Source of the DNA: an uncultured Hyphomicrobiaceae bacterium
Lineage (GTDB): Bacteria > Pseudomonadota > Alphaproteobacteria > Rhizobiales > CALHAX01
Direction: 5' to 3'
DNA length: 64,000 nucleotides
Assembly (NCBI GenBank): GCA_937931785.1
Contig: CALHAX010000039.1
Span: 1-64,000, forward strand
Below the pieces are notes generated by a model. It was given only the letters and a program-made list of their open reading frames with translations, was not told the origin of the DNA and searched no databases. Shown here one piece after another: positions 1 to 64,000 of the stretch (its first letter is position 1; every line of letters starts with the position of its first letter). Position numbers and translations under genes: made by a program.

Positions 1-1020
1 GATGATCGGCTGATCTATTTGCAGGGCGATGCTTCGGCTCGACGTTATGCTGTTGTACGCGGCGGTGCGGGCGCACGCATTCTGATGGACTCACCGCCAC
101 AACCGGACGGCCCTGTGGTTGAGGACGGGAAGAGTTACAGCACAATTGCGCATCTTGCGGAAACCGTCACGCCGTTCGTCGCTGTCGATGCGGCTCTTGA
201 TGCGGCGGGGCTTTGTGTGCCGGACGTTCTTGCGAGCGATCTGGAGTCCGGGTTTTTGTTAATCTCTCATCTTGGTGATCGTGTGTTCGGGGCAGAAATC
301 GCGGCAGGTGGCAATCTTCACGATTTGTATCTGCAGGCGGCCTACGTCTTGCTGCGTTTGCGCGAACATCAGGTGCCGGAGAAAATCCGCCGATCTGACG
401 GCGTATCGTATATGGTTCCTCGCTTCGATTGGCCAGCATTCCGGATTGAAACGCGTTTGTTCACGGATTGGTATCTGCCGGCCGTGTCTGATCGATCGAC
501 AGACGATGAGCAATGCAGTGCGTTCGATGCTGTCTGGAAGTCCTTGTTTGAAATGGTCGATGGGCACAATCACTGGATGATCCGTGATTATCATTCTCCC
601 AATCTGATCTACCGCCCGCATGAAACTGGTGTGGGCCGTGTTGGTGTGATCGATTTCCAGGATGCATTGCGGGGACACGCGGCGTACGATCTTGTTTCTC
701 TGCTTCAGGATGCCCGGCTTGATGTGCCGGAGGACATCGAAATCGAGATGCTGCAAAGGTATTGCGATTCAGCACGTGACACAGGCCCATTCGATGTTGG
801 TGCATTTTGCACCGCATATGCGATCCTGGGGGCGCAGCGCGCAACCAAAATTCTTGGTATCTTTGCCAGGTTGGCGCAGCGTGACGGCAAGCCTCAATAT
901 CTGGCGCACATACCTCGAATCTGGGGATATCTTGAACGCAACCTGCGTCATGACACGCTCAAGCCACTGCAAACTTGGTACACTGAAGCCGTCCCGGAGG
1001 CGTGGCGGCACCTGAGTTGA
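1..1020 (+). CDS. amgK: N-acetylmuramate/N-acetylglucosamine-1-kinase-like aminoglycoside phosphotransferase family protein (5' truncated by window)
   Basis: Frame open from base 1 (DDRLIYLQGDASARRY...); APH-like motifs HNHWMIRDYHSPNLIY and VGVIDFQDALRGHAAYDLVSLLQDAR; directly followed by a nucleotidyltransferase (murU-like). Confidence 0.85.
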   Translation, partial: DDRLIYLQGDASARRYAVVRGGAGARILMDSPPQPDGPVVEDGKSYSTIAHLAETVTPFVAVDAALDAAGLCVPDVLASDLESGFLLISHLGDRVFGAEIAAGGNLHDLYLQAAYVLLRLREHQVPEKIRRSDGVSYMVPRFDWPAFRIETRLFTDWYLPAVSDRSTDDEQCSAFDAVWKSLFEMVDGHNHWMIRDYHSPNLIYRPHETGVGRVGVIDFQDALRGHAAYDLVSLLQDARLDVPEDIEIEMLQRYCDSARDTGPFDVGAFCTAYAILGAQRATKILGIFARLAQRDGKPQYLAHIPRIWGYLERNLRHDTLKPLQTWYTEAVPEAWRHLS

Positions 1021-1055
1021 GCCGTTCTGTTCGCCACGACGCTCATGACACTGAA

Positions 1056-1799
1056 ATGGCGACGCTGATGACAGGCATCAAAACAATCACGCGGGCTATG
1101 GTTCTCGGGGCTGGTATGGGGAGCCGAATGCGCGACCTGACCGACGATCGCCCGAAACCCATGGTGGAGGTCGGTGGACGACCGCTGATCGATCATGTTC
1201 TGGACCGGCTTGTTGCTGCGGGCGTGACGGATGCGGTGGTGAACGTGCACTACAAGGCGGATGTCCTTGAACAGCACCTGCAGACACGTGCGACGCCAGC
1301 AATTACGATTTCGGACGAACGGGCGTTGCTTCTTGATACGGGTGGCGGGGTCGTGAATGCGCTGGAGCATTTCGGAGGCGATGTCTTTTTTATCCACAAT
1401 TCGGATTCCATCTGGCGTGAGAGCGGCGCGCCGGCAATCGAAACGCTTGCAAATGCCTGGCGGCCTGATGACATGGATACGCTTTTGATGCTTGCAGACC
1501 CAACGGTTGCGCTTGGCTATGACGGAGCGGGGGATTTCGTTCTTATGGACGACAACCGGCTGGCACGCCGAGCTTCTGCTCAAGGCGGCGCTTACGTTTT
1601 TACTGGCGTTTCGATTGCGCATCCAAGATTATTCCTCCATGCACCAGATGGTGGTTTTTCTCTCAATGTTCTTTGGGACCGGGCGATTGCTGCCGGGAGG
1701 ATGTATGGCGTTTTGCTTGATGGACAGTGGATGCATGTCGGTACGCCTGAAGCTGTCGCTGAAGCATCTGCAGTCCTCGCACAGGATCACGGGTCATGA
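1056..1799 (+). CDS. murU: Nucleotidyltransferase family protein, N-acetylmuramate-1-P uridylyltransferase-like
   Basis: AMVLGAGMGSRMRDLTDDRPKPMVEVGGRPLIDHVLDRL NTP-transferase signature; adjacent to amgK-like gene. ORF can extend to 1002; the start is uncertain. Confidence 0.85.
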   Translation: MATLMTGIKTITRAMVLGAGMGSRMRDLTDDRPKPMVEVGGRPLIDHVLDRLVAAGVTDAVVNVHYKADVLEQHLQTRATPAITISDERALLLDTGGGVVNALEHFGGDVFFIHNSDSIWRESGAPAIETLANAWRPDDMDTLLMLADPTVALGYDGAGDFVLMDDNRLARRASAQGGAYVFTGVSIAHPRLFLHAPDGGFSLNVLWDRAIAAGRMYGVLLDGQWMHVGTPEAVAEASAVLAQDHGS

Positions 1800-4700
1800 G
1801 CCTCAGTCCCAACGTCTTCACGATTCCTGCGGGTGAGAATTTTCTGTCACGGCTCGCCGAAGCCATCAGTACGGGGCGCTTGCCCGGACGCGATGGACAC
1901 GCAAGCGATGCGATCGATCCACTTGCACTTTCCGGCTACACAATCCTGATGCCAACCCGCCGTGCGTGCCGGGCGCTGCAAGATGAGTTTTTGCGGCAGA
2001 CTGGTGGCACTGCGCTGCTGCTCCCGCAAATCCGCCCGATTGCGGAAACAGAAGAAGACGCCCAACTGCTGTCTTCGACACTGGCGTTTTCCGGATCGGT
2101 GTCGGGGGGGGATGCGGATCCTCTCGAGATTCCGAGTGCAATATCTGAGCTTGAACGCCGTTTGGTGCTGACTCAGTTCATCCTCACATGGCTGAAGAGT
2201 GATATTCCAGAGGGCGAGACGAGGGACATCCTGCCGCTTCCCATGTCTCCGGCACAGGCGGCCAATCTGGCACGTGAGTTGGCTGGGCTGATGGATGAGA
2301 TCGATCTTGAACAGGCGGATCTCTCCCTGTTGGCTGAGGATATGCCACCAGAGTTTGCCGCCCACTGGCAACGGACCCTGGGGTTTCTGGACGTCGCGAC
2401 CAAGGCGTTCCCGACCTATCTTGATGCCAGTGGTCGCACGACTCCGAACGCACGACAGAATTTACTTCTGCAATCGGAGATTGAACGACTGGAGAAAAAC
2501 CCACCGGATCGTCCAATCATTGCAGCGGGTTTGGCGAGTAGCGACCCGCAGACAGCGGCCTTCATGAAGGCGATTGCCGGATTGCCCCAAGGAGCGGTGA
2601 TCTTGCCCGGCCTGGATCTTGCGCTCGATGACGAGTCCTGGTCGCATCTGGGTGTTGAACATCCCGAGCACCCACAGATTGGGTTGGCCGAAATTCTCCA
2701 TCGACTTGACGTTGCGCGATCTGACGTTCGTCCGTTGCTGGAGGCGACGTCTGCACTCCAGCGAAATCGATTGCTCAGCGAAGCCATGCGACCGGCTGCA
2801 ACGACGGCTGCGTGGCACAGGTATGCGGAGAAAACAGATACAGCCGACGTTGATGCTGCGCTTTCCGGAATCGAATATCTGGAAGCGCAAAGCGCACAGG
2901 ACGAAGCTGAGGCGATTTCCCTGATCCTGCGTGGAGCGGCGGAAGACGAGTCGACAACAGCCGCTTTGGTTACGCCAGACCGTACACTGGCGCGTCGAGT
3001 GGCAGTACGCCTGGAAGCATGGGGCATCCGCATTGACGACTCGGCGGGGCGCCCTTTGATGAAAACCGTTCCCGGAACATTCCTTGACCTCATTCTGGAA
3101 TGTTTTGAGACGGAATTCGCGCCGACGACAGTGGTGGCACTTCTGAAGCATCCCCTGACGCGACTTGGGTTGTCGCCGGGTGATGCGCGTCGCGGTGCGG
3201 TTGCGCTCGAGTTATTGGCATTTCGGCAAATTTATCTCGGTAAGGGATTTGTCGCTATTCGGCCGTCGCTTGAACGTGGCAGTATTTCTGCGATTGGTGA
3301 CACGCATAGGGTGCACCCTGCTGTCAAAGCTTTGTCGAGCGATGATCGCGATATGGCGACACTGGTTCTTGACCGGCTTGAGGTCGCAGTTGCGCCTTTG
3401 CGCGATCTTGAAATGGCTGAACGGGTTGTGGCGCTGCGGGATCTCGTTCGAGCCCATGTGCAGGTTGCAGAAGCGATCGCCGTGAACGATGAGGGTGAGA
3501 GCGGCAACCTTTGGGGTGGTGAAGCGGGTGAGGCGGCTTCGTACTTCTTCTCCACTATTCTGGAAGACACGGGCCCGCAGCCTGAACTTGTTCCTGCCGA
3601 CTATCCTTCGTTCTTCAGGGCGTTGGTGTCGGGTGAAGTCGTGCGGCCACGTTTGCCGGTGCATCCCCGCCTGTCGATCTGGGGGCCGCTTGAGGCGCGT
3701 CTGCAGCAGGCGGACATCATGATCCTTGGTGGTCTGAACGATGGTAAGTGGCCGAACCTTGCGGACCCGGATCCCTGGATCAATCGCCCTATGCGGACGC
3801 AAATTGGCCTGCCCCCGCCGGAACGAAAGATCGGACTTTCGGCGCATGACTTCACCCAGTTGGCGGCGGCGCCACGCGTCTATCTCACACGTGCAGCGAA
3901 GGTGGATGGTGTTCCGACGGTTCCGTCACGTTGGTTGATGCGTCTGGAAGCGGTTCTCAAGGGGCTTGGCCGTGCGGACGATATTCGCCCGAATGTTTCT
4001 GACGGTGCGGCATGGCTGCAATGGGCCGAAAGCCGCGATGAGATCAAGGAACGCAAACCGGTCAAGGCACCGCGACCGACACCTCCTGTCGATATGCGGC
4101 CGCGCCAGATGAGTGTGACACGGATCGAAAGCTGGTTGGGCAATCCTTACAGCGTGTTTGCGCGGTCGATCCTGAAGCTTACTCCACTGGACGCGCTGGA
4201 AGCTGCGCCTGATATGGCGACACGTGGCCGGATCATTCACGAGGCTCTACACCGTTTTACGGTCCGACACCCTATCACCATGCCGCAGGATGCGGCGAAG
4301 GTCGTGATGGGGTGTGCTGATGAAATTCTGAACGAGTATGTGGCGCATCCCCGAGTGGCTGCTTTCTGGCGTCCGCGCATTCGCCGGTTTGCGGAATGGT
4401 TTGCTGCGACTGAACCACGGCGACGGGGTGATGTTTCCCGGATTGTGACGGAGGTTGGCGGACAATGCCGGATTGCATTGCCAGATGGAGATTTTATCCT
4501 GACCGCGAGAGCGGACCGCATCGATGTCGCCGAGGATGGACGCGTCCTGATCTACGATTACAAAAGCGGTACGGCTCCTTCGGAAAGCCATGTGGTGAAC
4601 GGCGTGTCGCCGCAACTGCCTCTGGAAGCCGCAATTGTTCATGCCGGCGGGTTCGAAACCATCGACGCGACCACGGTTTCCGGGCTGACCTACATCTCTG

Positions 4701-4933
4701 CAAGTGGTGGAGAACCACCGGGAGAGGAAAGGCTCATCAAAAAAGTACCTGCTGACGATCTAGCAAAGAATGCGCTCAGCGAGCTGACACGACTGGTTGC
4801 GGACTATGACCGCCCGGAGACGGATTATCGTGCCGTACGACGGGCAGCATTCGCCAATGCCTATCGATATGACGATTATGCGCATCTTGCGCGCGTCCAG
4901 GAATGGTCGCTGGGAGATGGCGATGACGGATAA
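1796..4933 (+). CDS. addB: Double-strand break repair protein AddB
   Basis: 1045 aa ORF; C-terminal PD-(D/E)XK region (ADRIDVAEDGRVLIYDYKSGTAP); overlaps addA. Confidence 0.93.
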   Translation: MSLSPNVFTIPAGENFLSRLAEAISTGRLPGRDGHASDAIDPLALSGYTILMPTRRACRALQDEFLRQTGGTALLLPQIRPIAETEEDAQLLSSTLAFSGSVSGGDADPLEIPSAISELERRLVLTQFILTWLKSDIPEGETRDILPLPMSPAQAANLARELAGLMDEIDLEQADLSLLAEDMPPEFAAHWQRTLGFLDVATKAFPTYLDASGRTTPNARQNLLLQSEIERLEKNPPDRPIIAAGLASSDPQTAAFMKAIAGLPQGAVILPGLDLALDDESWSHLGVEHPEHPQIGLAEILHRLDVARSDVRPLLEATSALQRNRLLSEAMRPAATTAAWHRYAEKTDTADVDAALSGIEYLEAQSAQDEAEAISLILRGAAEDESTTAALVTPDRTLARRVAVRLEAWGIRIDDSAGRPLMKTVPGTFLDLILECFETEFAPTTVVALLKHPLTRLGLSPGDARRGAVALELLAFRQIYLGKGFVAIRPSLERGSISAIGDTHRVHPAVKALSSDDRDMATLVLDRLEVAVAPLRDLEMAERVVALRDLVRAHVQVAEAIAVNDEGESGNLWGGEAGEAASYFFSTILEDTGPQPELVPADYPSFFRALVSGEVVRPRLPVHPRLSIWGPLEARLQQADIMILGGLNDGKWPNLADPDPWINRPMRTQIGLPPPERKIGLSAHDFTQLAAAPRVYLTRAAKVDGVPTVPSRWLMRLEAVLKGLGRADDIRPNVSDGAAWLQWAESRDEIKERKPVKAPRPTPPVDMRPRQMSVTRIESWLGNPYSVFARSILKLTPLDALEAAPDMATRGRIIHEALHRFTVRHPITMPQDAAKVVMGCADEILNEYVAHPRVAAFWRPRIRRFAEWFAATEPRRRGDVSRIVTEVGGQCRIALPDGDFILTARADRIDVAEDGRVLIYDYKSGTAPSESHVVNGVSPQLPLEAAIVHAGGFETIDATTVSGLTYISASGGEPPGEERLIKKVPADDLAKNALSELTRLVADYDRPETDYRAVRRAAFANAYRYDDYAHLARVQEWSLGDGDDG

Positions 4934-7900
4934 CACTGTAAACCTGACGCCTGAACTTGCGGAGACCAATATCAATCAGGCACGTGCTGCGTCACCGACG
5001 GCTTCTGCATGGGTGAGTGCCAATGCAGGAACCGGAAAGACCTACGTCTTGACGCGTCGGGTGCTGCGGTTGCTGTTGAATGGCACACCGCCAGATCGAA
5101 TTTTGTGTCTTACGTATACAAATGCAGCCGCTGCCGAGATGTCGCGGCGTGTTTTTGATGAGCTTGCGGAATGGGCTGTGACAGCGCCGGATGCACTGTT
5201 GGACACGTTGACGAAATTGGAAGGAAAGACACCGTCCGCCGAGCAACGTGCGTTGGCACCGACATTGTTTGCTCGCGCGATCGAGACGCCGGGTGGTCTG
5301 AAGGTGCAGACGATTCACGCGTTTTGCGAACGCTTGTTGCAGCGCTTTCCGCTTGAGGCTGGTGTCACGCCAGATTTCACAATTCTCGATGAAGACGAGC
5401 AGCGCAGCATTCTGTCCCAGAGTATCGATCAGGTTTTGGCCAACGCCACGGCAGCGCCCGACAGCCGTTTGTATGCGGCCATGATCCAGTCCGTGACGTA
5501 TGCGGCGGACGATAGTTTCGATCAGTTGTTGCGGACTGTGCTTGGCAAGCGTGAGACGTTGCTTGACCTTCTGCAGGCGGGCGCGACGCATGACGATCCG
5601 ATTGACGGCATTGCGGTACGACTGAAAGCGGATATGGGGCTGGCCGAGACGGCGACACTCGCGACGGTCGACGCTGCACGCCTTGCGGTGATTGATGACG
5701 TGTTCGCGCAGCAGGCTGTTCCTGTCTTGCAAGAGGGCACAAAAACGGATGTGTCCCGCGCCGGGGAATTATCGCAATTTTTATCTGCCGCGTCGCCGAT
5801 TGACGGCCTTGCTGCACTCACCAGTTTCTTCATGACAAGTGCGGGAGGAGCACGGAAATCATTGATGACGAAGAAGCCGTCGGAAGCGCATCCGGCTATC
5901 AGTGCCCGGCTTCTCGATGCGCAACAAGAGTTTGTCGCATTGACGGATCAGGCGGGGGCGCTGCGTGTTGTGGAGGCGACAACGTCGATCATGCGGCTCG
6001 CGGATGCGATCTTCCAGCGTTATACGGAGGCGAAACGTCGCCGTGCCGCGCTGGACTACGATGACCTTATTCTCAAAACGGTCATGTTGCTTGGTTCTCA
6101 GCAGGACGCGCAATGGGTGTTGTACAAACTGGACAATGGTCTTGAGCACATTCTTGTCGATGAAGCGCAGGATACGAGCCCGGTGCAGTGGCGGATCGTA
6201 TCTCGGTTGGCTGAAGAATTCTTCTCCGGCCACGGTGTAACGGAGAAGACGCGTACACTCTTCGCGGTTGGGGATGAGAAACAATCCATCTACGGATTTC
6301 AGGGCGCGCGCCCGGAAATGTTTGCCGAGATGGGGCGGGTGTTCCGCGCGCGGGCTGCTGATGTTGGTCACGATTTGCATGCTGTTCCGCTGACAATGTC
6401 GTTTCGGACGGTCGCGCCGGTTCTCGCGGCCGTCGACGCCACGTTTGCGGCGCCGGACGCTCGTCGTGGTCTTACCGCGGGGGATGAGGCCATTCATCAT
6501 GCGGCGTTTCGGGCTGCGGACGCCGGTCTGGTTGAGTTATGGCCCACGGAAAAGCCGGAAGAACTCTCCGATGTCAGTGCGTGGCGGCCACTGGATGAGC
6601 AGAGCGTGTCGTTGCCGATCGAGCGTTTGGCGGGCCGAATTGCTGCGCAGATCAAGTCATGGACGGACACAGGTGAACGTCTCCCGTCCACCGGGAAAGC
6701 AATTACACCTGGGGATGTACTCATCCTGGTTCGACGCCGCAATCCGGTGGCCTCAGCGATGATCCGGGCCTTGAAGAGTGCGGGTATTGCAGTGGCTGGG
6801 GCTGATCGTATCCGGATCACGGAGCAGATCGCGGTCATGGACATGATGGCGCTTGGGGACTTTGTGCTGTTGCCGTCTGATGACCTGGCGCTAGCGACGA
6901 TTTTGAAGAGTCCGCTGTTCGGACTTGATGATGATGATCTTCTTCGCATTGGCGGGAGGCGCAAGGGTTCGTTGTGGCATGCGTTACTGGCTGCTGCGGG
7001 TGCAGGCGGGGCGTATCACGATACGGTTGAAACGCTCAAGAGATGGCGCGCGCGCGCGGACTATGCACCTCCGTTCGAATTTTTCTCTTCTATCCTCGAT
7101 CGGGATGGCAGGCGGAGTGAGATGCTTGCGCGTCTTGGGCCGGAAGCCGGGGATGCATTGGATGAATTTCTCAACCAGGCCATCCAGTTTGATCACAACC
7201 ATCCGCCTTCGCTTCAGGGATTTCTGACATCGCTGCGTGATGGTGATCTACAGATCAAGCGTGACATGGAGCAGGGCCGCGACGAGGTGCGGATCATGAC
7301 GGTGCATGGTGCGAAAGGTCTTGAGGCACCAATTGTTTTTCTTCCCGATACGTGCGGCGTGGTTTCTGGTGGCCGTGGTCCAACGGTTGTTTCATTGCCG
7401 CAGAAACCGGCCAACGAAAACGATAGCCGGACGCATGTCGGGGAACCGTTCGTGTGGAGCATCAAAGGCACGTCCGATGTCACAGCCGTTCGGGAGGCGA
7501 AGAACAAGGTCAGAGACCTGGATGATCAGGAATACCGGCGTCTCCTGTATGTGGCGATGACGCGTGCGCGCGACCGGCTCTACATTGCAGGTTATGAAGG
7601 CAAGAACACACCACCTGCCAACTGCTGGTACAATCTGGTAGCCGATGCGCTGAAGCCGGTCATGCAAGAGATTGTCGTCTCGCCAGATCGGGTCGTGTGG
7701 CGGATGGAAAAAGGGGCAGAGGGTTCGCAAACCGTACCGTTGGATGGGATTGAGGCTTTGCCCGTTACGCCTCCCAAACCGGACTGGATGACACAGCCCG
7801 CGCGCGCAGAGAAGATACGTTCGATTCCCATCATGCCGTCGCGGATCATGCCGCACGAAGACGATCAGACGGCGTTGGACGGATCGGAGGTTGCGATAGA

Positions 7901-8525
7901 CCTCGCATCCGATACACCAGCCTCGCCGTTGCAGATGGCGGACAACCGGCGGTTTCAGCGCGGGGTTCTGACGCATGCGTTATTACAACATTTGCCATCC
8001 CTGCCTGAAGAGAGGCGCCGGGCCGCTGCAGAGCGTTTCATGGAGGCACGGGGGCACGATCTGACGGATCGCCTCAGGCGCAGTGTTGTTGATGAAACAC
8101 TCGCCATTCTTGAGGCCCCAGCATATGCGCCACTCTTCAGCGCATCATCGCGTGCTGAAGTGGCGATTGCTGCGGAGATCGAAAACCCGAAAAAGGGCGG
8201 ACGAGCTCTTTATGTGACGGGCACAATCGACCGATTGATCGTGAATCATGATGTCGTGCATTTCGTCGATTACAAAACCAATCGTCCGCCGCCGCGGGAA
8301 GAAGGGGATGTGATTGCGGCCTATATTGCTCAACTGGCAGCCTATCGCCTTGTTCTGGCTCAACTTTATCCGGGGCGAACGCTTCGAGCATCACTTTTGT
8401 GGACTGATGGAGCGCGAATCATGACAATCCCGGATGAACGACTGGATGACGTGGAACCCCTGTTATGGTCTTCGACGCGCGGCCTTGAAGATGCCGCTAC
8501 ATCATCCTACGTGAAGGTGAGTTGA
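4923..8525 (+). CDS. addA: Double-strand break repair helicase AddA
   Basis: UvrD-like helicase motifs ASAWVSANAGTGKTYVLTRRVLRLL, HILVDEAQDTSPVQW, VGDEKQSIYGFQGA; C-terminal nuclease VHFVDYKTNRPPP. Likely ATG at 4923, overlapping the addB end. Confidence 0.94.
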   Translation: MTDNTVNLTPELAETNINQARAASPTASAWVSANAGTGKTYVLTRRVLRLLLNGTPPDRILCLTYTNAAAAEMSRRVFDELAEWAVTAPDALLDTLTKLEGKTPSAEQRALAPTLFARAIETPGGLKVQTIHAFCERLLQRFPLEAGVTPDFTILDEDEQRSILSQSIDQVLANATAAPDSRLYAAMIQSVTYAADDSFDQLLRTVLGKRETLLDLLQAGATHDDPIDGIAVRLKADMGLAETATLATVDAARLAVIDDVFAQQAVPVLQEGTKTDVSRAGELSQFLSAASPIDGLAALTSFFMTSAGGARKSLMTKKPSEAHPAISARLLDAQQEFVALTDQAGALRVVEATTSIMRLADAIFQRYTEAKRRRAALDYDDLILKTVMLLGSQQDAQWVLYKLDNGLEHILVDEAQDTSPVQWRIVSRLAEEFFSGHGVTEKTRTLFAVGDEKQSIYGFQGARPEMFAEMGRVFRARAADVGHDLHAVPLTMSFRTVAPVLAAVDATFAAPDARRGLTAGDEAIHHAAFRAADAGLVELWPTEKPEELSDVSAWRPLDEQSVSLPIERLAGRIAAQIKSWTDTGERLPSTGKAITPGDVLILVRRRNPVASAMIRALKSAGIAVAGADRIRITEQIAVMDMMALGDFVLLPSDDLALATILKSPLFGLDDDDLLRIGGRRKGSLWHALLAAAGAGGAYHDTVETLKRWRARADYAPPFEFFSSILDRDGRRSEMLARLGPEAGDALDEFLNQAIQFDHNHPPSLQGFLTSLRDGDLQIKRDMEQGRDEVRIMTVHGAKGLEAPIVFLPDTCGVVSGGRGPTVVSLPQKPANENDSRTHVGEPFVWSIKGTSDVTAVREAKNKVRDLDDQEYRRLLYVAMTRARDRLYIAGYEGKNTPPANCWYNLVADALKPVMQEIVVSPDRVVWRMEKGAEGSQTVPLDGIEALPVTPPKPDWMTQPARAEKIRSIPIMPSRIMPHEDDQTALDGSEVAIDLASDTPASPLQMADNRRFQRGVLTHALLQHLPSLPEERRRAAAERFMEARGHDLTDRLRRSVVDETLAILEAPAYAPLFSASSRAEVAIAAEIENPKKGGRALYVTGTIDRLIVNHDVVHFVDYKTNRPPPREEGDVIAAYIAQLAAYRLVLAQLYPGRTLRASLLWTDGARIMTIPDERLDDVEPLLWSSTRGLEDAATSSYVKVS

Positions 8526-8583
8526 CCCAAACCCCAAACCTTGCTCGCAAAGCAGGGTCGAGCATTCCACAGGAGAACTATCC

Positions 8584-8904
8584 ATGAGCACTGCGCCCGT
8601 AACAGACGCCAGTTTTGAAGACGATGTGATCAAGGCTTCCGGTCCGGTTGTCGTTGATTTCTGGGCGGAGTGGTGTGGCCCGTGCAAGGCGATTGGCCCG
8701 GCACTGGAAGAGATTTCAACCGAGATGGGCGATGCGGTAAAAATCACCAAGATCAATATTGATGAAAACCCGAATATCGCGACGAAGTATGGCATTCGCT
8801 CCATTCCGACTCTGATGGTGTTTCAGGACGGAGAAGTGAAATCCACGCAAACCGGCGCTCTGCCAAAAGGCAAGCTGGAAGAGTGGATCAAGGGCAGCAT
8901 GTAA
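8584..8904 (+). CDS. trxA: Thioredoxin
   Basis: 106 aa with VVVDFWAEWCGPCKAIGP active site; upstream AGGAG. Confidence 0.96.
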   Translation: MSTAPVTDASFEDDVIKASGPVVVDFWAEWCGPCKAIGPALEEISTEMGDAVKITKINIDENPNIATKYGIRSIPTLMVFQDGEVKSTQTGALPKGKLEEWIKGSM

Positions 8905-8928
8905 ATCTAACGACCACGCGTTTTACTG

Positions 8929-8957
8929 AAAAACCCGGCGATTATGCCGGGTTTTTT
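8929..8957. terminator. Bidirectional Rho-independent terminator between trxA and folC
   Basis: aaAAACCCGGCgattatGCCGGGTTTTTTa inverted repeat between convergent genes, A-tract and T-tract flanks. Confidence 0.85.
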
Positions 8958-10320
8958 ATTTGTCAGCCTCTTTCGCCAGCACCATCCCGGCGAGATGGAG
9001 TGAGCCACAGATGAGGACGCGGACCGGACCATCGTTTTGGCGTGCGATCCAGTCGAGCGCACCTTCAACGGATGACATGGCGTGGGCTTCGATACCGTGC
9101 GCTTCTCCTGCTCCGACGATAACTGCTGGTTCCAGTGATGGAGCGGTTGCATTCTGTACGTCGGGAATTTTTATTGCCGAGATGGTTCGCACAAGACCAC
9201 GAAACGGGCTGACGAAATTTTCTGCGTTCTTTGATGCCAGCATACCGACGACCATATAGAGCGGCAAGGAGGTCACCTCTTCGAGATCAGCCATGGCGGA
9301 CGCGAGCGCTTTGGCGGCGGCTGCGTTATGTCCGCCATCAACCCAGATCTCGGATCCAGGTGGCAGGTCTGCACCGCACGTATCCGGGGCAATCCGTTGC
9401 AATCGGCCGGGCCATGACACGGTTGCAAGTCCCTGTTCCAGATGGCGATCGGTGATAGACACATTTCCTAATCGGCGGTCCAGCGCAAGAGCTGCCGCAA
9501 CAGCCACACCGGCATTTTCGATTTGATGACGGCCTTGCAAAACGGGCAATTGCAGGTCGCGAAGATGGTTCTCGTTCTGGAACACAAGGCGGCCGTGTTG
9601 CTCGTAGGCGTCCCAGTCACGACCTGCGGCATGGATTGGTGCCTTCAAGTGCTCGGCATACCGTTCGATGGTGCCGTAAGCGTCGTCGTCCTGTCTGGCA
9701 ACAATGACGGGTATGCCCGCCTTCAGAATGCCAGCCTTTTCCCGTGCGATATCACCAATGGTGCTTCCTAAGAACTCTGCATGATCGACAGCGATCGGAG
9801 TGATGATCGTCAGTACCGGTGCCGCTACGACGTTGGTTGCATCGAGCCGCCCACCAAGACCGGTTTCCAACAGAACGACATCTGCAGGCACTTGCGTGAA
9901 TGCAAGGAAGGCGGCGGCTGTTTCGGCTTCGAAGGGGGTGGCCGGGATCGTTTCGGCAACGGCGGCAACCTGTTTGAGGACGTCCGTCAACCGGGCTTCC
10001 GAGATTGGTTCTGGGCCGTCCGACCCGGCAATGTGGATACTCTCGTGGAGTGTTGTGAGGTACGGCGACGTGTAGGCGTGAACACGTGCACCCGCAGCTT
10101 GCAGGATTGCACTCAGGAATGCGAGCGTTGAGCCCTTGCCGTTGGTTCCGGCAATGTGGACGACTGGTGGGAGTGTTTGCTGCGGGTTTCCAAGCGCAGC
10201 CAGAAATATGTGCATTGTTTCCAGTGACAGATCGATTTTTGATCGCCCGGTTTGTGCAGCGTGCGTGCGAATGGCCTGCAATATGCTCCGGCTGTCGCGG
10301 TCTTGAAGCCGGTCAGTCAT
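8956..10320 (-). CDS. folC: Bifunctional folylpolyglutamate synthase/dihydrofolate synthase
   Basis: VVHIAGTNGKGSTLAFLSAIL P-loop, LETGLGGRLDATN, GRWxR-type region (WPGRLQRI), WVDGGHNAAAAKAL. Confidence 0.94.
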   Translation of the reverse strand: MTDRLQDRDSRSILQAIRTHAAQTGRSKIDLSLETMHIFLAALGNPQQTLPPVVHIAGTNGKGSTLAFLSAILQAAGARVHAYTSPYLTTLHESIHIAGSDGPEPISEARLTDVLKQVAAVAETIPATPFEAETAAAFLAFTQVPADVVLLETGLGGRLDATNVVAAPVLTIITPIAVDHAEFLGSTIGDIAREKAGILKAGIPVIVARQDDDAYGTIERYAEHLKAPIHAAGRDWDAYEQHGRLVFQNENHLRDLQLPVLQGRHQIENAGVAVAAALALDRRLGNVSITDRHLEQGLATVSWPGRLQRIAPDTCGADLPPGSEIWVDGGHNAAAAKALASAMADLEEVTSLPLYMVVGMLASKNAENFVSPFRGLVRTISAIKIPDVQNATAPSLEPAVIVGAGEAHGIEAHAMSSVEGALDWIARQNDGPVRVLICGSLHLAGMVLAKEADK

Positions 10321-10372
10321 TGGAAACCTGTACTATCGGACCCTATGCTTGGGTCTGCAGTTGGGAAATGCG

Positions 10373-11425
10373 TCAGGCTGATGGTTGCGTCTTTGGATCA
10401 GTGTCACCGGTTCCAGATGTCTCGTCTGATGCGGCAGCGACTGCATCATCTTCGGCGTCCGGCGTGATCGTTGCGTTGCCGTCGTCGTCGCTGTTCAGGT
10501 GGATACTGTGCCCGTTCATTTGTGCAACGCCATTGCCGATATGGCTTTCAGCCTTGGCAATCTTCGCGTCAGCGGCGGGTTCGCGCATAAGAATGTGACA
10601 TAGGCGTGCAAGCGTATCGCGCATGTCGTGACGGTGCACGACCATGTCGACCATCCCGTGTTCCAGGAGATACTCCGAACGCTGAAACCCTTCTGGCAAT
10701 TGCTCGCGGATGGTCTGTTCTATAACGCGAGGGCCGGCAAATCCGATTAGCGCTCCGGGTTCAGCAATGTGAATGTCGCCGAGCATGGCATAGGACGCGG
10801 TAACGCCGCCAGTCGTCGGGTGTGTCAGGACCACGATGTAGGGCAGAGCTGCGTCGCGGAGTTTTTGCACAGCGACTGTCGTGCGTGGCATCTGCATAAG
10901 GGACAGAATGCCTTCCTGCATGCGTGCGCCGCCGGATGCTGCAAACATGATGAAGGGAGATTTAAGCTCAACCGCTCGCAGCATGCCTGTCACGACAGCT
11001 TCACCGGCTGCCATGCCAAGTGATCCACCCATGAACTTGAAGTCCTGCACCGCGACAACGGCTGGAATATCATCAAGCATACCTTCGCCGACAAGCACAG
11101 CATCGTCGAGGGATGTCTGATCGCGGGCGGCCTTCAGACGGTCCGTATACTTTTTCTCGTCACGAAACTTGAGAGGATCGAGAGGTACGCCAGGAACTTC
11201 GACCTTTTCGTATGCGCCATCATCGAAAACACTCTTGAGACGCGTCTCCGCTGCCATGCGCATGTGGAAGTCTGATCCGGGCACAACAAACTGGTTGGCT
11301 TCCAGATCCTTGTAGAAAACCATCTGTCCGGATTGCGGGCACTTCACCCACAGATCGTCGGGGGTGTCTGACTTTTGCCAGATACCCCGAATTTTCGGAC
11401 GGACAACGTTATTGATCCAGTTCAC
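10373..11425 (-). CDS. accD: Acetyl-CoA carboxylase carboxyltransferase subunit beta
   Basis: [47 protein letters not shown]; trp-accD-folC gene order. Confidence 0.95.
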
Positions 11426-11491
11426 TGACCTGACGCCTCTCGGGACGATTAAAATGTAGCGGCTCTGCGATGGTGCCGATTTGTCTCTAGT

Positions 11492-12331
11492 CTAACCGCC
11501 CCGAACGGCCTGGGAAAGCTCACCGACCAGTTTCAACACGGCTGAAACCGTTTTTTCTGTTGCTTTCCCCTTATTATCAAGGGTTTCCGTGATCGCATTA
11601 ACCAAAGCGGAGCCAACCACCACCCCATCACCGGTTGCTGCAATGTCGCGCGCCTGCTCCGGTGTCTTGACCCCAAATCCGACCGCTATTGGCAAATGGG
11701 TCTTTGCCCGGATTTTTTCAACCCTTGCGCGCACGTCGTCCGGGTTGGGAGCTGCGGTGCCGGTTATACCCATTATCGAAACGTAGTATACGAACCCACT
11801 GGTGTTATTCAGCACGGCGGGAAGCCGGTTTTCGTCTGTCGTCGGTGTTGCGAGGCGGATGAAATTAATGTTGTGTTTCATCGCGGGGAGACACAATTCG
11901 TCGTCGGCTTCCGGTGGCATATCGACAATGATCAAGCCATCAACACCTGCCGCTTCAGCGTCGACAAGGAATTGTTCCGTTGGGTAGACGTAGATCGGAT
12001 TGAAATATCCCATCAAAACGATTGGCGTGTCGCTATCGCTTTCACGAAATGTGCGGACCATATCGAGTGTCTTGCGGACATTTTCGCCGGCTTTCAATGC
12101 GCGCTGAGACGATGCCTGAATCGCGGGACCGTCCGCCATCGGGTCAGAAAACGGCATTCCAAGTTCGATGACGTCAGCGCCGGCCCCCGGCAAACCCATC
12201 AAAATGGATTTCGAAGTTTCGTGATCCGGATCACCGGCTGTCACGAAGGTGACAAGCGCCGAGCGGCCTTCGTCTTTCAACTTTGCGAACCGACGGTCGA
12301 TCCGTGTTTCTTTCATCATGTCGGATGTCAT
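11492..12331 (-). CDS. trpA: Tryptophan synthase subunit alpha
   Basis: [51 protein letters not shown]. Confidence 0.96.
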
Positions 12332-12391
12332 TCCATCAGTTCGTTTTAATCGAGCTCTCAGCGAGCTATCTGTTCGTCTGCTTCGGGCGCG

Positions 12392-13624
12392 TTATATGTC
12401 CATGCCGAGATGCTCTGCAACGGCGAAGATATCCTTATCGCCCCGACCGCAGAGGTTCATGACAATGATCTGGTTCTTGTCCATCGTTGGGGCGAGTTTC
12501 TGAACGTAAGACAATGCGTGGGCTGGCTCGAGAGCAGGTATGATGCCTTCGTGTTTCGTGCAGAGCTTGAAGGCCTCAAGGGCTTCCTTGTCAGTTGCGC
12601 CGACGTAATTCACGCGACCTGTTTCCTTGAGCCAGGAATGCTCCGGCCCGATACCTGGATAGTCGAGCCCTGCGGAGATGGAATACCCATCCTTGATCTG
12701 TCCATCTTCGTCCTGAAGCAGATAGGTGCGGTTTCCGTGAAGGACACCGGGTTTGCCACCGCGCAACGAGGCGCAATGCTCTCCACTTTCCACACCATGG
12801 CCTTCGGCTTCGACGCCGTAGATTGCAACGTCCGGATCATCCAGGAACGGATGAAAAAGGCCGATTGCGTTCGATCCGCCACCGATGCAGGCGACCAGCG
12901 CATCTGGCAAGCGACCGTTGCCTTCGTGTTCTTCGAGCTGCCAGCGGGTTTCGTGACCGATGATGGACTGGAAATTGCGGACCATCTCCGGGTAGGGGTG
13001 TGGGCCGGCTGCGGTGCCGATGATGTAGAAGGTGTCTTCGACGTTTGCCACCCAGTCCCGCAGTGCCTCGTTCATCGCGTCCTTGAGCGTTCCGGTTCCG
13101 GCTGTCACAGGTACGATTTCGGCACCGAGCAGGCGCATGCGGAAGACGTTCGGCTTTTGACGCTCGATATCGGTTGCGCCCATGTAAACGACGCAGGGCA
13201 GGCCAAAACGTGCGGCCACAGTTGCGACGGCGACGCCGTGTTGGCCAGCACCTGTTTCTGCGATAATTCGTTTCTTACCCATGCGGTTGGCAAGCTGAAT
13301 CTGGCCGAGGCAGTTGTTGATCTTGTGTGAACCGGTATGGTTCAACTCATCGCGCTTGAAGTAGATCTTTGCGCCGCCGATGGCGTTTGTGAGCCGTTCT
13401 GCGAAATAAAGCGGGCTCGGGCGACCGGCGTAATGCTTGTTCAGATGATCCAGTTCGGCCTTGAATTCGGGGTCGACCTTGGCTGCCTCGTACGCCTTTT
13501 CCAGGTCGAGAATCAGCGGCATCAGCGTTTCGGCGACATATCGTCCGCCGAAGATGCCGAAGTGTCCCTGTTCGTCCGGTCCGGTGCGGTAGCTGTTCAG
13601 CTTTGCATCCTCAGGCGTCGACAT
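12392..13624 (-). CDS. trpB: Tryptophan synthase subunit beta
   Basis: [42 protein letters not shown] motif. Confidence 0.97.
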
Positions 13625-14309
13625 GTGATTTCACTCCTTGAACAGATTGCGTTGCGGACTTTGCGGCGGCAATGAACGCGGCGATGAGTGCTTCGTCCTT
13701 TATGCCCCGCGCGCACTCAACGCCTGACGATACGTCGACGGCTGTAGCACCGGTTTTGCGAATGGCTGCTCCAACATTGTTTGTGTTGAGTCCGCCGGAC
13801 AGCATCCAGGGTTGGGTGTGATCGTGCGCTTCGAGTAAGCTCCAGTCGAACTGTTCGCCATTCCCACCGGGCAACGTGGTGTTTCCATCTGAAGTTGATA
13901 TGACTGAGGGTTTGGCGTCGAACAAGATCATGTCTGCACTACGCGCGTAACGGCGCGCGTCAACCACGTCCTCGGACGTGGCAACTTTCAACGCTTTCAT
14001 GATCGAAGCGTCCGTGCGCTGGCGGATTTCAGCAATGCGTTCTGGTGTTTCCGAGCCGTGGAGTTGAATGATGTCGGGTTGCACGCTTGCGATCACGTCA
14101 TTCAACAGTGCGTCGTCCGGATCGACAAACAGGGCTACAATCCTGGCCTTGCCGCGGGCCAGATCCGCCAAGGCGATTGCGTCCGTTACGTCGATGTTTC
14201 GAGGACTTGGAGCGTAAAAGACCAGACCCACATAGTTCACGCCCGCAGCCAGCGCCGCGTTGAGCGTCGCAGCAGTTTTTAGTCCGCAAATTTTGACGTC
14301 AACCGGCAT
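13611..14309 (-). CDS. trpF: Phosphoribosylanthranilate isomerase
   Basis: [44 protein letters not shown]; precedes trpB. Confidence 0.95.
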
Positions 14310-14478
14310 TGGATCTTGAACAACTTGTAAATGGGTAGAAACGGGATGTTATCATAACCACTGCGCGTTCACCCGTGAAACTAGGGGATCGTCGAATGCG
14401 TGTCTAACGCAAAGCAAATAGCGCAGCAGCGGCTTTTGACGCAGGCTTACCGTTCTCAGGTTGCGGGTGAGAGCCTTG

Positions 14479-14820
14479 TCAGGCTGCAGGCAAGCCGGGA
14501 CGAACGGTCATGTCGCGTTCACCTGTCAGGCGATCTGCTTCCTGCTTCCATTTGTATGCTTCGCGTGTGCGTTGCCGTGCTGTTTTGCGCCACTTGCCCT
14601 GCGAGAACCAGGATGCGGCGCCACCAAGGATCATACCAAAGAACAAAGCTGCGAACATGTATATGAAGAACGGAGCGTTGATGGAAAACACGGGGTTTTC
14701 CGGTTTGAACGGATCAAGCACCAGCGTCACATCGTGACGGTTCGCAACGGCGAGGGTGACGAAGAATATTGCAGAAATCGCCATGATAACGAGCTTCGCA
14801 AGGCGCCAGATCAGACCCAT
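14479..14820 (-). CDS. LapA-domain (DUF1049) membrane protein
   Basis: Two hydrophobic segments and a C-terminal basic region; located between trpF and ihfB as in many Alphaproteobacteria. Confidence 0.7.
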   Translation of the reverse strand: MGLIWRLAKLVIMAISAIFFVTLAVANRHDVTLVLDPFKPENPVFSINAPFFIYMFAALFFGMILGGAASWFSQGKWRKTARQRTREAYKWKQEADRLTGERDMTVRPGLPAA

Positions 14821-14927
14821 TTTTCTCTACCTTCAAGTTTGGGAGTATCCCGCGTCCCTGTGTCCTCAGGTCTGTGCAGCCTTTAAATGGCGACCTGAAA
14901 ACGTTTCAATTTGAAAACATCAGAACT

Positions 14928-15245
14928 TCAAGCATTCATCGCGTTGAATTCTGCTTCCTCACCATCCCTGTTCAACCGTTCGCGTAATTCTTTGCCGGTC
15001 TTGAAAAACGGTACATACTTTTCTTCCACCAGAACGGGTTCGCCTGTTCTTGGATTGCGTCCGCGCCGCGCTGCGCGATGCTTGACAGTGAACGCTCCAA
15101 ACCCTCGTAACTCGACCCGGTCACCGCGTGCGAGTGCATCTGTAATTTCTTCCAGAATGACGTTAACAATCTGTTCAACGTCCTTGTGAAGCAGATGCTG
15201 GTTGGCGGCCGCAATACGCTGAACCAACTCCGACTTGATCATCAT
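14928..15245 (-). CDS. ihfB: Integration host factor subunit beta
   Basis: [63 protein letters not shown] signature. Confidence 0.95.
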
Positions 15246-15289
15246 TTACCCCTACTGACAAACAACACGATGTCATTGTTCTGGCTGCT

Positions 15290-16267
15290 TTATTGGCTGG
15301 GAACCTGCCAAACGGAGAGCAGACCGTCAAGCCGCAGACGCTGTAACAGTGGTTCGTTTTTCAGGGCTTGCGCCAGATCGGTGTCAGCAAAGCCCAACAT
15401 GCTGGCGATCCTTGAGAAAAGGCCCAGTCCGCTGGCGTCACTGGCTGGGGTCCAGGCTTCGACAGGCAGGTCCACCTTGATGTTGCGCTGGCCTTCGAGC
15501 CAGGCAATAGCTTCGGCTTCACCGCCTAATTCATCGACCAGTTTCAGGGTTTGTGCCACGCGGCCCGAGTAAATCCGTCCGTTGACGAGGCCGGGCACCT
15601 CGGTTTCGGTGATCTTGCGACGTTCCTTGACGAGATCGATGAACCAGCGATGGGACTCAGCGACCATTTCCTCGACCAGGGCGCGGCTTTCGCCGTCCAA
15701 TGGTTTGAACATGGACGGACTGGCCTTGAGTGTCCCGCTTTTCATTTCGTTCATGCGGACGCCGAGCTTTTCCAGAACGCCATGCACTTCGGCCCATTGA
15801 AAAATCACGCCTACCGAGCCAGTGATGCTGTTGCCACGCGCGACGATCCGATCGCTGGCAATGCCCACGATGTAGGCTGCAGACGCTGCGACAGTGCCGA
15901 ACACTGCGACCACCGGTTTCTTTTCGGAAATCCGGCGGATGGATTCGTAGAGCGCTTCGCCGCCAGTGGTCGTTCCGCCGGGGCTGTTGACGCGCAAGAG
16001 CACCGCTTTCACGTGATCTGCTTTTGCGATTTCATCCAGCATCTTGAGCTGGCGGTGGTCTTCCGTGATCAGACCTGAAATCGAAACGCGGGCGATCTGT
16101 TCTTTTGTGCCGAGGCCAGTGTTGCTGGCTATTCGGCCAAATATAGCAGCGATCGCGACAACTGCGGCAACGATTGCAATGATGCGCCACTTGCCGGCGC
16201 GGCGGCGCAATTGACGTCGTTCGACAACGGCTTCTGCATCTAGGGACACGGCAGGCAACTCCATCAA
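15290..16267 (-). CDS. sppA: Signal peptide peptidase SppA (S49)
   Basis: N-terminal TM; VKAVLLRVNSPGGTTTGGEALYESIRRI, ASAAYIVGIASDRIVARGNSITGSVGVIFQ. Confidence 0.93.
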   Translation of the reverse strand: MMELPAVSLDAEAVVERRQLRRRAGKWRIIAIVAAVVAIAAIFGRIASNTGLGTKEQIARVSISGLITEDHRQLKMLDEIAKADHVKAVLLRVNSPGGTTTGGEALYESIRRISEKKPVVAVFGTVAASAAYIVGIASDRIVARGNSITGSVGVIFQWAEVHGVLEKLGVRMNEMKSGTLKASPSMFKPLDGESRALVEEMVAESHRWFIDLVKERRKITETEVPGLVNGRIYSGRVAQTLKLVDELGGEAEAIAWLEGQRNIKVDLPVEAWTPASDASGLGLFSRIASMLGFADTDLAQALKNEPLLQRLRLDGLLSVWQVPSQ

Positions 16268-16283
16268 CGGGTTTGGGGCAGCT

Positions 16284-16332
16284 CAAAAAAACAGCCACCG
16301 CAAATCCTGATACCACAGGACTGCGATGGCTG
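16284..16332 (-). terminator. Rho-independent terminator downstream of rpsA
   Basis: Minus strand: CAGCCATCGCA..TCCTG..CAGGA..TTGCGGTGGCTG followed by a run of Ts. Confidence 0.75.
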
Positions 16333-16365
16333 CACAGATACGATAGAATGGCAGGCGGGTGGTTT

Positions 16366-18099
16366 CTAGCTTTCGCTGTCGCCTTCGTCGCCTTCCTTCT
16401 GCTTGAGCGCGGCGCCCAGAATATCGCCGAGTGATGCGCCACTGTCGGATGACCCGAACTGAGCGACAGCTTCTTTTTCGTCGGCGATTTCGAGTGCCTT
16501 GATCGACAGGTTGACCTTGCGGGTCTTGTTGTCGATCGATGTGACAGCTGCATCGAGCTTCTGACCAACCGAGAAGCGTTCCGGTCGTTGTTCCGCACGA
16601 TCACGGGACAGATCGGAACGGCGGATGTAGGACAATGCCTCGGTGTCTGCGATCACGACTTCCAGACCGCCATCCTCGACCTTGACGACTTCACATGTGA
16701 CGCGGGTGCCACGGCGCAGATCGCCAGCGGCTTCGAGCGGGTCACCATCAAGCTGCTTGATGCCCAGCGAGATACGTTCCTTGTCCGGATCCACTTCAAG
16801 GATTACGGCGTTGACCATGTCACCCTTGTTATAATCGTTGATGGCTTCTTCGCCGGCACGGTTCCAGTCGATGTCTGACAGATGCACCATGCCGTCCACA
16901 CCACCTTCGAGGCCGATAAACAGGCCGAACTCGGTGATGTTGCGAACTTCGCCTTCGACTTTCGTGCCGGGCTTGAATGTTTCCGCAAACTGCTCCCACG
17001 GATTTTCCTGCGTCTGCTTGAGGCCAAGCGAGATGCGTCGTTTCTGCGGATCCACTTCGAGAACCTGAACTTCCACTTCCTGGCTTGTCGCAACAATCTT
17101 GCCCGGGTGAACGTTCTTTTTCGTCCAGCTCATTTCCGAGACGTGGATGAGGCCTTCGACACCGGCTTCCAGTTCGACGAACGCACCGTAGTCGGCGATG
17201 TTCGTGACCTTGCCTGTAAAGCGCGCATCGATCGGGTATTTTGCTTCGATGCCTTCCCACGGATCAGCCTGGAGCTGTTTGATGCCGAGCGAGATGCGCT
17301 GGCTTTCCTGGTTGATACGAATGATCTGCACTTTTACATCTTCGCCGACGTTGACGATTTCGCTTGGGTGGCTGACACGGCGCCACGCCATGTCGGTCAC
17401 GTGAAGCAGGCCATCAATGCCGCCGAGGTCGATAAATGCACCGTAGTCGGTGATGTTCTTGACGGTGCCTTCAATGATCTGACCCTCGGCCAGTTTGCCA
17501 ACAATTTCCGTGCGCTGTTCTGCACGTGTTTCTTCCAGGATCGAACGACGCGAAACGACGATATTGCCGCGACGCTTGTCCATCTTGAGAATCTGGAATG
17601 GTTGAGGCGTGCGCATCAGCGGACCGATATCGCGAACCGGGCGCACATCCACCTGGCTGCCTGGCAGGAAGGCTACAGCGCCGTCGAGATCGACTGTGAA
17701 GCCGCCCTTGACCTTGTTGAAGATCATGCCTTCAACTTTTTCACCGTCTGCGAATTTTTTCTCCAGACGGATCCAGCTTTCTTCACGACGGGCTTTCTCA
17801 CGCGAGAGTACCGCTTCACCGAGCGCATTTTCCACGCGCTCAAGGTAGACTTCGACCGTATCGCCTACTGAAATCGAAACATCGGATCCAGGGACGGAAA
17901 ATTCCTTGAGAGGGACGCGCCCTTCTGTTTTCAGGCCCACGTCGACGACGGCGAGATCTTTCTCGATTGCGACGACGTTGCCTTTGACAACTGAGCCTTC
18001 AAGGAGCGTGTCCGATCCGAGGCTTTCTTCCAACATCGCTGCGAAGTCGGCGGTCGATGGGTTCATGCCATCCATGGATGACGTTGCGGTAGCGTTCAT
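16366..18099 (-). CDS. rpsA: 30S ribosomal protein S1
   Basis: 577 aa with repeated S1 domains (e.g. GAFIDLGGIDGLLHVTDMAW, GAFVELEAGVEGLIHVSEMSW, GLFIGLEGGVDGMVHLSDIDW). Confidence 0.97.
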   Translation of the reverse strand: MNATATSSMDGMNPSTADFAAMLEESLGSDTLLEGSVVKGNVVAIEKDLAVVDVGLKTEGRVPLKEFSVPGSDVSISVGDTVEVYLERVENALGEAVLSREKARREESWIRLEKKFADGEKVEGMIFNKVKGGFTVDLDGAVAFLPGSQVDVRPVRDIGPLMRTPQPFQILKMDKRRGNIVVSRRSILEETRAEQRTEIVGKLAEGQIIEGTVKNITDYGAFIDLGGIDGLLHVTDMAWRRVSHPSEIVNVGEDVKVQIIRINQESQRISLGIKQLQADPWEGIEAKYPIDARFTGKVTNIADYGAFVELEAGVEGLIHVSEMSWTKKNVHPGKIVATSQEVEVQVLEVDPQKRRISLGLKQTQENPWEQFAETFKPGTKVEGEVRNITEFGLFIGLEGGVDGMVHLSDIDWNRAGEEAINDYNKGDMVNAVILEVDPDKERISLGIKQLDGDPLEAAGDLRRGTRVTCEVVKVEDGGLEVVIADTEALSYIRRSDLSRDRAEQRPERFSVGQKLDAAVTSIDNKTRKVNLSIKALEIADEKEAVAQFGSSDSGASLGDILGAALKQKEGDEGDSES

Positions 18100-18339
18100 T
18101 AAAATTCCTGTTTGCGGTATCGCCTGATTGCGACACGGCGGGGGTTGGTGTTGCTGTTCAAGGGGTACGTGTCAGTCCATCGCGCGTGCGATGGCTCACC
18201 GAAACAGCCCTCATTCGTATTCGATTGTGGAATTCAGGGGACGGGTCTGCTGGGTGGTTGCGCAACACGTGCCCAATCACCCGTATGTTGTCCGATGAAA
18301 ACGTAAAGAAGGGCACAACCGCAAGCGGCGCACCCGGCT

Positions 18340-18978
18340 TTAGCGTTCAAGCAGCCCTTCGATTGCTAAAAGTGCTGCCTGGAACGCTGCTTCTATATCC
18401 AAATCCGTGGTTTCCAGCAAGACCGCATCTTCGGCTTGCGCCAGAGGGGCAACCTCACGTTCCAGGTCACGGCGATCGCGGTTACGGATTTCGCCCTCAA
18501 CCTGATCCCGCGTGACGTCAAAGGTCTTCGCGCGCAACTCATGATAGCGGCGCCGGGCACGCTCTTGCAGGGTTGCGGTTACAAACAATTTGGCACTGGC
18601 GTCCGGGCAGACGATGGTCCCGATATCGCGACCGTCAATCACGGCCCCAGGTGGCGTTGCGGCGAAATCCCTCTGATATTGCAGGATTGTGTCGCGGACT
18701 TCGGGAATGCGAGCCACTATGGAGGCTGCTTCTCCAACGCCACGATCGCGCAGAAACGGATCGTCCAGAGTGTCTGGATCCAGGTTTCGAGCTACCGCGG
18801 TGGCTGCCACCGCATCGCGAAGATCGCCGTTGGCGGCCAGCACGTCGCGGGCGACGGCCCGGTACAGCGTTCCTGTGTCGAGGTACCTCAAGCCGTAGTG
18901 CGCTGCGATGCGTTTGGCCAATGTGCCCTTGCCTGAGGCTGCTGGCCCATCGATTGCGATGATGAGAGGACGGGTCAT
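18340..18978 (-). CDS. cmk: (d)CMP kinase
   Basis: IAIDGPAASGKGTLAKRIAAHYGLRYLDTGTLYRAVA; PPGAVIDGRDIGTIVCPDA. Confidence 0.96.
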   Translation of the reverse strand: MTRPLIIAIDGPAASGKGTLAKRIAAHYGLRYLDTGTLYRAVARDVLAANGDLRDAVAATAVARNLDPDTLDDPFLRDRGVGEAASIVARIPEVRDTILQYQRDFAATPPGAVIDGRDIGTIVCPDASAKLFVTATLQERARRRYHELRAKTFDVTRDQVEGEIRNRDRRDLEREVAPLAQAEDAVLLETTDLDIEAAFQAALLAIEGLLER

Positions 18979-20327
18979 GCGGTGCAGTCTCCGGTGGCAC
19001 GAATATCGGCGCCAAGATCGTTCATGAGGTTGTTGAAGCCAGGAAAACTGGTTGCGATCATGGTTCCGTCGTCCACTGTGATGGGCTGTTCCGCAGCCAA
19101 ACCCATGATCAGGAATGACATCGCGATGCGGTGATCCAACTCGGTTTCGACTTCGGCACCGCCGTTAACCGTTCCGTCTGGCCCGCAGCCGTGAACGGTT
19201 AACGTGGATTCGGTTTCGTCTGCCGTGACCCCGCAGGCTCGAAGCCCCTTCGCCGTCATGTCCAGGCGATCGCATTCCTTGACCCGGAGTTCTTCCAGTC
19301 CGGCCATGTGGGTGGGGCCATCTGCGAACGCGGCAACAACCGCAAGGACCGGATATTCGTCGATCATGGATGGTGCGCGATCATCGGGAACCGAGACGCC
19401 CTTGAGCGGCGATGAAACAACAATGAGATCGGCAACGTCCTCACCGCCTTCCTCGCGACGGTTCATGATTTCGATTTGTGCGCCCATTTCAGTAACCGTG
19501 GTGAGGAATCCGGTGCGCGTGTCGTTCATCAGGACGTTTGTGACGGTTAGTTTTGATTCGGGGATAATCAGTGCGGCTGCGATCAGGAACGCGGTCGAGC
19601 TCGGATCTCCCGGGACGTTGATGTGCAGGCCTTGGAGTGTCGGTTGTCCGATGACCGTAATTACGGTGCCTTCAGAACTGTCCGTTGTCTTCACCTGCGC
19701 CCCAAATGCCCGCAGCATGCGTTCTGTGTGATCGCGGGTTGGAATTGGTTCGACGACAGATGTCTCACCTGCTGCGTGCAGGCCAGCAAGCAGAACGGCT
19801 GATTTTACTTGTGCCGAGGGAACGGGCAGAACGTAACGGATCGGCACAAGATCGCCGGGGCCGGTGATTGTCAGAGGTAATGTGCCTTTGGCGTTCGATT
19901 CAGAGCCGTCGACTTGCAATCCCATATCCCGCAGAGGGTTGAGAACGCGTTCCATCGGACGTTTTGAAAGTGACGCGTCGCCGATCAGTTTTGCCTGGAA
20001 ATTCTGGCCTGCAAGAACGCCCATCATCAGCCGTACTGCGGTGCCGGAGTTTCCGAAATCGAGAGGCGTGTCCGGCCTTCGAAGGCCGCCAATGCCGCGA
20101 CCAACCACACGCCATTGCTCCGCATGCTCCGTGACGGGAACCCCCATTGCCCGCAGGGCATCTGCTGTTGCAACAACATCCTCGGAGCGCAAAAGGCCGT
20201 CTATGGTTGTCTCGCCGATCGCGAGGGCCCCGAACAAGAGCGCGCGGTGAGACATCGACTTGTCGCCGGGCGCACGAATCTCGCCTGCGAGCGGTCCCCC
20301 GCGTCGCGCGACCAGTGGTTCGGACAT
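18975..20327 (-). CDS. aroA: 3-phosphoshikimate 1-carboxyvinyltransferase
   Basis: EIRAPGDKSMSHRALLFGALA, LDFGNSGTAVRLMMG; likely start at MSEPLVARRGG (20327) within the longer ORF. Confidence 0.95.
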   Translation of the reverse strand: MSEPLVARRGGPLAGEIRAPGDKSMSHRALLFGALAIGETTIDGLLRSEDVVATADALRAMGVPVTEHAEQWRVVGRGIGGLRRPDTPLDFGNSGTAVRLMMGVLAGQNFQAKLIGDASLSKRPMERVLNPLRDMGLQVDGSESNAKGTLPLTITGPGDLVPIRYVLPVPSAQVKSAVLLAGLHAAGETSVVEPIPTRDHTERMLRAFGAQVKTTDSSEGTVITVIGQPTLQGLHINVPGDPSSTAFLIAAALIIPESKLTVTNVLMNDTRTGFLTTVTEMGAQIEIMNRREEGGEDVADLIVVSSPLKGVSVPDDRAPSMIDEYPVLAVVAAFADGPTHMAGLEELRVKECDRLDMTAKGLRACGVTADETESTLTVHGCGPDGTVNGGAEVETELDHRIAMSFLIMGLAAEQPITVDDGTMIATSFPGFNNLMNDLGADIRATGDCTA

Positions 20328-20537
20328 TTTGAAGACCTCAGTTCGGAGTGTGCCGGGGTACAGATTTGACCATTGTGCCCGGAGCTTGCTGGCAAATAAC
20401 AATGGGTTGGGCGGGACTGTCAACGCGTCGGTTCTTGCCGGGTGCCATCACGAAGGTTTTGACAGTCGATCCCGTGTCGTGGCAAGGGAGCGTCAATCCA
20501 ATTTTCAGTTGTTCCCAGAACCCGAAAGAGGCCACCA

Positions 20538-20903
20538 ATGTCGCAGAAAGCTGCGCGCGGCACAAAACGCACCTGCCAAGGATGCGCTGCTCGATTTTAT
20601 GATCTTGAAAACACTCCGATCGTCTGTCCGATGTGCGAGGCGGAGTTCAAACTGGCTCCTGCCGATATAAAGGAAGAGGATATCGAGGTTGAAGAGGTCG
20701 ATACTCCTGTCGCCGCTGCCGCAGTTCCCGTCGATGAACCGGATGTGGTGGATGAAGAAGCTGATGAACTTGCAGACATCGAGACAGATGATGTCGATCT
20801 TCCGAGCAGTGAGGATGACAATACTTTCATCGAAGACGACGAAGATCCGAACGCAAGCGTGTCGGCAATCGTCCCAACAAAGTCTAGCGGCGACGATAAC
20901 TGA
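20538..20903 (+). CDS. TIGR02300 family protein (FYDLN acid domain)
   Basis: KAARGTKRTCQGCAARFYDLENTPIVCPMCEAEF plus a highly acidic C-terminus. Confidence 0.9.
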   Translation: MSQKAARGTKRTCQGCAARFYDLENTPIVCPMCEAEFKLAPADIKEEDIEVEEVDTPVAAAAVPVDEPDVVDEEADELADIETDDVDLPSSEDDNTFIEDDEDPNASVSAIVPTKSSGDDN

Positions 20904-20965
20904 GACATGACCAAGTCGTCGGTATAAATTATTCGATCAAGACTTGATGTTTTTCCACAGTCTTG

Positions 20966-20998
20966 AGCCCGCCGCAGACCCTGCGGCGGGCTTTTTGT
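20966..20998 (+). terminator. Rho-independent terminator
   Basis: AGCCCGCCGCAG-acc-CTGCGGCGGGCTtttttg: 12-bp perfect stem, 3-nt loop, T-tract. Confidence 0.93.
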
Positions 20999-21165
20999 TT
21001 TGATTTTTAAAGATTTTGACCGAAATATTTGCTGCAATTGACTCGAATACTATGGATTTTGCTTTCAGCGCGAGTCATGATGATCTCTCGTTATCTCATG
21101 TATACACGGATTTTCTTATGTAATTCGTCAGTATCAGATCGTGAGATTTCAAGTTAAATTGGGGC

Positions 21166-21189
21166 TGCAACAAATAAATGCTTGTTGCA
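21166..21189. promoter_or_regulatory. Inverted repeat upstream of autoinducer synthase-like gene
   Basis: TGCAACAA-ataaatgc-TTGTTGCA, perfect 8-bp arms, about 17 nt upstream of the probable ATG (21206) and just before GGAG. Confidence 0.5.
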
Positions 21190-21205
21190 AGACTTGGAGT
21201 TTGAA

Positions 21206-22498
21206 ATGCTGGATAAGCGGAACATGGACAATTCGTCCGAATGCGGCACAATCCTAAGCCCGAATGACCCCGCCTTCCTGCACGATCGTATCCAACGTTA
21301 CTATACCAAACGTGTCGAGGAAGCCTGGGCAGGTGGGCATCCGATGAAGGGACGATCGCCGCAGCCGGGCGACATACAGCTTCGCACGAACGACTACCTT
21401 TGCCTTGCCGGTCATCCGATGGTCATCGCCGCGGAAATCAAAGCCCTGCGGGCTGACGGGCATGGTGCAGCTGTTTCCCGGGTCTGGCTGCATCAGGAGA
21501 AGGATACTCTCTCTGTCTTTGAAGAACGGCTGGCCGGCGTTGTTCAGGCGGAAGAAACGGTGCTTTGCAACTCCGGGTATTGCGCCAATGTCGGGTTGAT
21601 CCAGGCCATTACCGAGCCAAATGCGCCTGTGTATATGGACATGAAGGCGCACATTTCCCTTTGGGAAGGTGTCTCAAGCGCGAAAGCTACGGCCGTTCCG
21701 TTTCGCCATAACAGCGCTGACCACCTTGAGCGACAAATTAAAAAGCATGGTGCTGGCGTGGTTTGTGTCGACGCGCTTTACAGCACGGACGGGAACGTCA
21801 GTCCGCTTGCGGACATTCTGGACATTGTTGAACGACACGGGTGCGTTCTGGTTGTTGATGAAACGCATTCCTTTGGCGCGCACGGCAAGGATGGTGGTGG
21901 ACTTTGTGTTGCCCTTGGCATTGCGGATCGTGTGCATTTCCGCACGATCGGTCTGTCGAAAGCCGTTGCCAGTCGGGGCGGTGCGATAGCGTGCTCGTCC
22001 CGCAATGCGGAGTACTTCAGGTATGAAGCTTTCCCGGTGATATTCAGTACCTCGGTGCTTCAGCACGAGGTTGCCGGCTACAACGCTGTTCTGGACGTCA
22101 TTCAGAAGGAAACATGGCGACGGGACCGGCTACATAAAAGCCATGCCTACCTTCGGGATGCTCTGGATAAACTTGGCTATAATGTCGATGCATCGCAGCA
22201 TCAGATCATTGCGCTCGAGGCGGGAAACCAGCTCGATACAATCAAGTTTCGAGATGCCCTCGAGTCTCGTGGCGTATTTGGAGCGATTTTCTTTCCGCCG
22301 GCTACACCGGAGAAGCGTTGTCTGATCCGGTTCACCGTGAACTGCGGGCACACACGCCAGGAGCTGGATCACGTGATTTCCGTATGCCGAGACATCCGGG
22401 ACGAGGTTGATCTCGCAAACTGGCCGTCGACAAGACGCAAAAGCAAGACGCTTGCTCCCGTTAAAGATCATCCGAAACGGGCACGTGAAGCGGCATAG
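21206..22498 (+). CDS. Alpha-hydroxyketone-type quorum-sensing autoinducer synthase-like protein (CqsA/LqsA family, alpha-oxoamine synthase fold)
   Basis: PLP-dependent alpha-oxoamine synthase features (NDYLCLAGHPMVI, VLVVDETHSFGAHGKDGGG, RTIGLSKAVASRGGAIACS); flanked by CqsS/LqsS-like kinase and LqsR-like regulator. RBS CTTGGAG then ATG 21206. Confidence 0.85.
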   Translation: MLDKRNMDNSSECGTILSPNDPAFLHDRIQRYYTKRVEEAWAGGHPMKGRSPQPGDIQLRTNDYLCLAGHPMVIAAEIKALRADGHGAAVSRVWLHQEKDTLSVFEERLAGVVQAEETVLCNSGYCANVGLIQAITEPNAPVYMDMKAHISLWEGVSSAKATAVPFRHNSADHLERQIKKHGAGVVCVDALYSTDGNVSPLADILDIVERHGCVLVVDETHSFGAHGKDGGGLCVALGIADRVHFRTIGLSKAVASRGGAIACSSRNAEYFRYEAFPVIFSTSVLQHEVAGYNAVLDVIQKETWRRDRLHKSHAYLRDALDKLGYNVDASQHQIIALEAGNQLDTIKFRDALESRGVFGAIFFPPATPEKRCLIRFTVNCGHTRQELDHVISVCRDIRDEVDLANWPSTRRKSKTLAPVKDHPKRAREAA

Positions 22499-22542
22499 AA
22501 CGGCAAGATATGGGATGATCGGCTTTCCGGCCTATTGTTCAG

Positions 22543-22633
22543 GGTGTGTTCGATTTAAATGGCGATGCCGCGATGCCAGTGGAACGACTTGGGTCGTGGC
22601 GTCATGAGTCCATTTGAATCAGGCGCGCTATAG
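22543..22633 (+). repeat. 91-bp interspersed element, copy A (inverted relative to copy B)
   Basis: ggtgtgttcgatttaaatggcgatgccgcgatgccagtggaacgac...gcgtcatgagtccatttgaatcaggcgcgctatag; same length as the reverse complement of 33951-34041 with 14 mismatches on direct alignment by eye. Confidence 0.88.
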
Positions 22634-22652
22634 GGTGCGTGCTGATGACCGT

Positions 22653-24041
22653 TCAAGACCTTTGCATACGGTTACTTAGATCATCCACGGACGTGTCTGC
22701 GGGAACAGACGGGAGCGTGATGGTGAATTCTGCTCCTTTTCCTGGGGCAGACCGACATGACAGCGTACCGTCGAAGCTTTCGACGACAAACTTCGAAAAT
22801 GCCAAACCGATACCTGTGCCCTGGCCTTGCTTCACGCCTGTAAAAAAAGGCACGAAAATGTGAGGTAGAATGTCTGGTGGGATACCTGGACCGTTGTCTG
22901 CAACGATGACCTTGTTCGTTGCAGCCCCTTTTTCCAGGCGAATGGTAATTTGCCCGCCCCCCGAAGCCTCCAGCGCGCGTAGTCCGTTTTTGAGCAGATT
23001 GAAAAGTGTGTGAACCAGCAGCAGATCTGATCCGAAGAATTCAAAATCATCTTCACTGTCAAACACGACGCGTTCACTTTCGCCCGGACGGAAGTGATAT
23101 CTATGAAGCGTATCCGTGATAACGCCATGTACGGAGTGCTTGTCGAAAATTCCAGCCGAGAGGTTTTCCTGCCCGGCATTGACCAGAAGCATGTCGATGA
23201 CAAGGTTCGCAGACTGCGTGTGATCTCGAATACGTTCCATCGAGGAGCGCAATCCGCCAGCCTGTCGTGAGCTCAATCGACTGCCTTCATAACCGTTCTG
23301 GAGGGCCCACTCCAAGGCTTCTGTCAGCTTGGGAATGTGTTTATTGGCCCGTTCTGCATCGAACTTTATGCCGAGCAGCGGCGTCCGCATCTCATGGGCG
23401 ATGTGGCTTGCAAGGCGTGACGCGGCCTGCATTTTTTCATCTGCAATCCGGCTGTCGCTGTAGTTCAAGGCCACGAGGCCAGTAAGGGCAAAGGCCACGA
23501 TCGGTATCAATTGCAGTGCATCCGGCGGTATCGGTGCGCCCCCTGTCGTGAAATGGAATGTCAGCCATCCGAGCACCGAGCCAACCACGGCGACAACAAT
23601 CATGTTCACGCTGTCATACAACAGGGCCATGTAAACGAATGCCGCCATGGTCGACACTTGCCATACCGTGCTGGCATCGTTCATGAGCAACATGAAAACA
23701 AAGAAGAACGGCAATGCAAAGATGAACGATATATAGGAGTAGGCTGGGAGGTAGCGGCGCCAGGCAGGTGGCCAATGATCCGAAAAGCCAAGTGCCAGAC
23801 TTACCAGAAATCCGCAGGCGCGTAGTGACGGACTCTCGTAGGCTTGCGGCGAGATCCACGTATAAAGAACAAAGAACAGTGGAAATCCGATGATTCCCAG
23901 GAATGCCGCCATCTGAACCTTATAAGCTGCAAGTGTGTGAAATGCGACGTAACGGCCCCATATCCTGCGCACAAATCTGATACTTGCCAACGCAGGACGA
24001 AACCGCCGAAGCCGTTCGATCGAAGCGAAAGATGAGCGCAT
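22653..24041 (-). CDS. Membrane sensor histidine kinase, CqsS/LqsS-like
   Basis: Multiple N-terminal TM segments, H-box LASHIAHEMRTPLLGIKFDAERANKHIP, N/G boxes (NLLKNGLRAL, VIVADNGPGIP, GIGLAFSKFVVESFDG). Confidence 0.85.
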   Translation of the reverse strand: MRSSFASIERLRRFRPALASIRFVRRIWGRYVAFHTLAAYKVQMAAFLGIIGFPLFFVLYTWISPQAYESPSLRACGFLVSLALGFSDHWPPAWRRYLPAYSYISFIFALPFFFVFMLLMNDASTVWQVSTMAAFVYMALLYDSVNMIVVAVVGSVLGWLTFHFTTGGAPIPPDALQLIPIVAFALTGLVALNYSDSRIADEKMQAASRLASHIAHEMRTPLLGIKFDAERANKHIPKLTEALEWALQNGYEGSRLSSRQAGGLRSSMERIRDHTQSANLVIDMLLVNAGQENLSAGIFDKHSVHGVITDTLHRYHFRPGESERVVFDSEDDFEFFGSDLLLVHTLFNLLKNGLRALEASGGGQITIRLEKGAATNKVIVADNGPGIPPDILPHIFVPFFTGVKQGQGTGIGLAFSKFVVESFDGTLSCRSAPGKGAEFTITLPSVPADTSVDDLSNRMQRS

Positions 24042-24137
24042 GGTTTCTTAAATCCGGGGAGTTGCGGACCGGTTTGAGGCCCAAGTGGAACAGCCAAGAC
24101 CTGTGTATTCTGTTCAAACACACTAGGATTGGCTTTA

Positions 24138-24168
24138 TTGCACAAATTCGTGCAAGAGAACTTGCAAG
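24138..24168. promoter_or_regulatory. Inverted repeats in the kinase/regulator divergent promoter region
   Basis: TTGCAC-aaattc-GTGCAA (24138-24155) followed by palindrome CTTGCAAG (24161-24168). Confidence 0.4.
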
Positions 24169-24230
24169 AATGAGTGCATGCGGGTGATTACATGTTGCCT
24201 GTTTGACAAACGAGAAACACTTCTGACGAA

Positions 24231-25238
24231 ATGCTTCCATTTTACCATCCAACATCTATTGTCGCGCTGGATGACGATCCGCTGTTCTTGGAAAGCTTTG
24301 CGTTCCATTTTGGCGATGATTTCGTCTGCAAAACGTTCACTCAACCAGAGAAAGCCCTTGGTTTCTTCGAGGAAACGCGTGCGTTCCAGACACTTGGTGA
24401 GGACTTTTTCTCTTCGGACACCGGTTTGCTGGATCGTGTCGGGCAAAGTTCTGCAGACCAGTTGATCAAGATGGATGGGCAGCAACTGTCCGGTGTCATG
24501 AGCAACCCGGGGCGGTTTCAGCAGATTTCCTTGCTGGTTGTCGACTATGCAATGCCCGGCATGAACGGTGTTGAAGTCTGTCGGCGGTTGAAGGGTCATC
24601 CGGCGCGCAAAATTCTCCTTACCGGGAAGGCCGGTGAAGAAACTGCGGTCAAAGCGTTCAACGAAGGTATTATTGATTGCTTCCTGATGAAACAGATGGC
24701 GGATCTGCCGCGTGTGCTGGATCAGGAAATGCGCCAGTTGCAGCGTAAGTATTTCCTTGATCTGACTGCGCCGCTGCAAATGGCACTTGGTGTTCAATCG
24801 CGTGATCTGGCGCGGCACGGAGCGTTCAACGACCACTTTACGAAGGTATTCGAAGCGCGCGGCATCGTGGAATATTATCGTCATACAAAACCATCAGGAA
24901 TCGTCATGATAAGCGATGATGGAGACCTGATGTTTCTGGTTGTTCAGGATGCGGATACGGTGCGCTCGTCACTGGAAATCGCTCGGGATCAAAGTGCTCC
25001 GGCGGAACTCATCGATCTCCTGGCAAGCGGCACGGTGATCACATTTTTCCCCAAAACCGAACATGCTTATGAGCCCGCGTTTGAGGCGTCATGGCGTGAT
25101 CATGTCTGGCCTGCTCAAAAGATCGGTGACGATGATAGCTATCACGTCAGCCTGATCAGCGGGAATGATGTCGCGCGGTATCTGGATACGCCGATTGCGA
25201 CCTTCGCGACATTTCGGGATGAGCTCGACGCCGCTTGA
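24231..25238 (+). CDS. Response regulator, LqsR-like (expanded receiver domain, no recognisable DNA-binding output domain)
   Basis: SIVALDDDPLFLESF acidic pocket, phosphoacceptor LLVVDYAMPGMNGVEVCRRLKG, KILLTGKAGEE; about 90 residues between acidic pocket and phosphoacceptor Asp; divergent from the kinase. Confidence 0.8.
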   Translation: MLPFYHPTSIVALDDDPLFLESFAFHFGDDFVCKTFTQPEKALGFFEETRAFQTLGEDFFSSDTGLLDRVGQSSADQLIKMDGQQLSGVMSNPGRFQQISLLVVDYAMPGMNGVEVCRRLKGHPARKILLTGKAGEETAVKAFNEGIIDCFLMKQMADLPRVLDQEMRQLQRKYFLDLTAPLQMALGVQSRDLARHGAFNDHFTKVFEARGIVEYYRHTKPSGIVMISDDGDLMFLVVQDADTVRSSLEIARDQSAPAELIDLLASGTVITFFPKTEHAYEPAFEASWRDHVWPAQKIGDDDSYHVSLISGNDVARYLDTPIATFATFRDELDAA

Positions 25239-25281
25239 GATGAGGGTGTGTTACGGGGCCTCTCCTTCGTAGAAGCCGCCC

Positions 25282-26112
25282 TTAAGTCAGCGCCTGCATC
25301 GCCATATATCCGCTTGCGACGATGAGCAACATTCCTAGCGGTGCAGTAACATGATCCTCGCCGAATGGGATTTTTTCAATCAGCATGATGATCATGGCAA
25401 CTGCCATCCAGATGATGTTCATGACGCCGCCGACGAATGCGAGCAGCATAAGAGCCCAGCAACACCCGAGACAATATAGTCCCTGTTTCAACCCCATCTG
25501 AATAGCACCTGCTAACCCGTCTCGCCACATCCCCATGAACGTTGCGAATGGGGACCGGCATTTGGAGAGGCAGTTTTCCTTCAGCGTGCTAAACTGATAA
25601 AGACCGGCGACGAGTAGAAACGCTGCGGACAACCAGGGCCATTGACTGACGAGTGAACCATCGAGGATCACTGTTCTCGACAAGGCGATCTGGAGCCCTG
25701 TTGCAAAGCATGAAAACCCCAACCAGATCATTCCATAGCCTGCAATGAGCGCCCAGATCTGGCGCGGTGGAACCTTGGTCGGGTTTCCTTTCGAGAACTC
25801 GATGTACGTCGCGATCAGTGGAATTGCGGTTGGCAACATCATTGCGATCGACATGGTCGACCACATGGCAAGGATCCGGACAAACGGCCCCCACTCCCCA
25901 TTCTGGAGTTCGGCCTCAGTCAAAGGGCGGCAGATGTTGCCGATCGAAAGCGTGACTGTTTCTGTCAACGTTTCGAAGATTGACATGCCGGGCCCGAGCG
26001 CACCCGCCGAAACAACGCGTGCGAGTTCCAGGCTCATAAGCGCGAGAAAAGCCCAAGCAGCGAGCACAATACCGCCAAGAGGGAGCCAGATGTGTATGGC
26101 GCGGTTGCTCAT
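25282..26112 (-). CDS. DUF2182-type multi-pass membrane protein
   Basis: Several TM helices, WSTMSIAMMLPTAIPLI, GLKQGLYCLGCCWALMLLAFVGGVMNIIWM motif typical of the family. Confidence 0.8.
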   Translation of the reverse strand: MSNRAIHIWLPLGGIVLAAWAFLALMSLELARVVSAGALGPGMSIFETLTETVTLSIGNICRPLTEAELQNGEWGPFVRILAMWSTMSIAMMLPTAIPLIATYIEFSKGNPTKVPPRQIWALIAGYGMIWLGFSCFATGLQIALSRTVILDGSLVSQWPWLSAAFLLVAGLYQFSTLKENCLSKCRSPFATFMGMWRDGLAGAIQMGLKQGLYCLGCCWALMLLAFVGGVMNIIWMAVAMIIMLIEKIPFGEDHVTAPLGMLLIVASGYMAMQALT

Positions 26113-26172
26113 GAAGCGTTGAACCTTGTCGTAATGTGTCGTTGCGATATCAGATCGTGGATTGCGTTCCGG

Positions 26173-27087
26173 TCAGGCAGTTGTGGCAAGAGCGTCGATC
26201 GCATCAGCAATGGCAACTGTTTTTCGAGCTATCTCGGCATGCAGCAGCTCGACCATCTTTCCGTCAACCGTGATCACACCGTGGTTTGCGTTCTCCGGCT
26301 GATCGAAGGCTGCGATGATCTTGCGCGACCAGTCGACCGTTTCAACGTCGGGGGAAAACATGCGGTTTGCTGTTTCGATTTGTCCAGGATGAATCAATGT
26401 TTTTCCATCCATCCCCATAAGCGCGCCCTGACGGCATTCGGCTTCCAGTCCCTCGACGTCCTTGAAATTGTTATACACACCGTCGATCACGTCCAAACCA
26501 TATGCGTGGGCAGCGGCGACGGTTTGCGTGAGCCATGGAACCATCGCGAAGCGACTTGCTGCAAGTGAGGCACCGGTGTCCTTCGCGAGATCGTTCGTGC
26601 CCAATACGAAGCAGGTAAGCAGGTTGTCTTCCTCCCTGGCCATGGCGGCGATGCTGGCAATGTTGAGGATCGTCAGCGGTGTTTCGATCATCACCCACAG
26701 CGCGGTTCCATCGGATATACCCGCGGACCGCGCGTCAGTAGTGATCGATGCGATGTCGTCGGCAGACGACACCTTTGGCACGAGGATCGCGTCAGGGTTG
26801 GCCGCTACTACTGCTGCGAGGTCAGCGTCCCACCACTGCGTATCCGGTGCATTGGTTCGAATGACAACTTCACGTGCGCCATATCCGCCGGCGATCACGG
26901 CTGCAGCAACCTGATCGCGGGCTGTGGCTTTCATGTCGGGGGCAACGGCGTCTTCGAGATCGAGGATCAGCGCGTCCGCTGGTAATGTTTTTGCTTTTTC
27001 CAGTGCGCGTGCGTTTGCTCCAGGCATGTAAAGCACACTACGACGCGGGCGGAAGGTTTTGGACGTGGCAGAGGGAACGTCGGACAT
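26173..27087 (-). CDS. HpcH/HpaI aldolase/citrate lyase family (CoA ester lyase, CitE/malyl-CoA lyase-like)
   Basis: RSVLYMPGANARALEKAKTLPADALILDLEDAVAPDMK; GMDGKTLIHPGQIETANRMFSP. Confidence 0.9.
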   Translation of the reverse strand: MSDVPSATSKTFRPRRSVLYMPGANARALEKAKTLPADALILDLEDAVAPDMKATARDQVAAAVIAGGYGAREVVIRTNAPDTQWWDADLAAVVAANPDAILVPKVSSADDIASITTDARSAGISDGTALWVMIETPLTILNIASIAAMAREEDNLLTCFVLGTNDLAKDTGASLAASRFAMVPWLTQTVAAAHAYGLDVIDGVYNNFKDVEGLEAECRQGALMGMDGKTLIHPGQIETANRMFSPDVETVDWSRKIIAAFDQPENANHGVITVDGKMVELLHAEIARKTVAIADAIDALATTA

Positions 27088-27208
27088 GGACGAGGGTTCC
27101 GTTTGGGATTAAGCGAAAGACAGTAACGTGATCATGTAGCGGGCATCGCGTCGCTTGAAAACCCGATGCACCATGCTGCGTGCCTCGGTTCTGGAGTACT
27201 GCGCTACT

Positions 27209-28045
27209 ATGGCCAATATTTTGTCGATCTCGTCCCAGGTCGTTTGCGGTGCCGTTGGCAACTCTGTCGGGGCATTTGCGATGCAACGGCTGGGGCATAC
27301 GGTTTGGCAAATCCCAACCGTGCTGTTGTCCAATCATCCTGGGCATGGGGCGTTCAGCGGCGATGCGACGCCTGCAAAAACGATCACGGCGCTCTGGGGC
27401 GGAATCAAGGCGCACAGCTGGCACCAGGATGTGGATGCGGTTTTGACGGGTTATATTCCCGGGCCCGAGGCCGTGGGCGCGATTGCGACGATTGTCGAGG
27501 ATTTGAAATCGCTTCGAACTGATGTTGTTTATCTTTGTGACCCGGCCATCGGGGATGAACCGAAGGGGATTTATGTTGATCCACTTGCAGCCACTGCAAT
27601 TCGGGATCGGTTGCTACCTATTGCGGATATCGCCACACCGAACCGGTTTGAATTGTCGTGGTTGGCGGGGGTGGAGAAAATTGCAACCGCACGCGCGGCG
27701 ATGGATGCGTCCATAAAGCTTGCAACAAAGACAGTGATTGCGACCTCTGTTCCTGGCGATGCGGATAACGTCATCGCGAATGTTCTAACATCGAACAGTC
27801 GTGGGGCTAGGTGTTCCGCATCGCGTCATGCTCATGCACCAAATGGAACCGGAGATCTATTTTCTTCTTTGTTTTTCGGTCATCTGATGAATGGCCTGTC
27901 TGTGACGGCCTCCCTTGGCAGGGCAACTGCAGGCGTTACCCTTGTCGTTGATGCCTCGCAAGGACGCGACACGTTGCAAACCATTGCGACACAAATTCAT
28001 TGGGCTGATGTCATGGCCGCGCCTGTTTCGGATGTTCAGGCATGA
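27209..28045 (+). CDS. pdxY: Pyridoxal kinase
   Basis: ILSISSQVVCGAVGNSVGAFAMQRLGHTVWQIPTVLLSNHPGHG; C-terminal GTGDLFSSLFFGHL. Likely ATG 27209. Confidence 0.9.
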   Translation: MANILSISSQVVCGAVGNSVGAFAMQRLGHTVWQIPTVLLSNHPGHGAFSGDATPAKTITALWGGIKAHSWHQDVDAVLTGYIPGPEAVGAIATIVEDLKSLRTDVVYLCDPAIGDEPKGIYVDPLAATAIRDRLLPIADIATPNRFELSWLAGVEKIATARAAMDASIKLATKTVIATSVPGDADNVIANVLTSNSRGARCSASRHAHAPNGTGDLFSSLFFGHLMNGLSVTASLGRATAGVTLVVDASQGRDTLQTIATQIHWADVMAAPVSDVQA

Positions 28046-28785
28046 CGGATGCTGAACCGCAGTGGGTGGCTGGACTTGATGGATGCCCGGCGGGTTGGAT
28101 TACGGTTCTTCGCGACGTATCGGGCAGGGCCGCACCGACGTGCACCGTGTTGAAAACGCTGGCGGATATCGACAACCTGCCGCAACGGCCTGCCGTCATT
28201 GCCATCGACATGCCGATCGGCCTGCCGGAGCATGTCGGGCCTGGTGGTCGTGGCTGCGATGTGGCGGCGCGGAAGGTTCTGGGGGCACGGCAGTCTTCGG
28301 TATTTGCTGTGCCTGCACGTGTTGCAGTCATGGAGGAAGATTATTGGCAGGCGTGCGCGCTTGCGGCTGCGAACTCCACGCCGTCACGGAAAGTTTCAAA
28401 GCAGTGTTTTTATTTGTTTCCAAAAATTCGCGAAGTGGATGCATGGATTGGGGAACATGGTCAGGAGCGCATTTACGAGTGCCATCCTGAAGTGGCATTC
28501 TGGGCGATGAACGGTCAGGTGGCGCTCACAGAACCGAAAAAAGTCAAGTCACGACCCTATGGGCCGGGGCTCGCGCTGCGCCGTGACCTGCTTGTTGCCA
28601 ATGGCTACGCACCAGATTTCGTCGCGACCTGTCCGTTCAAGCGCAAGGACGCAACGGAAGATGACTTTCTGGATGCCTGCGCCACAGCATGGAGTGCGGA
28701 GCGTATCCTGAAAGGCCATGCGATGTGTTTTCCTGATACACCCGCAACGGATGATCGCGGCATTCCGATGACCATCTGGGCGTGA
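28042..28785 (+). CDS. DUF429 domain-containing protein
   Basis: VAGLDGCPAGWITVLRD, VIAIDMPIGLPEHVGPGGRGCDVAARKVLGARQSSVF, ECHPEVAFWAMNG; overlaps pdxY stop. Confidence 0.85.
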   Translation: MTDAEPQWVAGLDGCPAGWITVLRDVSGRAAPTCTVLKTLADIDNLPQRPAVIAIDMPIGLPEHVGPGGRGCDVAARKVLGARQSSVFAVPARVAVMEEDYWQACALAAANSTPSRKVSKQCFYLFPKIREVDAWIGEHGQERIYECHPEVAFWAMNGQVALTEPKKVKSRPYGPGLALRRDLLVANGYAPDFVATCPFKRKDATEDDFLDACATAWSAERILKGHAMCFPDTPATDDRGIPMTIWA

Positions 28786-28794
28786 TGCGCGTGG

Positions 28795-30852
28795 TTACTG
28801 AAAACCGATCCGGGCGAAGGCGCCTGGTTTGCCGCGATTGATTTCGTTCAGAAGCGCTACGATTTCCTCTGCCTTATCGAGGAAGCCGAGCACGTCCGCC
28901 TGCTTGCGCGCCTGCGCGAAATCGCCTGGTGTCAAGTTGTTGAAGCGCAAGGCTTCAGGCGGCAAATCGGTGAGTCCGAAGAAAACATCATAGGCGAGAC
29001 GTAATGTGTCTGCATCCAGGGTATCGAAACGGATGTGGAACGTGAACCGACGCAGAGATGCCGCGTCGAGTCGGTCCATCAAGTTGGTCGTAAAGCATAC
29101 CGGGAACGGATGGTCTTCCATCCACGTCAACATTTCGTTGACCTGTGTGACTTCCCAAGACCGCATTGCGTCCTTGCGATCGAGCAGGAAGGAATCCGCT
29201 TCGTCGAAGATCAGGAACGAACCGGTTTCGCGGGCCTGCTCGAAGGCCTCCGCAATGCGTTTTTCGGACTCACCGACGTACATGCTCAACAGGTCCGACG
29301 CGCGTTTTTGCACGACTTCAAGACCGAGCAGCCCAGCGAGATGGCGTGCGTAGGCCGATTTACCCGTGCCAGGTGGGCCGGAAAGGCATAGGGAGAATGC
29401 AGGATCTGCGCGCTTCTCCAATTGGTGCGTAAGTGTGGTCAGATCGCGACTGGCGCGCATAAGACGTGGATCAAAATCCGTGGGCGGACGCCAGGAGGTT
29501 GCGCGTGTACCTGAGACAGCGCGGACGATGCCTTGTGCTGCGCGCTCGAAGGCGTCGGCACCGCCACCAGCAAGAGCTGCGGCGCGCAAGGCGTTTTCTA
29601 TCACGGCCGGTGCGGCTGTGACACGTTGCGACAGAGTTTCAACTTCTTCAGGCGTGAGTTTCACACCATGGCGTTTGGCGAGCCGCGCAAGAATGCGTTC
29701 GCGCTGCCGGGCTGGCGGCATCTTCAATTCCACCGCAACGGTCATGCGGCGCAAGAGGGCGCTGTCAATGTCGTGGATGTTGTTGGATGTCCAGAGAATT
29801 GGAACGGGGTTCGTCTCCAGCAGGCGGTTCAGATAAACCTTTGACCCGCCACGCCGAAGCAATTGCCAGGCGACGTCTTCCATTTCGTCAAAAAGCAGTG
29901 CGGTGCGTTTGGAGCCTGCGAGAAGCCGGAGGGAAAATACCAGATCAGCGAGCCTGTCTGTTCGCTTGCCTTCACCGGACGCGCCATAGTGTTCGCCTGC
30001 TCCGTAAATCGTGACGTTGCCGGTCTCGGCAGCGACCTTTGTCAGTTCGGTTTTGCCCGTGCCCGGCTCACCGTAGAGCAGGATGCTGACACCGGATGCG
30101 TGCGTGTCACTTGCACCTTTCAGGACGGCCGAGATCAGTTCGCGATCGGCTTCCACGTGATCATAATCGGAAGCCTTGATCCCGGCGGAGAGTGGCGCAC
30201 CGAGTAGCGCTTGCCGCATGTCTTCAAAGTCAGCGAACTCTCGATCGAGGCAATTGTCGATGCGTGACGGGACGATAAAACGCCCTGAAGAACCGGAAAT
30301 CTCGTCGCCGTCATTGCGGTGTACGAGGCCGGATGCCACAAGCTCACCCATCGGGGACAACAAATCCTCGATGGTCCGTACCGGCGCATTCGTCAGCACG
30401 GACATGACGCGGGTCATGGATCCGCTGGCTTCTGTCAGGCAGTCGCAAAAGTACTGGACGTATTCGTAACGGGTGTAACTGGCCATGAGCTGGACCAGTT
30501 CCGTGGCCTCTGCTGGCAGGTCCAACGCTTCTACAAGCCGCTCGATATTTGTCGCCAACGGCTCCGGACGCTGTGTCTCGGCATCTGCCGCTTTCAGCAT
30601 TTTCAGAACTGCGGCACGGTGGGTCGCCAGGTTGCGTTCAAACCCGGCCGCATCAAACCCGCCCGAATAGATGTTCCCGATGGTTTTGGATAGCTTGTCC
30701 GGGACCGGCAGGTTGAGAAGCTGGGCACGCTCGTTCAGCCAGTAGAGCACATGGCGCATTGTGCGTGTTGGCAAATGCCCGTGCTCGATCACGCGGGCAA
30801 TGTAACGAGCCACGAGGCCACGTTCGATATCTGCTGGTGATCTGCTGGTCAT
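28795..30852 (-). CDS. Tandem AAA+ ATPase (two AAA modules)
   Basis: Two Walker A motifs (LLYGEPGTGKTELTKVAAE, CLSGPPGTGKSAYARHLAG) and two Walker B motifs (ALLFDEMEDVAWQLL, FLIFDEADSFLLD). Confidence 0.85.
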   Translation of the reverse strand: MTSRSPADIERGLVARYIARVIEHGHLPTRTMRHVLYWLNERAQLLNLPVPDKLSKTIGNIYSGGFDAAGFERNLATHRAAVLKMLKAADAETQRPEPLATNIERLVEALDLPAEATELVQLMASYTRYEYVQYFCDCLTEASGSMTRVMSVLTNAPVRTIEDLLSPMGELVASGLVHRNDGDEISGSSGRFIVPSRIDNCLDREFADFEDMRQALLGAPLSAGIKASDYDHVEADRELISAVLKGASDTHASGVSILLYGEPGTGKTELTKVAAETGNVTIYGAGEHYGASGEGKRTDRLADLVFSLRLLAGSKRTALLFDEMEDVAWQLLRRGGSKVYLNRLLETNPVPILWTSNNIHDIDSALLRRMTVAVELKMPPARQRERILARLAKRHGVKLTPEEVETLSQRVTAAPAVIENALRAAALAGGGADAFERAAQGIVRAVSGTRATSWRPPTDFDPRLMRASRDLTTLTHQLEKRADPAFSLCLSGPPGTGKSAYARHLAGLLGLEVVQKRASDLLSMYVGESEKRIAEAFEQARETGSFLIFDEADSFLLDRKDAMRSWEVTQVNEMLTWMEDHPFPVCFTTNLMDRLDAASLRRFTFHIRFDTLDADTLRLAYDVFFGLTDLPPEALRFNNLTPGDFAQARKQADVLGFLDKAEEIVALLNEINRGKPGAFARIGFQ

Positions 30853-30892
30853 GACCCGTCCGGCTGTGTTCTACGGTTGTTTCGAGACAGCA

Positions 30893-30904
30893 TCACGATC
30901 GTGA
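30893..30904. promoter_or_regulatory. 12-bp perfect palindrome TCACGATCGTGA in divergent intergenic region
   Basis: Self-complementary 12-mer upstream of the AAA+ gene; possible operator. Confidence 0.3.
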
Positions 30905-31161
30905 CAGACCCTGCGTGAGGTTGGTTTTAGACACACAAACGTGAAACGACTGATGGAACACTCAAGAGGATTTACGGTTCTCGTATTAATGACGCTGCCC
31001 AGCCGACACTTTGTTATCTTTCGCACTTATGCTGTTTGTGAGGCAACACGAAGATCACACGGATATGCCGGTTCTGCCCCGGACTCTCCATTGGGCTCAA
31101 AAATGCCTTATTTGAACGACGCTTTGGGGCTGTGAGCGCGACCCGACAAAAGGAACAGTGA

Positions 31162-32532
31162 ATGTCTCTGGTTCTGCGAAATGGCTTAACACGCCTGGAA
31201 AGCACGACAAAGGTCACGCTTGCCGTGCTGGCTCTTGCCAGTGGCGTTTACACTTACCTTGGCGTACGCGGATTGCTGGACGGTTCGGCATCGCTCGTTT
31301 TCTTCGGCGCGATTATCTATGCTTCGGCGGTTTCTGTCGGGATTTACGCCTTCTGGTCCTATCTCATGCGGTTTTTGCCACACGTCCGCTTCGCCGCAAG
31401 CCGACGATTGCTTTATGTCGCGATGGCTATTGGCTCAGCGATGATCATTGCAATGTCGTCGTGGCTGAACGCTGCAGCCCTTGCGGGAAGTGCCGCGCTT
31501 GAGCAGCATCTTGCCAACGCCACGGAAGACTATCAACAGAAGCTGGATCGGGCGAACAGCAACGCACTTGCAGCGCAAGGGTTGAAACCGGATATCACGC
31601 TTGCAGCGCAACGATTTGCCAGCCTCGCCCAGCAAGAGCAGCGTTCAGGCGCGCTCACCGGAACGTCGGGTAGTGGCACAGTGGTGCAATTGCTGACGCA
31701 GATGTCTTCGCAGCTCAACAATTTGCTGAAGAACGTTACCGACTCCGAAGTGCAAGTGAAGTCGTTGTTCAATGAGGGACGGAAGAATTTGGCGCAGATG
31801 CGCAAACTTGTTTCAAGCGCCGGACCAATCGCAGGACGTTCCAATGCATTTGCGGAAGAAGTTGTGCAGCTTACGGGGGTGATTGCAGCATTGCAGCAGT
31901 CTTCCGTGGCCCCTGCGGTGAAACGGACCGCAGAGGATCTTGGGCGGTCGTTCATTGCTCCGGCTGCAGATGGTGGCACGGCGGACCTGGTCGAGCGGCA
32001 GAACAAGGTTGTGGCACGTGTCGAGGAAGCTGTGCGTCAGCAGAGTGCTGCACTTGCGGCGGCTGCAGATGATATTCTTGCGAAACCACCTGTCAAACAA
32101 CTTAAGTTCACACCACTCTCTACTGCTGAAGCTGTTCTGCTTTATGCCCGTGATTTCCTTCCGAGTTGGGCGGGGGCGATTTCAATCGATCTGCTTCCTG
32201 CGGTGATGATTTTTATTCTTGTTATCGTGCAAGCTGCCATTCGTCGTGAAGAAGGTGGAGAGCTTGACGAGAACATCATGACGGCGGGTGACATGATCCG
32301 CGCGATGAAGCTGTATCAGGAGATGGGACTGGAGACGACGCAGGCGATTGCCAGCGCGCGCGGTGCCATGAAGGCCGCAGCGACGAACGCATCTGATACC
32401 GATGCAACACGTGGTAACGAGATTGAACGTGACCATCGACGACGTGATGACCGCGATCGTGATGTGCGGGATGAAGAGCCTGATAATGTGACACCGCTGG
32501 CGTCGTCCGCACCCGGCGATCGGTCTGCCTGA
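31162..32532 (+). CDS. Membrane protein with extracytoplasmic helical/coiled-coil region, unknown function
   Basis: N-terminal TM cluster (LAVLALASGVYTYLGV, LVFFGAIIYASAVSVGIYAFWSYLM, VAMAIGSAMIIAMSSWLNAAA), long Ala/Gln-rich helical stretch, C-terminal TM (IDLLPAVMIFILVIVQAAI), charged tail. Confidence 0.75.
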   Translation: MSLVLRNGLTRLESTTKVTLAVLALASGVYTYLGVRGLLDGSASLVFFGAIIYASAVSVGIYAFWSYLMRFLPHVRFAASRRLLYVAMAIGSAMIIAMSSWLNAAALAGSAALEQHLANATEDYQQKLDRANSNALAAQGLKPDITLAAQRFASLAQQEQRSGALTGTSGSGTVVQLLTQMSSQLNNLLKNVTDSEVQVKSLFNEGRKNLAQMRKLVSSAGPIAGRSNAFAEEVVQLTGVIAALQQSSVAPAVKRTAEDLGRSFIAPAADGGTADLVERQNKVVARVEEAVRQQSAALAAAADDILAKPPVKQLKFTPLSTAEAVLLYARDFLPSWAGAISIDLLPAVMIFILVIVQAAIRREEGGELDENIMTAGDMIRAMKLYQEMGLETTQAIASARGAMKAAATNASDTDATRGNEIERDHRRRDDRDRDVRDEEPDNVTPLASSAPGDRSA

Positions 32533-32535
32533 TCG

Positions 32536-33417
32536 ATGCACGACAATCTCGATAGCCCGAACCTGTTCGAGCGGACGATGCATCGCATCCCCGAAGGTGG
32601 CCTGCTGAAATGGCTGTTCCGGGGCCTGTTGGTGACGACGGTTGCGGTTCTGGGGCTTGATTTGAAAAACCTCATGGATGCCGAGCCTGAAGAATGGCCG
32701 GGCGCGGATCGCACCTCTCCCATGACCCTGGAACCGGCCAAACCAAGCGACCACGTTCGTCCTTACCTGCCGCGCACCAGTCCGGTTCGTCGCGGAGGAG
32801 GGACTGTGAAGCTACCCGGATACAAGGATGGTGTGGATCCGAAACTGATGGACCGCAAAATGATCTTCAAGCTTGCGGAGGATGGATCAGCGTCTGCTGT
32901 TGGTCGGATTGAGCAGGGAACCGCAGAGGATTTCGAGCGTTTCGTGCTGGCGAACGAGGATGATCTGAAATCTGTCGCGATTCATTCTCCGGGAGGTTCG
33001 GTGAGTGATGCGATGGCGATTGCGCAACTTATTCGTGACAAGAAGTTGAACACGGATGTTCCGAACAACGGGTATTGCGCCTCTTCGTGTCCGCTTGCCT
33101 ATTCCGGTGGTGTGGAGCGAAAAGCCGGAAAGCGGTCATGGATTGGTGTGCACCAAGTTTACACTGTGCCGTCTGCGATCGGGAGTATCCATGATGGACT
33201 TGAGGAAGCGCAACGGATCAGCGCCGTGTCACAACAGCATCTTGTTGATATGGGGGTCGATCCGATCGTCTGGATTCATGCGATGCGGACGCCGAAGGAA
33301 AAGCTTTATATTTTTACTCCAGAGCAACTGGATGAGTACAAGCTTGCAACCACGGTGACAGGGCTGAAAAAGAAACCAAAGAAGGTTTCGAAATCCAAAA
33401 AGAAGAAGCGATCATAG
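32536..33417 (+). CDS. ClpP/crotonase-fold (COG3904-like) predicted periplasmic serine protease
   Basis: VAIHSPGGSVSDAMAIAQLIRDKKLNTDVPNNGYCASSCPLAYSGGVERKAGKRSWIGVHQVY; N-terminal TM; starts 3 nt after the preceding stop. Confidence 0.75.
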   Translation: MHDNLDSPNLFERTMHRIPEGGLLKWLFRGLLVTTVAVLGLDLKNLMDAEPEEWPGADRTSPMTLEPAKPSDHVRPYLPRTSPVRRGGGTVKLPGYKDGVDPKLMDRKMIFKLAEDGSASAVGRIEQGTAEDFERFVLANEDDLKSVAIHSPGGSVSDAMAIAQLIRDKKLNTDVPNNGYCASSCPLAYSGGVERKAGKRSWIGVHQVYTVPSAIGSIHDGLEEAQRISAVSQQHLVDMGVDPIVWIHAMRTPKEKLYIFTPEQLDEYKLATTVTGLKKKPKKVSKSKKKKRS

Positions 33418-33442
33418 CCCCTTGGTTATTTTTCTCTTGGAG

Positions 33443-33970
33443 CTATCGGTTTTTTCGTTTGTTCCAGTATACGCTTGTCACCTGGACGAGCGCATCGTGG
33501 CTCGTCTTGAGCTCGGTCGAGGACACTGCGAGTCCATCTGCGCCGAGCGACTGGTTCATTCCGCGCGTTCGCGATGCAATCGCCGTCAATGTCAGGCGAT
33601 TCCAGGTTGCGTCTGGCACACGGAGCACCATAACTTTCTGACCGCCATGCCGCCACGTGGAAATATCTTCGATCTCTTTCCATGCGACGTATTCGGGTGC
33701 GACTCGAATATCGCGAATGCCCTGGGATGTGAGCGTTACAACTGGACCGCGTAGCGTGAAAAGTCGCCAGATGGCAACAACCATGCAGAAGCCAAAAAAG
33801 ATAACCGCGATCAGGCCAATCACTGCGCCAAGCCAGTCCGTAGACGTGATCAGTGCAACTCCAACCACAACAAAGCCGAATGCGCCTGCGATCAGCAATA
33901 ATAGTTTGCCGATCGAGGCGTGGATTTCAACGCGGTCGTTCACGCCAGGGCTATAGCGCGTCTGATTCAA
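33443..33970 (-). CDS. Small membrane protein with PH-like domain (STM3941-like)
   Basis: Two TM helices followed by VVTLTSQGIRDIRVAPEYVAWKEIEDISTW; start overlaps repeat copy B and could lie downstream. Confidence 0.6.
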   Translation of the reverse strand: MNQTRYSPGVNDRVEIHASIGKLLLLIAGAFGFVVVGVALITSTDWLGAVIGLIAVIFFGFCMVVAIWRLFTLRGPVVTLTSQGIRDIRVAPEYVAWKEIEDISTWRHGGQKVMVLRVPDATWNRLTLTAIASRTRGMNQSLGADGLAVSSTELKTSHDALVQVTSVYWNKRKNR

Positions 33971-34041
33971 ATTGAATCATGACGCGACTGTCCAGGTCGT
34001 TCCACTGGCATCACGGTGTCTCCGTTTAAGTCGAACACACC
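33951..34041 (-). repeat. 91-bp interspersed element, copy B
   Basis: Reverse complement ggtgtgttcgacttaaacggagacaccgtgatgccagtggaacgacctgg...gcgtcatgattcaatttgaatcagacgcgctatag; begins immediately after the asd stop codon. Confidence 0.88.
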
Positions 34042-35070
34042 TTAGGCCGCCTTCTTCAACAGATTGCGATTGACCAGGGTTTCCGCGATCTGGACCGTGT
34101 TCAGTGCTGCGCCCTTGCGCAGGTTATCGGAGACACACCAAAGCGCGAGGCCATTCTCCACAGTGGCATCCTCGCGAATGCGGGATACGAAGGTTGCGAA
34201 ATCACCGACGCATTCGACCGGCGTGATGTAGCCGCCGTCTTCCTGCTTGTCGATTACCAGAATCCCGGGTGCTTCGCGGAGAATATCGCGTGCTTCGTCT
34301 GGTGAAATCGGGTTTTCAAACTCGATGTTCACAGCTTCGGCGTGACCGACGAAAACGGGTACACGCACGCAGGTCGCGGAGAGCTTGATTTTCGGATCAA
34401 GGATCTTTTTTGTCTCCACCATCATTTTCCATTCCTCTTTCGTGTATCCGTCTTCCATGAAGACATCGATATGAGGAATGCAGTTGAAGGCGATTTGCTT
34501 GGTGAATTTCTGTGGTTCGATCTCAGCGCCGGGAACATATTTTCCCTTCGTCTGATTGAACAGCTCGTCCATGCCGTCCTTACCAGCACCCGAAACGGAC
34601 TGATAGGTTGAGACGACAACACGCGTGATGGTGGCATGGTCGTGCAATGGCTTCAGCGCGACCATGAGTTGTGCGGTCGAGCAGTTCGGGTTGGCGATGA
34701 TATTCTTCTTTGTGTAACCGGCAACGGCATCGGCGTTCACTTCCGGCACAATCAACGGTACGTCCATGTCGTAGCGGAACGCGGATGAATTATCGATGAC
34801 GATGCAACCTGTTGCTGCGATCTTCGGTGCCCACTCCTTGGAGATGTCGCCACCGGCAGACATCAGCGCAAAATCGCACTGGGAGAAGTCAAACTGCTCA
34901 AGATCTTCGCATTTCAGCTCGATGTCGCCAAAGGACACCTTGCGACCGATTGATCGGCGCGATGCAATTGCGAAAACCTGTTTCACAGGAAACAGGCGCT
35001 CCTCGAGGATACTCAGCATTTCCTGGCCCACATTGCCTGTGGCACCCACAACCGCAACGTTGTAGCTCAT
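34042..35070 (-). CDS. asd: Aspartate-semialdehyde dehydrogenase
   Basis: MSYNVAVVGATGNVGQEMLSILEER, IANPNCSTAQLMVALKPLHD. Likely ATG at 35070. Confidence 0.95.
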   Translation of the reverse strand: MSYNVAVVGATGNVGQEMLSILEERLFPVKQVFAIASRRSIGRKVSFGDIELKCEDLEQFDFSQCDFALMSAGGDISKEWAPKIAATGCIVIDNSSAFRYDMDVPLIVPEVNADAVAGYTKKNIIANPNCSTAQLMVALKPLHDHATITRVVVSTYQSVSGAGKDGMDELFNQTKGKYVPGAEIEPQKFTKQIAFNCIPHIDVFMEDGYTKEEWKMMVETKKILDPKIKLSATCVRVPVFVGHAEAVNIEFENPISPDEARDILREAPGILVIDKQEDGGYITPVECVGDFATFVSRIREDATVENGLALWCVSDNLRKGAALNTVQIAETLVNRNLLKKAA

Positions 35071-35215
35071 GATCTTTCGTCCCTGTTTGTTGGCTGACCC
35101 ACTGGCACGTGGATTGCGCTCTCGTCGATCATTAGAACGCACAGACCCAGATGGCCGCAGCCTTGTGTTCGTCGTATATGAATTTGTCTGCTGAATACGG
35201 CATTCGTCCGAAAAA

Positions 35216-35590
35216 TCAAAGCTGTAGTAGTGGCTTGGTCATGAAAACGTCAAATCCAAGGACGTCCCTCGCAAAGGCATGAACGTTTTCGGTGCCGATC
35301 ATAAGGCTGGCAATGGCGACAAATACGGCGGCGGCGATGACTGCCTTGGGAAACAGGCTGTTGAGACTGGCAATTCGGGCATGGTCGGGATCAACCCCTG
35401 GTGCAGCATTCACATCCGAAGGTGTGATTGCTGTTCGCATGAGAGCGATGCCGAACAGTATGCCGCACAAACCGACGAAAGCGATTGTGTGATCAATGCC
35501 GACGAACAGCATGAATGCGATCATGGCAAGCACTTCGAGTACAGCACCAAGGATCAGGCCCGTGGGTTTGACGGACGTGGAGGATGTCAT
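35216..35590 (-). CDS. Small integral membrane protein, unknown
   Basis: 124 aa with several hydrophobic segments; coding quality moderate. Confidence 0.55.
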   Translation of the reverse strand: MTSSTSVKPTGLILGAVLEVLAMIAFMLFVGIDHTIAFVGLCGILFGIALMRTAITPSDVNAAPGVDPDHARIASLNSLFPKAVIAAAVFVAIASLMIGTENVHAFARDVLGFDVFMTKPLLQL

Positions 35591-35611
35591 AGCGTTAACT
35601 TCCGAGGTGTT

Positions 35612-36079
35612 TCAGGAGCTTGACTTCTTTTTGCGGCGCATTTCCTGACGGCGCATGGGCATTTGGTCGATCTGGTGGAACAGAGTTTCCATCGCGACAG
35701 GCTGGCCAGATCTACGTTTTATGCCTGTGTCCTTGCCAACCAGCAAGACCGCGAATTCTTTTCCAGATACGCTGTACTGGCGACGTAATGCAGCCGCGGA
35801 CTGTTGAGGAGCTGCACCGTAACGTGCTGAAACGTTCTCTCCGACGACGAAGATGACGATCATGTTTCGGTCGCGCAAAGAAGCGCCGCGACCTCCAAGC
35901 AGCTTTTGCTGACGCTTGAACGCGGCATGATCACGATGGGGGGCAAACACGAGCAGTGGCCTGTTTTTCCACCGATACGAGCGCATAGAGGCCAAGACGG
36001 GCATCGGGATCGTTGTGGCGATCAGACTGGCGGCGATGCCGGTCAGGATTTGCCGTCGCGGGATGAGGGCACTGGTCAT
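35612..36079 (-). CDS. DUF4174-like secreted protein
   Basis: Twin-Arg/hydrophobic N-terminus (MTSALIPRRQILTGIAASLIATTIP), RPLLVFAPHRDHAAFKRQQKLL, EFAVLLVGKDTGIKRRS. Confidence 0.7.
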   Translation of the reverse strand: MTSALIPRRQILTGIAASLIATTIPMPVLASMRSYRWKNRPLLVFAPHRDHAAFKRQQKLLGGRGASLRDRNMIVIFVVGENVSARYGAAPQQSAAALRRQYSVSGKEFAVLLVGKDTGIKRRSGQPVAMETLFHQIDQMPMRRQEMRRKKKSSS

Positions 36080-36120
36080 ATCTGTTCTTTCAAGCCCGGG
36101 CGTTGCTCTTCGATGTTTGC

Positions 36121-36540
36121 TCAACCGCAACTGTGTTGATCGTATTTATCGCAGGCCCACTCGGCACCACCATTACATTTTTTCTGCCAGCGTTTGCACT
36201 GATAGCTCTCTTCGTTCCGGCCTTCGCTATCGTCTCCATCCAGATCGTTCAGATAGCCGACGTTGGTCCAGCCTGTTGTGCCCTTGTACCTGACAAGACA
36301 CCAGTTTCCCTGGCATCCACCCGCACGCAGCACACCACAGGCCTTGGCGGGAATGCCGCGTCGCTTGGCGAAGTTGGTGCTGGGTCCCTTGCGAATCCAG
36401 AGGACATCCCAGCTTTTGACGCGGGAGTTGACGCAAAGCGCGTGGGCGTCCGCGGTCGGTAAAACGGTGGCCGCCATCATCACTGTTGCGAACACCGTGG
36501 GCAGGATACTTGTCAATGAAAAGGACGCCATTCTCTGCAT
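36121..36540 (-). CDS. Secreted SH3-like domain protein with Cys-rich tail
   Basis: Signal peptide; WDVLWIRKGPSTNFAKRRGIPAKACGVL...GNWCLVRYKGTTGWTNVGYL SH3b pattern; CKRWQKKCNGGAEWACDKYDQHSCG tail. Confidence 0.7.
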   Translation of the reverse strand: MQRMASFSLTSILPTVFATVMMAATVLPTADAHALCVNSRVKSWDVLWIRKGPSTNFAKRRGIPAKACGVLRAGGCQGNWCLVRYKGTTGWTNVGYLNDLDGDDSEGRNEESYQCKRWQKKCNGGAEWACDKYDQHSCG

Positions 36541-36722
36541 CTGTGTCTCCGCCTCGCTTTTTCGTCGTCGTCAAGCGTTTTCATCGTAGACGGGATAAAG
36601 ACTTTTTGCCAAGTCGTTGGTCTTATTTTTGTCGTGACGAGGTTATCTCTGGATGGCTGAGACGCGGTGTGATTGACGTGACCGACGTTTCCCTGATCTC
36701 ACATTTTCCGGAGTGATGCGCT

Positions 36723-37469
36723 GTGCGATTTCTGAATGCTTTCATTCTTACGGTTCTGATTGCGACAAGGGTGAATACGCCTGAGGCGTTGTCAACAGAG
36801 TTAACCGATGATCCAATGGCGAGACTCATTAAAACCTGCAAGGCAGGCGCGTGCAAACCGGAAGCGGATGAGGTGAAGGATGTAGACCGTGCATCCCGTG
36901 GCGTATCGTCAGAAATTCCGTTGAGTGTTTGGCAGGCCATGCAGGGAAAATCCTGGCATCGCAAATACAAATGTCCACCGAAAAAAACGCTCAGACTTCT
37001 GGAGATCCCGTATCGAGACTTTAATGGCAACCGTCAGACTGGTAAATTGATTGTAGCCAAAGATGTTGCAGAGGACCTGCTGACAGTTTTTGAGAAACTT
37101 TACGTCGAGAAATTTCCTATTGCCCGGATGGAACTGGTGCATACGTTCAACGGCAACGACAATCGTTCCATGGCGAAGAACAACACCAGTGCGTTCAATT
37201 GCCGTTTGAAGACGAGTAGACGGAGTTTATCTGAGCATTCATACGGACGTGCGGTTGATATTAATCCTGTCCAGAATCCCTACGTGCGGCGTGGCAAGGC
37301 GCAACCTTCCAAAGGACGCAAATACATCAAAGGTCGAAGAGAACCCAGAAAGGGCATGATTCGAAAAGGCGATGTTGTGGTGCGTGCGTTCAGGAACATC
37401 GGTTGGTCGTGGGGTGGGGACTGGCGCTCGGTGAAGGACTACCAGCACTTTTCAGCGACGGGGAAATAA
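36723..37469 (+). CDS. M15/extensin-like D-Ala-D-Ala carboxypeptidase-type protein
   Basis: NTSAFNCRLKTSRRSLSEHSYGRAVDINPVQNPYV and GWSWGGDWRSVKDYQHFS (SxHxxGxAxD...H pattern of M15). Confidence 0.8.
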   Translation: MRFLNAFILTVLIATRVNTPEALSTELTDDPMARLIKTCKAGACKPEADEVKDVDRASRGVSSEIPLSVWQAMQGKSWHRKYKCPPKKTLRLLEIPYRDFNGNRQTGKLIVAKDVAEDLLTVFEKLYVEKFPIARMELVHTFNGNDNRSMAKNNTSAFNCRLKTSRRSLSEHSYGRAVDINPVQNPYVRRGKAQPSKGRKYIKGRREPRKGMIRKGDVVVRAFRNIGWSWGGDWRSVKDYQHFSATGK

Positions 37470-37479
37470 GGAGGTCGCT

Positions 37480-38073
37480 TCAGGCTGTCCGTGCTTTCAA
37501 CGTCTCGTAGGCCGCGTTGATCACGCGCATTTTCGCTGCCATTTTCTTCTGTGTTCCGGCTGGGGCCGTGCGATGCAGGTCTGGATGAAATTTCTTTGCA
37601 AGCTTGCGTCGCGCCACATCGAGTTCCTTCATCGTGAACGTACCTGCGAGACCCAGGATATTTTCCGGGCTTGGGCCTGACGAAGGTGACGAAGCAGACG
37701 TTGTATGGCCTGAAGCTTGCTCGAAGAATTCCTCGTGCCCTGAGTTTTCTCTCGTTTTTCGCCTCCGACCTGATGTGCGACGTTGATGTTGTGTTCTTGC
37801 ATCATGATCGTTGGCCTGGCGCCCGATGTCCAGACTGGACAACCAGACGAGCGCACGAGGCGCGTAGAACACGACTGTTATAGAGACACCTAATACCGCA
37901 ACCGCCGTGCCCGGATAGCCGCTTGCGAGCAGAAACAGGACTGTTGCGCCGACAATCCAATGCCACGGAAAACCAAGCGCCATGCCGAATGCGCAGCCCG
38001 CCATCATGATGAGGCAAACAAGCGTTGTCATGGAGAATTCGCTTGCCGCAGCAGTTGCTTCTGCGCCGGTCAT
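37480..38073 (-). CDS. J-domain (DnaJ-like) membrane protein
   Basis: TM N-terminus; C-terminal ILGLAGTFTMKELDVARRKLAKKFHPDLH..AAKMRVINAAYETLKA (HPD motif). Confidence 0.75.
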   Translation of the reverse strand: MTGAEATAAASEFSMTTLVCLIMMAGCAFGMALGFPWHWIVGATVLFLLASGYPGTAVAVLGVSITVVFYAPRALVWLSSLDIGRQANDHDARTQHQRRTSGRRRKTRENSGHEEFFEQASGHTTSASSPSSGPSPENILGLAGTFTMKELDVARRKLAKKFHPDLHRTAPAGTQKKMAAKMRVINAAYETLKARTA

Positions 38074-38156
38074 CTTCTTCTTTCCGGTCCCGGTTTCGTA
38101 GATCAGGGACCGAAAGTCATATCAAACCGTGATGAAAATTGGATTGAGGAACAAGG

Positions 38157-38780
38157 TTAACCGTTTGTCCACGCGTCTTTTACTTCATCACATTTCTTGG
38201 TCATGAACGTGTTCATGGCGTCGACCAGGTCGTCGTTGAAAATACCGGTCTTGTTGTCCAAAGCGGTTGCACTCCAGATGACTGGTTTTGTCAGTAGTGG
38301 GGCATCAACAGCACCCCAGTTGATGCTACCATCAACGGCCTTGCCATCCTTGAATGAAACCTTTGGATTTACGGTGGCCTTGAATGAATAGGGCTCGCTG
38401 TCATCCCGGGCGATGGTGCAGTTGACGGTATGCGACGGGAATTTTGCTTCGTACGTTGGCTCGCTTACGGCATCAAGAAGCGTTTGGCGCGGAACGTTGA
38501 GCTGCATTTCGCACTTTGCGTGCCCCCATGGCCAGGAGACGCGTGCGCTTTTGATTTTCTCGGAGAGGTCTTGTTTTGGCACCGTCTTGATGATGACGCA
38601 ACTGATGTCATCACCTGCGGTCTTGGCACGCAATGCGGAGCACATGTCGACCTTGCACGACTTGCGCGCTTCTTTTTCCTTCTTGAGGATTGCTTCGAGC
38701 TCCGGAGAATACTTCGACTCTGCCAAAGCAGGTGTGCATGCGATGGCACTGAACAGAAGTGCTGTGAGTGTCGTTCTCAT
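38157..38780 (-). CDS. Secreted protein of unknown function
   Basis: MRTTLTALLFSAIACTPALAESKYSPELEA signal peptide; the ORF-track extension to 39428 runs antisense/out of frame over leuB. Confidence 0.65.
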   Translation of the reverse strand: MRTTLTALLFSAIACTPALAESKYSPELEAILKKEKEARKSCKVDMCSALRAKTAGDDISCVIIKTVPKQDLSEKIKSARVSWPWGHAKCEMQLNVPRQTLLDAVSEPTYEAKFPSHTVNCTIARDDSEPYSFKATVNPKVSFKDGKAVDGSINWGAVDAPLLTKPVIWSATALDNKTGIFNDDLVDAMNTFMTKKCDEVKDAWTNG

Positions 38781-38916
38781 GTATCCGTGAGTCCCCAAAA
38801 TCTCAGTTCGAACAGTTCCTGTGAATTCGCTCGAACAATACGGCCAAGTGATGACAGGTCTCCGACCCCCATGAGCGGGCTGGACGGTGCTGGATCGCAC
38901 GCATCCAATAGCGGCA

Positions 38917-40026
38917 TCAACTGCTGAGCGCATCCAGCTCTGCCAGGATGGCGTTGCCCATGGCTTGTGTCCCGATGGCCTGCCCACCATCTCCGACAAT
39001 GTCGCCCGTACGCAGGCCCTTGTCGAGAACTCCAGCGATGGCGTTTTCCACCATGTCGGCTTCAGTGCCCATGTTGAAGGTGTAGCGCAGGGCCATAGCA
39101 TAGCTGGCGATCGTGGCGATCGGGTTGGCTGCGCCTTGACCGGCGATGTCAGGCGCTGATCCGTGCACGGGTTCGTAGAGCGATTTTCGCTTGCCATTGT
39201 CATCCTCTGCGCCGAGTGACGCAGACGGGAGCATGCCGAGGGAACCGGTGAGCATGGCCGCACAGTCGGAGAGAATATCTCCGAACAAGTTGTCGGTGAC
39301 GAGGACGTCGAATTGTTTTGGATTGCGCACCAATTGCATTGCGCAGTTGTCTGCCAGGATGTGCTGAAGTTCGACCTCCGGAAATTCCTCCGCGTGGACG
39401 CGTGTCGCCACTTCGTTCCAGAGCACACCGGATTTCATGACGTTGCGCTTCTCAGCCGAGTGCACGAGGTTGCCGCGTTTTTTTGCAAGGTCGAACGCGA
39501 CCCGGCAGATGCGTTCGATTTCGTAGGTCTCGTAGACCTGCGTGTCGACGGCGCGTTTCTGGCCATCGCCAAGGTCCGTGATTTCCTTTGGCTCGCCGAA
39601 ATACACACCACCCGTCAGCTCACGCACGATCATGACGTCGAGACCTTCGACCAGATCCTGCTTGAGCGATGATGCTGCGGCCAGCGCCGGGTAACAGATC
39701 GCGGGGCGCAGGTTGGCGAACAGTTCGAGGTCCTTGCGCAGGCGCAGCAATCCAGCTTCTGGGCGGGCTTCGTATGGCACGTCGTCCCACTTGGGGCCAC
39801 CAACCGCACCAAGCAGAACGCTGTCGGCTTTCAGAGCCTTGTCGACCGTCTCATCAGCAATGGCCTCGCCGTGCGCGTCGTAAGCGCAGCCGCCGACGAG
39901 ATCGGTTTCCATATTGAAGGTCGCTGTGCCGCGCTTGTTGATCCACTCTACGACGCGGGCCACTTCAGCCATGACTTCCGGTCCGATGCCGTCACCCGGC
40001 AGAAAGAGAAGATCGTATGATGGCAT
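38917..40026 (-). CDS. leuB: 3-isopropylmalate dehydrogenase
   Basis: [91 protein letters not shown]. Confidence 0.96.
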
Positions 40027-40070
40027 GGCGTGTGGCTCCCGGTTGGCGCATCGATGTTCAACGCTGGGTG

Positions 40071-40520
40071 CTAACGCGCGGGCGTGGATGGGGCAAGAAC
40101 TTTGGGCGCGTGGCGGGCGATGATGATGCATACGGCGGCAGAGATCGTGCCGACGCCGGCTAGTGCGAGCGACAGCGCCACCGGATTTGGGACGGGGGTG
40201 GTTGCCGTGGCGATCAATCCATATGCGAGTGTGACGAAGAACCCGGCGAGGCCTGCGAGGATGACAGAGAGGTGCGCGGATCGGTCTTGTAGCAAGACAA
40301 GAAGGCCAGCGGTCGCAAGGGCTGGTGCGAGGCCGGCTGCGTAGATCAGCGCCAGCCCGATGGGGTGCAGGCCGTAGATCAGGGCCTCAATGCCTTCTGG
40401 AATGTTGAGGAATGCCGTTGCGCCAACAATTGCCACGACGAATCCTGCAGGCGGACCAATGAGGCCGAATGTCAGGAGCAAGTGGTGTGTCGCGATCCGG
40501 GATTGTGCTGCGGGATACAT
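40071..40520 (-). CDS. Integral membrane protein, unknown
   Basis: 149 aa, multiple hydrophobic helices. Confidence 0.5.
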
Positions 40521-40637
40521 GTGCGTGCCTCCGTGTCGGTTTGTGATGCGGACAGAAGGCGCAGATCAGGTTGCAGAAGACGTGCACGTGGTGCGGGGAA
40601 TTGCAGGGAACTCATGAGGTCCGAAATGCAGCGACAT

Positions 40638-40667
40638 CCGTCATCGCGGCGCAGGCCGCGATCCACG
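40638..40667. repeat. REP-like palindromic sequence
   Basis: ccgtcATCGCGGC-gcag-GCCGCGATccacg, 8-bp perfect arms in an intergenic region; resembles the GTCATCCCGGC..GCCGGGATCCA class of intergenic palindromes. Confidence 0.45.
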
Positions 40668-40786
40668 TCGGACATCTTCAAGTTCATGCAGTATGTTCGC
40701 CCCGTCCTGCAGATATCCGGAAAACTCGTTGCATTGGTGGTGTCGATGCGCGACGTGGATACCGCCCTCCGGCGGCATGACGAAGT

Positions 40787-41284
40787 TTATCTACTATTGA
40801 TGTTGGGGCGCAAATTACACCATGCGTTGACGATCCAGTAACAAATTGCAAATGGTACGAGGAAGATCATGCACCACTCGATGGCTGCGCCTAATCCTGT
40901 CAATTGTCCATAATATTGATTGTAGGTAGAGTTTTCAGTCCTTGCGAAAGAAGGAAAGAAAAGTTCCCACACCAACGCCACGACCAGCCATGTCAAACCG
41001 GTCGTTAATATCCACGCGACGGCGGCGAGTAATTTCCTCCCATTGCCGCCCAAGCACATCAAAAGCATGATTGCCAATGCCATTAATCGTGCTGGCAACA
41101 CACCAACAACGTAGATCTTCCGAAGAAAGTTGTGATGTCTGCTGAGTATGCCGATCGCACTATTAAGAATCTGATCAGTGCGAAAACGGGTCACGCTCCA
41201 GAATAGAATGACCGCGGTCATGTAACCAAGGTAGGGTCCCAACACCGTGAAAGTTATCAGTGTTGGCCACGGTCTTAGCATCAT
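40787..41284 (-). CDS. Integral membrane protein, unknown
   Basis: 165 aa with four hydrophobic segments. Confidence 0.45.
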   Translation of the reverse strand: MMLRPWPTLITFTVLGPYLGYMTAVILFWSVTRFRTDQILNSAIGILSRHHNFLRKIYVVGVLPARLMALAIMLLMCLGGNGRKLLAAVAWILTTGLTWLVVALVWELFFPSFARTENSTYNQYYGQLTGLGAAIEWCMIFLVPFAICYWIVNAWCNLRPNINSR

Positions 41285-41299
41285 TGTGACCTGGCAGTG

Positions 41300-41902
41300 T
41301 TAAGACCAAGGGCGCGCGACTTGCTGCTTTTCTTCGTACGCCGCGATTGAATCCGCCTTCTCCATCGTGAGGCCGATGTCGTCGAGGCCGTTCATCAGGC
41401 AGTGTTTGCGGAACGGATCGAGGTCGAAGGAGATCGTGCCGCCGTCGGGGCCGGTGATGGTCTGGGATTCGAGATCGACGGTGATGCGGGCGTTGGAGCC
41501 GCGTTCGGCATCGTCCATCAGTTTGTCGACGTCTTCCTGTGGGAGTTGAATGGGCAGGATGCCGTTCTTGAAACAGTTGTTGTAAAAGATGTCGGCAAAG
41601 GATGGCGCGACAACACAGCGGATGCCGAAATCGAGCAGAGCCCACGGCGCGTGTTCGCGACTGGAGCCACAGCCGAAATTTTCCCCTGCGATAAGGATCT
41701 CGGCGTTGCGGTAGGCCGGTTTGTTCAGCACGAAATCCGGGTTTTCCTTGCCGTCCGAAAAGCGCATCTCGTCGAACAGATTGGCACCGAGGCCGGTCCG
41801 TTTTATGGTTTTCAGAAACTGTTTCGGGATGATCATGTCCGTGTCGATGTTGATCATCGGCAGTGGAGCGGCGATACCCGTCAGCTTGTCGAATTTTTCC
41901 AT
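41300..41902 (-). CDS. leuD: 3-isopropylmalate dehydratase small subunit
   Basis: [83 protein letters not shown]. Confidence 0.96.
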
Positions 41903-41983
41903 TATTCATTCCCCGTCGCGCGTTCCGCGCTCCACGCCTCTTGCCTGTGTTTGTGCAACAGAACCTTGCCCTGTGCCCCGTCT

Positions 41984-42460
41984 CTAAACCTTCAGCCCGT
42001 CGCCGAGGGCACGGAACTCGCCTTCCGCTTCGGCCAGCATCTCCATGCGACGCCTGAATCCGGCGATCTGGCCGGGTTTGCGTGTTTCGAGAAGCATGGC
42101 GTCGATGGTCTGGCGTTCCACGATGCTTTCCAGACGCCTTTTAACGCCAGCAATCTTGCGTCCGTCAAGGTGTCCCGCGAGCAGGACAGCGATATCCGAC
42201 ACGTTCCCGGCCAGACGCGCCAATTCTCGTCGCGTGTCCCGGGCGGCCTTGTCCTTGGATTTCGCCTGTGACCGGTCGTCGGATAGCTTTGCAAGGGCCT
42301 CTGATGCTCGTGCGAGCGTGTCAGCAACAGTATCGCAGTAAAGTGCAACCTTGGTGCGTTGTACCCCGTCCAGGGTGCGCATTGTGGTGCGCCAGCCCGC
42401 TATAACTTCGGCAAGTCCGAAAATCTGTGTGATCGTCTTGAAAATGTCCATTCGGCGCAT
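41984..42460 (-). CDS. Hypothetical helical protein
   Basis: 158 aa, charged helical; no recognised domain. Confidence 0.45.
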   Translation of the reverse strand: MRRMDIFKTITQIFGLAEVIAGWRTTMRTLDGVQRTKVALYCDTVADTLARASEALAKLSDDRSQAKSKDKAARDTRRELARLAGNVSDIAVLLAGHLDGRKIAGVKRRLESIVERQTIDAMLLETRKPGQIAGFRRRMEMLAEAEGEFRALGDGLKV

Positions 42461-42517
42461 TGTACCAGAATGCGGATACGCTTTGCCGACGATTGCAAGT
42501 CTTGGTGACTGGCGCGG

Positions 42518-43099
42518 CTACCAGATCTTCCGCGCACGGTAGCATTGGCGCATCAACTCGCATCGTTTGTCGCCTGAGTAGTGGGTCGAGTCGCCCTTGG
42601 CGGTGCTGATGAATGCGCAGATTTCCTCGATCCCGGCGGGAGACAACCATCCGCGACGGCGACCGCGTTGCACAGCGAAGCAGTCCGCTGTGACTTCATC
42701 CGGGCCACGAAATTGATGGGCGCACTCATGTCCGTGGATCCACAACTGAACCGCGGATGGCAGGCGGGACATGCGTGCCGGATTGAGGATCAGGAAACCG
42801 GGGTATGCTGCACCGTAGTCATCAAGCTCGGGATCGAGAACCGTTGGGCGGCTTCCACACCGCAAACTGCGACCGGCGACAATCAATTCGCCATTTGGGA
42901 CGATGATGGCTTTCGGGTTGAACTCGGCAAGGTAGTCTTCTGCCGTCGGGTTGTTCTCGTCGTGGTCGTCCGCGTAACCGAAATTTGCCGATATAACCAG
43001 ACCCACAACCAGAAGTGTCACGGTCAGCGCGGCGGATGCGCGCGCAACTGGACGTATGAGAAACGGCGAAATCAGTCGCCGCGCCTTGCGCACTATCAC
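42518..43099 (-). CDS. Predicted secreted/membrane-anchored metallopeptidase-like protein
   Basis: N-terminal TM; WIHGHECAHQFRGPDEVTADCFAVQRGRRRGWL (HExxH ... E..AD pattern). Confidence 0.6.
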   Translation of the reverse strand: MIVRKARRLISPFLIRPVARASAALTVTLLVVGLVISANFGYADDHDENNPTAEDYLAEFNPKAIIVPNGELIVAGRSLRCGSRPTVLDPELDDYGAAYPGFLILNPARMSRLPSAVQLWIHGHECAHQFRGPDEVTADCFAVQRGRRRGWLSPAGIEEICAFISTAKGDSTHYSGDKRCELMRQCYRARKIW

Positions 43100-43248
43100 G
43101 TTTTCTGTCCCCGGATCTGCTTATTACCAGTCACGCTTCATCCCGTTGTCGTTTCGTCGACAATACGGGTGTTCACGCAATTCTCAACCTCAGGTCAAAG
43201 TCTAACAGACAAAATATGTCCAGTGCGAGACGAAGGTCCTGATGTGAT

Positions 43249-43899
43249 TCAACTCTTCGGAATACTGTTGCTTGCAAAGGCACGACGCAAGACGGCGGAA
43301 CAGCGTTGATTGATTGTGCCTTCGAGTGTTTCTACAAAAGCAAGATCTGCATCCTGCAGCCGTAGCTCTGAGCGTACGTCTGGTGCGTCCGTGATTGTGG
43401 CGTCGTATGCGCCGACCTCATCGAAGGGAATGGCGCTGACCCATGGGGTTGTGCCGTCCTGGCCATTTTCATGGTCATCCACGAAAACACCAGCATAGGC
43501 GGACATGGCCAGTCTGGCGATGTCATCACGGTCGCCGGATTGCACGAAACGGGTCAAATGCATGCAGATCGTACCAGCCGCCACCGCGCGTGCTCCAGAG
43601 AGACCATCGTGACGGTTGTCAGGAATGTGTTCAGCGATGGCCCGGAGGTCGCGTTCGCTGACTTGTCTGGGTTCACGTGCCGATGGGTCCTGCAGTGCCG
43701 TCCAGACCCTGTTGAGGCGGTGGCGGAAGAAACCGTAGGCATCAGATTTGATCTCACGGCAGCATATCACGAGATCGGGATAAAAACGTTCTGCGACGAG
43801 AAGACCGAACGCTTCCGCACGCCAATTGTCGACGCCGGATACGGGATCCGTCAGTCTGTAGCGGATAAAATTCCACGTTACAGGTTCGGCTTTGGCCAT
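43249..43899 (-). CDS. Hypothetical protein
   Basis: 216 aa ORF, no recognised domain. Confidence 0.45.
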   Translation of the reverse strand: MAKAEPVTWNFIRYRLTDPVSGVDNWRAEAFGLLVAERFYPDLVICCREIKSDAYGFFRHRLNRVWTALQDPSAREPRQVSERDLRAIAEHIPDNRHDGLSGARAVAAGTICMHLTRFVQSGDRDDIARLAMSAYAGVFVDDHENGQDGTTPWVSAIPFDEVGAYDATITDAPDVRSELRLQDADLAFVETLEGTINQRCSAVLRRAFASNSIPKS

Positions 43900-43967
43900 T
43901 GGTCGTCCAGCCAGTTCCGTTTTGCCCGCGGTGCGAATGATGCCGCAGTGCGAATAATTAGCACACC

Positions 43968-45167
43968 TTATATGATTCGTTCGACGTCAACGGCACATGC
44001 GTCATATCCGTAAATCCAGTCCAGTCGACGGGCGATGATGTCCGGCGCCAGTTGATTGATCAGGGCAAGCGGCGTCAAGGTCAGGTTGCGTTTCAGGGCG
44101 GAGTGCTGATGAAACAGGTGTCCGTTCCGACGGGCACGTTCCTGAATCCTGGTTGTGCGTGGCTTTCGGATCGCTTCATAATGTTCAAGTGCCGTCTGGA
44201 TGTTGTCGCCCGAAGCCAGTGTTCTGGACAGAATAACTGCGTCTTCGAATGCCATCACGGCACCCTGGGCCATGAAAGGCAGCATTGGATGACAGGCATC
44301 GCCCAGCAAGGCGATGCGTTGCCCAGTCCAACGCGCGAGTGGCGGGCGATCGAACAGGCCCCACAGATGACATGTATCGGCACTGCCTAGCAGTTGGGTT
44401 ATGCCGGGGCTCCATCCGTTGAAGGCTGTTCGCACGTGGTCGAGGTTGCCAGGCATGCTCCAGCTTTCCTCTGCCCAATAATCATGTTCCTTGACGGCGA
44501 CGAAGTTGATCAGCGATCCGCCGCGGACAAAATAGTGGACGAAATGTTGTCCGGAACCGGCCCAGACGGTGGTATCGGGCGCAATGAGATCCGGATCGAT
44601 GCGCTCTGCCGGAACAAGTCCTCGCCATGCAATGTTTCCGGTAAAGCGCGCCTGCTCTGGACCGAGCATCTGGGTGCGGACAGCGGAGTGTATTCCATCG
44701 GCACCGACCAGGAGATCGAACGTTTGCGTGGTGCTGCCTTCGAGGTGGATGTTGATGGAATCGGACGTATTTACGAATTTTGCGACACGAGCATTGTTTT
44801 GGATTTTTATACCACGCTCAATCGCTGCCGCATGGAGAACCTGTACGAGGTCAGCTCTGTGCAGGTGCAGGTAGGGCGCACCGTACCGTTTGGATGCGCT
44901 TTGGCCCATAGGTGTTCTGAACACGAGCTTGCCAGTGTCCGCACGTTGCAGCACAGTGGCCTCCGGTTCAAATGCGCTGTTCTGCAGGGCCTCGAGCAGC
45001 CCGTGATGTGCCAGCAATCGGGTACCGTTGGGACTGATCTGAATGCCTGCGCCAACGTCCTCCTGCCTCTGCGCCTGCTCGAAGACGACAACATCGTGAC
45101 CGGTGTCGGCAAGTGCGATGCTGGCGAAAAGGCCGCCTGGTCCTGCTCCCACAATGCCTACATGCAC
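43968..45167 (-). CDS. FAD-dependent aromatic monooxygenase (UbiH/salicylate hydroxylase-like)
   Basis: VGIVGAGPGGLFASIALADTGHDVVVFEQAQ, DLLVGADGIHSAVR, RIALLGDACHPMLPFMAQGAVMAFEDAVIL. Confidence 0.88.
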   Translation of the reverse strand: MHVGIVGAGPGGLFASIALADTGHDVVVFEQAQRQEDVGAGIQISPNGTRLLAHHGLLEALQNSAFEPEATVLQRADTGKLVFRTPMGQSASKRYGAPYLHLHRADLVQVLHAAAIERGIKIQNNARVAKFVNTSDSINIHLEGSTTQTFDLLVGADGIHSAVRTQMLGPEQARFTGNIAWRGLVPAERIDPDLIAPDTTVWAGSGQHFVHYFVRGGSLINFVAVKEHDYWAEESWSMPGNLDHVRTAFNGWSPGITQLLGSADTCHLWGLFDRPPLARWTGQRIALLGDACHPMLPFMAQGAVMAFEDAVILSRTLASGDNIQTALEHYEAIRKPRTTRIQERARRNGHLFHQHSALKRNLTLTPLALINQLAPDIIARRLDWIYGYDACAVDVERII

Positions 45168-45291
45168 GATTTAAACTCCAGTGCCAATGTCTTGCAAAGG
45201 CGGTTGCGTCTGCAGGCTTGGCGCAGCATAACGCGTTCCATCGATCTTCCTGTCCGTAGCGCCGCGGTGCGCTTTATGAAAGGCATCCCAA

Positions 45292-46110
45292 ATGTTCGAT
45301 TACAAAGGCAAGCACGTTTTTGTCGCGGGCGGTACGACCGGCATCAATTTTGGCATCGCGACCGGGTTCGCGAAGGCAGGTGCCAAAGTGTTCGTCGTGA
45401 GCCGCAAGGACGAGAATGTGCAGCGCGCCGTTGCTGAATTACAGACACATGGCGGGGCCGCTGCTGGCGCGACTGCGGACGTGCGCGATGTCGATGCGGT
45501 GGCTGCTGCGTTCGCCGAGGCTGTCACGCAATTCGGCCCTATTGATGTCCTGATTTCGGGGGCGGCGGGCAATTTCCCGGCTTACGCCAACGCCATATCG
45601 TCGAATGGTTTCAAATCTGTGGTCGATATCGATCTGGTGGGCACATTCCATGTCATGAAGATGGGGTTTGAACACCTCGTGAAGCCGGGTGGCGTTGTGA
45701 TCAATATTTCGGCCCCACAGGCGGAGCTACCGATGGAAGCGCAGGTGCATGTGTGCGCGGCCAAGGCCGGTGTTGATATGGTGACGCGCGTGCTTGCGAT
45801 GGAATGGGGCGAGCATGGGGTGCGTGTCCTGTCGGTCATTCCGGGACCGATCGCAGGAACGGAAGGCATGAAGCGCCTTGCCCCTACTCCGGAAATGATG
45901 GAGCTGTGCGCCCAAACTGTGCCGTTGCGGCGTGTTGGCGAGGTCGAGGATATGGCGGATGCCTGCCTCGCGCTCGCGTCCGACGCCTGCCGTTACATTT
46001 CGGGCGCTGTCATACCCGTGGATGGTGGGTGGTCGCTCGGCGGCGCCACTGTGGCGATGAATACTGTTGTCAACGCCGGTGTGAAGATGGGGTTCGTCAA
46101 GAAGCAATAG
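45292..46110 (+). CDS. Short-chain dehydrogenase/reductase (2,4-dienoyl-CoA reductase-like)
   Basis: GKHVFVAGGTTGINFGIATGFAKAGAKVFVVSR, VLISGAAGNFPAYANAISSNGFKSVVDIDLVGTFHVMK; SDR C-terminus with ISGAVIPVDGGWSLGG. Confidence 0.88.
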   Translation: MFDYKGKHVFVAGGTTGINFGIATGFAKAGAKVFVVSRKDENVQRAVAELQTHGGAAAGATADVRDVDAVAAAFAEAVTQFGPIDVLISGAAGNFPAYANAISSNGFKSVVDIDLVGTFHVMKMGFEHLVKPGGVVINISAPQAELPMEAQVHVCAAKAGVDMVTRVLAMEWGEHGVRVLSVIPGPIAGTEGMKRLAPTPEMMELCAQTVPLRRVGEVEDMADACLALASDACRYISGAVIPVDGGWSLGGATVAMNTVVNAGVKMGFVKKQ

Positions 46111-47992
46111 TGCCAATCAGCCCCCGCGCGCCAACGTCAGGCTTCGGTGGTGTGAGTTCCGTCAAACATTCTGTTAACGCCGCGAAAGACGGAGCGTTGG
46201 CCAACGCGTCAGTCGGCTTGAACCCTTCCCGGTCTGCAAGTGCTGTCGCAACGAGCCAGCGAAATTCAGGCACTTCGAAATAGGCGGCATGCACAAGTTC
46301 GCGCCACGTGAAGAACTTCAGTACAGCGCTTTCATTTGAGGTGTCGCGATCCGAGAACGCGAGTTCGCTGATCGCGTTTCTGAACTTTGATAAAGAATCG
46401 GCTGTTACTTCATTGCTGTAGGTCGTGATGGCTTCGCCGATTTGGGAGGGTAGGCAAGAGGGGTCCTGCTTGATCCAATATGGGCGAGCGATGGCACCGA
46501 CTGCAACCTCTGCGACTGTATCGTTGCCAAGCGCGGTTCTCCTCACCTGAGCCCATGTCAGCGCATCGAGCCTGTTTGATGCGAAACGACTGATTGCGCC
46601 TGCGAACAACTGGACGAATTTCACCAATGCGATTGCAAGGCCAATGAAAATGATGGGCACAAGAAGGATTGGCAGTGCGTAGTTGATGATGCCTTTTATC
46701 GTACCTGTAGGGATATCTGCGTCGACGGCAATTCTTGAAACCTCATCTGTCACGAGATGAAACAGCAGACGGCTGTTGATGCGAATGCTGTTGCCGCGCC
46801 TGCAAAGTTGTCCTCTTCTGCAATCGGTACCGTCCGGTTTCTGGAGAAAGCGTTCCTTGAACCGTCGGGCACGCTCGTTCTGCACCACGTTGTTTTGATA
46901 CGTCTTGCGGACCTTCTGTCTCATGTTTTTCAGGTCGTTCCGCAGAATTTCCACTTCTGACTGACGTTGCGTTCGCTCATCAAGGTCAGCCAGAGGATCG
47001 TTCACGCGTCGTCGAGCTGTACGTAATCTGTTGCGTGTATCTTCGATTTGTTTCCGGTCGTGCTTATAGAATGGCTCGACGGTCTCATAACGCTTGATGT
47101 CGTAAACTTTCGTTTTCAGAATGTCGGCAATTGCGACCATCGTTGCTGGTGAATTCAACAACCAAAGATAGATCAACGGCAAAATGAATGCGGAGACAAA
47201 TGTCACGGCCGTTACGGCGAAATTCTCATGGAAGAAGCGGACCTTCACGGAATTCAGTGAGCTGAGCCCTTTTACAATCTCGTCGTCTTCGTGGACAAGT
47301 GGCAACCACTTCGATGCAAAAAGTTCTCGTGCTTTGCGAGTAATCCCGGGTCGATAGTAGAACAACGCCCGGTTCTGGTGCCAGGTGGTTGCGATATAGA
47401 AGAGTATAAACGGCAGGGCAGTCAGCGTCAGTGACGTCAGGAACCAGATTGTAGACTCTCGGTTTGCGAATGGAGATTTTCCGTCGATGATGTCTGCGAA
47501 CGTGGCAACAAGAAACATGAACATCAGCATAAGCGACGCCACGTAAACGGCTTTCAGTAACAGCGGTAACCGCGAGAACAAAAACTGTTCCTTGCGCATT
47601 TCAACAAACGGCGTTCCAACCGTGATCCATCGACGCAGATTTGGTAGCGTCTGGTTCTTTGCAGCGGCGTTGATCAGCATTGTTGAGATCACCGAGCCAC
47701 CATGGCTGTGCCCAACGAGACTGTAGGGTTCGCCTTCTGCTTCCAATTGTTGTGTGCGGGCCAGCAGCTTGTCGGCAGCCTTGCGGCGATCGCGTTCGCT
47801 ATTGGCGCTGCTCCACTCAAAAGATTCGATTGTGACGGGGTTATCGTCTCCGGTCACAAACGCGCGCATATCTTTTTCAAACGCGCTTCCTGGTTGCCAC
47901 CACTGAAGCACGGGCGGACCGACGGTGTCTCCTGCAGCGGGGGTGATCTCCCACTTTGCGAACGTGCCGTGAACGGTGATGATGCGTGCCAT
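46097..47992 (-). CDS. Large membrane-associated alpha/beta hydrolase (lipase-like) with coiled-coil, unknown
   Basis: N-terminal RIITVHGTF and nucleophile elbow SLVGHSHGGSV; several TM helices; long charged helical region ETVEPFYKHDRKQIEDTRNRLRTARRRV... Confidence 0.7.
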   Translation of the reverse strand: MARIITVHGTFAKWEITPAAGDTVGPPVLQWWQPGSAFEKDMRAFVTGDDNPVTIESFEWSSANSERDRRKAADKLLARTQQLEAEGEPYSLVGHSHGGSVISTMLINAAAKNQTLPNLRRWITVGTPFVEMRKEQFLFSRLPLLLKAVYVASLMLMFMFLVATFADIIDGKSPFANRESTIWFLTSLTLTALPFILFYIATTWHQNRALFYYRPGITRKARELFASKWLPLVHEDDEIVKGLSSLNSVKVRFFHENFAVTAVTFVSAFILPLIYLWLLNSPATMVAIADILKTKVYDIKRYETVEPFYKHDRKQIEDTRNRLRTARRRVNDPLADLDERTQRQSEVEILRNDLKNMRQKVRKTYQNNVVQNERARRFKERFLQKPDGTDCRRGQLCRRGNSIRINSRLLFHLVTDEVSRIAVDADIPTGTIKGIINYALPILLVPIIFIGLAIALVKFVQLFAGAISRFASNRLDALTWAQVRRTALGNDTVAEVAVGAIARPYWIKQDPSCLPSQIGEAITTYSNEVTADSLSKFRNAISELAFSDRDTSNESAVLKFFTWRELVHAAYFEVPEFRWLVATALADREGFKPTDALANAPSFAALTECLTELTPPKPDVGARGLIGTIAS

Positions 47993-48148
47993 TGAGGATC
48001 TCGCTTTTTTGCCGTTCTATACCGTATTGCTGCGGCAACGTGGACGCACAAATGCACTCTGTGCACACATGTTGCTTGCGAGTGTGACCTGATCATAGGC
48101 GAAGCGTAATACCCGAAAGTGGCAAAAGGTATGCGCTGATCGTTTGAC

Positions 48149-49057
48149 CTAGCCGCCTTCAGCCATCAGGGCTTCACGGGCAGATGCAAGCCGGGCTGTC
48201 TCGTCCTCAGACAATTCGGGATATTGAAGATCCAGTTCATCGAGGCGGTCAACGATGATCCGGCTGACCAATGCCCGCATGACGTCCTTGTTGTCTGCCG
48301 GAATGATGTACCACGGGGCGTGTTCCGTGCTGGTTTCGGTTAGCATATCGTTGAACGCCTCTGTGTAGGCATCCCAGTGACCGCGCTCCCCAAGATCGGA
48401 ATGCGAAAACTTCCAGTTCTTCTTTTCTTCATCCAGACGTTTGAGAAAACGGTTTTTCTGTTCCTCTTTGGAAACGTTGAGGAAGAATTTGATAACAACC
48501 GTACCGTTGCGCGTGAGGTGACGCTCGAATCCATTGATGTCCTCGTAGCGTTCTTTCCAGATGTCGTTGGTGATAAGTGGTTTGGGAATGTTTTGCCCAT
48601 CCAGAAATTCCGGATGTACACGTACGACGAGTACTTCCTCATAGTGTGAGCGGTTGAAAATTCCGATACGCCCGCGTTCCGGAACGGCTTTCCAGCAGCG
48701 CCACAGGAAGTTGTGATCCAGCTCTTCCTTGGATGGGGCCTTGAAGGAGAAGACCTGACAGCCTTGCGGGTTGACGCCACTCATGACGTGTTCGATCGTA
48801 CTGTCCTTACCGGCGGCATCCCGGCCCTGGAAAATGATCAGAAGCGAATAGCGGTTGTCCGCATAGAGCAACTCCTGCGCTTCCGCCAATTCCTTGCGAC
48901 GCGTCTTTAAAATCTTTTTGGCCTGATCATGAAGCTTGTCGATACCGAAGGATTCAAGTTCCGGATCGTCTTTCCATTCAGGATTGAAGAGCGTCATGTC
49001 GAGTGGCTTGCCCGGCGTCACAAGAAACGGTTCTGTCGAGAATTTTGGCTTACCCAT
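48149..49057 (-). CDS. Polyphosphate kinase 2 family protein
   Basis: SLLIIFQGRDAAGKDSTIEHVMSGVNPQGCQVFSFKAPSKEELDHNFLWRCWKAVPERGRIGIFNRSHYEEVLVVRVHPE; likely ATG 49057. Confidence 0.92.
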   Translation of the reverse strand: MGKPKFSTEPFLVTPGKPLDMTLFNPEWKDDPELESFGIDKLHDQAKKILKTRRKELAEAQELLYADNRYSLLIIFQGRDAAGKDSTIEHVMSGVNPQGCQVFSFKAPSKEELDHNFLWRCWKAVPERGRIGIFNRSHYEEVLVVRVHPEFLDGQNIPKPLITNDIWKERYEDINGFERHLTRNGTVVIKFFLNVSKEEQKNRFLKRLDEEKKNWKFSHSDLGERGHWDAYTEAFNDMLTETSTEHAPWYIIPADNKDVMRALVSRIIVDRLDELDLQYPELSEDETARLASAREALMAEGG

Positions 49058-49185
49058 TAATTCGGCCTCCCTAGCATTTTGAAGACCGTGGCGGGGGGGA
49101 CACGGATCGGTCAAGTGAAAAGACCTTTTGTGCACTGTGGTTCGCCGATGTAACTGAAGAAAGAATTGTAACGGGGAGAGACGGC

Positions 49186-50712
49186 GTGGCACGACGCGGA
49201 CGGCAAAGAGGGACGGCGAGCGGTACGGATGCGGCAACGTTGATACAACGGCCCTGGCAGCAACTGCGCAACCCATTTCCGCCCATCGACGTACTGAGTG
49301 CGGAGGATGTTGAGCGGATACATGACGCGTCGATGACGATTCTCGAAGATGTTGGGATGCGTATTCTTGATGTCGAGGCGCGGCGTATTCTGGAAATTGC
49401 CGGGTTTCGTCATGATGCGGATGAGGAACTGATCCGGTTTGATCGCGACGGAGTCATGGAGCTGGTGGCGCAGGCGCCAGCAATTGCAACGGTTCGAGGT
49501 TACGATCCGACGAAGCGTGTCGAGATGGGCGGCAATGCCGTCGCATTTGCAGCACTCGGTGGCGCACCGTTTTTTTCCGATCTTGAGGGGGGGCGACGAC
49601 CGGGCACCCTGGCCGATCTGGAGAAACTCCTGAAGCTGACGCACACGTTCAACGTCCTGCATATCTCTGGGGGGTCCTCTGTCGAGCCGCAGGATGTTCC
49701 GGTGCCGATCCGGCATCTGGAGTTTTTCCTGAAATGTGCTTTGACAACTGACAAGCCGTGGAAGCCGCAAGGACCTGGTGCGACGCGGGCGCGAGATGCT
49801 CTCGCGATGGCGCGTATTCTCTATCAGACGGACGATGAAGGTTTGGCCGCTGATCCGATATATTTTATCAACACGAACACCAACACGCCGCTCGTGCTAG
49901 ATGGTGAGATTGCGCAAAGTACAATGATTTACGCCAGAGCCGGGCAGCCGATTTGCGTCACACCGTTCACGCTATCGGGGGCCATGGCGCCTGCGACGCT
50001 GGCCGGGGCGCTGGCATTGCAGAATGCGGAAACGCTCGCTTGTTGTGCGCTTGTGCAGGCCATCAGGCCGGGCTGTCCGTATCTCTATGGCTCGTTTACG
50101 TCCAACGTGGACATGCGGACCGGTTCTCCTGCTTTCGGAACACCGGAATACGCGCAGGCGGCGCAGGCGTCGGGGCAACTGGCGCGTCGTTATAACCTCC
50201 CCTGGCGGTCGAGCAATGCAAATGCATCGTGTGCGCCGGATGCGCAGGCGGCCTACGAAAGCCAGATGTCGATGTGGGGGGCGTTGACCGGACATGTCAG
50301 TGTTCTGAACCATGCAGCCGGGTGGCTTGAAGGGGGGCTGGTTGCCTCAATGGAGAAATTTGTCTTCGATATTGAAATGTTGCAGATGATGGCGGCGTGG
50401 TTGTCGCCCATCGAAGTGAACGACGATACTTTAGGCCTTGACGCTGTACGTGATGTTGGTCCCGGAGGACATTATTTCGGAACAGCGCATACACTCGAAC
50501 GCTACAAGACCGCGTTCTATGAACCTTTGCTCAGTGATTGGTCGAATTTTGAAAACTGGACAGACGCCGGTGCGCGTGACGCAACCGTGCGAGCGAATGG
50601 AATCTGGAAGCAGGCACTTGAGGCGTATGTCGCACCGGATATCGATGCGGGTGTTGCAGACGAATTACGGGACTATGTGGCACGCCGGAAACGGGAAATT
50701 CTGGTGGGGTGA
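49186..50712 (+). CDS. Trimethylamine methyltransferase (MttB) superfamily protein, no internal amber codon
   Basis: 508 aa MttB-like: INTNTNTPLVLDGEIAQSTMIYARAGQPICVTPFTLSGAMAPATLAGALALQNAETL; C-terminal GPGGHYFGTAHTLERYKTAFYEPLLSDWSNFENW. Confidence 0.85.
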   Translation: MARRGRQRGTASGTDAATLIQRPWQQLRNPFPPIDVLSAEDVERIHDASMTILEDVGMRILDVEARRILEIAGFRHDADEELIRFDRDGVMELVAQAPAIATVRGYDPTKRVEMGGNAVAFAALGGAPFFSDLEGGRRPGTLADLEKLLKLTHTFNVLHISGGSSVEPQDVPVPIRHLEFFLKCALTTDKPWKPQGPGATRARDALAMARILYQTDDEGLAADPIYFINTNTNTPLVLDGEIAQSTMIYARAGQPICVTPFTLSGAMAPATLAGALALQNAETLACCALVQAIRPGCPYLYGSFTSNVDMRTGSPAFGTPEYAQAAQASGQLARRYNLPWRSSNANASCAPDAQAAYESQMSMWGALTGHVSVLNHAAGWLEGGLVASMEKFVFDIEMLQMMAAWLSPIEVNDDTLGLDAVRDVGPGGHYFGTAHTLERYKTAFYEPLLSDWSNFENWTDAGARDATVRANGIWKQALEAYVAPDIDAGVADELRDYVARRKREILVG

Positions 50713-50718
50713 GTGATC

Positions 50719-51852
50719 TCAGATAAGCTTTGCCGCGTATGCGGCGATTGACAATGAGGAGGTCAGACCCGGAGACTCTATCCCGAACAACTGCACAAGC
50801 CCTGGTATGCCATGGTCCGAGGGGGCAAGGATCATGAAGTCGGCCAAAGGCTCTCCCGGAGGTGTGATGCGGGGGCGGATGCCGCATGTGTCTGGTTGCA
50901 GACTGCCATCCTTCAGGCCGGGCCAGAAATTACGGATCGCGCTTTCGAATGCCGGGATCCATGACGGGTCATTGCTATAATCGAGATTGTGCCCCTCCAT
51001 GGGGATCAGGTTTGGACCAAACGTCACTCGCCCGCCGATGTCCCGCACATAGTGGACACCAAGAAACCCCGCCTCGGGCATCGGGTAGATCAATCTCTCG
51101 AATGGTGCTTTGCTACCCGTGAGAGAAAAATAACACCCTTTTGCAAGATGCTGAGGTGGGATTTTTTCCTTGTCGAAACCGTCGATATTGCGAGCGACGT
51201 CCCAAGCCCCGTGGCCTGCAGCATTGATCAGATTTGTGCATGACAATTCGGTGCGACCGGCGTCCCCGATCTGCAGCGCAAACCCTGCCTGGCATAGGCG
51301 CACATGTTCGAGGGGGGAGAGAACGGCAATAGCAGCGCCCTCTGCTTCCGCTTCGCCGCGCAACGCCGTCATCAGTGCGGCTGCGTCTACAATGCCTGTC
51401 GATGGGGACAGTATCGCACCATGACAGTGGAGTTCAGGTTCCCATGCCATGGCATCTTTTGCGCTGACCATGCGGAGATCCGTGACACCGTTTGCGTGCC
51501 CTCTGTCATGCAATGCCTTCAATGTGGGCAACTGAACGGGATCTGTTGCGACGATCAGTTTTTCGATCCGGTCGTGATCGACATGCCGGGTGCGACAAAA
51601 ATCATAGAGTCTGCGATTCCCGTCGACACAGAATTTCGCGCGCACCGAACCTTCGGGATAGTACATGCCCGCATGGATCACCTGGCTGTTGCGCGCGCTG
51701 GTGTGATGTCCGCCTGCGTCTTCCGCTTCGAGAATCAGGACCTCGTGACCTGAGCGCGCGAGCTCGCGGGCAATGGCGAGGCCAATGACGCCACTTCCGA
51801 CGACAACGGTCTGGACGTGATATTCAACCGTCATTACTGGGCCCATCTTCAT
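50719..51852 (-). CDS. FAD-dependent oxidoreductase (L-2-hydroxyglutarate oxidase/DAO-like)
   Basis: VVVGSGVIGLAIARELARSGHEVLILEAEDAGGHHTSARNSQVIHAGMYYPEGSVRAKFCVDG. Confidence 0.85.
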   Translation of the reverse strand: MKMGPVMTVEYHVQTVVVGSGVIGLAIARELARSGHEVLILEAEDAGGHHTSARNSQVIHAGMYYPEGSVRAKFCVDGNRRLYDFCRTRHVDHDRIEKLIVATDPVQLPTLKALHDRGHANGVTDLRMVSAKDAMAWEPELHCHGAILSPSTGIVDAAALMTALRGEAEAEGAAIAVLSPLEHVRLCQAGFALQIGDAGRTELSCTNLINAAGHGAWDVARNIDGFDKEKIPPQHLAKGCYFSLTGSKAPFERLIYPMPEAGFLGVHYVRDIGGRVTFGPNLIPMEGHNLDYSNDPSWIPAFESAIRNFWPGLKDGSLQPDTCGIRPRITPPGEPLADFMILAPSDHGIPGLVQLFGIESPGLTSSLSIAAYAAKLI

Positions 51853-51950
51853 CGGGTTGTGGTGTGATGTTGGGATATGGATACGCTGAGTGAGCCGGGG
51901 TAATCAATTCTTACAGTGCCACATGTAATTCTGTTCGATTTGTTGGGTTG

Positions 51951-53714
51951 TCATGACTTCGAAAGCCAGCTTGTTGTGGCAGCGTGGATCATGCCCTGCA
52001 CGGCGTTGCTGGCATGTTCGTTTGCCAGCGTGGTGAGTGAGATCCCTGCGTTGTTGTTGATTGTCGGATCAGCACCCTTGGTGAGTAGTGTTTCTACAAC
52101 TGCAGCCCGGTCGTTCAGCACCGCATAGACGATGGGTGTCATCCAGTCGTTCGATGTTTCAGTGCTTTTCGGTGGGCGGACCTCTGCGAATGTCATGTTG
52201 ACCGTGTTGGGTGTTGCAGAGAGATGTGCGGTGAGTCGCTTGAGGTTGCCGCGTGCTGCTGCAGTAAAGATGTCCATATCGGCCTGATCCAGAATGGCGA
52301 TAATGCGCTCGTGGCCTGCGTGCAGAGCCCATCCGACCGGGGGAGCCAAATGGTACGCGTCACGCTGCTTTGCGTCTGCTCCTGCGTCCAGGAGAAGTTG
52401 CACGATCTCGGGATTGTCGTTGAGGGCGGCTTCATGAAGTGGCGTTCGCGCGCACGGTTGGTTCAGGTTGAAGTCCAGTGCAATCATGGTTTGGAGCGCG
52501 ACGATGTTCTCCAGTTTCGCGGCGTCGCAGAGGAGTTCGTTCTGGCGAGGGGGGGCTTGTGACGTGAGTTCAGGGTTTATGGCGAGAATTGAGCGTGCCT
52601 CTTCGGTGTTGCCAGTCATGCAGGCAGCGTCAAACCGGTCACTGGGTGAGAGCGCTGGCGTATCTGCACCAGCGGCGCGCAATGCGTCGGCAATCTGTGT
52701 CTGACCGTGGAGGACGGCGGCCTGCCAGGGCGTCTTGCCCTTGGTGCGCGTATCATATGTGTCGTCGGGTTTGTTGAGATCTGCACCGTGGTCGATCAGA
52801 AGTTGTGCACGTTCCGTGAATCCACGGCGGATGGCATTCATCAGTTGAAAGTGCATGGTCTCGCTTGGGTGGGGAACGAGTTTGTCGTCCTCCATCAGAA
52901 ACCAGTTGTTCTTGTCCTTTGCACTCAAGCCGTATTCGAGAAGAAGTTCGAGACAGGTGTTGTTCGACGTGAAGCAACGATTGTATGCCGCCTGACTGTC
53001 GTTTGGACTTGCGCCACGCTCCAGCAGGGCGCGCGCAAACGGTACCATGTCCGCGTGTTCGGGCTGCTTTTCCGGCCCGCCTTCCCCTTCGCCGAAGACG
53101 CCTGTTAGTGCGGTAAACTTATACTGGCCGCCCCACATGTAGTGAGCGTTCGGGTTCGCGCCGCGTTCGAGCAGACGATGGGCAGCTGGGAACGATGACT
53201 GTCCGGGAAGGCGGGCGTAGGCTGCGTACATGATGGGCTCCCAATTGAAATATCCTCCTTTCTTGTCAATAAGGTCAGGGTTTTGATTGAGCCAGTCGTC
53301 GATTTTTCCTGCATCGCCGATTGCTGCTGCGGTGTAGATGCTTTCGGTCCGGATTTCGGGATGGGCTTTTAGAAGGTCTTGTGCCTGGTCTAAGCGGGAC
53401 GCGCCGCTGTCGGCAACGGGGCTGTAAACGACTGTGACAAGATCGAGGAAACGATTGGCCCGTTGCTCAGCGCTCTCCACGTCTGGCGTGCCGCCTTCTA
53501 TGTGGGCCTTGAGTTTTGACCAGCTTGAGAAACCGAACTCGCGCGCAAGAACGAGATGCGCCTGCTGCAATTGAATAACACCTGGATTGCCGAAGTAGGG
53601 TCCAACCCGTTCGAGGGCTTGAGGCTCGCGGGCGTGGACTGACTTGAGCAGAGCTTTGGCCTGCTTCTTCAGGTTTACCAGATTCGGAGATGGGGGAAGA
53701 TTGTAGATCGGCAT
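51951..53714 (-). CDS. Ankyrin-repeat protein
   Basis: Multiple ANK repeats (TPLHEAALNDNPEIVQLLLDAGADAKQRD; TPIVYAVLNDRAAVVETLLTKGADPTIN). Confidence 0.88.
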   Translation of the reverse strand: MPIYNLPPSPNLVNLKKQAKALLKSVHAREPQALERVGPYFGNPGVIQLQQAHLVLAREFGFSSWSKLKAHIEGGTPDVESAEQRANRFLDLVTVVYSPVADSGASRLDQAQDLLKAHPEIRTESIYTAAAIGDAGKIDDWLNQNPDLIDKKGGYFNWEPIMYAAYARLPGQSSFPAAHRLLERGANPNAHYMWGGQYKFTALTGVFGEGEGGPEKQPEHADMVPFARALLERGASPNDSQAAYNRCFTSNNTCLELLLEYGLSAKDKNNWFLMEDDKLVPHPSETMHFQLMNAIRRGFTERAQLLIDHGADLNKPDDTYDTRTKGKTPWQAAVLHGQTQIADALRAAGADTPALSPSDRFDAACMTGNTEEARSILAINPELTSQAPPRQNELLCDAAKLENIVALQTMIALDFNLNQPCARTPLHEAALNDNPEIVQLLLDAGADAKQRDAYHLAPPVGWALHAGHERIIAILDQADMDIFTAAARGNLKRLTAHLSATPNTVNMTFAEVRPPKSTETSNDWMTPIVYAVLNDRAAVVETLLTKGADPTINNNAGISLTTLANEHASNAVQGMIHAATTSWLSKS

Positions 53715-53881
53715 GTGCGACCTCCTTTCAAACCGTCCGGTATCCGCACCCTCGGACCTGAAAAGAGGTTCGGTATGGGAGTGTCATCTTGTCAGGTGGG
53801 CTTGGCCCTGCCCGCGGATCGGGTGCCTCCTGAAGGCTCCACGAGCCTAGCAGGATTACGTGTTTTGGGACAAGGCGGGTT

Positions 53882-56800
53882 CTAAACGCGCTGCTCGTCA
53901 TGAGGTGTTTCGAGGGCCGCTTCAAGTGCGTCGTGAACGGTCTTTCGCGAGCGGGTCAATGGTGCGAGCCAGGCATAGAGCACCGGCGTGAGGAACAGTG
54001 TGAGAACGGATGAGAGGAGAAGGCCACCCATAATCACCGTGCCGATCGCAATCCGACTTTCGGCTCCGGCACCGCTCGCGAGTACGAGAGGCAGTGCACC
54101 AAAGATCGTCGAGACGACCGTCATGACGATTGCGCGCAGACGAATAACGCTCGCCTGGTGAACTGCCGTACGGGCATCGAGACCGGTTTCACGGAGCTGG
54201 TTTGCAAATTCAACAATCAGGATGCCGTTCTTCGCCATCAGGCCGATCAACAGCAATATACCTATCTGACTGAAGACGTTGATCGACAGCCCGGCGAACC
54301 AGAGCGCATAGACGGCACCGGCGATGGCGAGCGGAACGGACAAGAGAATGACGATCGGGTGAATAAAACTCTCAAACTGGGCGGCGAGCACGAGGAACAC
54401 AATCAGGATTGCAAGTCCGACCACGAACAGAACGCCGCCGGAACTGTTGCGAAATTCGCGTGATTGGCCATCCAGTGACAGGCGTGCTTCGGGTGGTAAG
54501 ATGTCGCGTGCTGTTGCTTCCATGTCGGCGATGGCTTTTCCAAGCGGATAGGAATCCGCCAATGCAGCGGTCAGTCGAATGGATGGCATGCGGGCGAAGC
54601 GACGAAGTGATGCGGATGCAGCGCCTTCAGTCTTGATGACAAGTGCGCTCAACGGGACAAGCGTTGTGCCGTCATTTGCCCGAACAAAAATACCGTCGAT
54701 GGCGTCGGGTGAAGTTCGGTCTTCGTCTGCAGCCTGAAGTACAACCGCGTATTCACGTCCACGATTGACGAACCGTGTGATTTCCCGTGATGCCAGCATT
54801 GTGCGCAGCGTTCCGGCGATAGTCTCCGCACTGACGCCGAGGTCGTTAGCCCGTTCACGATCAATCGACAGGGTGAGTTGCGGTTCGTTCTCATCGTAGT
54901 TCAGTTCCGCATTGCGCAGACCGCTGTTTTCCCGTGCTGCTGCGAGAAGTTGTTTCGCCCAGGTTTGTACGCTGGCGAAATCTGCACCACTTACGACAAT
55001 GCGAAGTGGCGAGCTGTTGCCGCGCAAACCGAGACCCGCCGGCGTAACGGGGAAGCCACGTGCGCCCGGAAGCCCGGTGATGCCCGGGATCAGACTGGAC
55101 GCGATTTCGCGGCTTGAGCGTTCACGATCTTCCCACCGTGTGAGGCGGATGACGAGAAATGAGCGGTGTGGGCGATTTCCCCATCCTGTGTAACCATAGA
55201 CTGTACGAAATTCACCTCGCTCGCGAAGCGGTCCCATCATTCCTTCGATCTTGCGTGCTTGCCTGTCCGTAAAGGTTTTCGTGCTACCAAGTGGCGCGGC
55301 GATGGGGACAAAAATCAAGCCGCGATCTTCTTTCGGAGCGAGTTCGCGCGGGAGAGACTGGAGGACCAGGTAGCTGGCGATTGCGATCAACCCACATGCG
55401 GCGACGACGATCAACGGCGCATCCAATGCCTTGTTCAGTAAACGTCCATAGGCTCCTGAAATACCTTTCGGTTGTGCTGCAAATTCTGTGTTGGCCAACG
55501 TTGATGAGCTTGGTCTTAGAAGTCGTGACGCCAGTGCCGGGCATGCTGTGAGTGCGACAAAGGTCGAAATGACAACGGCGGCGGCCATGACGAAGCCGAA
55601 TTCGACAAACAAGCGACCGACCTGTCCTTCAAGGAACGAAATCGGGACAAAAACAGCGACCAGGGTTACGGACGTTGCAATGATTGCGAACGTGACCTGA
55701 CGTCCGCCCCGTACGCCAGCAACGAGCGGTGTCTCGCCCATGTCGATGCGGCGCTGCACGTTCTCCAGCATGACGATCGCATCATCCACGACCAGGCCAA
55801 TGGCGAGCAGAAGCGCGAGCAAAGTCAGAACGTTGATGGAGAATCCCAGAATGGAAATAAATGCAAAGCAGCCGACCAGGGATACGGGAATTGTAATTGC
55901 AGGAATGATCGTTGCGCGCCAGGACCGCAGTCCCACCAGTATGACGAGAACCACAAGAACGAGGGAAATCATCAGGGCAATCACCACTTCGCGTAGCGAT
56001 GCCGCAATGTAGGTGGCGTCGTCGGACCCGATGTTGATTGTCATGCCTTCGGGCAATGTGGGGGTCAGTTTCGCGACCTCTGCGCGAACGGCCTTCGAGA
56101 TTGCCATCGTATTGGCCTGGGATTGCCTCAGGACCCCCATGCCAATGGCATCCTTGCCATCGACGCGTACAATGGTGTTTTCGTCTTCTATGCCCTGCTC
56201 GACCCTGGCGATGTCGCCTAGCCGTATCGTATAGCCCTCGGCCTCGGAGACGACGAGTTTGCGGAACTGCTCCATACTGGTTAGTCGTGTATCGAGACGC
56301 ACCAGCATTTGGCGCGTGACGGACTTGATGTTGCCGGCGGGCAGTTCGAGATTGTTACGCGTCAGGGCATCTTCCACGTCGCGGACCGTAATGCGTCGGG
56401 CCGCCATGGCTTTGCGGTCGAGCCAGATGCGTACAGCGAGGCGTCGCTTGCCGTAGATGTTCAGTCTGGCAACGCCATCGAGTGTGGCAATACGATCGTT
56501 GATGACGCGTTCCAGGTAGTCGGTGATTTCTGCCGTTGTGTGGCGGTCGCTTGTCACAGCCATCCAGATAACAGGGTCGCCATCGGCATCGCTTTTCACG
56601 ACTTGAGGATCGTCAGCATCCTCGGGGAGGCGTGAGCGCACACGGCCGACTGCGTCGCGAACATCGTTGGCCGCTTCATCGATATTGCGCGAGGTTTCGA
56701 ACTCGATACGTGTACGTGAACGCCCACGTCGGCTTTCCGAGCTGATGGTGCGGACGCCCGCAATACCCGAGACTGATCCTTCGATGATCTCGGCAATTTC

Positions 56801-56980
56801 GGTGTCGACAACCTGAGGTGAAGCGCCCGTGTATTGTGTCGTTACGGATACGACGGCGCGGTCTGCGTCCGGGAGTTCGCGAACCGGCAGTCCGAACACG
56901 CTGGACAGTCCGAATACGATAATCAACAGACTGGCAACTGCGGCCAGTACTGGTCTGCGGATGGCGAGTTCGGGTAGCAC
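53882..56980 (-). CDS. Efflux RND transporter permease subunit
   Basis: 1032 aa; AIRRPVLAAVASLLIIVFGLSSVFGLPVRELPDADRAVVSVTTQYTGASPQVVDTEIAEIIE; LLALLLAIGLVVDDAIVMLENVQRRI; IGILLLIGLMAKNGILIVEFANQ. Confidence 0.95.
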   Translation of the reverse strand: MLPELAIRRPVLAAVASLLIIVFGLSSVFGLPVRELPDADRAVVSVTTQYTGASPQVVDTEIAEIIEGSVSGIAGVRTISSESRRGRSRTRIEFETSRNIDEAANDVRDAVGRVRSRLPEDADDPQVVKSDADGDPVIWMAVTSDRHTTAEITDYLERVINDRIATLDGVARLNIYGKRRLAVRIWLDRKAMAARRITVRDVEDALTRNNLELPAGNIKSVTRQMLVRLDTRLTSMEQFRKLVVSEAEGYTIRLGDIARVEQGIEDENTIVRVDGKDAIGMGVLRQSQANTMAISKAVRAEVAKLTPTLPEGMTINIGSDDATYIAASLREVVIALMISLVLVVLVILVGLRSWRATIIPAITIPVSLVGCFAFISILGFSINVLTLLALLLAIGLVVDDAIVMLENVQRRIDMGETPLVAGVRGGRQVTFAIIATSVTLVAVFVPISFLEGQVGRLFVEFGFVMAAAVVISTFVALTACPALASRLLRPSSSTLANTEFAAQPKGISGAYGRLLNKALDAPLIVVAACGLIAIASYLVLQSLPRELAPKEDRGLIFVPIAAPLGSTKTFTDRQARKIEGMMGPLRERGEFRTVYGYTGWGNRPHRSFLVIRLTRWEDRERSSREIASSLIPGITGLPGARGFPVTPAGLGLRGNSSPLRIVVSGADFASVQTWAKQLLAAARENSGLRNAELNYDENEPQLTLSIDRERANDLGVSAETIAGTLRTMLASREITRFVNRGREYAVVLQAADEDRTSPDAIDGIFVRANDGTTLVPLSALVIKTEGAASASLRRFARMPSIRLTAALADSYPLGKAIADMEATARDILPPEARLSLDGQSREFRNSSGGVLFVVGLAILIVFLVLAAQFESFIHPIVILLSVPLAIAGAVYALWFAGLSINVFSQIGILLLIGLMAKNGILIVEFANQLRETGLDARTAVHQASVIRLRAIVMTVVSTIFGALPLVLASGAGAESRIAIGTVIMGGLLLSSVLTLFLTPVLYAWLAPLTRSRKTVHDALEAALETPHDEQRV

Positions 56981-58170
56981 TAGCTGCCGTCCTTCTTGTC
57001 TGCCCCGCCTCGTGATTTGCGGGGAAGTTCAGCGGTTGGTGTCGGCGTGACTGATTTCGAATTTAGATCAGATGGCTGGATTTTTATTCTCGCTCCATCT
57101 TTCAGGCGGTGTGTTCCCTCGCTGACCACCCGGTCACCGGATTTGGCACCAGACCTGATTTCGATCACTCCGTCGCGCCGTTGTCCTGTTTCGACTGGTT
57201 TCCTGGTCACGGCTTCTCCGTTTGCGTCGACCACATAGATGAATTTTCTATCGCCTTCCACGACGAGTGCTTCTTCGGGGATGGCCGGGCTCTGGCGTTC
57301 GTCAAGTTGCACGGTGAGGCGCATGAACATGCCGACCGGGAGTGCACCATCCTTGTTAGGAACGCGGACATGCACCTTGAATGCGCGACCGACGGGATCG
57401 ATACGTTTGTCAATTGCGACGACGGTGCCCTTGAATGTGCGGTTGGGAAATGCGGCACTTTCGGCTTTGACGGAGGAGCCTTTGCGAATGATTGGATAGA
57501 GGGACTCCGGCAAGCGTGTCTCTATTTCGATGGACGATACATCGTCGAGGGTCGTTAGCATAACGTCGGTGTCGACGCGCGCGCCAATGTCAATTTCACG
57601 CATGCCTGTACGCCCCGAAAAGGGGGCACGCACTATGCGGTCCGACAGTCGTCGTTTGGCCCGTATCCGCTCTGCTTTGGCAATCGCCTGCTTGGCTCGC
57701 AATTCAATCACGCGAGCTTCGGCAATGTTGCGCTGGCGGTACAACTTTTCCGCACGCTTGAGTGCGATGTTCGCTTCTTCCAGTTTGGAAATCGCCTCGG
57801 CCAGATCTGCTTGCTGGATTTCATCATCGAGTTTGGCGAGCACTGCACCGGTTTTTACAACACGGCCAGGTTCAATTGACAGCGCCGTGATGCGGCCAGA
57901 TGATGATGAAACGATATTGACGGACTGCAACGCGCGGGTGCTGCCAACTGCTTCAACCGTTTGGCGGAATGTTTTTGTTTCGATTTGTGCAACCAGAACG
58001 GGAGATGCGCGATCCCCGCGTGACTTACGACCGCCACCCTTGCTTTTTGCGCCCTTTACCGCGGCGTCGGTGGGTCCGCTGGCGGGCCAGATGCCAGCCT
58101 GGAAGGTGTAGCCCGCTGCGGCGATTGCGCCAAGAACAAGGACCACAAGCAATTGACGCAGAACGGGCAC
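56980..58170 (-). CDS. Efflux RND transporter periplasmic adaptor subunit
   Basis: Membrane-fusion protein pattern: VEAVGSTRALQSVNIVSSSSGRITALSIEPGRVVKTGAVLAKLDD, RAPFSGRTGMREIDIGARVDT; overlaps permease. Confidence 0.93.
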   Translation of the reverse strand: MPVLRQLLVVLVLGAIAAAGYTFQAGIWPASGPTDAAVKGAKSKGGGRKSRGDRASPVLVAQIETKTFRQTVEAVGSTRALQSVNIVSSSSGRITALSIEPGRVVKTGAVLAKLDDEIQQADLAEAISKLEEANIALKRAEKLYRQRNIAEARVIELRAKQAIAKAERIRAKRRLSDRIVRAPFSGRTGMREIDIGARVDTDVMLTTLDDVSSIEIETRLPESLYPIIRKGSSVKAESAAFPNRTFKGTVVAIDKRIDPVGRAFKVHVRVPNKDGALPVGMFMRLTVQLDERQSPAIPEEALVVEGDRKFIYVVDANGEAVTRKPVETGQRRDGVIEIRSGAKSGDRVVSEGTHRLKDGARIKIQPSDLNSKSVTPTPTAELPRKSRGGADKKDGS

Positions 58171-58370
58171 GGTTTGATAAACCTAAGGTGTGAGAGCAGA
58201 AACAACATCTATCGCGTAATCCGCCTGGAACGCCAACTCTACCCGGACTGTCGGGTTAACGCCACGAAAAGCGTTTTCGCGCTGGTCCCTCCAGGAGTTA
58301 CGTGATGAGGACAAACACTGTCGCACGTTGGTGTGCATTGTGTGGCGGGACGTTCAGGTCAGACGTCTTA

Positions 58371-59735
58371 TCAAAGAGTGATTTTAAGGCTGGCAACTGT
58401 TGCGAGATAAGCCTGGGTTATCGCATCGTGGGCAACGTGTCTGCCGTCTTGCACGAGATGGCGGCCGGCGGACCAGACGTCACGGACCATGGTGTCGCTT
58501 CCGGCGAAGATGAAGCTGTCCAGGATCGTATCGCCTGACCGGTTGGCGAGGTCGACTGCCGCGGCATCCAGTGCGAGTAGGTCGGCCCACGCGCCCGGAG
58601 CGATGCGCCCCGTGTCGCGGGCGGCGGCTTGAGCTCCGCCTGACACTGCGGCGTCGAAGAGCCGTCGGCCGGTTGATTTTTCCAATGTCGCAAGGGTTGC
58701 GCGCGCGTGATCTCTCAGACGTTGCGAATGCTCAAGCGTGCGCAATTCCTCTGAAAGGGAGATGCGGATGTTGGAGTCCGAGCCGATGGCAACCGCACCG
58801 TTGTTCTGAAACCATCGCACGCCGTCGAATATTCCGTCGCCAAGGCTGGATTCCGTCAAGGGGCACAAACCGGCGACTGCGCCTGTCTTTGCAAGGAGGA
58901 TCGTTTCATGTGGTTCCATCTGCGTGCAATGAATCAAGCACCAATTTTCATCCACATTGTGGTGGTCAAGCAACCATTCAACGGGGCGCTGTCCCCACGC
59001 GTTCTGAACTTCCTCCACTTCGGCAACCTGTTCGGCCAGGTGCATGTGGATGAGGTTGTCACGACTGCTTTCAAGTACGTATTCAAGACCTTTGGGTGAA
59101 ATGGCCCGTAAACTGTGCGGTGCGATGCCGATCGTGCAGTCCTCAGGCAATGCCGACACGCTGGCTCTTGCGCCTTCCAGAAGTCTGACAAAGCGATCCG
59201 GATCGTTGCCGAAGCGGATTTGCCCCGGTGCGAGATCGCGCTGATCGCAGCCACCGTACTGGTAGTAGACCGGGAGCAACGTGAGGCCTATGCCGCTCGT
59301 TTGCGAAGCGGCGACGATGCGTTCGGACATCTCGGAAAGGTTGTCATATGGTGCGCCGCCAGGTTGATGATGGAGATAGTGGAACTCTACGTTCGTTGCG
59401 TAACCGGCTTCCAGCATTTCCATCTGTACGAATGTCGCTATGGCCTCGATGTGCTCCGGGGTCAGTTGATCGAGGAAGCGGAACATTAACTGGCGCCAGG
59501 TCCAGAAGGAATCCCTCGGATCGGGACCCTGGTGTTCTGTCAGGCCAGCCATGGCGCGCTGGAAAGCATGGCTATGGGCGTTCACGGGGGCGGGGAGTAA
59601 AATTCCAGTTTGTATGCCTTCAGGTTTCACGTCTGTTTCGACACGTTCGATGCGGCCTGATTTGCTGATGTCTACGCGAACATTACGCTTCCACCCGTCT
59701 TGCGTCAGTGCCCGGTTCGCCCACAATGTCGACAT
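58371..59735 (-). CDS. hutF: Formimidoylglutamate deiminase
   Basis: Amidohydrolase: LPAPVNAHSHAFQRAMAGLTEHQGPDPRDSFWTWRQLMFRF; clustered with hutI/H/G. Likely start MSTLWANRAL. Confidence 0.92.
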   Translation of the reverse strand: MSTLWANRALTQDGWKRNVRVDISKSGRIERVETDVKPEGIQTGILLPAPVNAHSHAFQRAMAGLTEHQGPDPRDSFWTWRQLMFRFLDQLTPEHIEAIATFVQMEMLEAGYATNVEFHYLHHQPGGAPYDNLSEMSERIVAASQTSGIGLTLLPVYYQYGGCDQRDLAPGQIRFGNDPDRFVRLLEGARASVSALPEDCTIGIAPHSLRAISPKGLEYVLESSRDNLIHMHLAEQVAEVEEVQNAWGQRPVEWLLDHHNVDENWCLIHCTQMEPHETILLAKTGAVAGLCPLTESSLGDGIFDGVRWFQNNGAVAIGSDSNIRISLSEELRTLEHSQRLRDHARATLATLEKSTGRRLFDAAVSGGAQAAARDTGRIAPGAWADLLALDAAAVDLANRSGDTILDSFIFAGSDTMVRDVWSAGRHLVQDGRHVAHDAITQAYLATVASLKITL

Positions 59736-59762
59736 GGTTCTACTCGTATTGACACGCGATAA

Positions 59763-59773
59763 CATGTACGTAC
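59763..59773. promoter_or_regulatory. Candidate GntR/HutC-type operator between hutF and hutI
   Basis: cATGTACGTACct in the short divergent intergenic region; contains GTACGTAC palindrome. Confidence 0.3.
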
Positions 59774-59816
59774 CTATTGCGAGTGCCCTTTCACAAATCA
59801 AGCGAAATGACTAACG

Positions 59817-61010
59817 ATGCTGTACCGGAACGCAACCCTTGCGACGATGGATGCAGGACATCCTTATGGTTTGGTGGATCGTGGCGCTGTGGTCGTGGAA
59901 GGTGCGAGTATCCAATGGGTGGGCTCTGAGAAAGATCTGCCCAAGACTCATCATGGTCACGAGATGACCGACCTCGAAGGGCGGCTCGTGACACCCGGGC
60001 TGATCGATTGCCACACGCATATTGTGCATGGCGGACATCGGGCGGGTGAGTTTGAAATGCGACTTGAAGGGGCGACATACGAAGAGGTCGCGCGTGCCGG
60101 TGGTGGCATCGTTTCGACGGTTGGTGCAACGCGGAATGCCAGTGTCGACGCACTTGTACAGTGGGCGCTGCCGCGTGTTGATGCGCTGTTGACTGAGGGT
60201 GTGTGTGTGGTCGAGATCAAGTCAGGATACGGGCTCGATCATGAGACGGAATTGAACATGCTTCGTGCGGCACGGATGATTGCCGATGTTCGACCTGTTC
60301 TTGTTCATACCAGCTTTCTTGGAGCACATGCCGTGCCGGGAGACTATCATGACCGGCCGGATAGTTACATCGATGATATTTGTCTCCCTGCGCTTCGAGC
60401 CGCGCATGCAGAGGGTCTTGTTGATGCCGTTGACGGGTTTTGCGAGGATATCGCTTTCAGCCCGGATCAGATCGCACGTGTGTTTGAAGTGGCGCGTGAG
60501 CTTGGTCTACCTGTCAAACTGCATGCCGAACAACTTTCGCATTTAGGGGGCACGCAACTGGCAGCGCAGTTCGGTGCATTGTCTGCTGATCATGTGGAGT
60601 ATGCGACGCCGGCGGATGCCAAGGCTCTTGCGGCAGCGGGAACGGTGGCGGTTCTTCTCCCCGGGGCCTTCTACACTCTGCGCGAGACGCACGTGCCACC
60701 TGTTGCAGCGTTTCGGAAACATGGCGTTCCGATGGCTGTTGCGACGGATTGTAATCCGGGATCATCACCGTTGGCTTCGCTCCTGCTTGCCATGAACATG
60801 GCTTGCACATTGTTCGGTTTGACACCGGAGGAAGCTCTGGCCGGCGTTACGCGACATGCGGCCAAAGCGCTTGGGATCACGGACTGTGGCATGCTTGGAA
60901 GTGGAATGCGGGCAGATCTCGCGGTGTGGGACGTCGAGCAACCTGCGGAGTTGGCATATCGCATCGGCTTCAATCCGTTGTATCAACGTATTTTTGCTGG
61001 TGCATCGTGA
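59817..61010 (+). CDS. hutI: Imidazolonepropionase
   Basis: [75 protein letters not shown]. Confidence 0.96.
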
Positions 61011-62545
61011 GTGTTATCCTTCATCCCGGCCAGACCACGTTGCAGGACCTGGCCCTGATCTGGCGTGGGGCCGCTGTTGAATTGTCTCGCGATGCGCGAC
61101 GTGATGTCGAGGCGGCAGCGGCGTCCGTTTACCGTGCGGTCGAGAGGGGCAAAGCCGTCTACGGCGTGAATACCGGGTTCGGGAAACTGGCGACGGTCAA
61201 GATTGCGGCGGACGATACCGAGAGGCTCCAGCGTAATCTGATACTTTCGCACTGTTGTGGCGTTGGTGAATCGCTGGAAACCGATACGACGCGGCTGATG
61301 ATGGTGTTGAAGATTTTATCGCTTGGCCGTGGTGCGTCAGGTGTGCGTTGGACGTTGATCGAACTCCTCGAAAATATGATCCGGCTTGATGTCACGCCAA
61401 TCGTTCCCGTTCAGGGATCGGTGGGGGCTTCGGGAGATCTTGCCCCGCTGGCTCATGTGGCCGCGGTGATGATTGGCGAGGGGCAGGCACGTGTCGGCGG
61501 AGAGATTCTTAGCGGACGCGAGGCGCTGGAGACGGTGAAGCTTGAACCGATCGTACTCGGTCCCAAGGAAGGCCTTGCGCTGATCAACGGGACGCAGTTT
61601 TCAACTGCCTGTGCGCTTGCCGGTCTGTTTCGTGCCTGGCGCTGTGCGGCGAACGCGGTAATCACATCCGCATTGAGTACTGATGCCATCATGGGCTCCA
61701 CCGCGCCTCTTGTGGATGAAATTCATACGTTGCGGGGACATCGCGGGCAGATCGAGGTTGCGCGTGCGATGCGTGGTCTGATGACCGGGAGCGAAATTCG
61801 TGAGAGCCATCGCGATGGCGATACGCGTGTGCAAGACCCGTACTGCATTCGATGTCAGCCTCAGGTGACTGGCGCTGCGATGGATCTTTTGCAGTTTGCC
61901 GGAAGTACGCTGGAGGTCGAGGCCAACGCGGTGACGGACAATCCGCTTGTTCTCGTAGAACAAGACCGTATTGTTTCAGGTGGTAATTTTCATGCGGAAC
62001 CTGTGGCCTTTGCAGCTGATCAGATTGCGCTGGCCCTGTCTGAAATTGGGGCCATTGCGCAGCGACGTGTCGCGTTGATGGTTGACCCGACACTGAGTTT
62101 TGATCTTCCGCCGTTCCTGACGCCGGATCCGGGGCTGAATTCAGGTTTCATGATTGCCGAAGTGACGACAGCGGCATTGATGAGCGAGAACAAGCATCTT
62201 GCAAATCCGTGTTCAACAGACTCAACCCCAACTTCGGCGAACCAGGAAGATCACGTCAGCATGGCGGCGCATGGTGCCCGGAGGTTGTACCGGATGGTGG
62301 ATAACCTGGAGACGATCCTTGGTGTCGAGCTGTTGTGTGCGGGGCAAGGCATCGAATTCCGTGCACCGCTCAAGACCAGTCCGGCGTTGGCAAAGATTCT
62401 TGACGCTGTCCGGTGTGTGGTGCCGCCACTTGAACAGGACAGATATATGGCGTTGGACCTCCAGGCGGCTCAAAGTTTGATCTCGGGCGGGCAATTGTTA
62501 ACCCATGTCGATCTACCGACGTTCGTGACGGGAGGTGTGGCATGA
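61007..62545 (+). CDS. hutH: Histidine ammonia-lyase
   Basis: [39 protein letters not shown] (MIO Ala-Ser-Gly); GTG start at 61007 overlaps hutI stop. Confidence 0.96.
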
Positions 62546-63354
62546 CGCCTGTTGAGGTGGTTCGTGGCGATGGTCCGATTGTTCTGGGCGTCCCACATAC
62601 GGGAACGCATGTTCCAGAGGATATTTTTTCCTCTCTCACGCCGCGTGGGCAGGAACTGGCGGATACGGACTGGCACATCCATCAGCTGTATGATGGACTT
62701 GTTCCGGACGTCACGATGGTGCGCGCATCGTTTCATCGCTATGTCATTGATGCGAATCGCGATCCGTCCGGTGCGAGCCTCTACCCCGGACAGAATACGA
62801 CTGGACTGGTTCCAACGACTGATTTTGACGGCGCGCCACTGTGGAACGTTCTGCCGAGCGCGGCTGATATTGAGCAGAGAAAAACTGCGTATCATACGCT
62901 TTATCATGCCGCTCTGGCTGATGAACTGCAGCGTGTGCGGGCAGTCCACGGTGTTGCTATCCTCTACGATTGCCACTCCATCCGATCGCATATTCCATAT
63001 CTGTTCGACGGTGTATTGCCGGACTTCAATATCGGTACGAACACTGGCGTGACATGCGCGCCGGACCTTGCGAAGCGCGTTGAGGATGTGTGTGATGCGG
63101 CAGAGGGGTACAGCACCGTGACCAATGGTCGTTTTAAAGGGGGCTGGACGACACGACACTATGGCAAGCCGGATCTTGGTGTCCATGCGATTCAGATGGA
63201 GTTGGCGCAATCCACCTATCTGACCGAGGAACAACCCCCATGGACTTATCATGTCACCAAGGCTGACAGACTACGGATGCATTTGAAAACCATTCTGGAA
63301 GTATTGAGTACGTGGGCGCACGAGCAGGATGCCACATCGAGTGAGGACCAATGA
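62542..63354 (+). CDS. hutG: N-formylglutamate deformylase
   Basis: [70 protein letters not shown]; overlaps hutH. Confidence 0.94.
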
Positions 63355-63355
63355 C

Positions 63356-64000
63356 ATGACCTTGAATGCCGAAGAGTTGTTGAGTGATGTGCAGGTCGAG
63401 CAATTTCAATCGAAAGGCGCTGTGCTGCTTAAAGGCGTGTTTCTGGATTGGGTCGAAAGTGCACAGGCCGCTATTGAAGAGAACAAATCCAATCCGAGTT
63501 GGCGGGAACGAACGTATCGGCCGGACGATGGTGGCGCGCCGTTCTTTCAGGACTACTGCGTCTGGTCACAGTTCGACGGGTACAAGGCGCTTGTTGCGGA
63601 TTCACCGATGCCTGCGCTCGCTGCCCGCTTGATGACCTCGAAGACGGCGCGTGTGTTCCATGACCATATTCTGGTGAAGGAGCCGGGGAATTCCGTCGTT
63701 ACGCCATGGCATCAGGACCAGCCCTATTATCTTGTTGAAGGACAAAAGACTGTCAGTTTCTGGGTCCCGCTCGATCCGGTGCCGCGTGAGCGGACCATTG
63801 AATATGTTGCCGGGTCGCATCAATGGGGCAAGAGCTTCAGACCCAAGCGGTTTGACGGAACGGACCTCTTCGAGAATGACACCTCGGAAGCTGTGCCGGA
63901 CGTTGATGCCGAGCGTGACAACCTCGAAATCCTCGGTTGGGCGGTTGAACCAGGTGACGCTGTGGCCTTCTCGTTCCGCACATTGCATGGCGCGCCTGCA
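63356..64000 (+). CDS. Phytanoyl-CoA dioxygenase family protein (3' truncated by window)
   Basis: VVTPWHQDQPYYLVEGQKTVSFWVPLDPVPRERTIEYVAGSHQWGK (HxD iron motif); starts 2 nt after the hutG stop. Confidence 0.85.
   Translation, partial: MTLNAEELLSDVQVEQFQSKGAVLLKGVFLDWVESAQAAIEENKSNPSWRERTYRPDDGGAPFFQDYCVWSQFDGYKALVADSPMPALAARLMTSKTARVFHDHILVKEPGNSVVTPWHQDQPYYLVEGQKTVSFWVPLDPVPRERTIEYVAGSHQWGKSFRPKRFDGTDLFENDTSEAVPDVDAERDNLEILGWAVEPGDAVAFSFRTLHGAPA

Follow-up and report, generated by a model that had tools for sequence, protein, structure and literature searches.

Most work on alpha-hydroxyketone (AHK) signalling comes from Vibrio, Legionella, and a small number of Betaproteobacteria. Three adjacent long open reading frames at 21206-25238 of the window (the whole 64,000-nucleotide stretch of alphaproteobacterial DNA analysed here) raise the question of whether this genome carries a complete Lqs-type quorum-sensing module, and from where it was obtained. 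The initial annotation had described three contiguous genes in the order synthase (+), kinase (-), regulator (+). We found the open reading frames arranged in this way (Table 1), and all three products matched their families far beyond chance by profile or by structure and sequence. By their coordinates, lqsA, lqsS, and lqsR are adjacent, as in lqs gene clusters. The synthase and kinase genes are convergent and 154 bp apart, and the kinase and regulator genes are divergent, with a 189-bp gap that is presumed to hold both promoters. A promoter scan of the locus gave as many sites as shuffled sequences and hence no promoter evidence; promoter and terminator predictions were dropped as evidence for this reason, with one exception at 20965-20993, where one strong-looking terminator was seen. 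The left flank of the lqs genes consists of rpsA, cmk, aroA, and the TIGR02300 gene, the last two in agreement with the neighbours named before, and the right flank of a PpoB2/DUF2182 gene, an HpcH/HpaI-family lyase gene, and a pyridoxal kinase gene.

Table 1. Positions of the lqs genes, their neighbours, and related features in the window.
Feature	Position	Strand	Basis
AHK autoinducer synthase (LqsA/CqsA family), 430 aa, PLP lysine K252	21206-22498	+	NF005526, CqsA 3hqt match, tree, family-specific residues
Six-transmembrane sensor histidine kinase (LqsS-like, without fused receiver), 462 aa, phospho-acceptor H216	22653-24041	-	HisKA/HATPase_c, homology to lqs-cluster kinases, helices in model, ligand residues
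LqsR-family response regulator, 335 aa, phospho-acceptor D105, C-terminal output domain	24231-25238	+	LqsR 6sy9 by sequence and Foldseek
Intergenic region, 189 bp, between divergent kinase and regulator genes	24042-24230		Gene coordinates
Segment missing at the TIGR02300-HpcH junction of two same-order relatives; lqs genes and PpoB2/DUF2182 gene	20904-26172		Comparison with L137 (G776) and L134 (G752)
PpoB2/DUF2182 gene	25282-26112	-	Right of regulator, domain match
aroA	18975-20423	-	Left neighbour
TIGR02300 gene	20538-20903	+	Left neighbour

Two of the checks that the initial annotation had proposed for the synthase, a profile search and a phylogeny against HemA, BioF, and Kbl, were carried out. 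The results showed that the synthase passed NF005526, the NCBIfam equivalog model of AHK-type autoinducer synthases (504.5 bits, cut-off 428). The scores against the bioF (255 bits, cut-off 426), kbl (204 bits, cut-off 460), and ALAS (169 bits, cut-off 339) models all lay below their own cut-offs, and the serine palmitoyltransferase model gave a significant score well under its cut-off. The best PDB match was V. cholerae CqsA (3hqt, E 1.6e-89; about 1e-89 for the CqsA structures as a group), with Kbl behind it at 4e-41. For the phylogeny, 35 sequences were analysed with IQ-TREE, using E. coli BioF, E. coli Kbl, and the genome's own ALAS-like gene as outgroups. The synthase was placed inside the beta/gamma Lqs-Cqs clade with a support of 99/95, together with Salinisphaera, a Pseudomonadales MAG, other Proteobacteria, and CqsA-type f204 sequences, which appear to be Vibrio-like from their hybrid 680-730-aa kinases. 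All three outgroups fell outside this clade (separation 100/99), as did the synthases of Tistrella and other Alphaproteobacteria.

The motif LSKAVASRGG, pointed out before as the PLP region, is present around the PLP lysine K252. Nine positions that are conserved across 31 AHK synthases and differ in the three outgroups are kept as well (Q133, Y143, W153, G182, R257, R349, G359, A366, and T367); since they were chosen from an alignment that included the window's synthase, they support rather than prove membership. These results show, at the level of family membership, that the protein is an LqsA/CqsA-family AHK synthase. That it is instead an ordinary alpha-oxoamine synthase (BioF, Kbl, ALAS, or serine palmitoyltransferase) standing beside an unrelated two-component pair is hardly credible: the fold is the same and the bioF, serine palmitoyltransferase, and Kbl scores are significant, but these scores fall far short of the cut-offs whereas the protein passes the AHK model, the tree gives full support to a split of the synthase from BioF, Kbl, and the ALAS-like gene of this genome, the AHK-specific residues are present, and the neighbours are of LqsS and LqsR type. 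The assignments to BioF, Kbl, or HemA were rejected on the model cut-offs, the tree, and the family-specific residues.

In the kinase, we found HisKA and HATPase_c domains, the former slightly below the Pfam cut-off (23.6 vs 26.9), and the H-box noted earlier, SHIAHEMRTPLLGIK, is present around H216. The protein ends after HATPase_c, so the fused receiver domain of the CqsS subtype is absent, as had been stated, and the kinase is therefore of the LqsS subtype. It is 36-38% identical over about 400 residues to the kinases of the Salinisphaera and Pseudomonadales lqs clusters, and in the kinase tree it grouped with Salinisphaera at moderate support (89/93). In the structural model, the N-terminal helices span residues 39-63, 71-85, 92-120, 125-141, and 144-166, and a sixth runs from 173 into the dimerisation helix; a six-helix membrane topology is that described for CqsS and LqsS.

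The residue roles for the ligand pocket were taken from PMC3376566, in which the CqsS W104/S107 pair is reported to read the C3 head group of the ligand. Alignment showed that W127/S130 of the window's kinase correspond to CqsS W104/S107 and F184 to CqsS F162, and that W127, S130, and F184 are invariant or nearly so among 11 aligned kinases; L. pneumophila LqsS differs, having S111 where W127 stands here. In TM6, V182/F184/G188/L192 are the equivalents of CqsS F160/F162/F166/C170 and are nearer to LqsS (I/F/A and L), so that the Vibrio gatekeepers F160/F166/C170 are replaced by V182/G188/L192. The pocket mixes CqsS-like and LqsS-like residues; it may take a ligand with a head like that of CAI-1 and have space for a longer tail. 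The identity to lqs-cluster kinases, the tree, and the aligned residues confirm the proposed homology to CqsS/LqsS and show, by homology, that the kinase belongs to the LqsS family.

The regulator aligned over residues 4-334 to L. pneumophila LqsR (PDB 6sy9) in phmmer with E 1.1e-41, and the next match was a receiver domain at 1.6e-5. The C-terminal output half alone also matched LqsR (E 5.4e-9). In the AlphaFold2 model (mean pLDDT 80.9), the best Foldseek match was again LqsR 6sy9 (E 1.8e-25, TM 0.75/0.81), and the remaining matches were mostly receiver-only. D105 is the counterpart of LqsR D108 and does not vary among 11 sequences. The output domain of LqsR is reported to have a degenerate diguanylate-cyclase-like fold with no activity detected (PMC10653808). 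The tree did not resolve the nearest branch of the regulator. The protein called LqsR-like before is thus homologous to LqsR over its full length, output domain included, by sequence and predicted fold, which shows its membership in the LqsR family.

We compared the locus with known and newly sampled clusters. The lqsA/lqsS/lqsR set occurs together in 12 other loci (L027-L031, L067, L068, and L071-L075); the genomes with all three genes next to one another include Salinisphaera, a Pseudomonadales MAG, and several others. The Salinisphaera/Pseudomonadales MAG clusters (L027-L031) likewise have an adjacent synthase, a six-helix kinase without receiver, and an LqsR regulator, and show the highest protein identities (50-54% for the synthase, 36-38% for the kinase, and 29-34% for the regulator). 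Their kinase and regulator genes are co-directional and usually overlapping, whereas those of the window are divergent, and in one of these MAGs an MMPL transporter adjoins the cluster, unlike in the window. The L. pneumophila lqsA-lqsR-hdeD-lqsS cluster also keeps the kinase separate from LqsR, the solved protein that the window's regulator matches full length, but its kinase and regulator converge around hdeD (PMC3376566). The initial annotation had remarked that no hdeD-like gene lies within the cluster. This absence was correctly observed, but it does not distinguish the locus and was rejected as a novelty, since hdeD is confined to the L. pneumophila lqs cluster (PMC3376566) and its lack is normal elsewhere.

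In Vibrio, CqsA is the closest PDB relative of the synthase, and the equivalents of CqsS W104/S107 and F162 are kept here; CqsS, however, is a hybrid kinase feeding LuxU/LuxO, whereas the window's kinase has no receiver and lies beside an lqsR gene. In Janthinobacterium, a free-living bacterium, members of these three gene families are neighbours, as JqsA/JqsS/JqsR (PMC3566124); this is a betaproteobacterium, and JqsA was shown to work by mutant complementation (PMC3566124), whereas the window's synthase is known from sequence. The AHK-synthase family is found in the same class at the Tistrella, G001, G187, G281, and G359 loci (synthase-only or synthase and kinase), but these synthases lie outside the Lqs/Cqs clade of the window and have no LqsR nearby.

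The orientation of the kinase and regulator genes sets the locus apart. The kinase gene lies upstream of the regulator gene on one strand in 31 of the 32 other loci with an LqsS-like kinase and LqsR, the remaining one (L084) is the single convergent pair, and a divergent order was found nowhere else among these 32. Because the divergent order differs from every other pair examined, the pairing of kinase and regulator here rests on homology and adjacency; the order itself affects regulation at most and implies no new mechanism. It would also fit a genuine lqs set whose regulator is decoupled and answers other inputs, so that kinase and regulator form no working pair. LqsR-family genes without a synthase occur in many genomes, and PhcX in Ralstonia, for which decoupling has been proposed, shows that this happens (PMC10653808). 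The small class of G414 gave one regulator match in 78 genomes and no further information on gene order. We regard decoupling as very improbable for the window, since the two genes are adjacent and intact, H216 and D105 are kept, and the genome has one LqsS-like kinase and one LqsR only.

To place the locus within its class, we used a class-wide sample of 385 alphaproteobacterial genomes. The synthase cut-off was passed in 8 of them and an LqsR-like gene was found in 11, and only the window's genome had both. The LqsR proteins of other Alphaproteobacteria, of which the tree held eight, formed their own clade with 98/97 support, from which the window's regulator was excluded. The nearest named relatives of the synthase are gammaproteobacterial (Salinisphaera and Pseudomonadales), and all three proteins are nearer to gamma/beta homologues than to those of other Alphaproteobacteria. 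In two same-order genomes, TIGR02300 lies beside HpcH-PdxY-DUF429 without lqs or PpoB2 genes: the TIGR02300-HpcH junction holds no gene of note in one (G776) and two small unrelated ORFs in the other (G752). The synthase was not found in the same-order genomes sampled. Because the proteins are nearer to gamma/beta homologues and relatives have the neighbourhood without lqs genes, the set was probably acquired horizontally, as a block, from a gamma/beta lqs lineage. The insertion point was probably between TIGR02300 and the HpcH/HpaI-family gene, and the two same-order genomes back the earlier suggestion of an insertion beside aroA/TIGR02300.

The GC content of the cluster is 0.535 compared with a window mean of 0.562, and values this low recur in 43 of 600 stretches of the same size; with so mild a difference, composition supports transfer weakly, and it was rejected as strong evidence. 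The segment contained neither mobile-element genes nor notable flanking repeats, and a mobile-element border was rejected on the lack of such repeats. A phage-borne origin was rejected as no relatives were found in viral contigs, a search in which one of two queries reaches close relatives only. The mild GC difference and the lack of mobile-element genes or flanking repeats would also suit an old locus that was inherited vertically in the order and lost by relatives. We consider such an origin unlikely, given that the synthase is missing from the same-order genomes sampled, that all three proteins are nearer to gamma/beta than to other alphaproteobacterial homologues, and that relatives have the site without lqs genes.

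Taken together, these results make it very likely that the locus is a complete Lqs-type alpha-hydroxyketone quorum-sensing module, probably gained horizontally. Its chemistry, signal switch, and phosphotransfer would follow those of Vibrio and Legionella. The synthase would join a medium- or long-chain acyl-CoA to an amino-acid-derived substrate, which in CqsA is S-adenosylmethionine, and the resulting amino-ketone or enamine would be turned into a 3-hydroxyalkan-4-one by host enzymes. The lipophilic signal would accumulate and bind inside the kinase's six-helix membrane domain, where it may shift the protein from kinase towards phosphatase; phosphate would be transferred between kinase H216 and regulator D105, and the output domain of the regulator would then change gene expression. 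From what is known of CAI-1 biosynthesis, AHK maturation should need a reductase, and none is encoded at the locus. The initial annotation had called the locus a complete self-contained signalling system: all three families are indeed represented, but "self-contained" is too strong, because the expected maturation reductase is not encoded here.

It is possible, although we hold it rather doubtful, that the locus represents a distinct alphaproteobacterial Lqs variant, with divergent kinase and regulator promoters and a ligand pocket that unites the CqsS-type head-group pair W127/S130 with an open, LqsS-like pocket for the tail (V182/G188/L192). Such a module would be tuned to a different AHK, such as a long-chain amino or enamine ketone, and would serve as a private signalling channel in the lineage. 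No LuxI-type match was found in the window's genome, and the control genomes gave none either; the absence of acyl-homoserine-lactone signalling in this genome is at most suggested. A literature search of incomplete coverage found no experimental study of an alphaproteobacterial AHK system. Lqs clusters in Alpha-, Beta-, and Gammaproteobacteria have already been published (PMC10653808), so the view of the family is unchanged, and the locus adds a good further example, with modest variant features, to a known system and does not define a new one. With its complete set, this alphaproteobacterial genome offers another natural system in which signal identity and the role of LqsR could be studied, and the locus is a well-documented case of a whole module that was probably acquired as a unit, the corresponding site in relatives lacking the module.

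At the left border of the lqs segment in the window, a strong-looking terminator was predicted directly past the TIGR02300 gene, between it and the segment (see table). In many relatives of the same order (L132, L133, L135, L136, L138, L139 and L140), tRNA-Ala(GGC) is located immediately downstream of TIGR02300, on the side where the window has its lqs insertion (20904-26172). This tRNA gene was found neither in the window nor in the examined stretches of G776 and G752, two same-order genomes missing the segment. Conceivably, a tRNA integration site once existed here.

Coordinates of the predicted terminator and of genes at the loci compared
Feature	Position	Strand	Source	Remarks
Predicted intrinsic terminator	20965-20993	+	Window	13 pairs, 10 G-C; T-rich stretch next
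Fatty-acid-hydroxylase-family gene	L027:9218-10039		Pseudomonadales MAG	Immediately after synthase
MMPL transporter	L027:12838-15453		Pseudomonadales MAG	Adjoins lqs kinase gene
MMPL transporter	L032:4034-5272		Pseudomonadales MAG	Adjoins lqs kinase gene
AHK-synthase frame (second)	L059:7523-8938		G281	Immediately upstream of fusion
MMPL-family transporter + AHK synthase	L059:8938-12513		G281, window's class	One 1191-aa open frame
LqsR-family regulator, HAMP-type histidine kinase nearby	L097:4971-8160		Legionella lytica	Plasmid pLlyPCM2298_2

LqsS-LqsR pairs with no synthase within the examined stretch were observed at L083, L084, L085 and many of the loci L143-L172, mostly in small genomes, with both classes represented. 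These pairs are possibly listeners to AHKs from other bacteria, or rewired pairs. Near the plasmid-borne regulator of L. lytica there is a HAMP-type histidine kinase, and no synthase was found in the examined stretch around it; L. anisa, L. sainthelensi and L. longbeachae have similar plasmid copies.

In the Pseudomonadales cluster L027, the product of the fatty-acid-hydroxylase-family gene could modify the AHK signal. In G281, the AHK synthase forms the C-terminal part of the fusion frame, the MMPL-family part of which was recognized by Pfam (E 1.6e-30), and a transposase domain (DUF772) matched the first ~60 residues of the upstream synthase frame. The two Pseudomonadales MMPL transporters are related to the MMPL part of this fusion (35% identity), and as neighbours of lqs genes they are a second tie of MMPL transporters to AHK clusters. 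MMPL matches in the genome of the window were distant only, the best one being on another contig. A synthase-exporter fusion would hint at the route by which oily AHK signals exit the cell.
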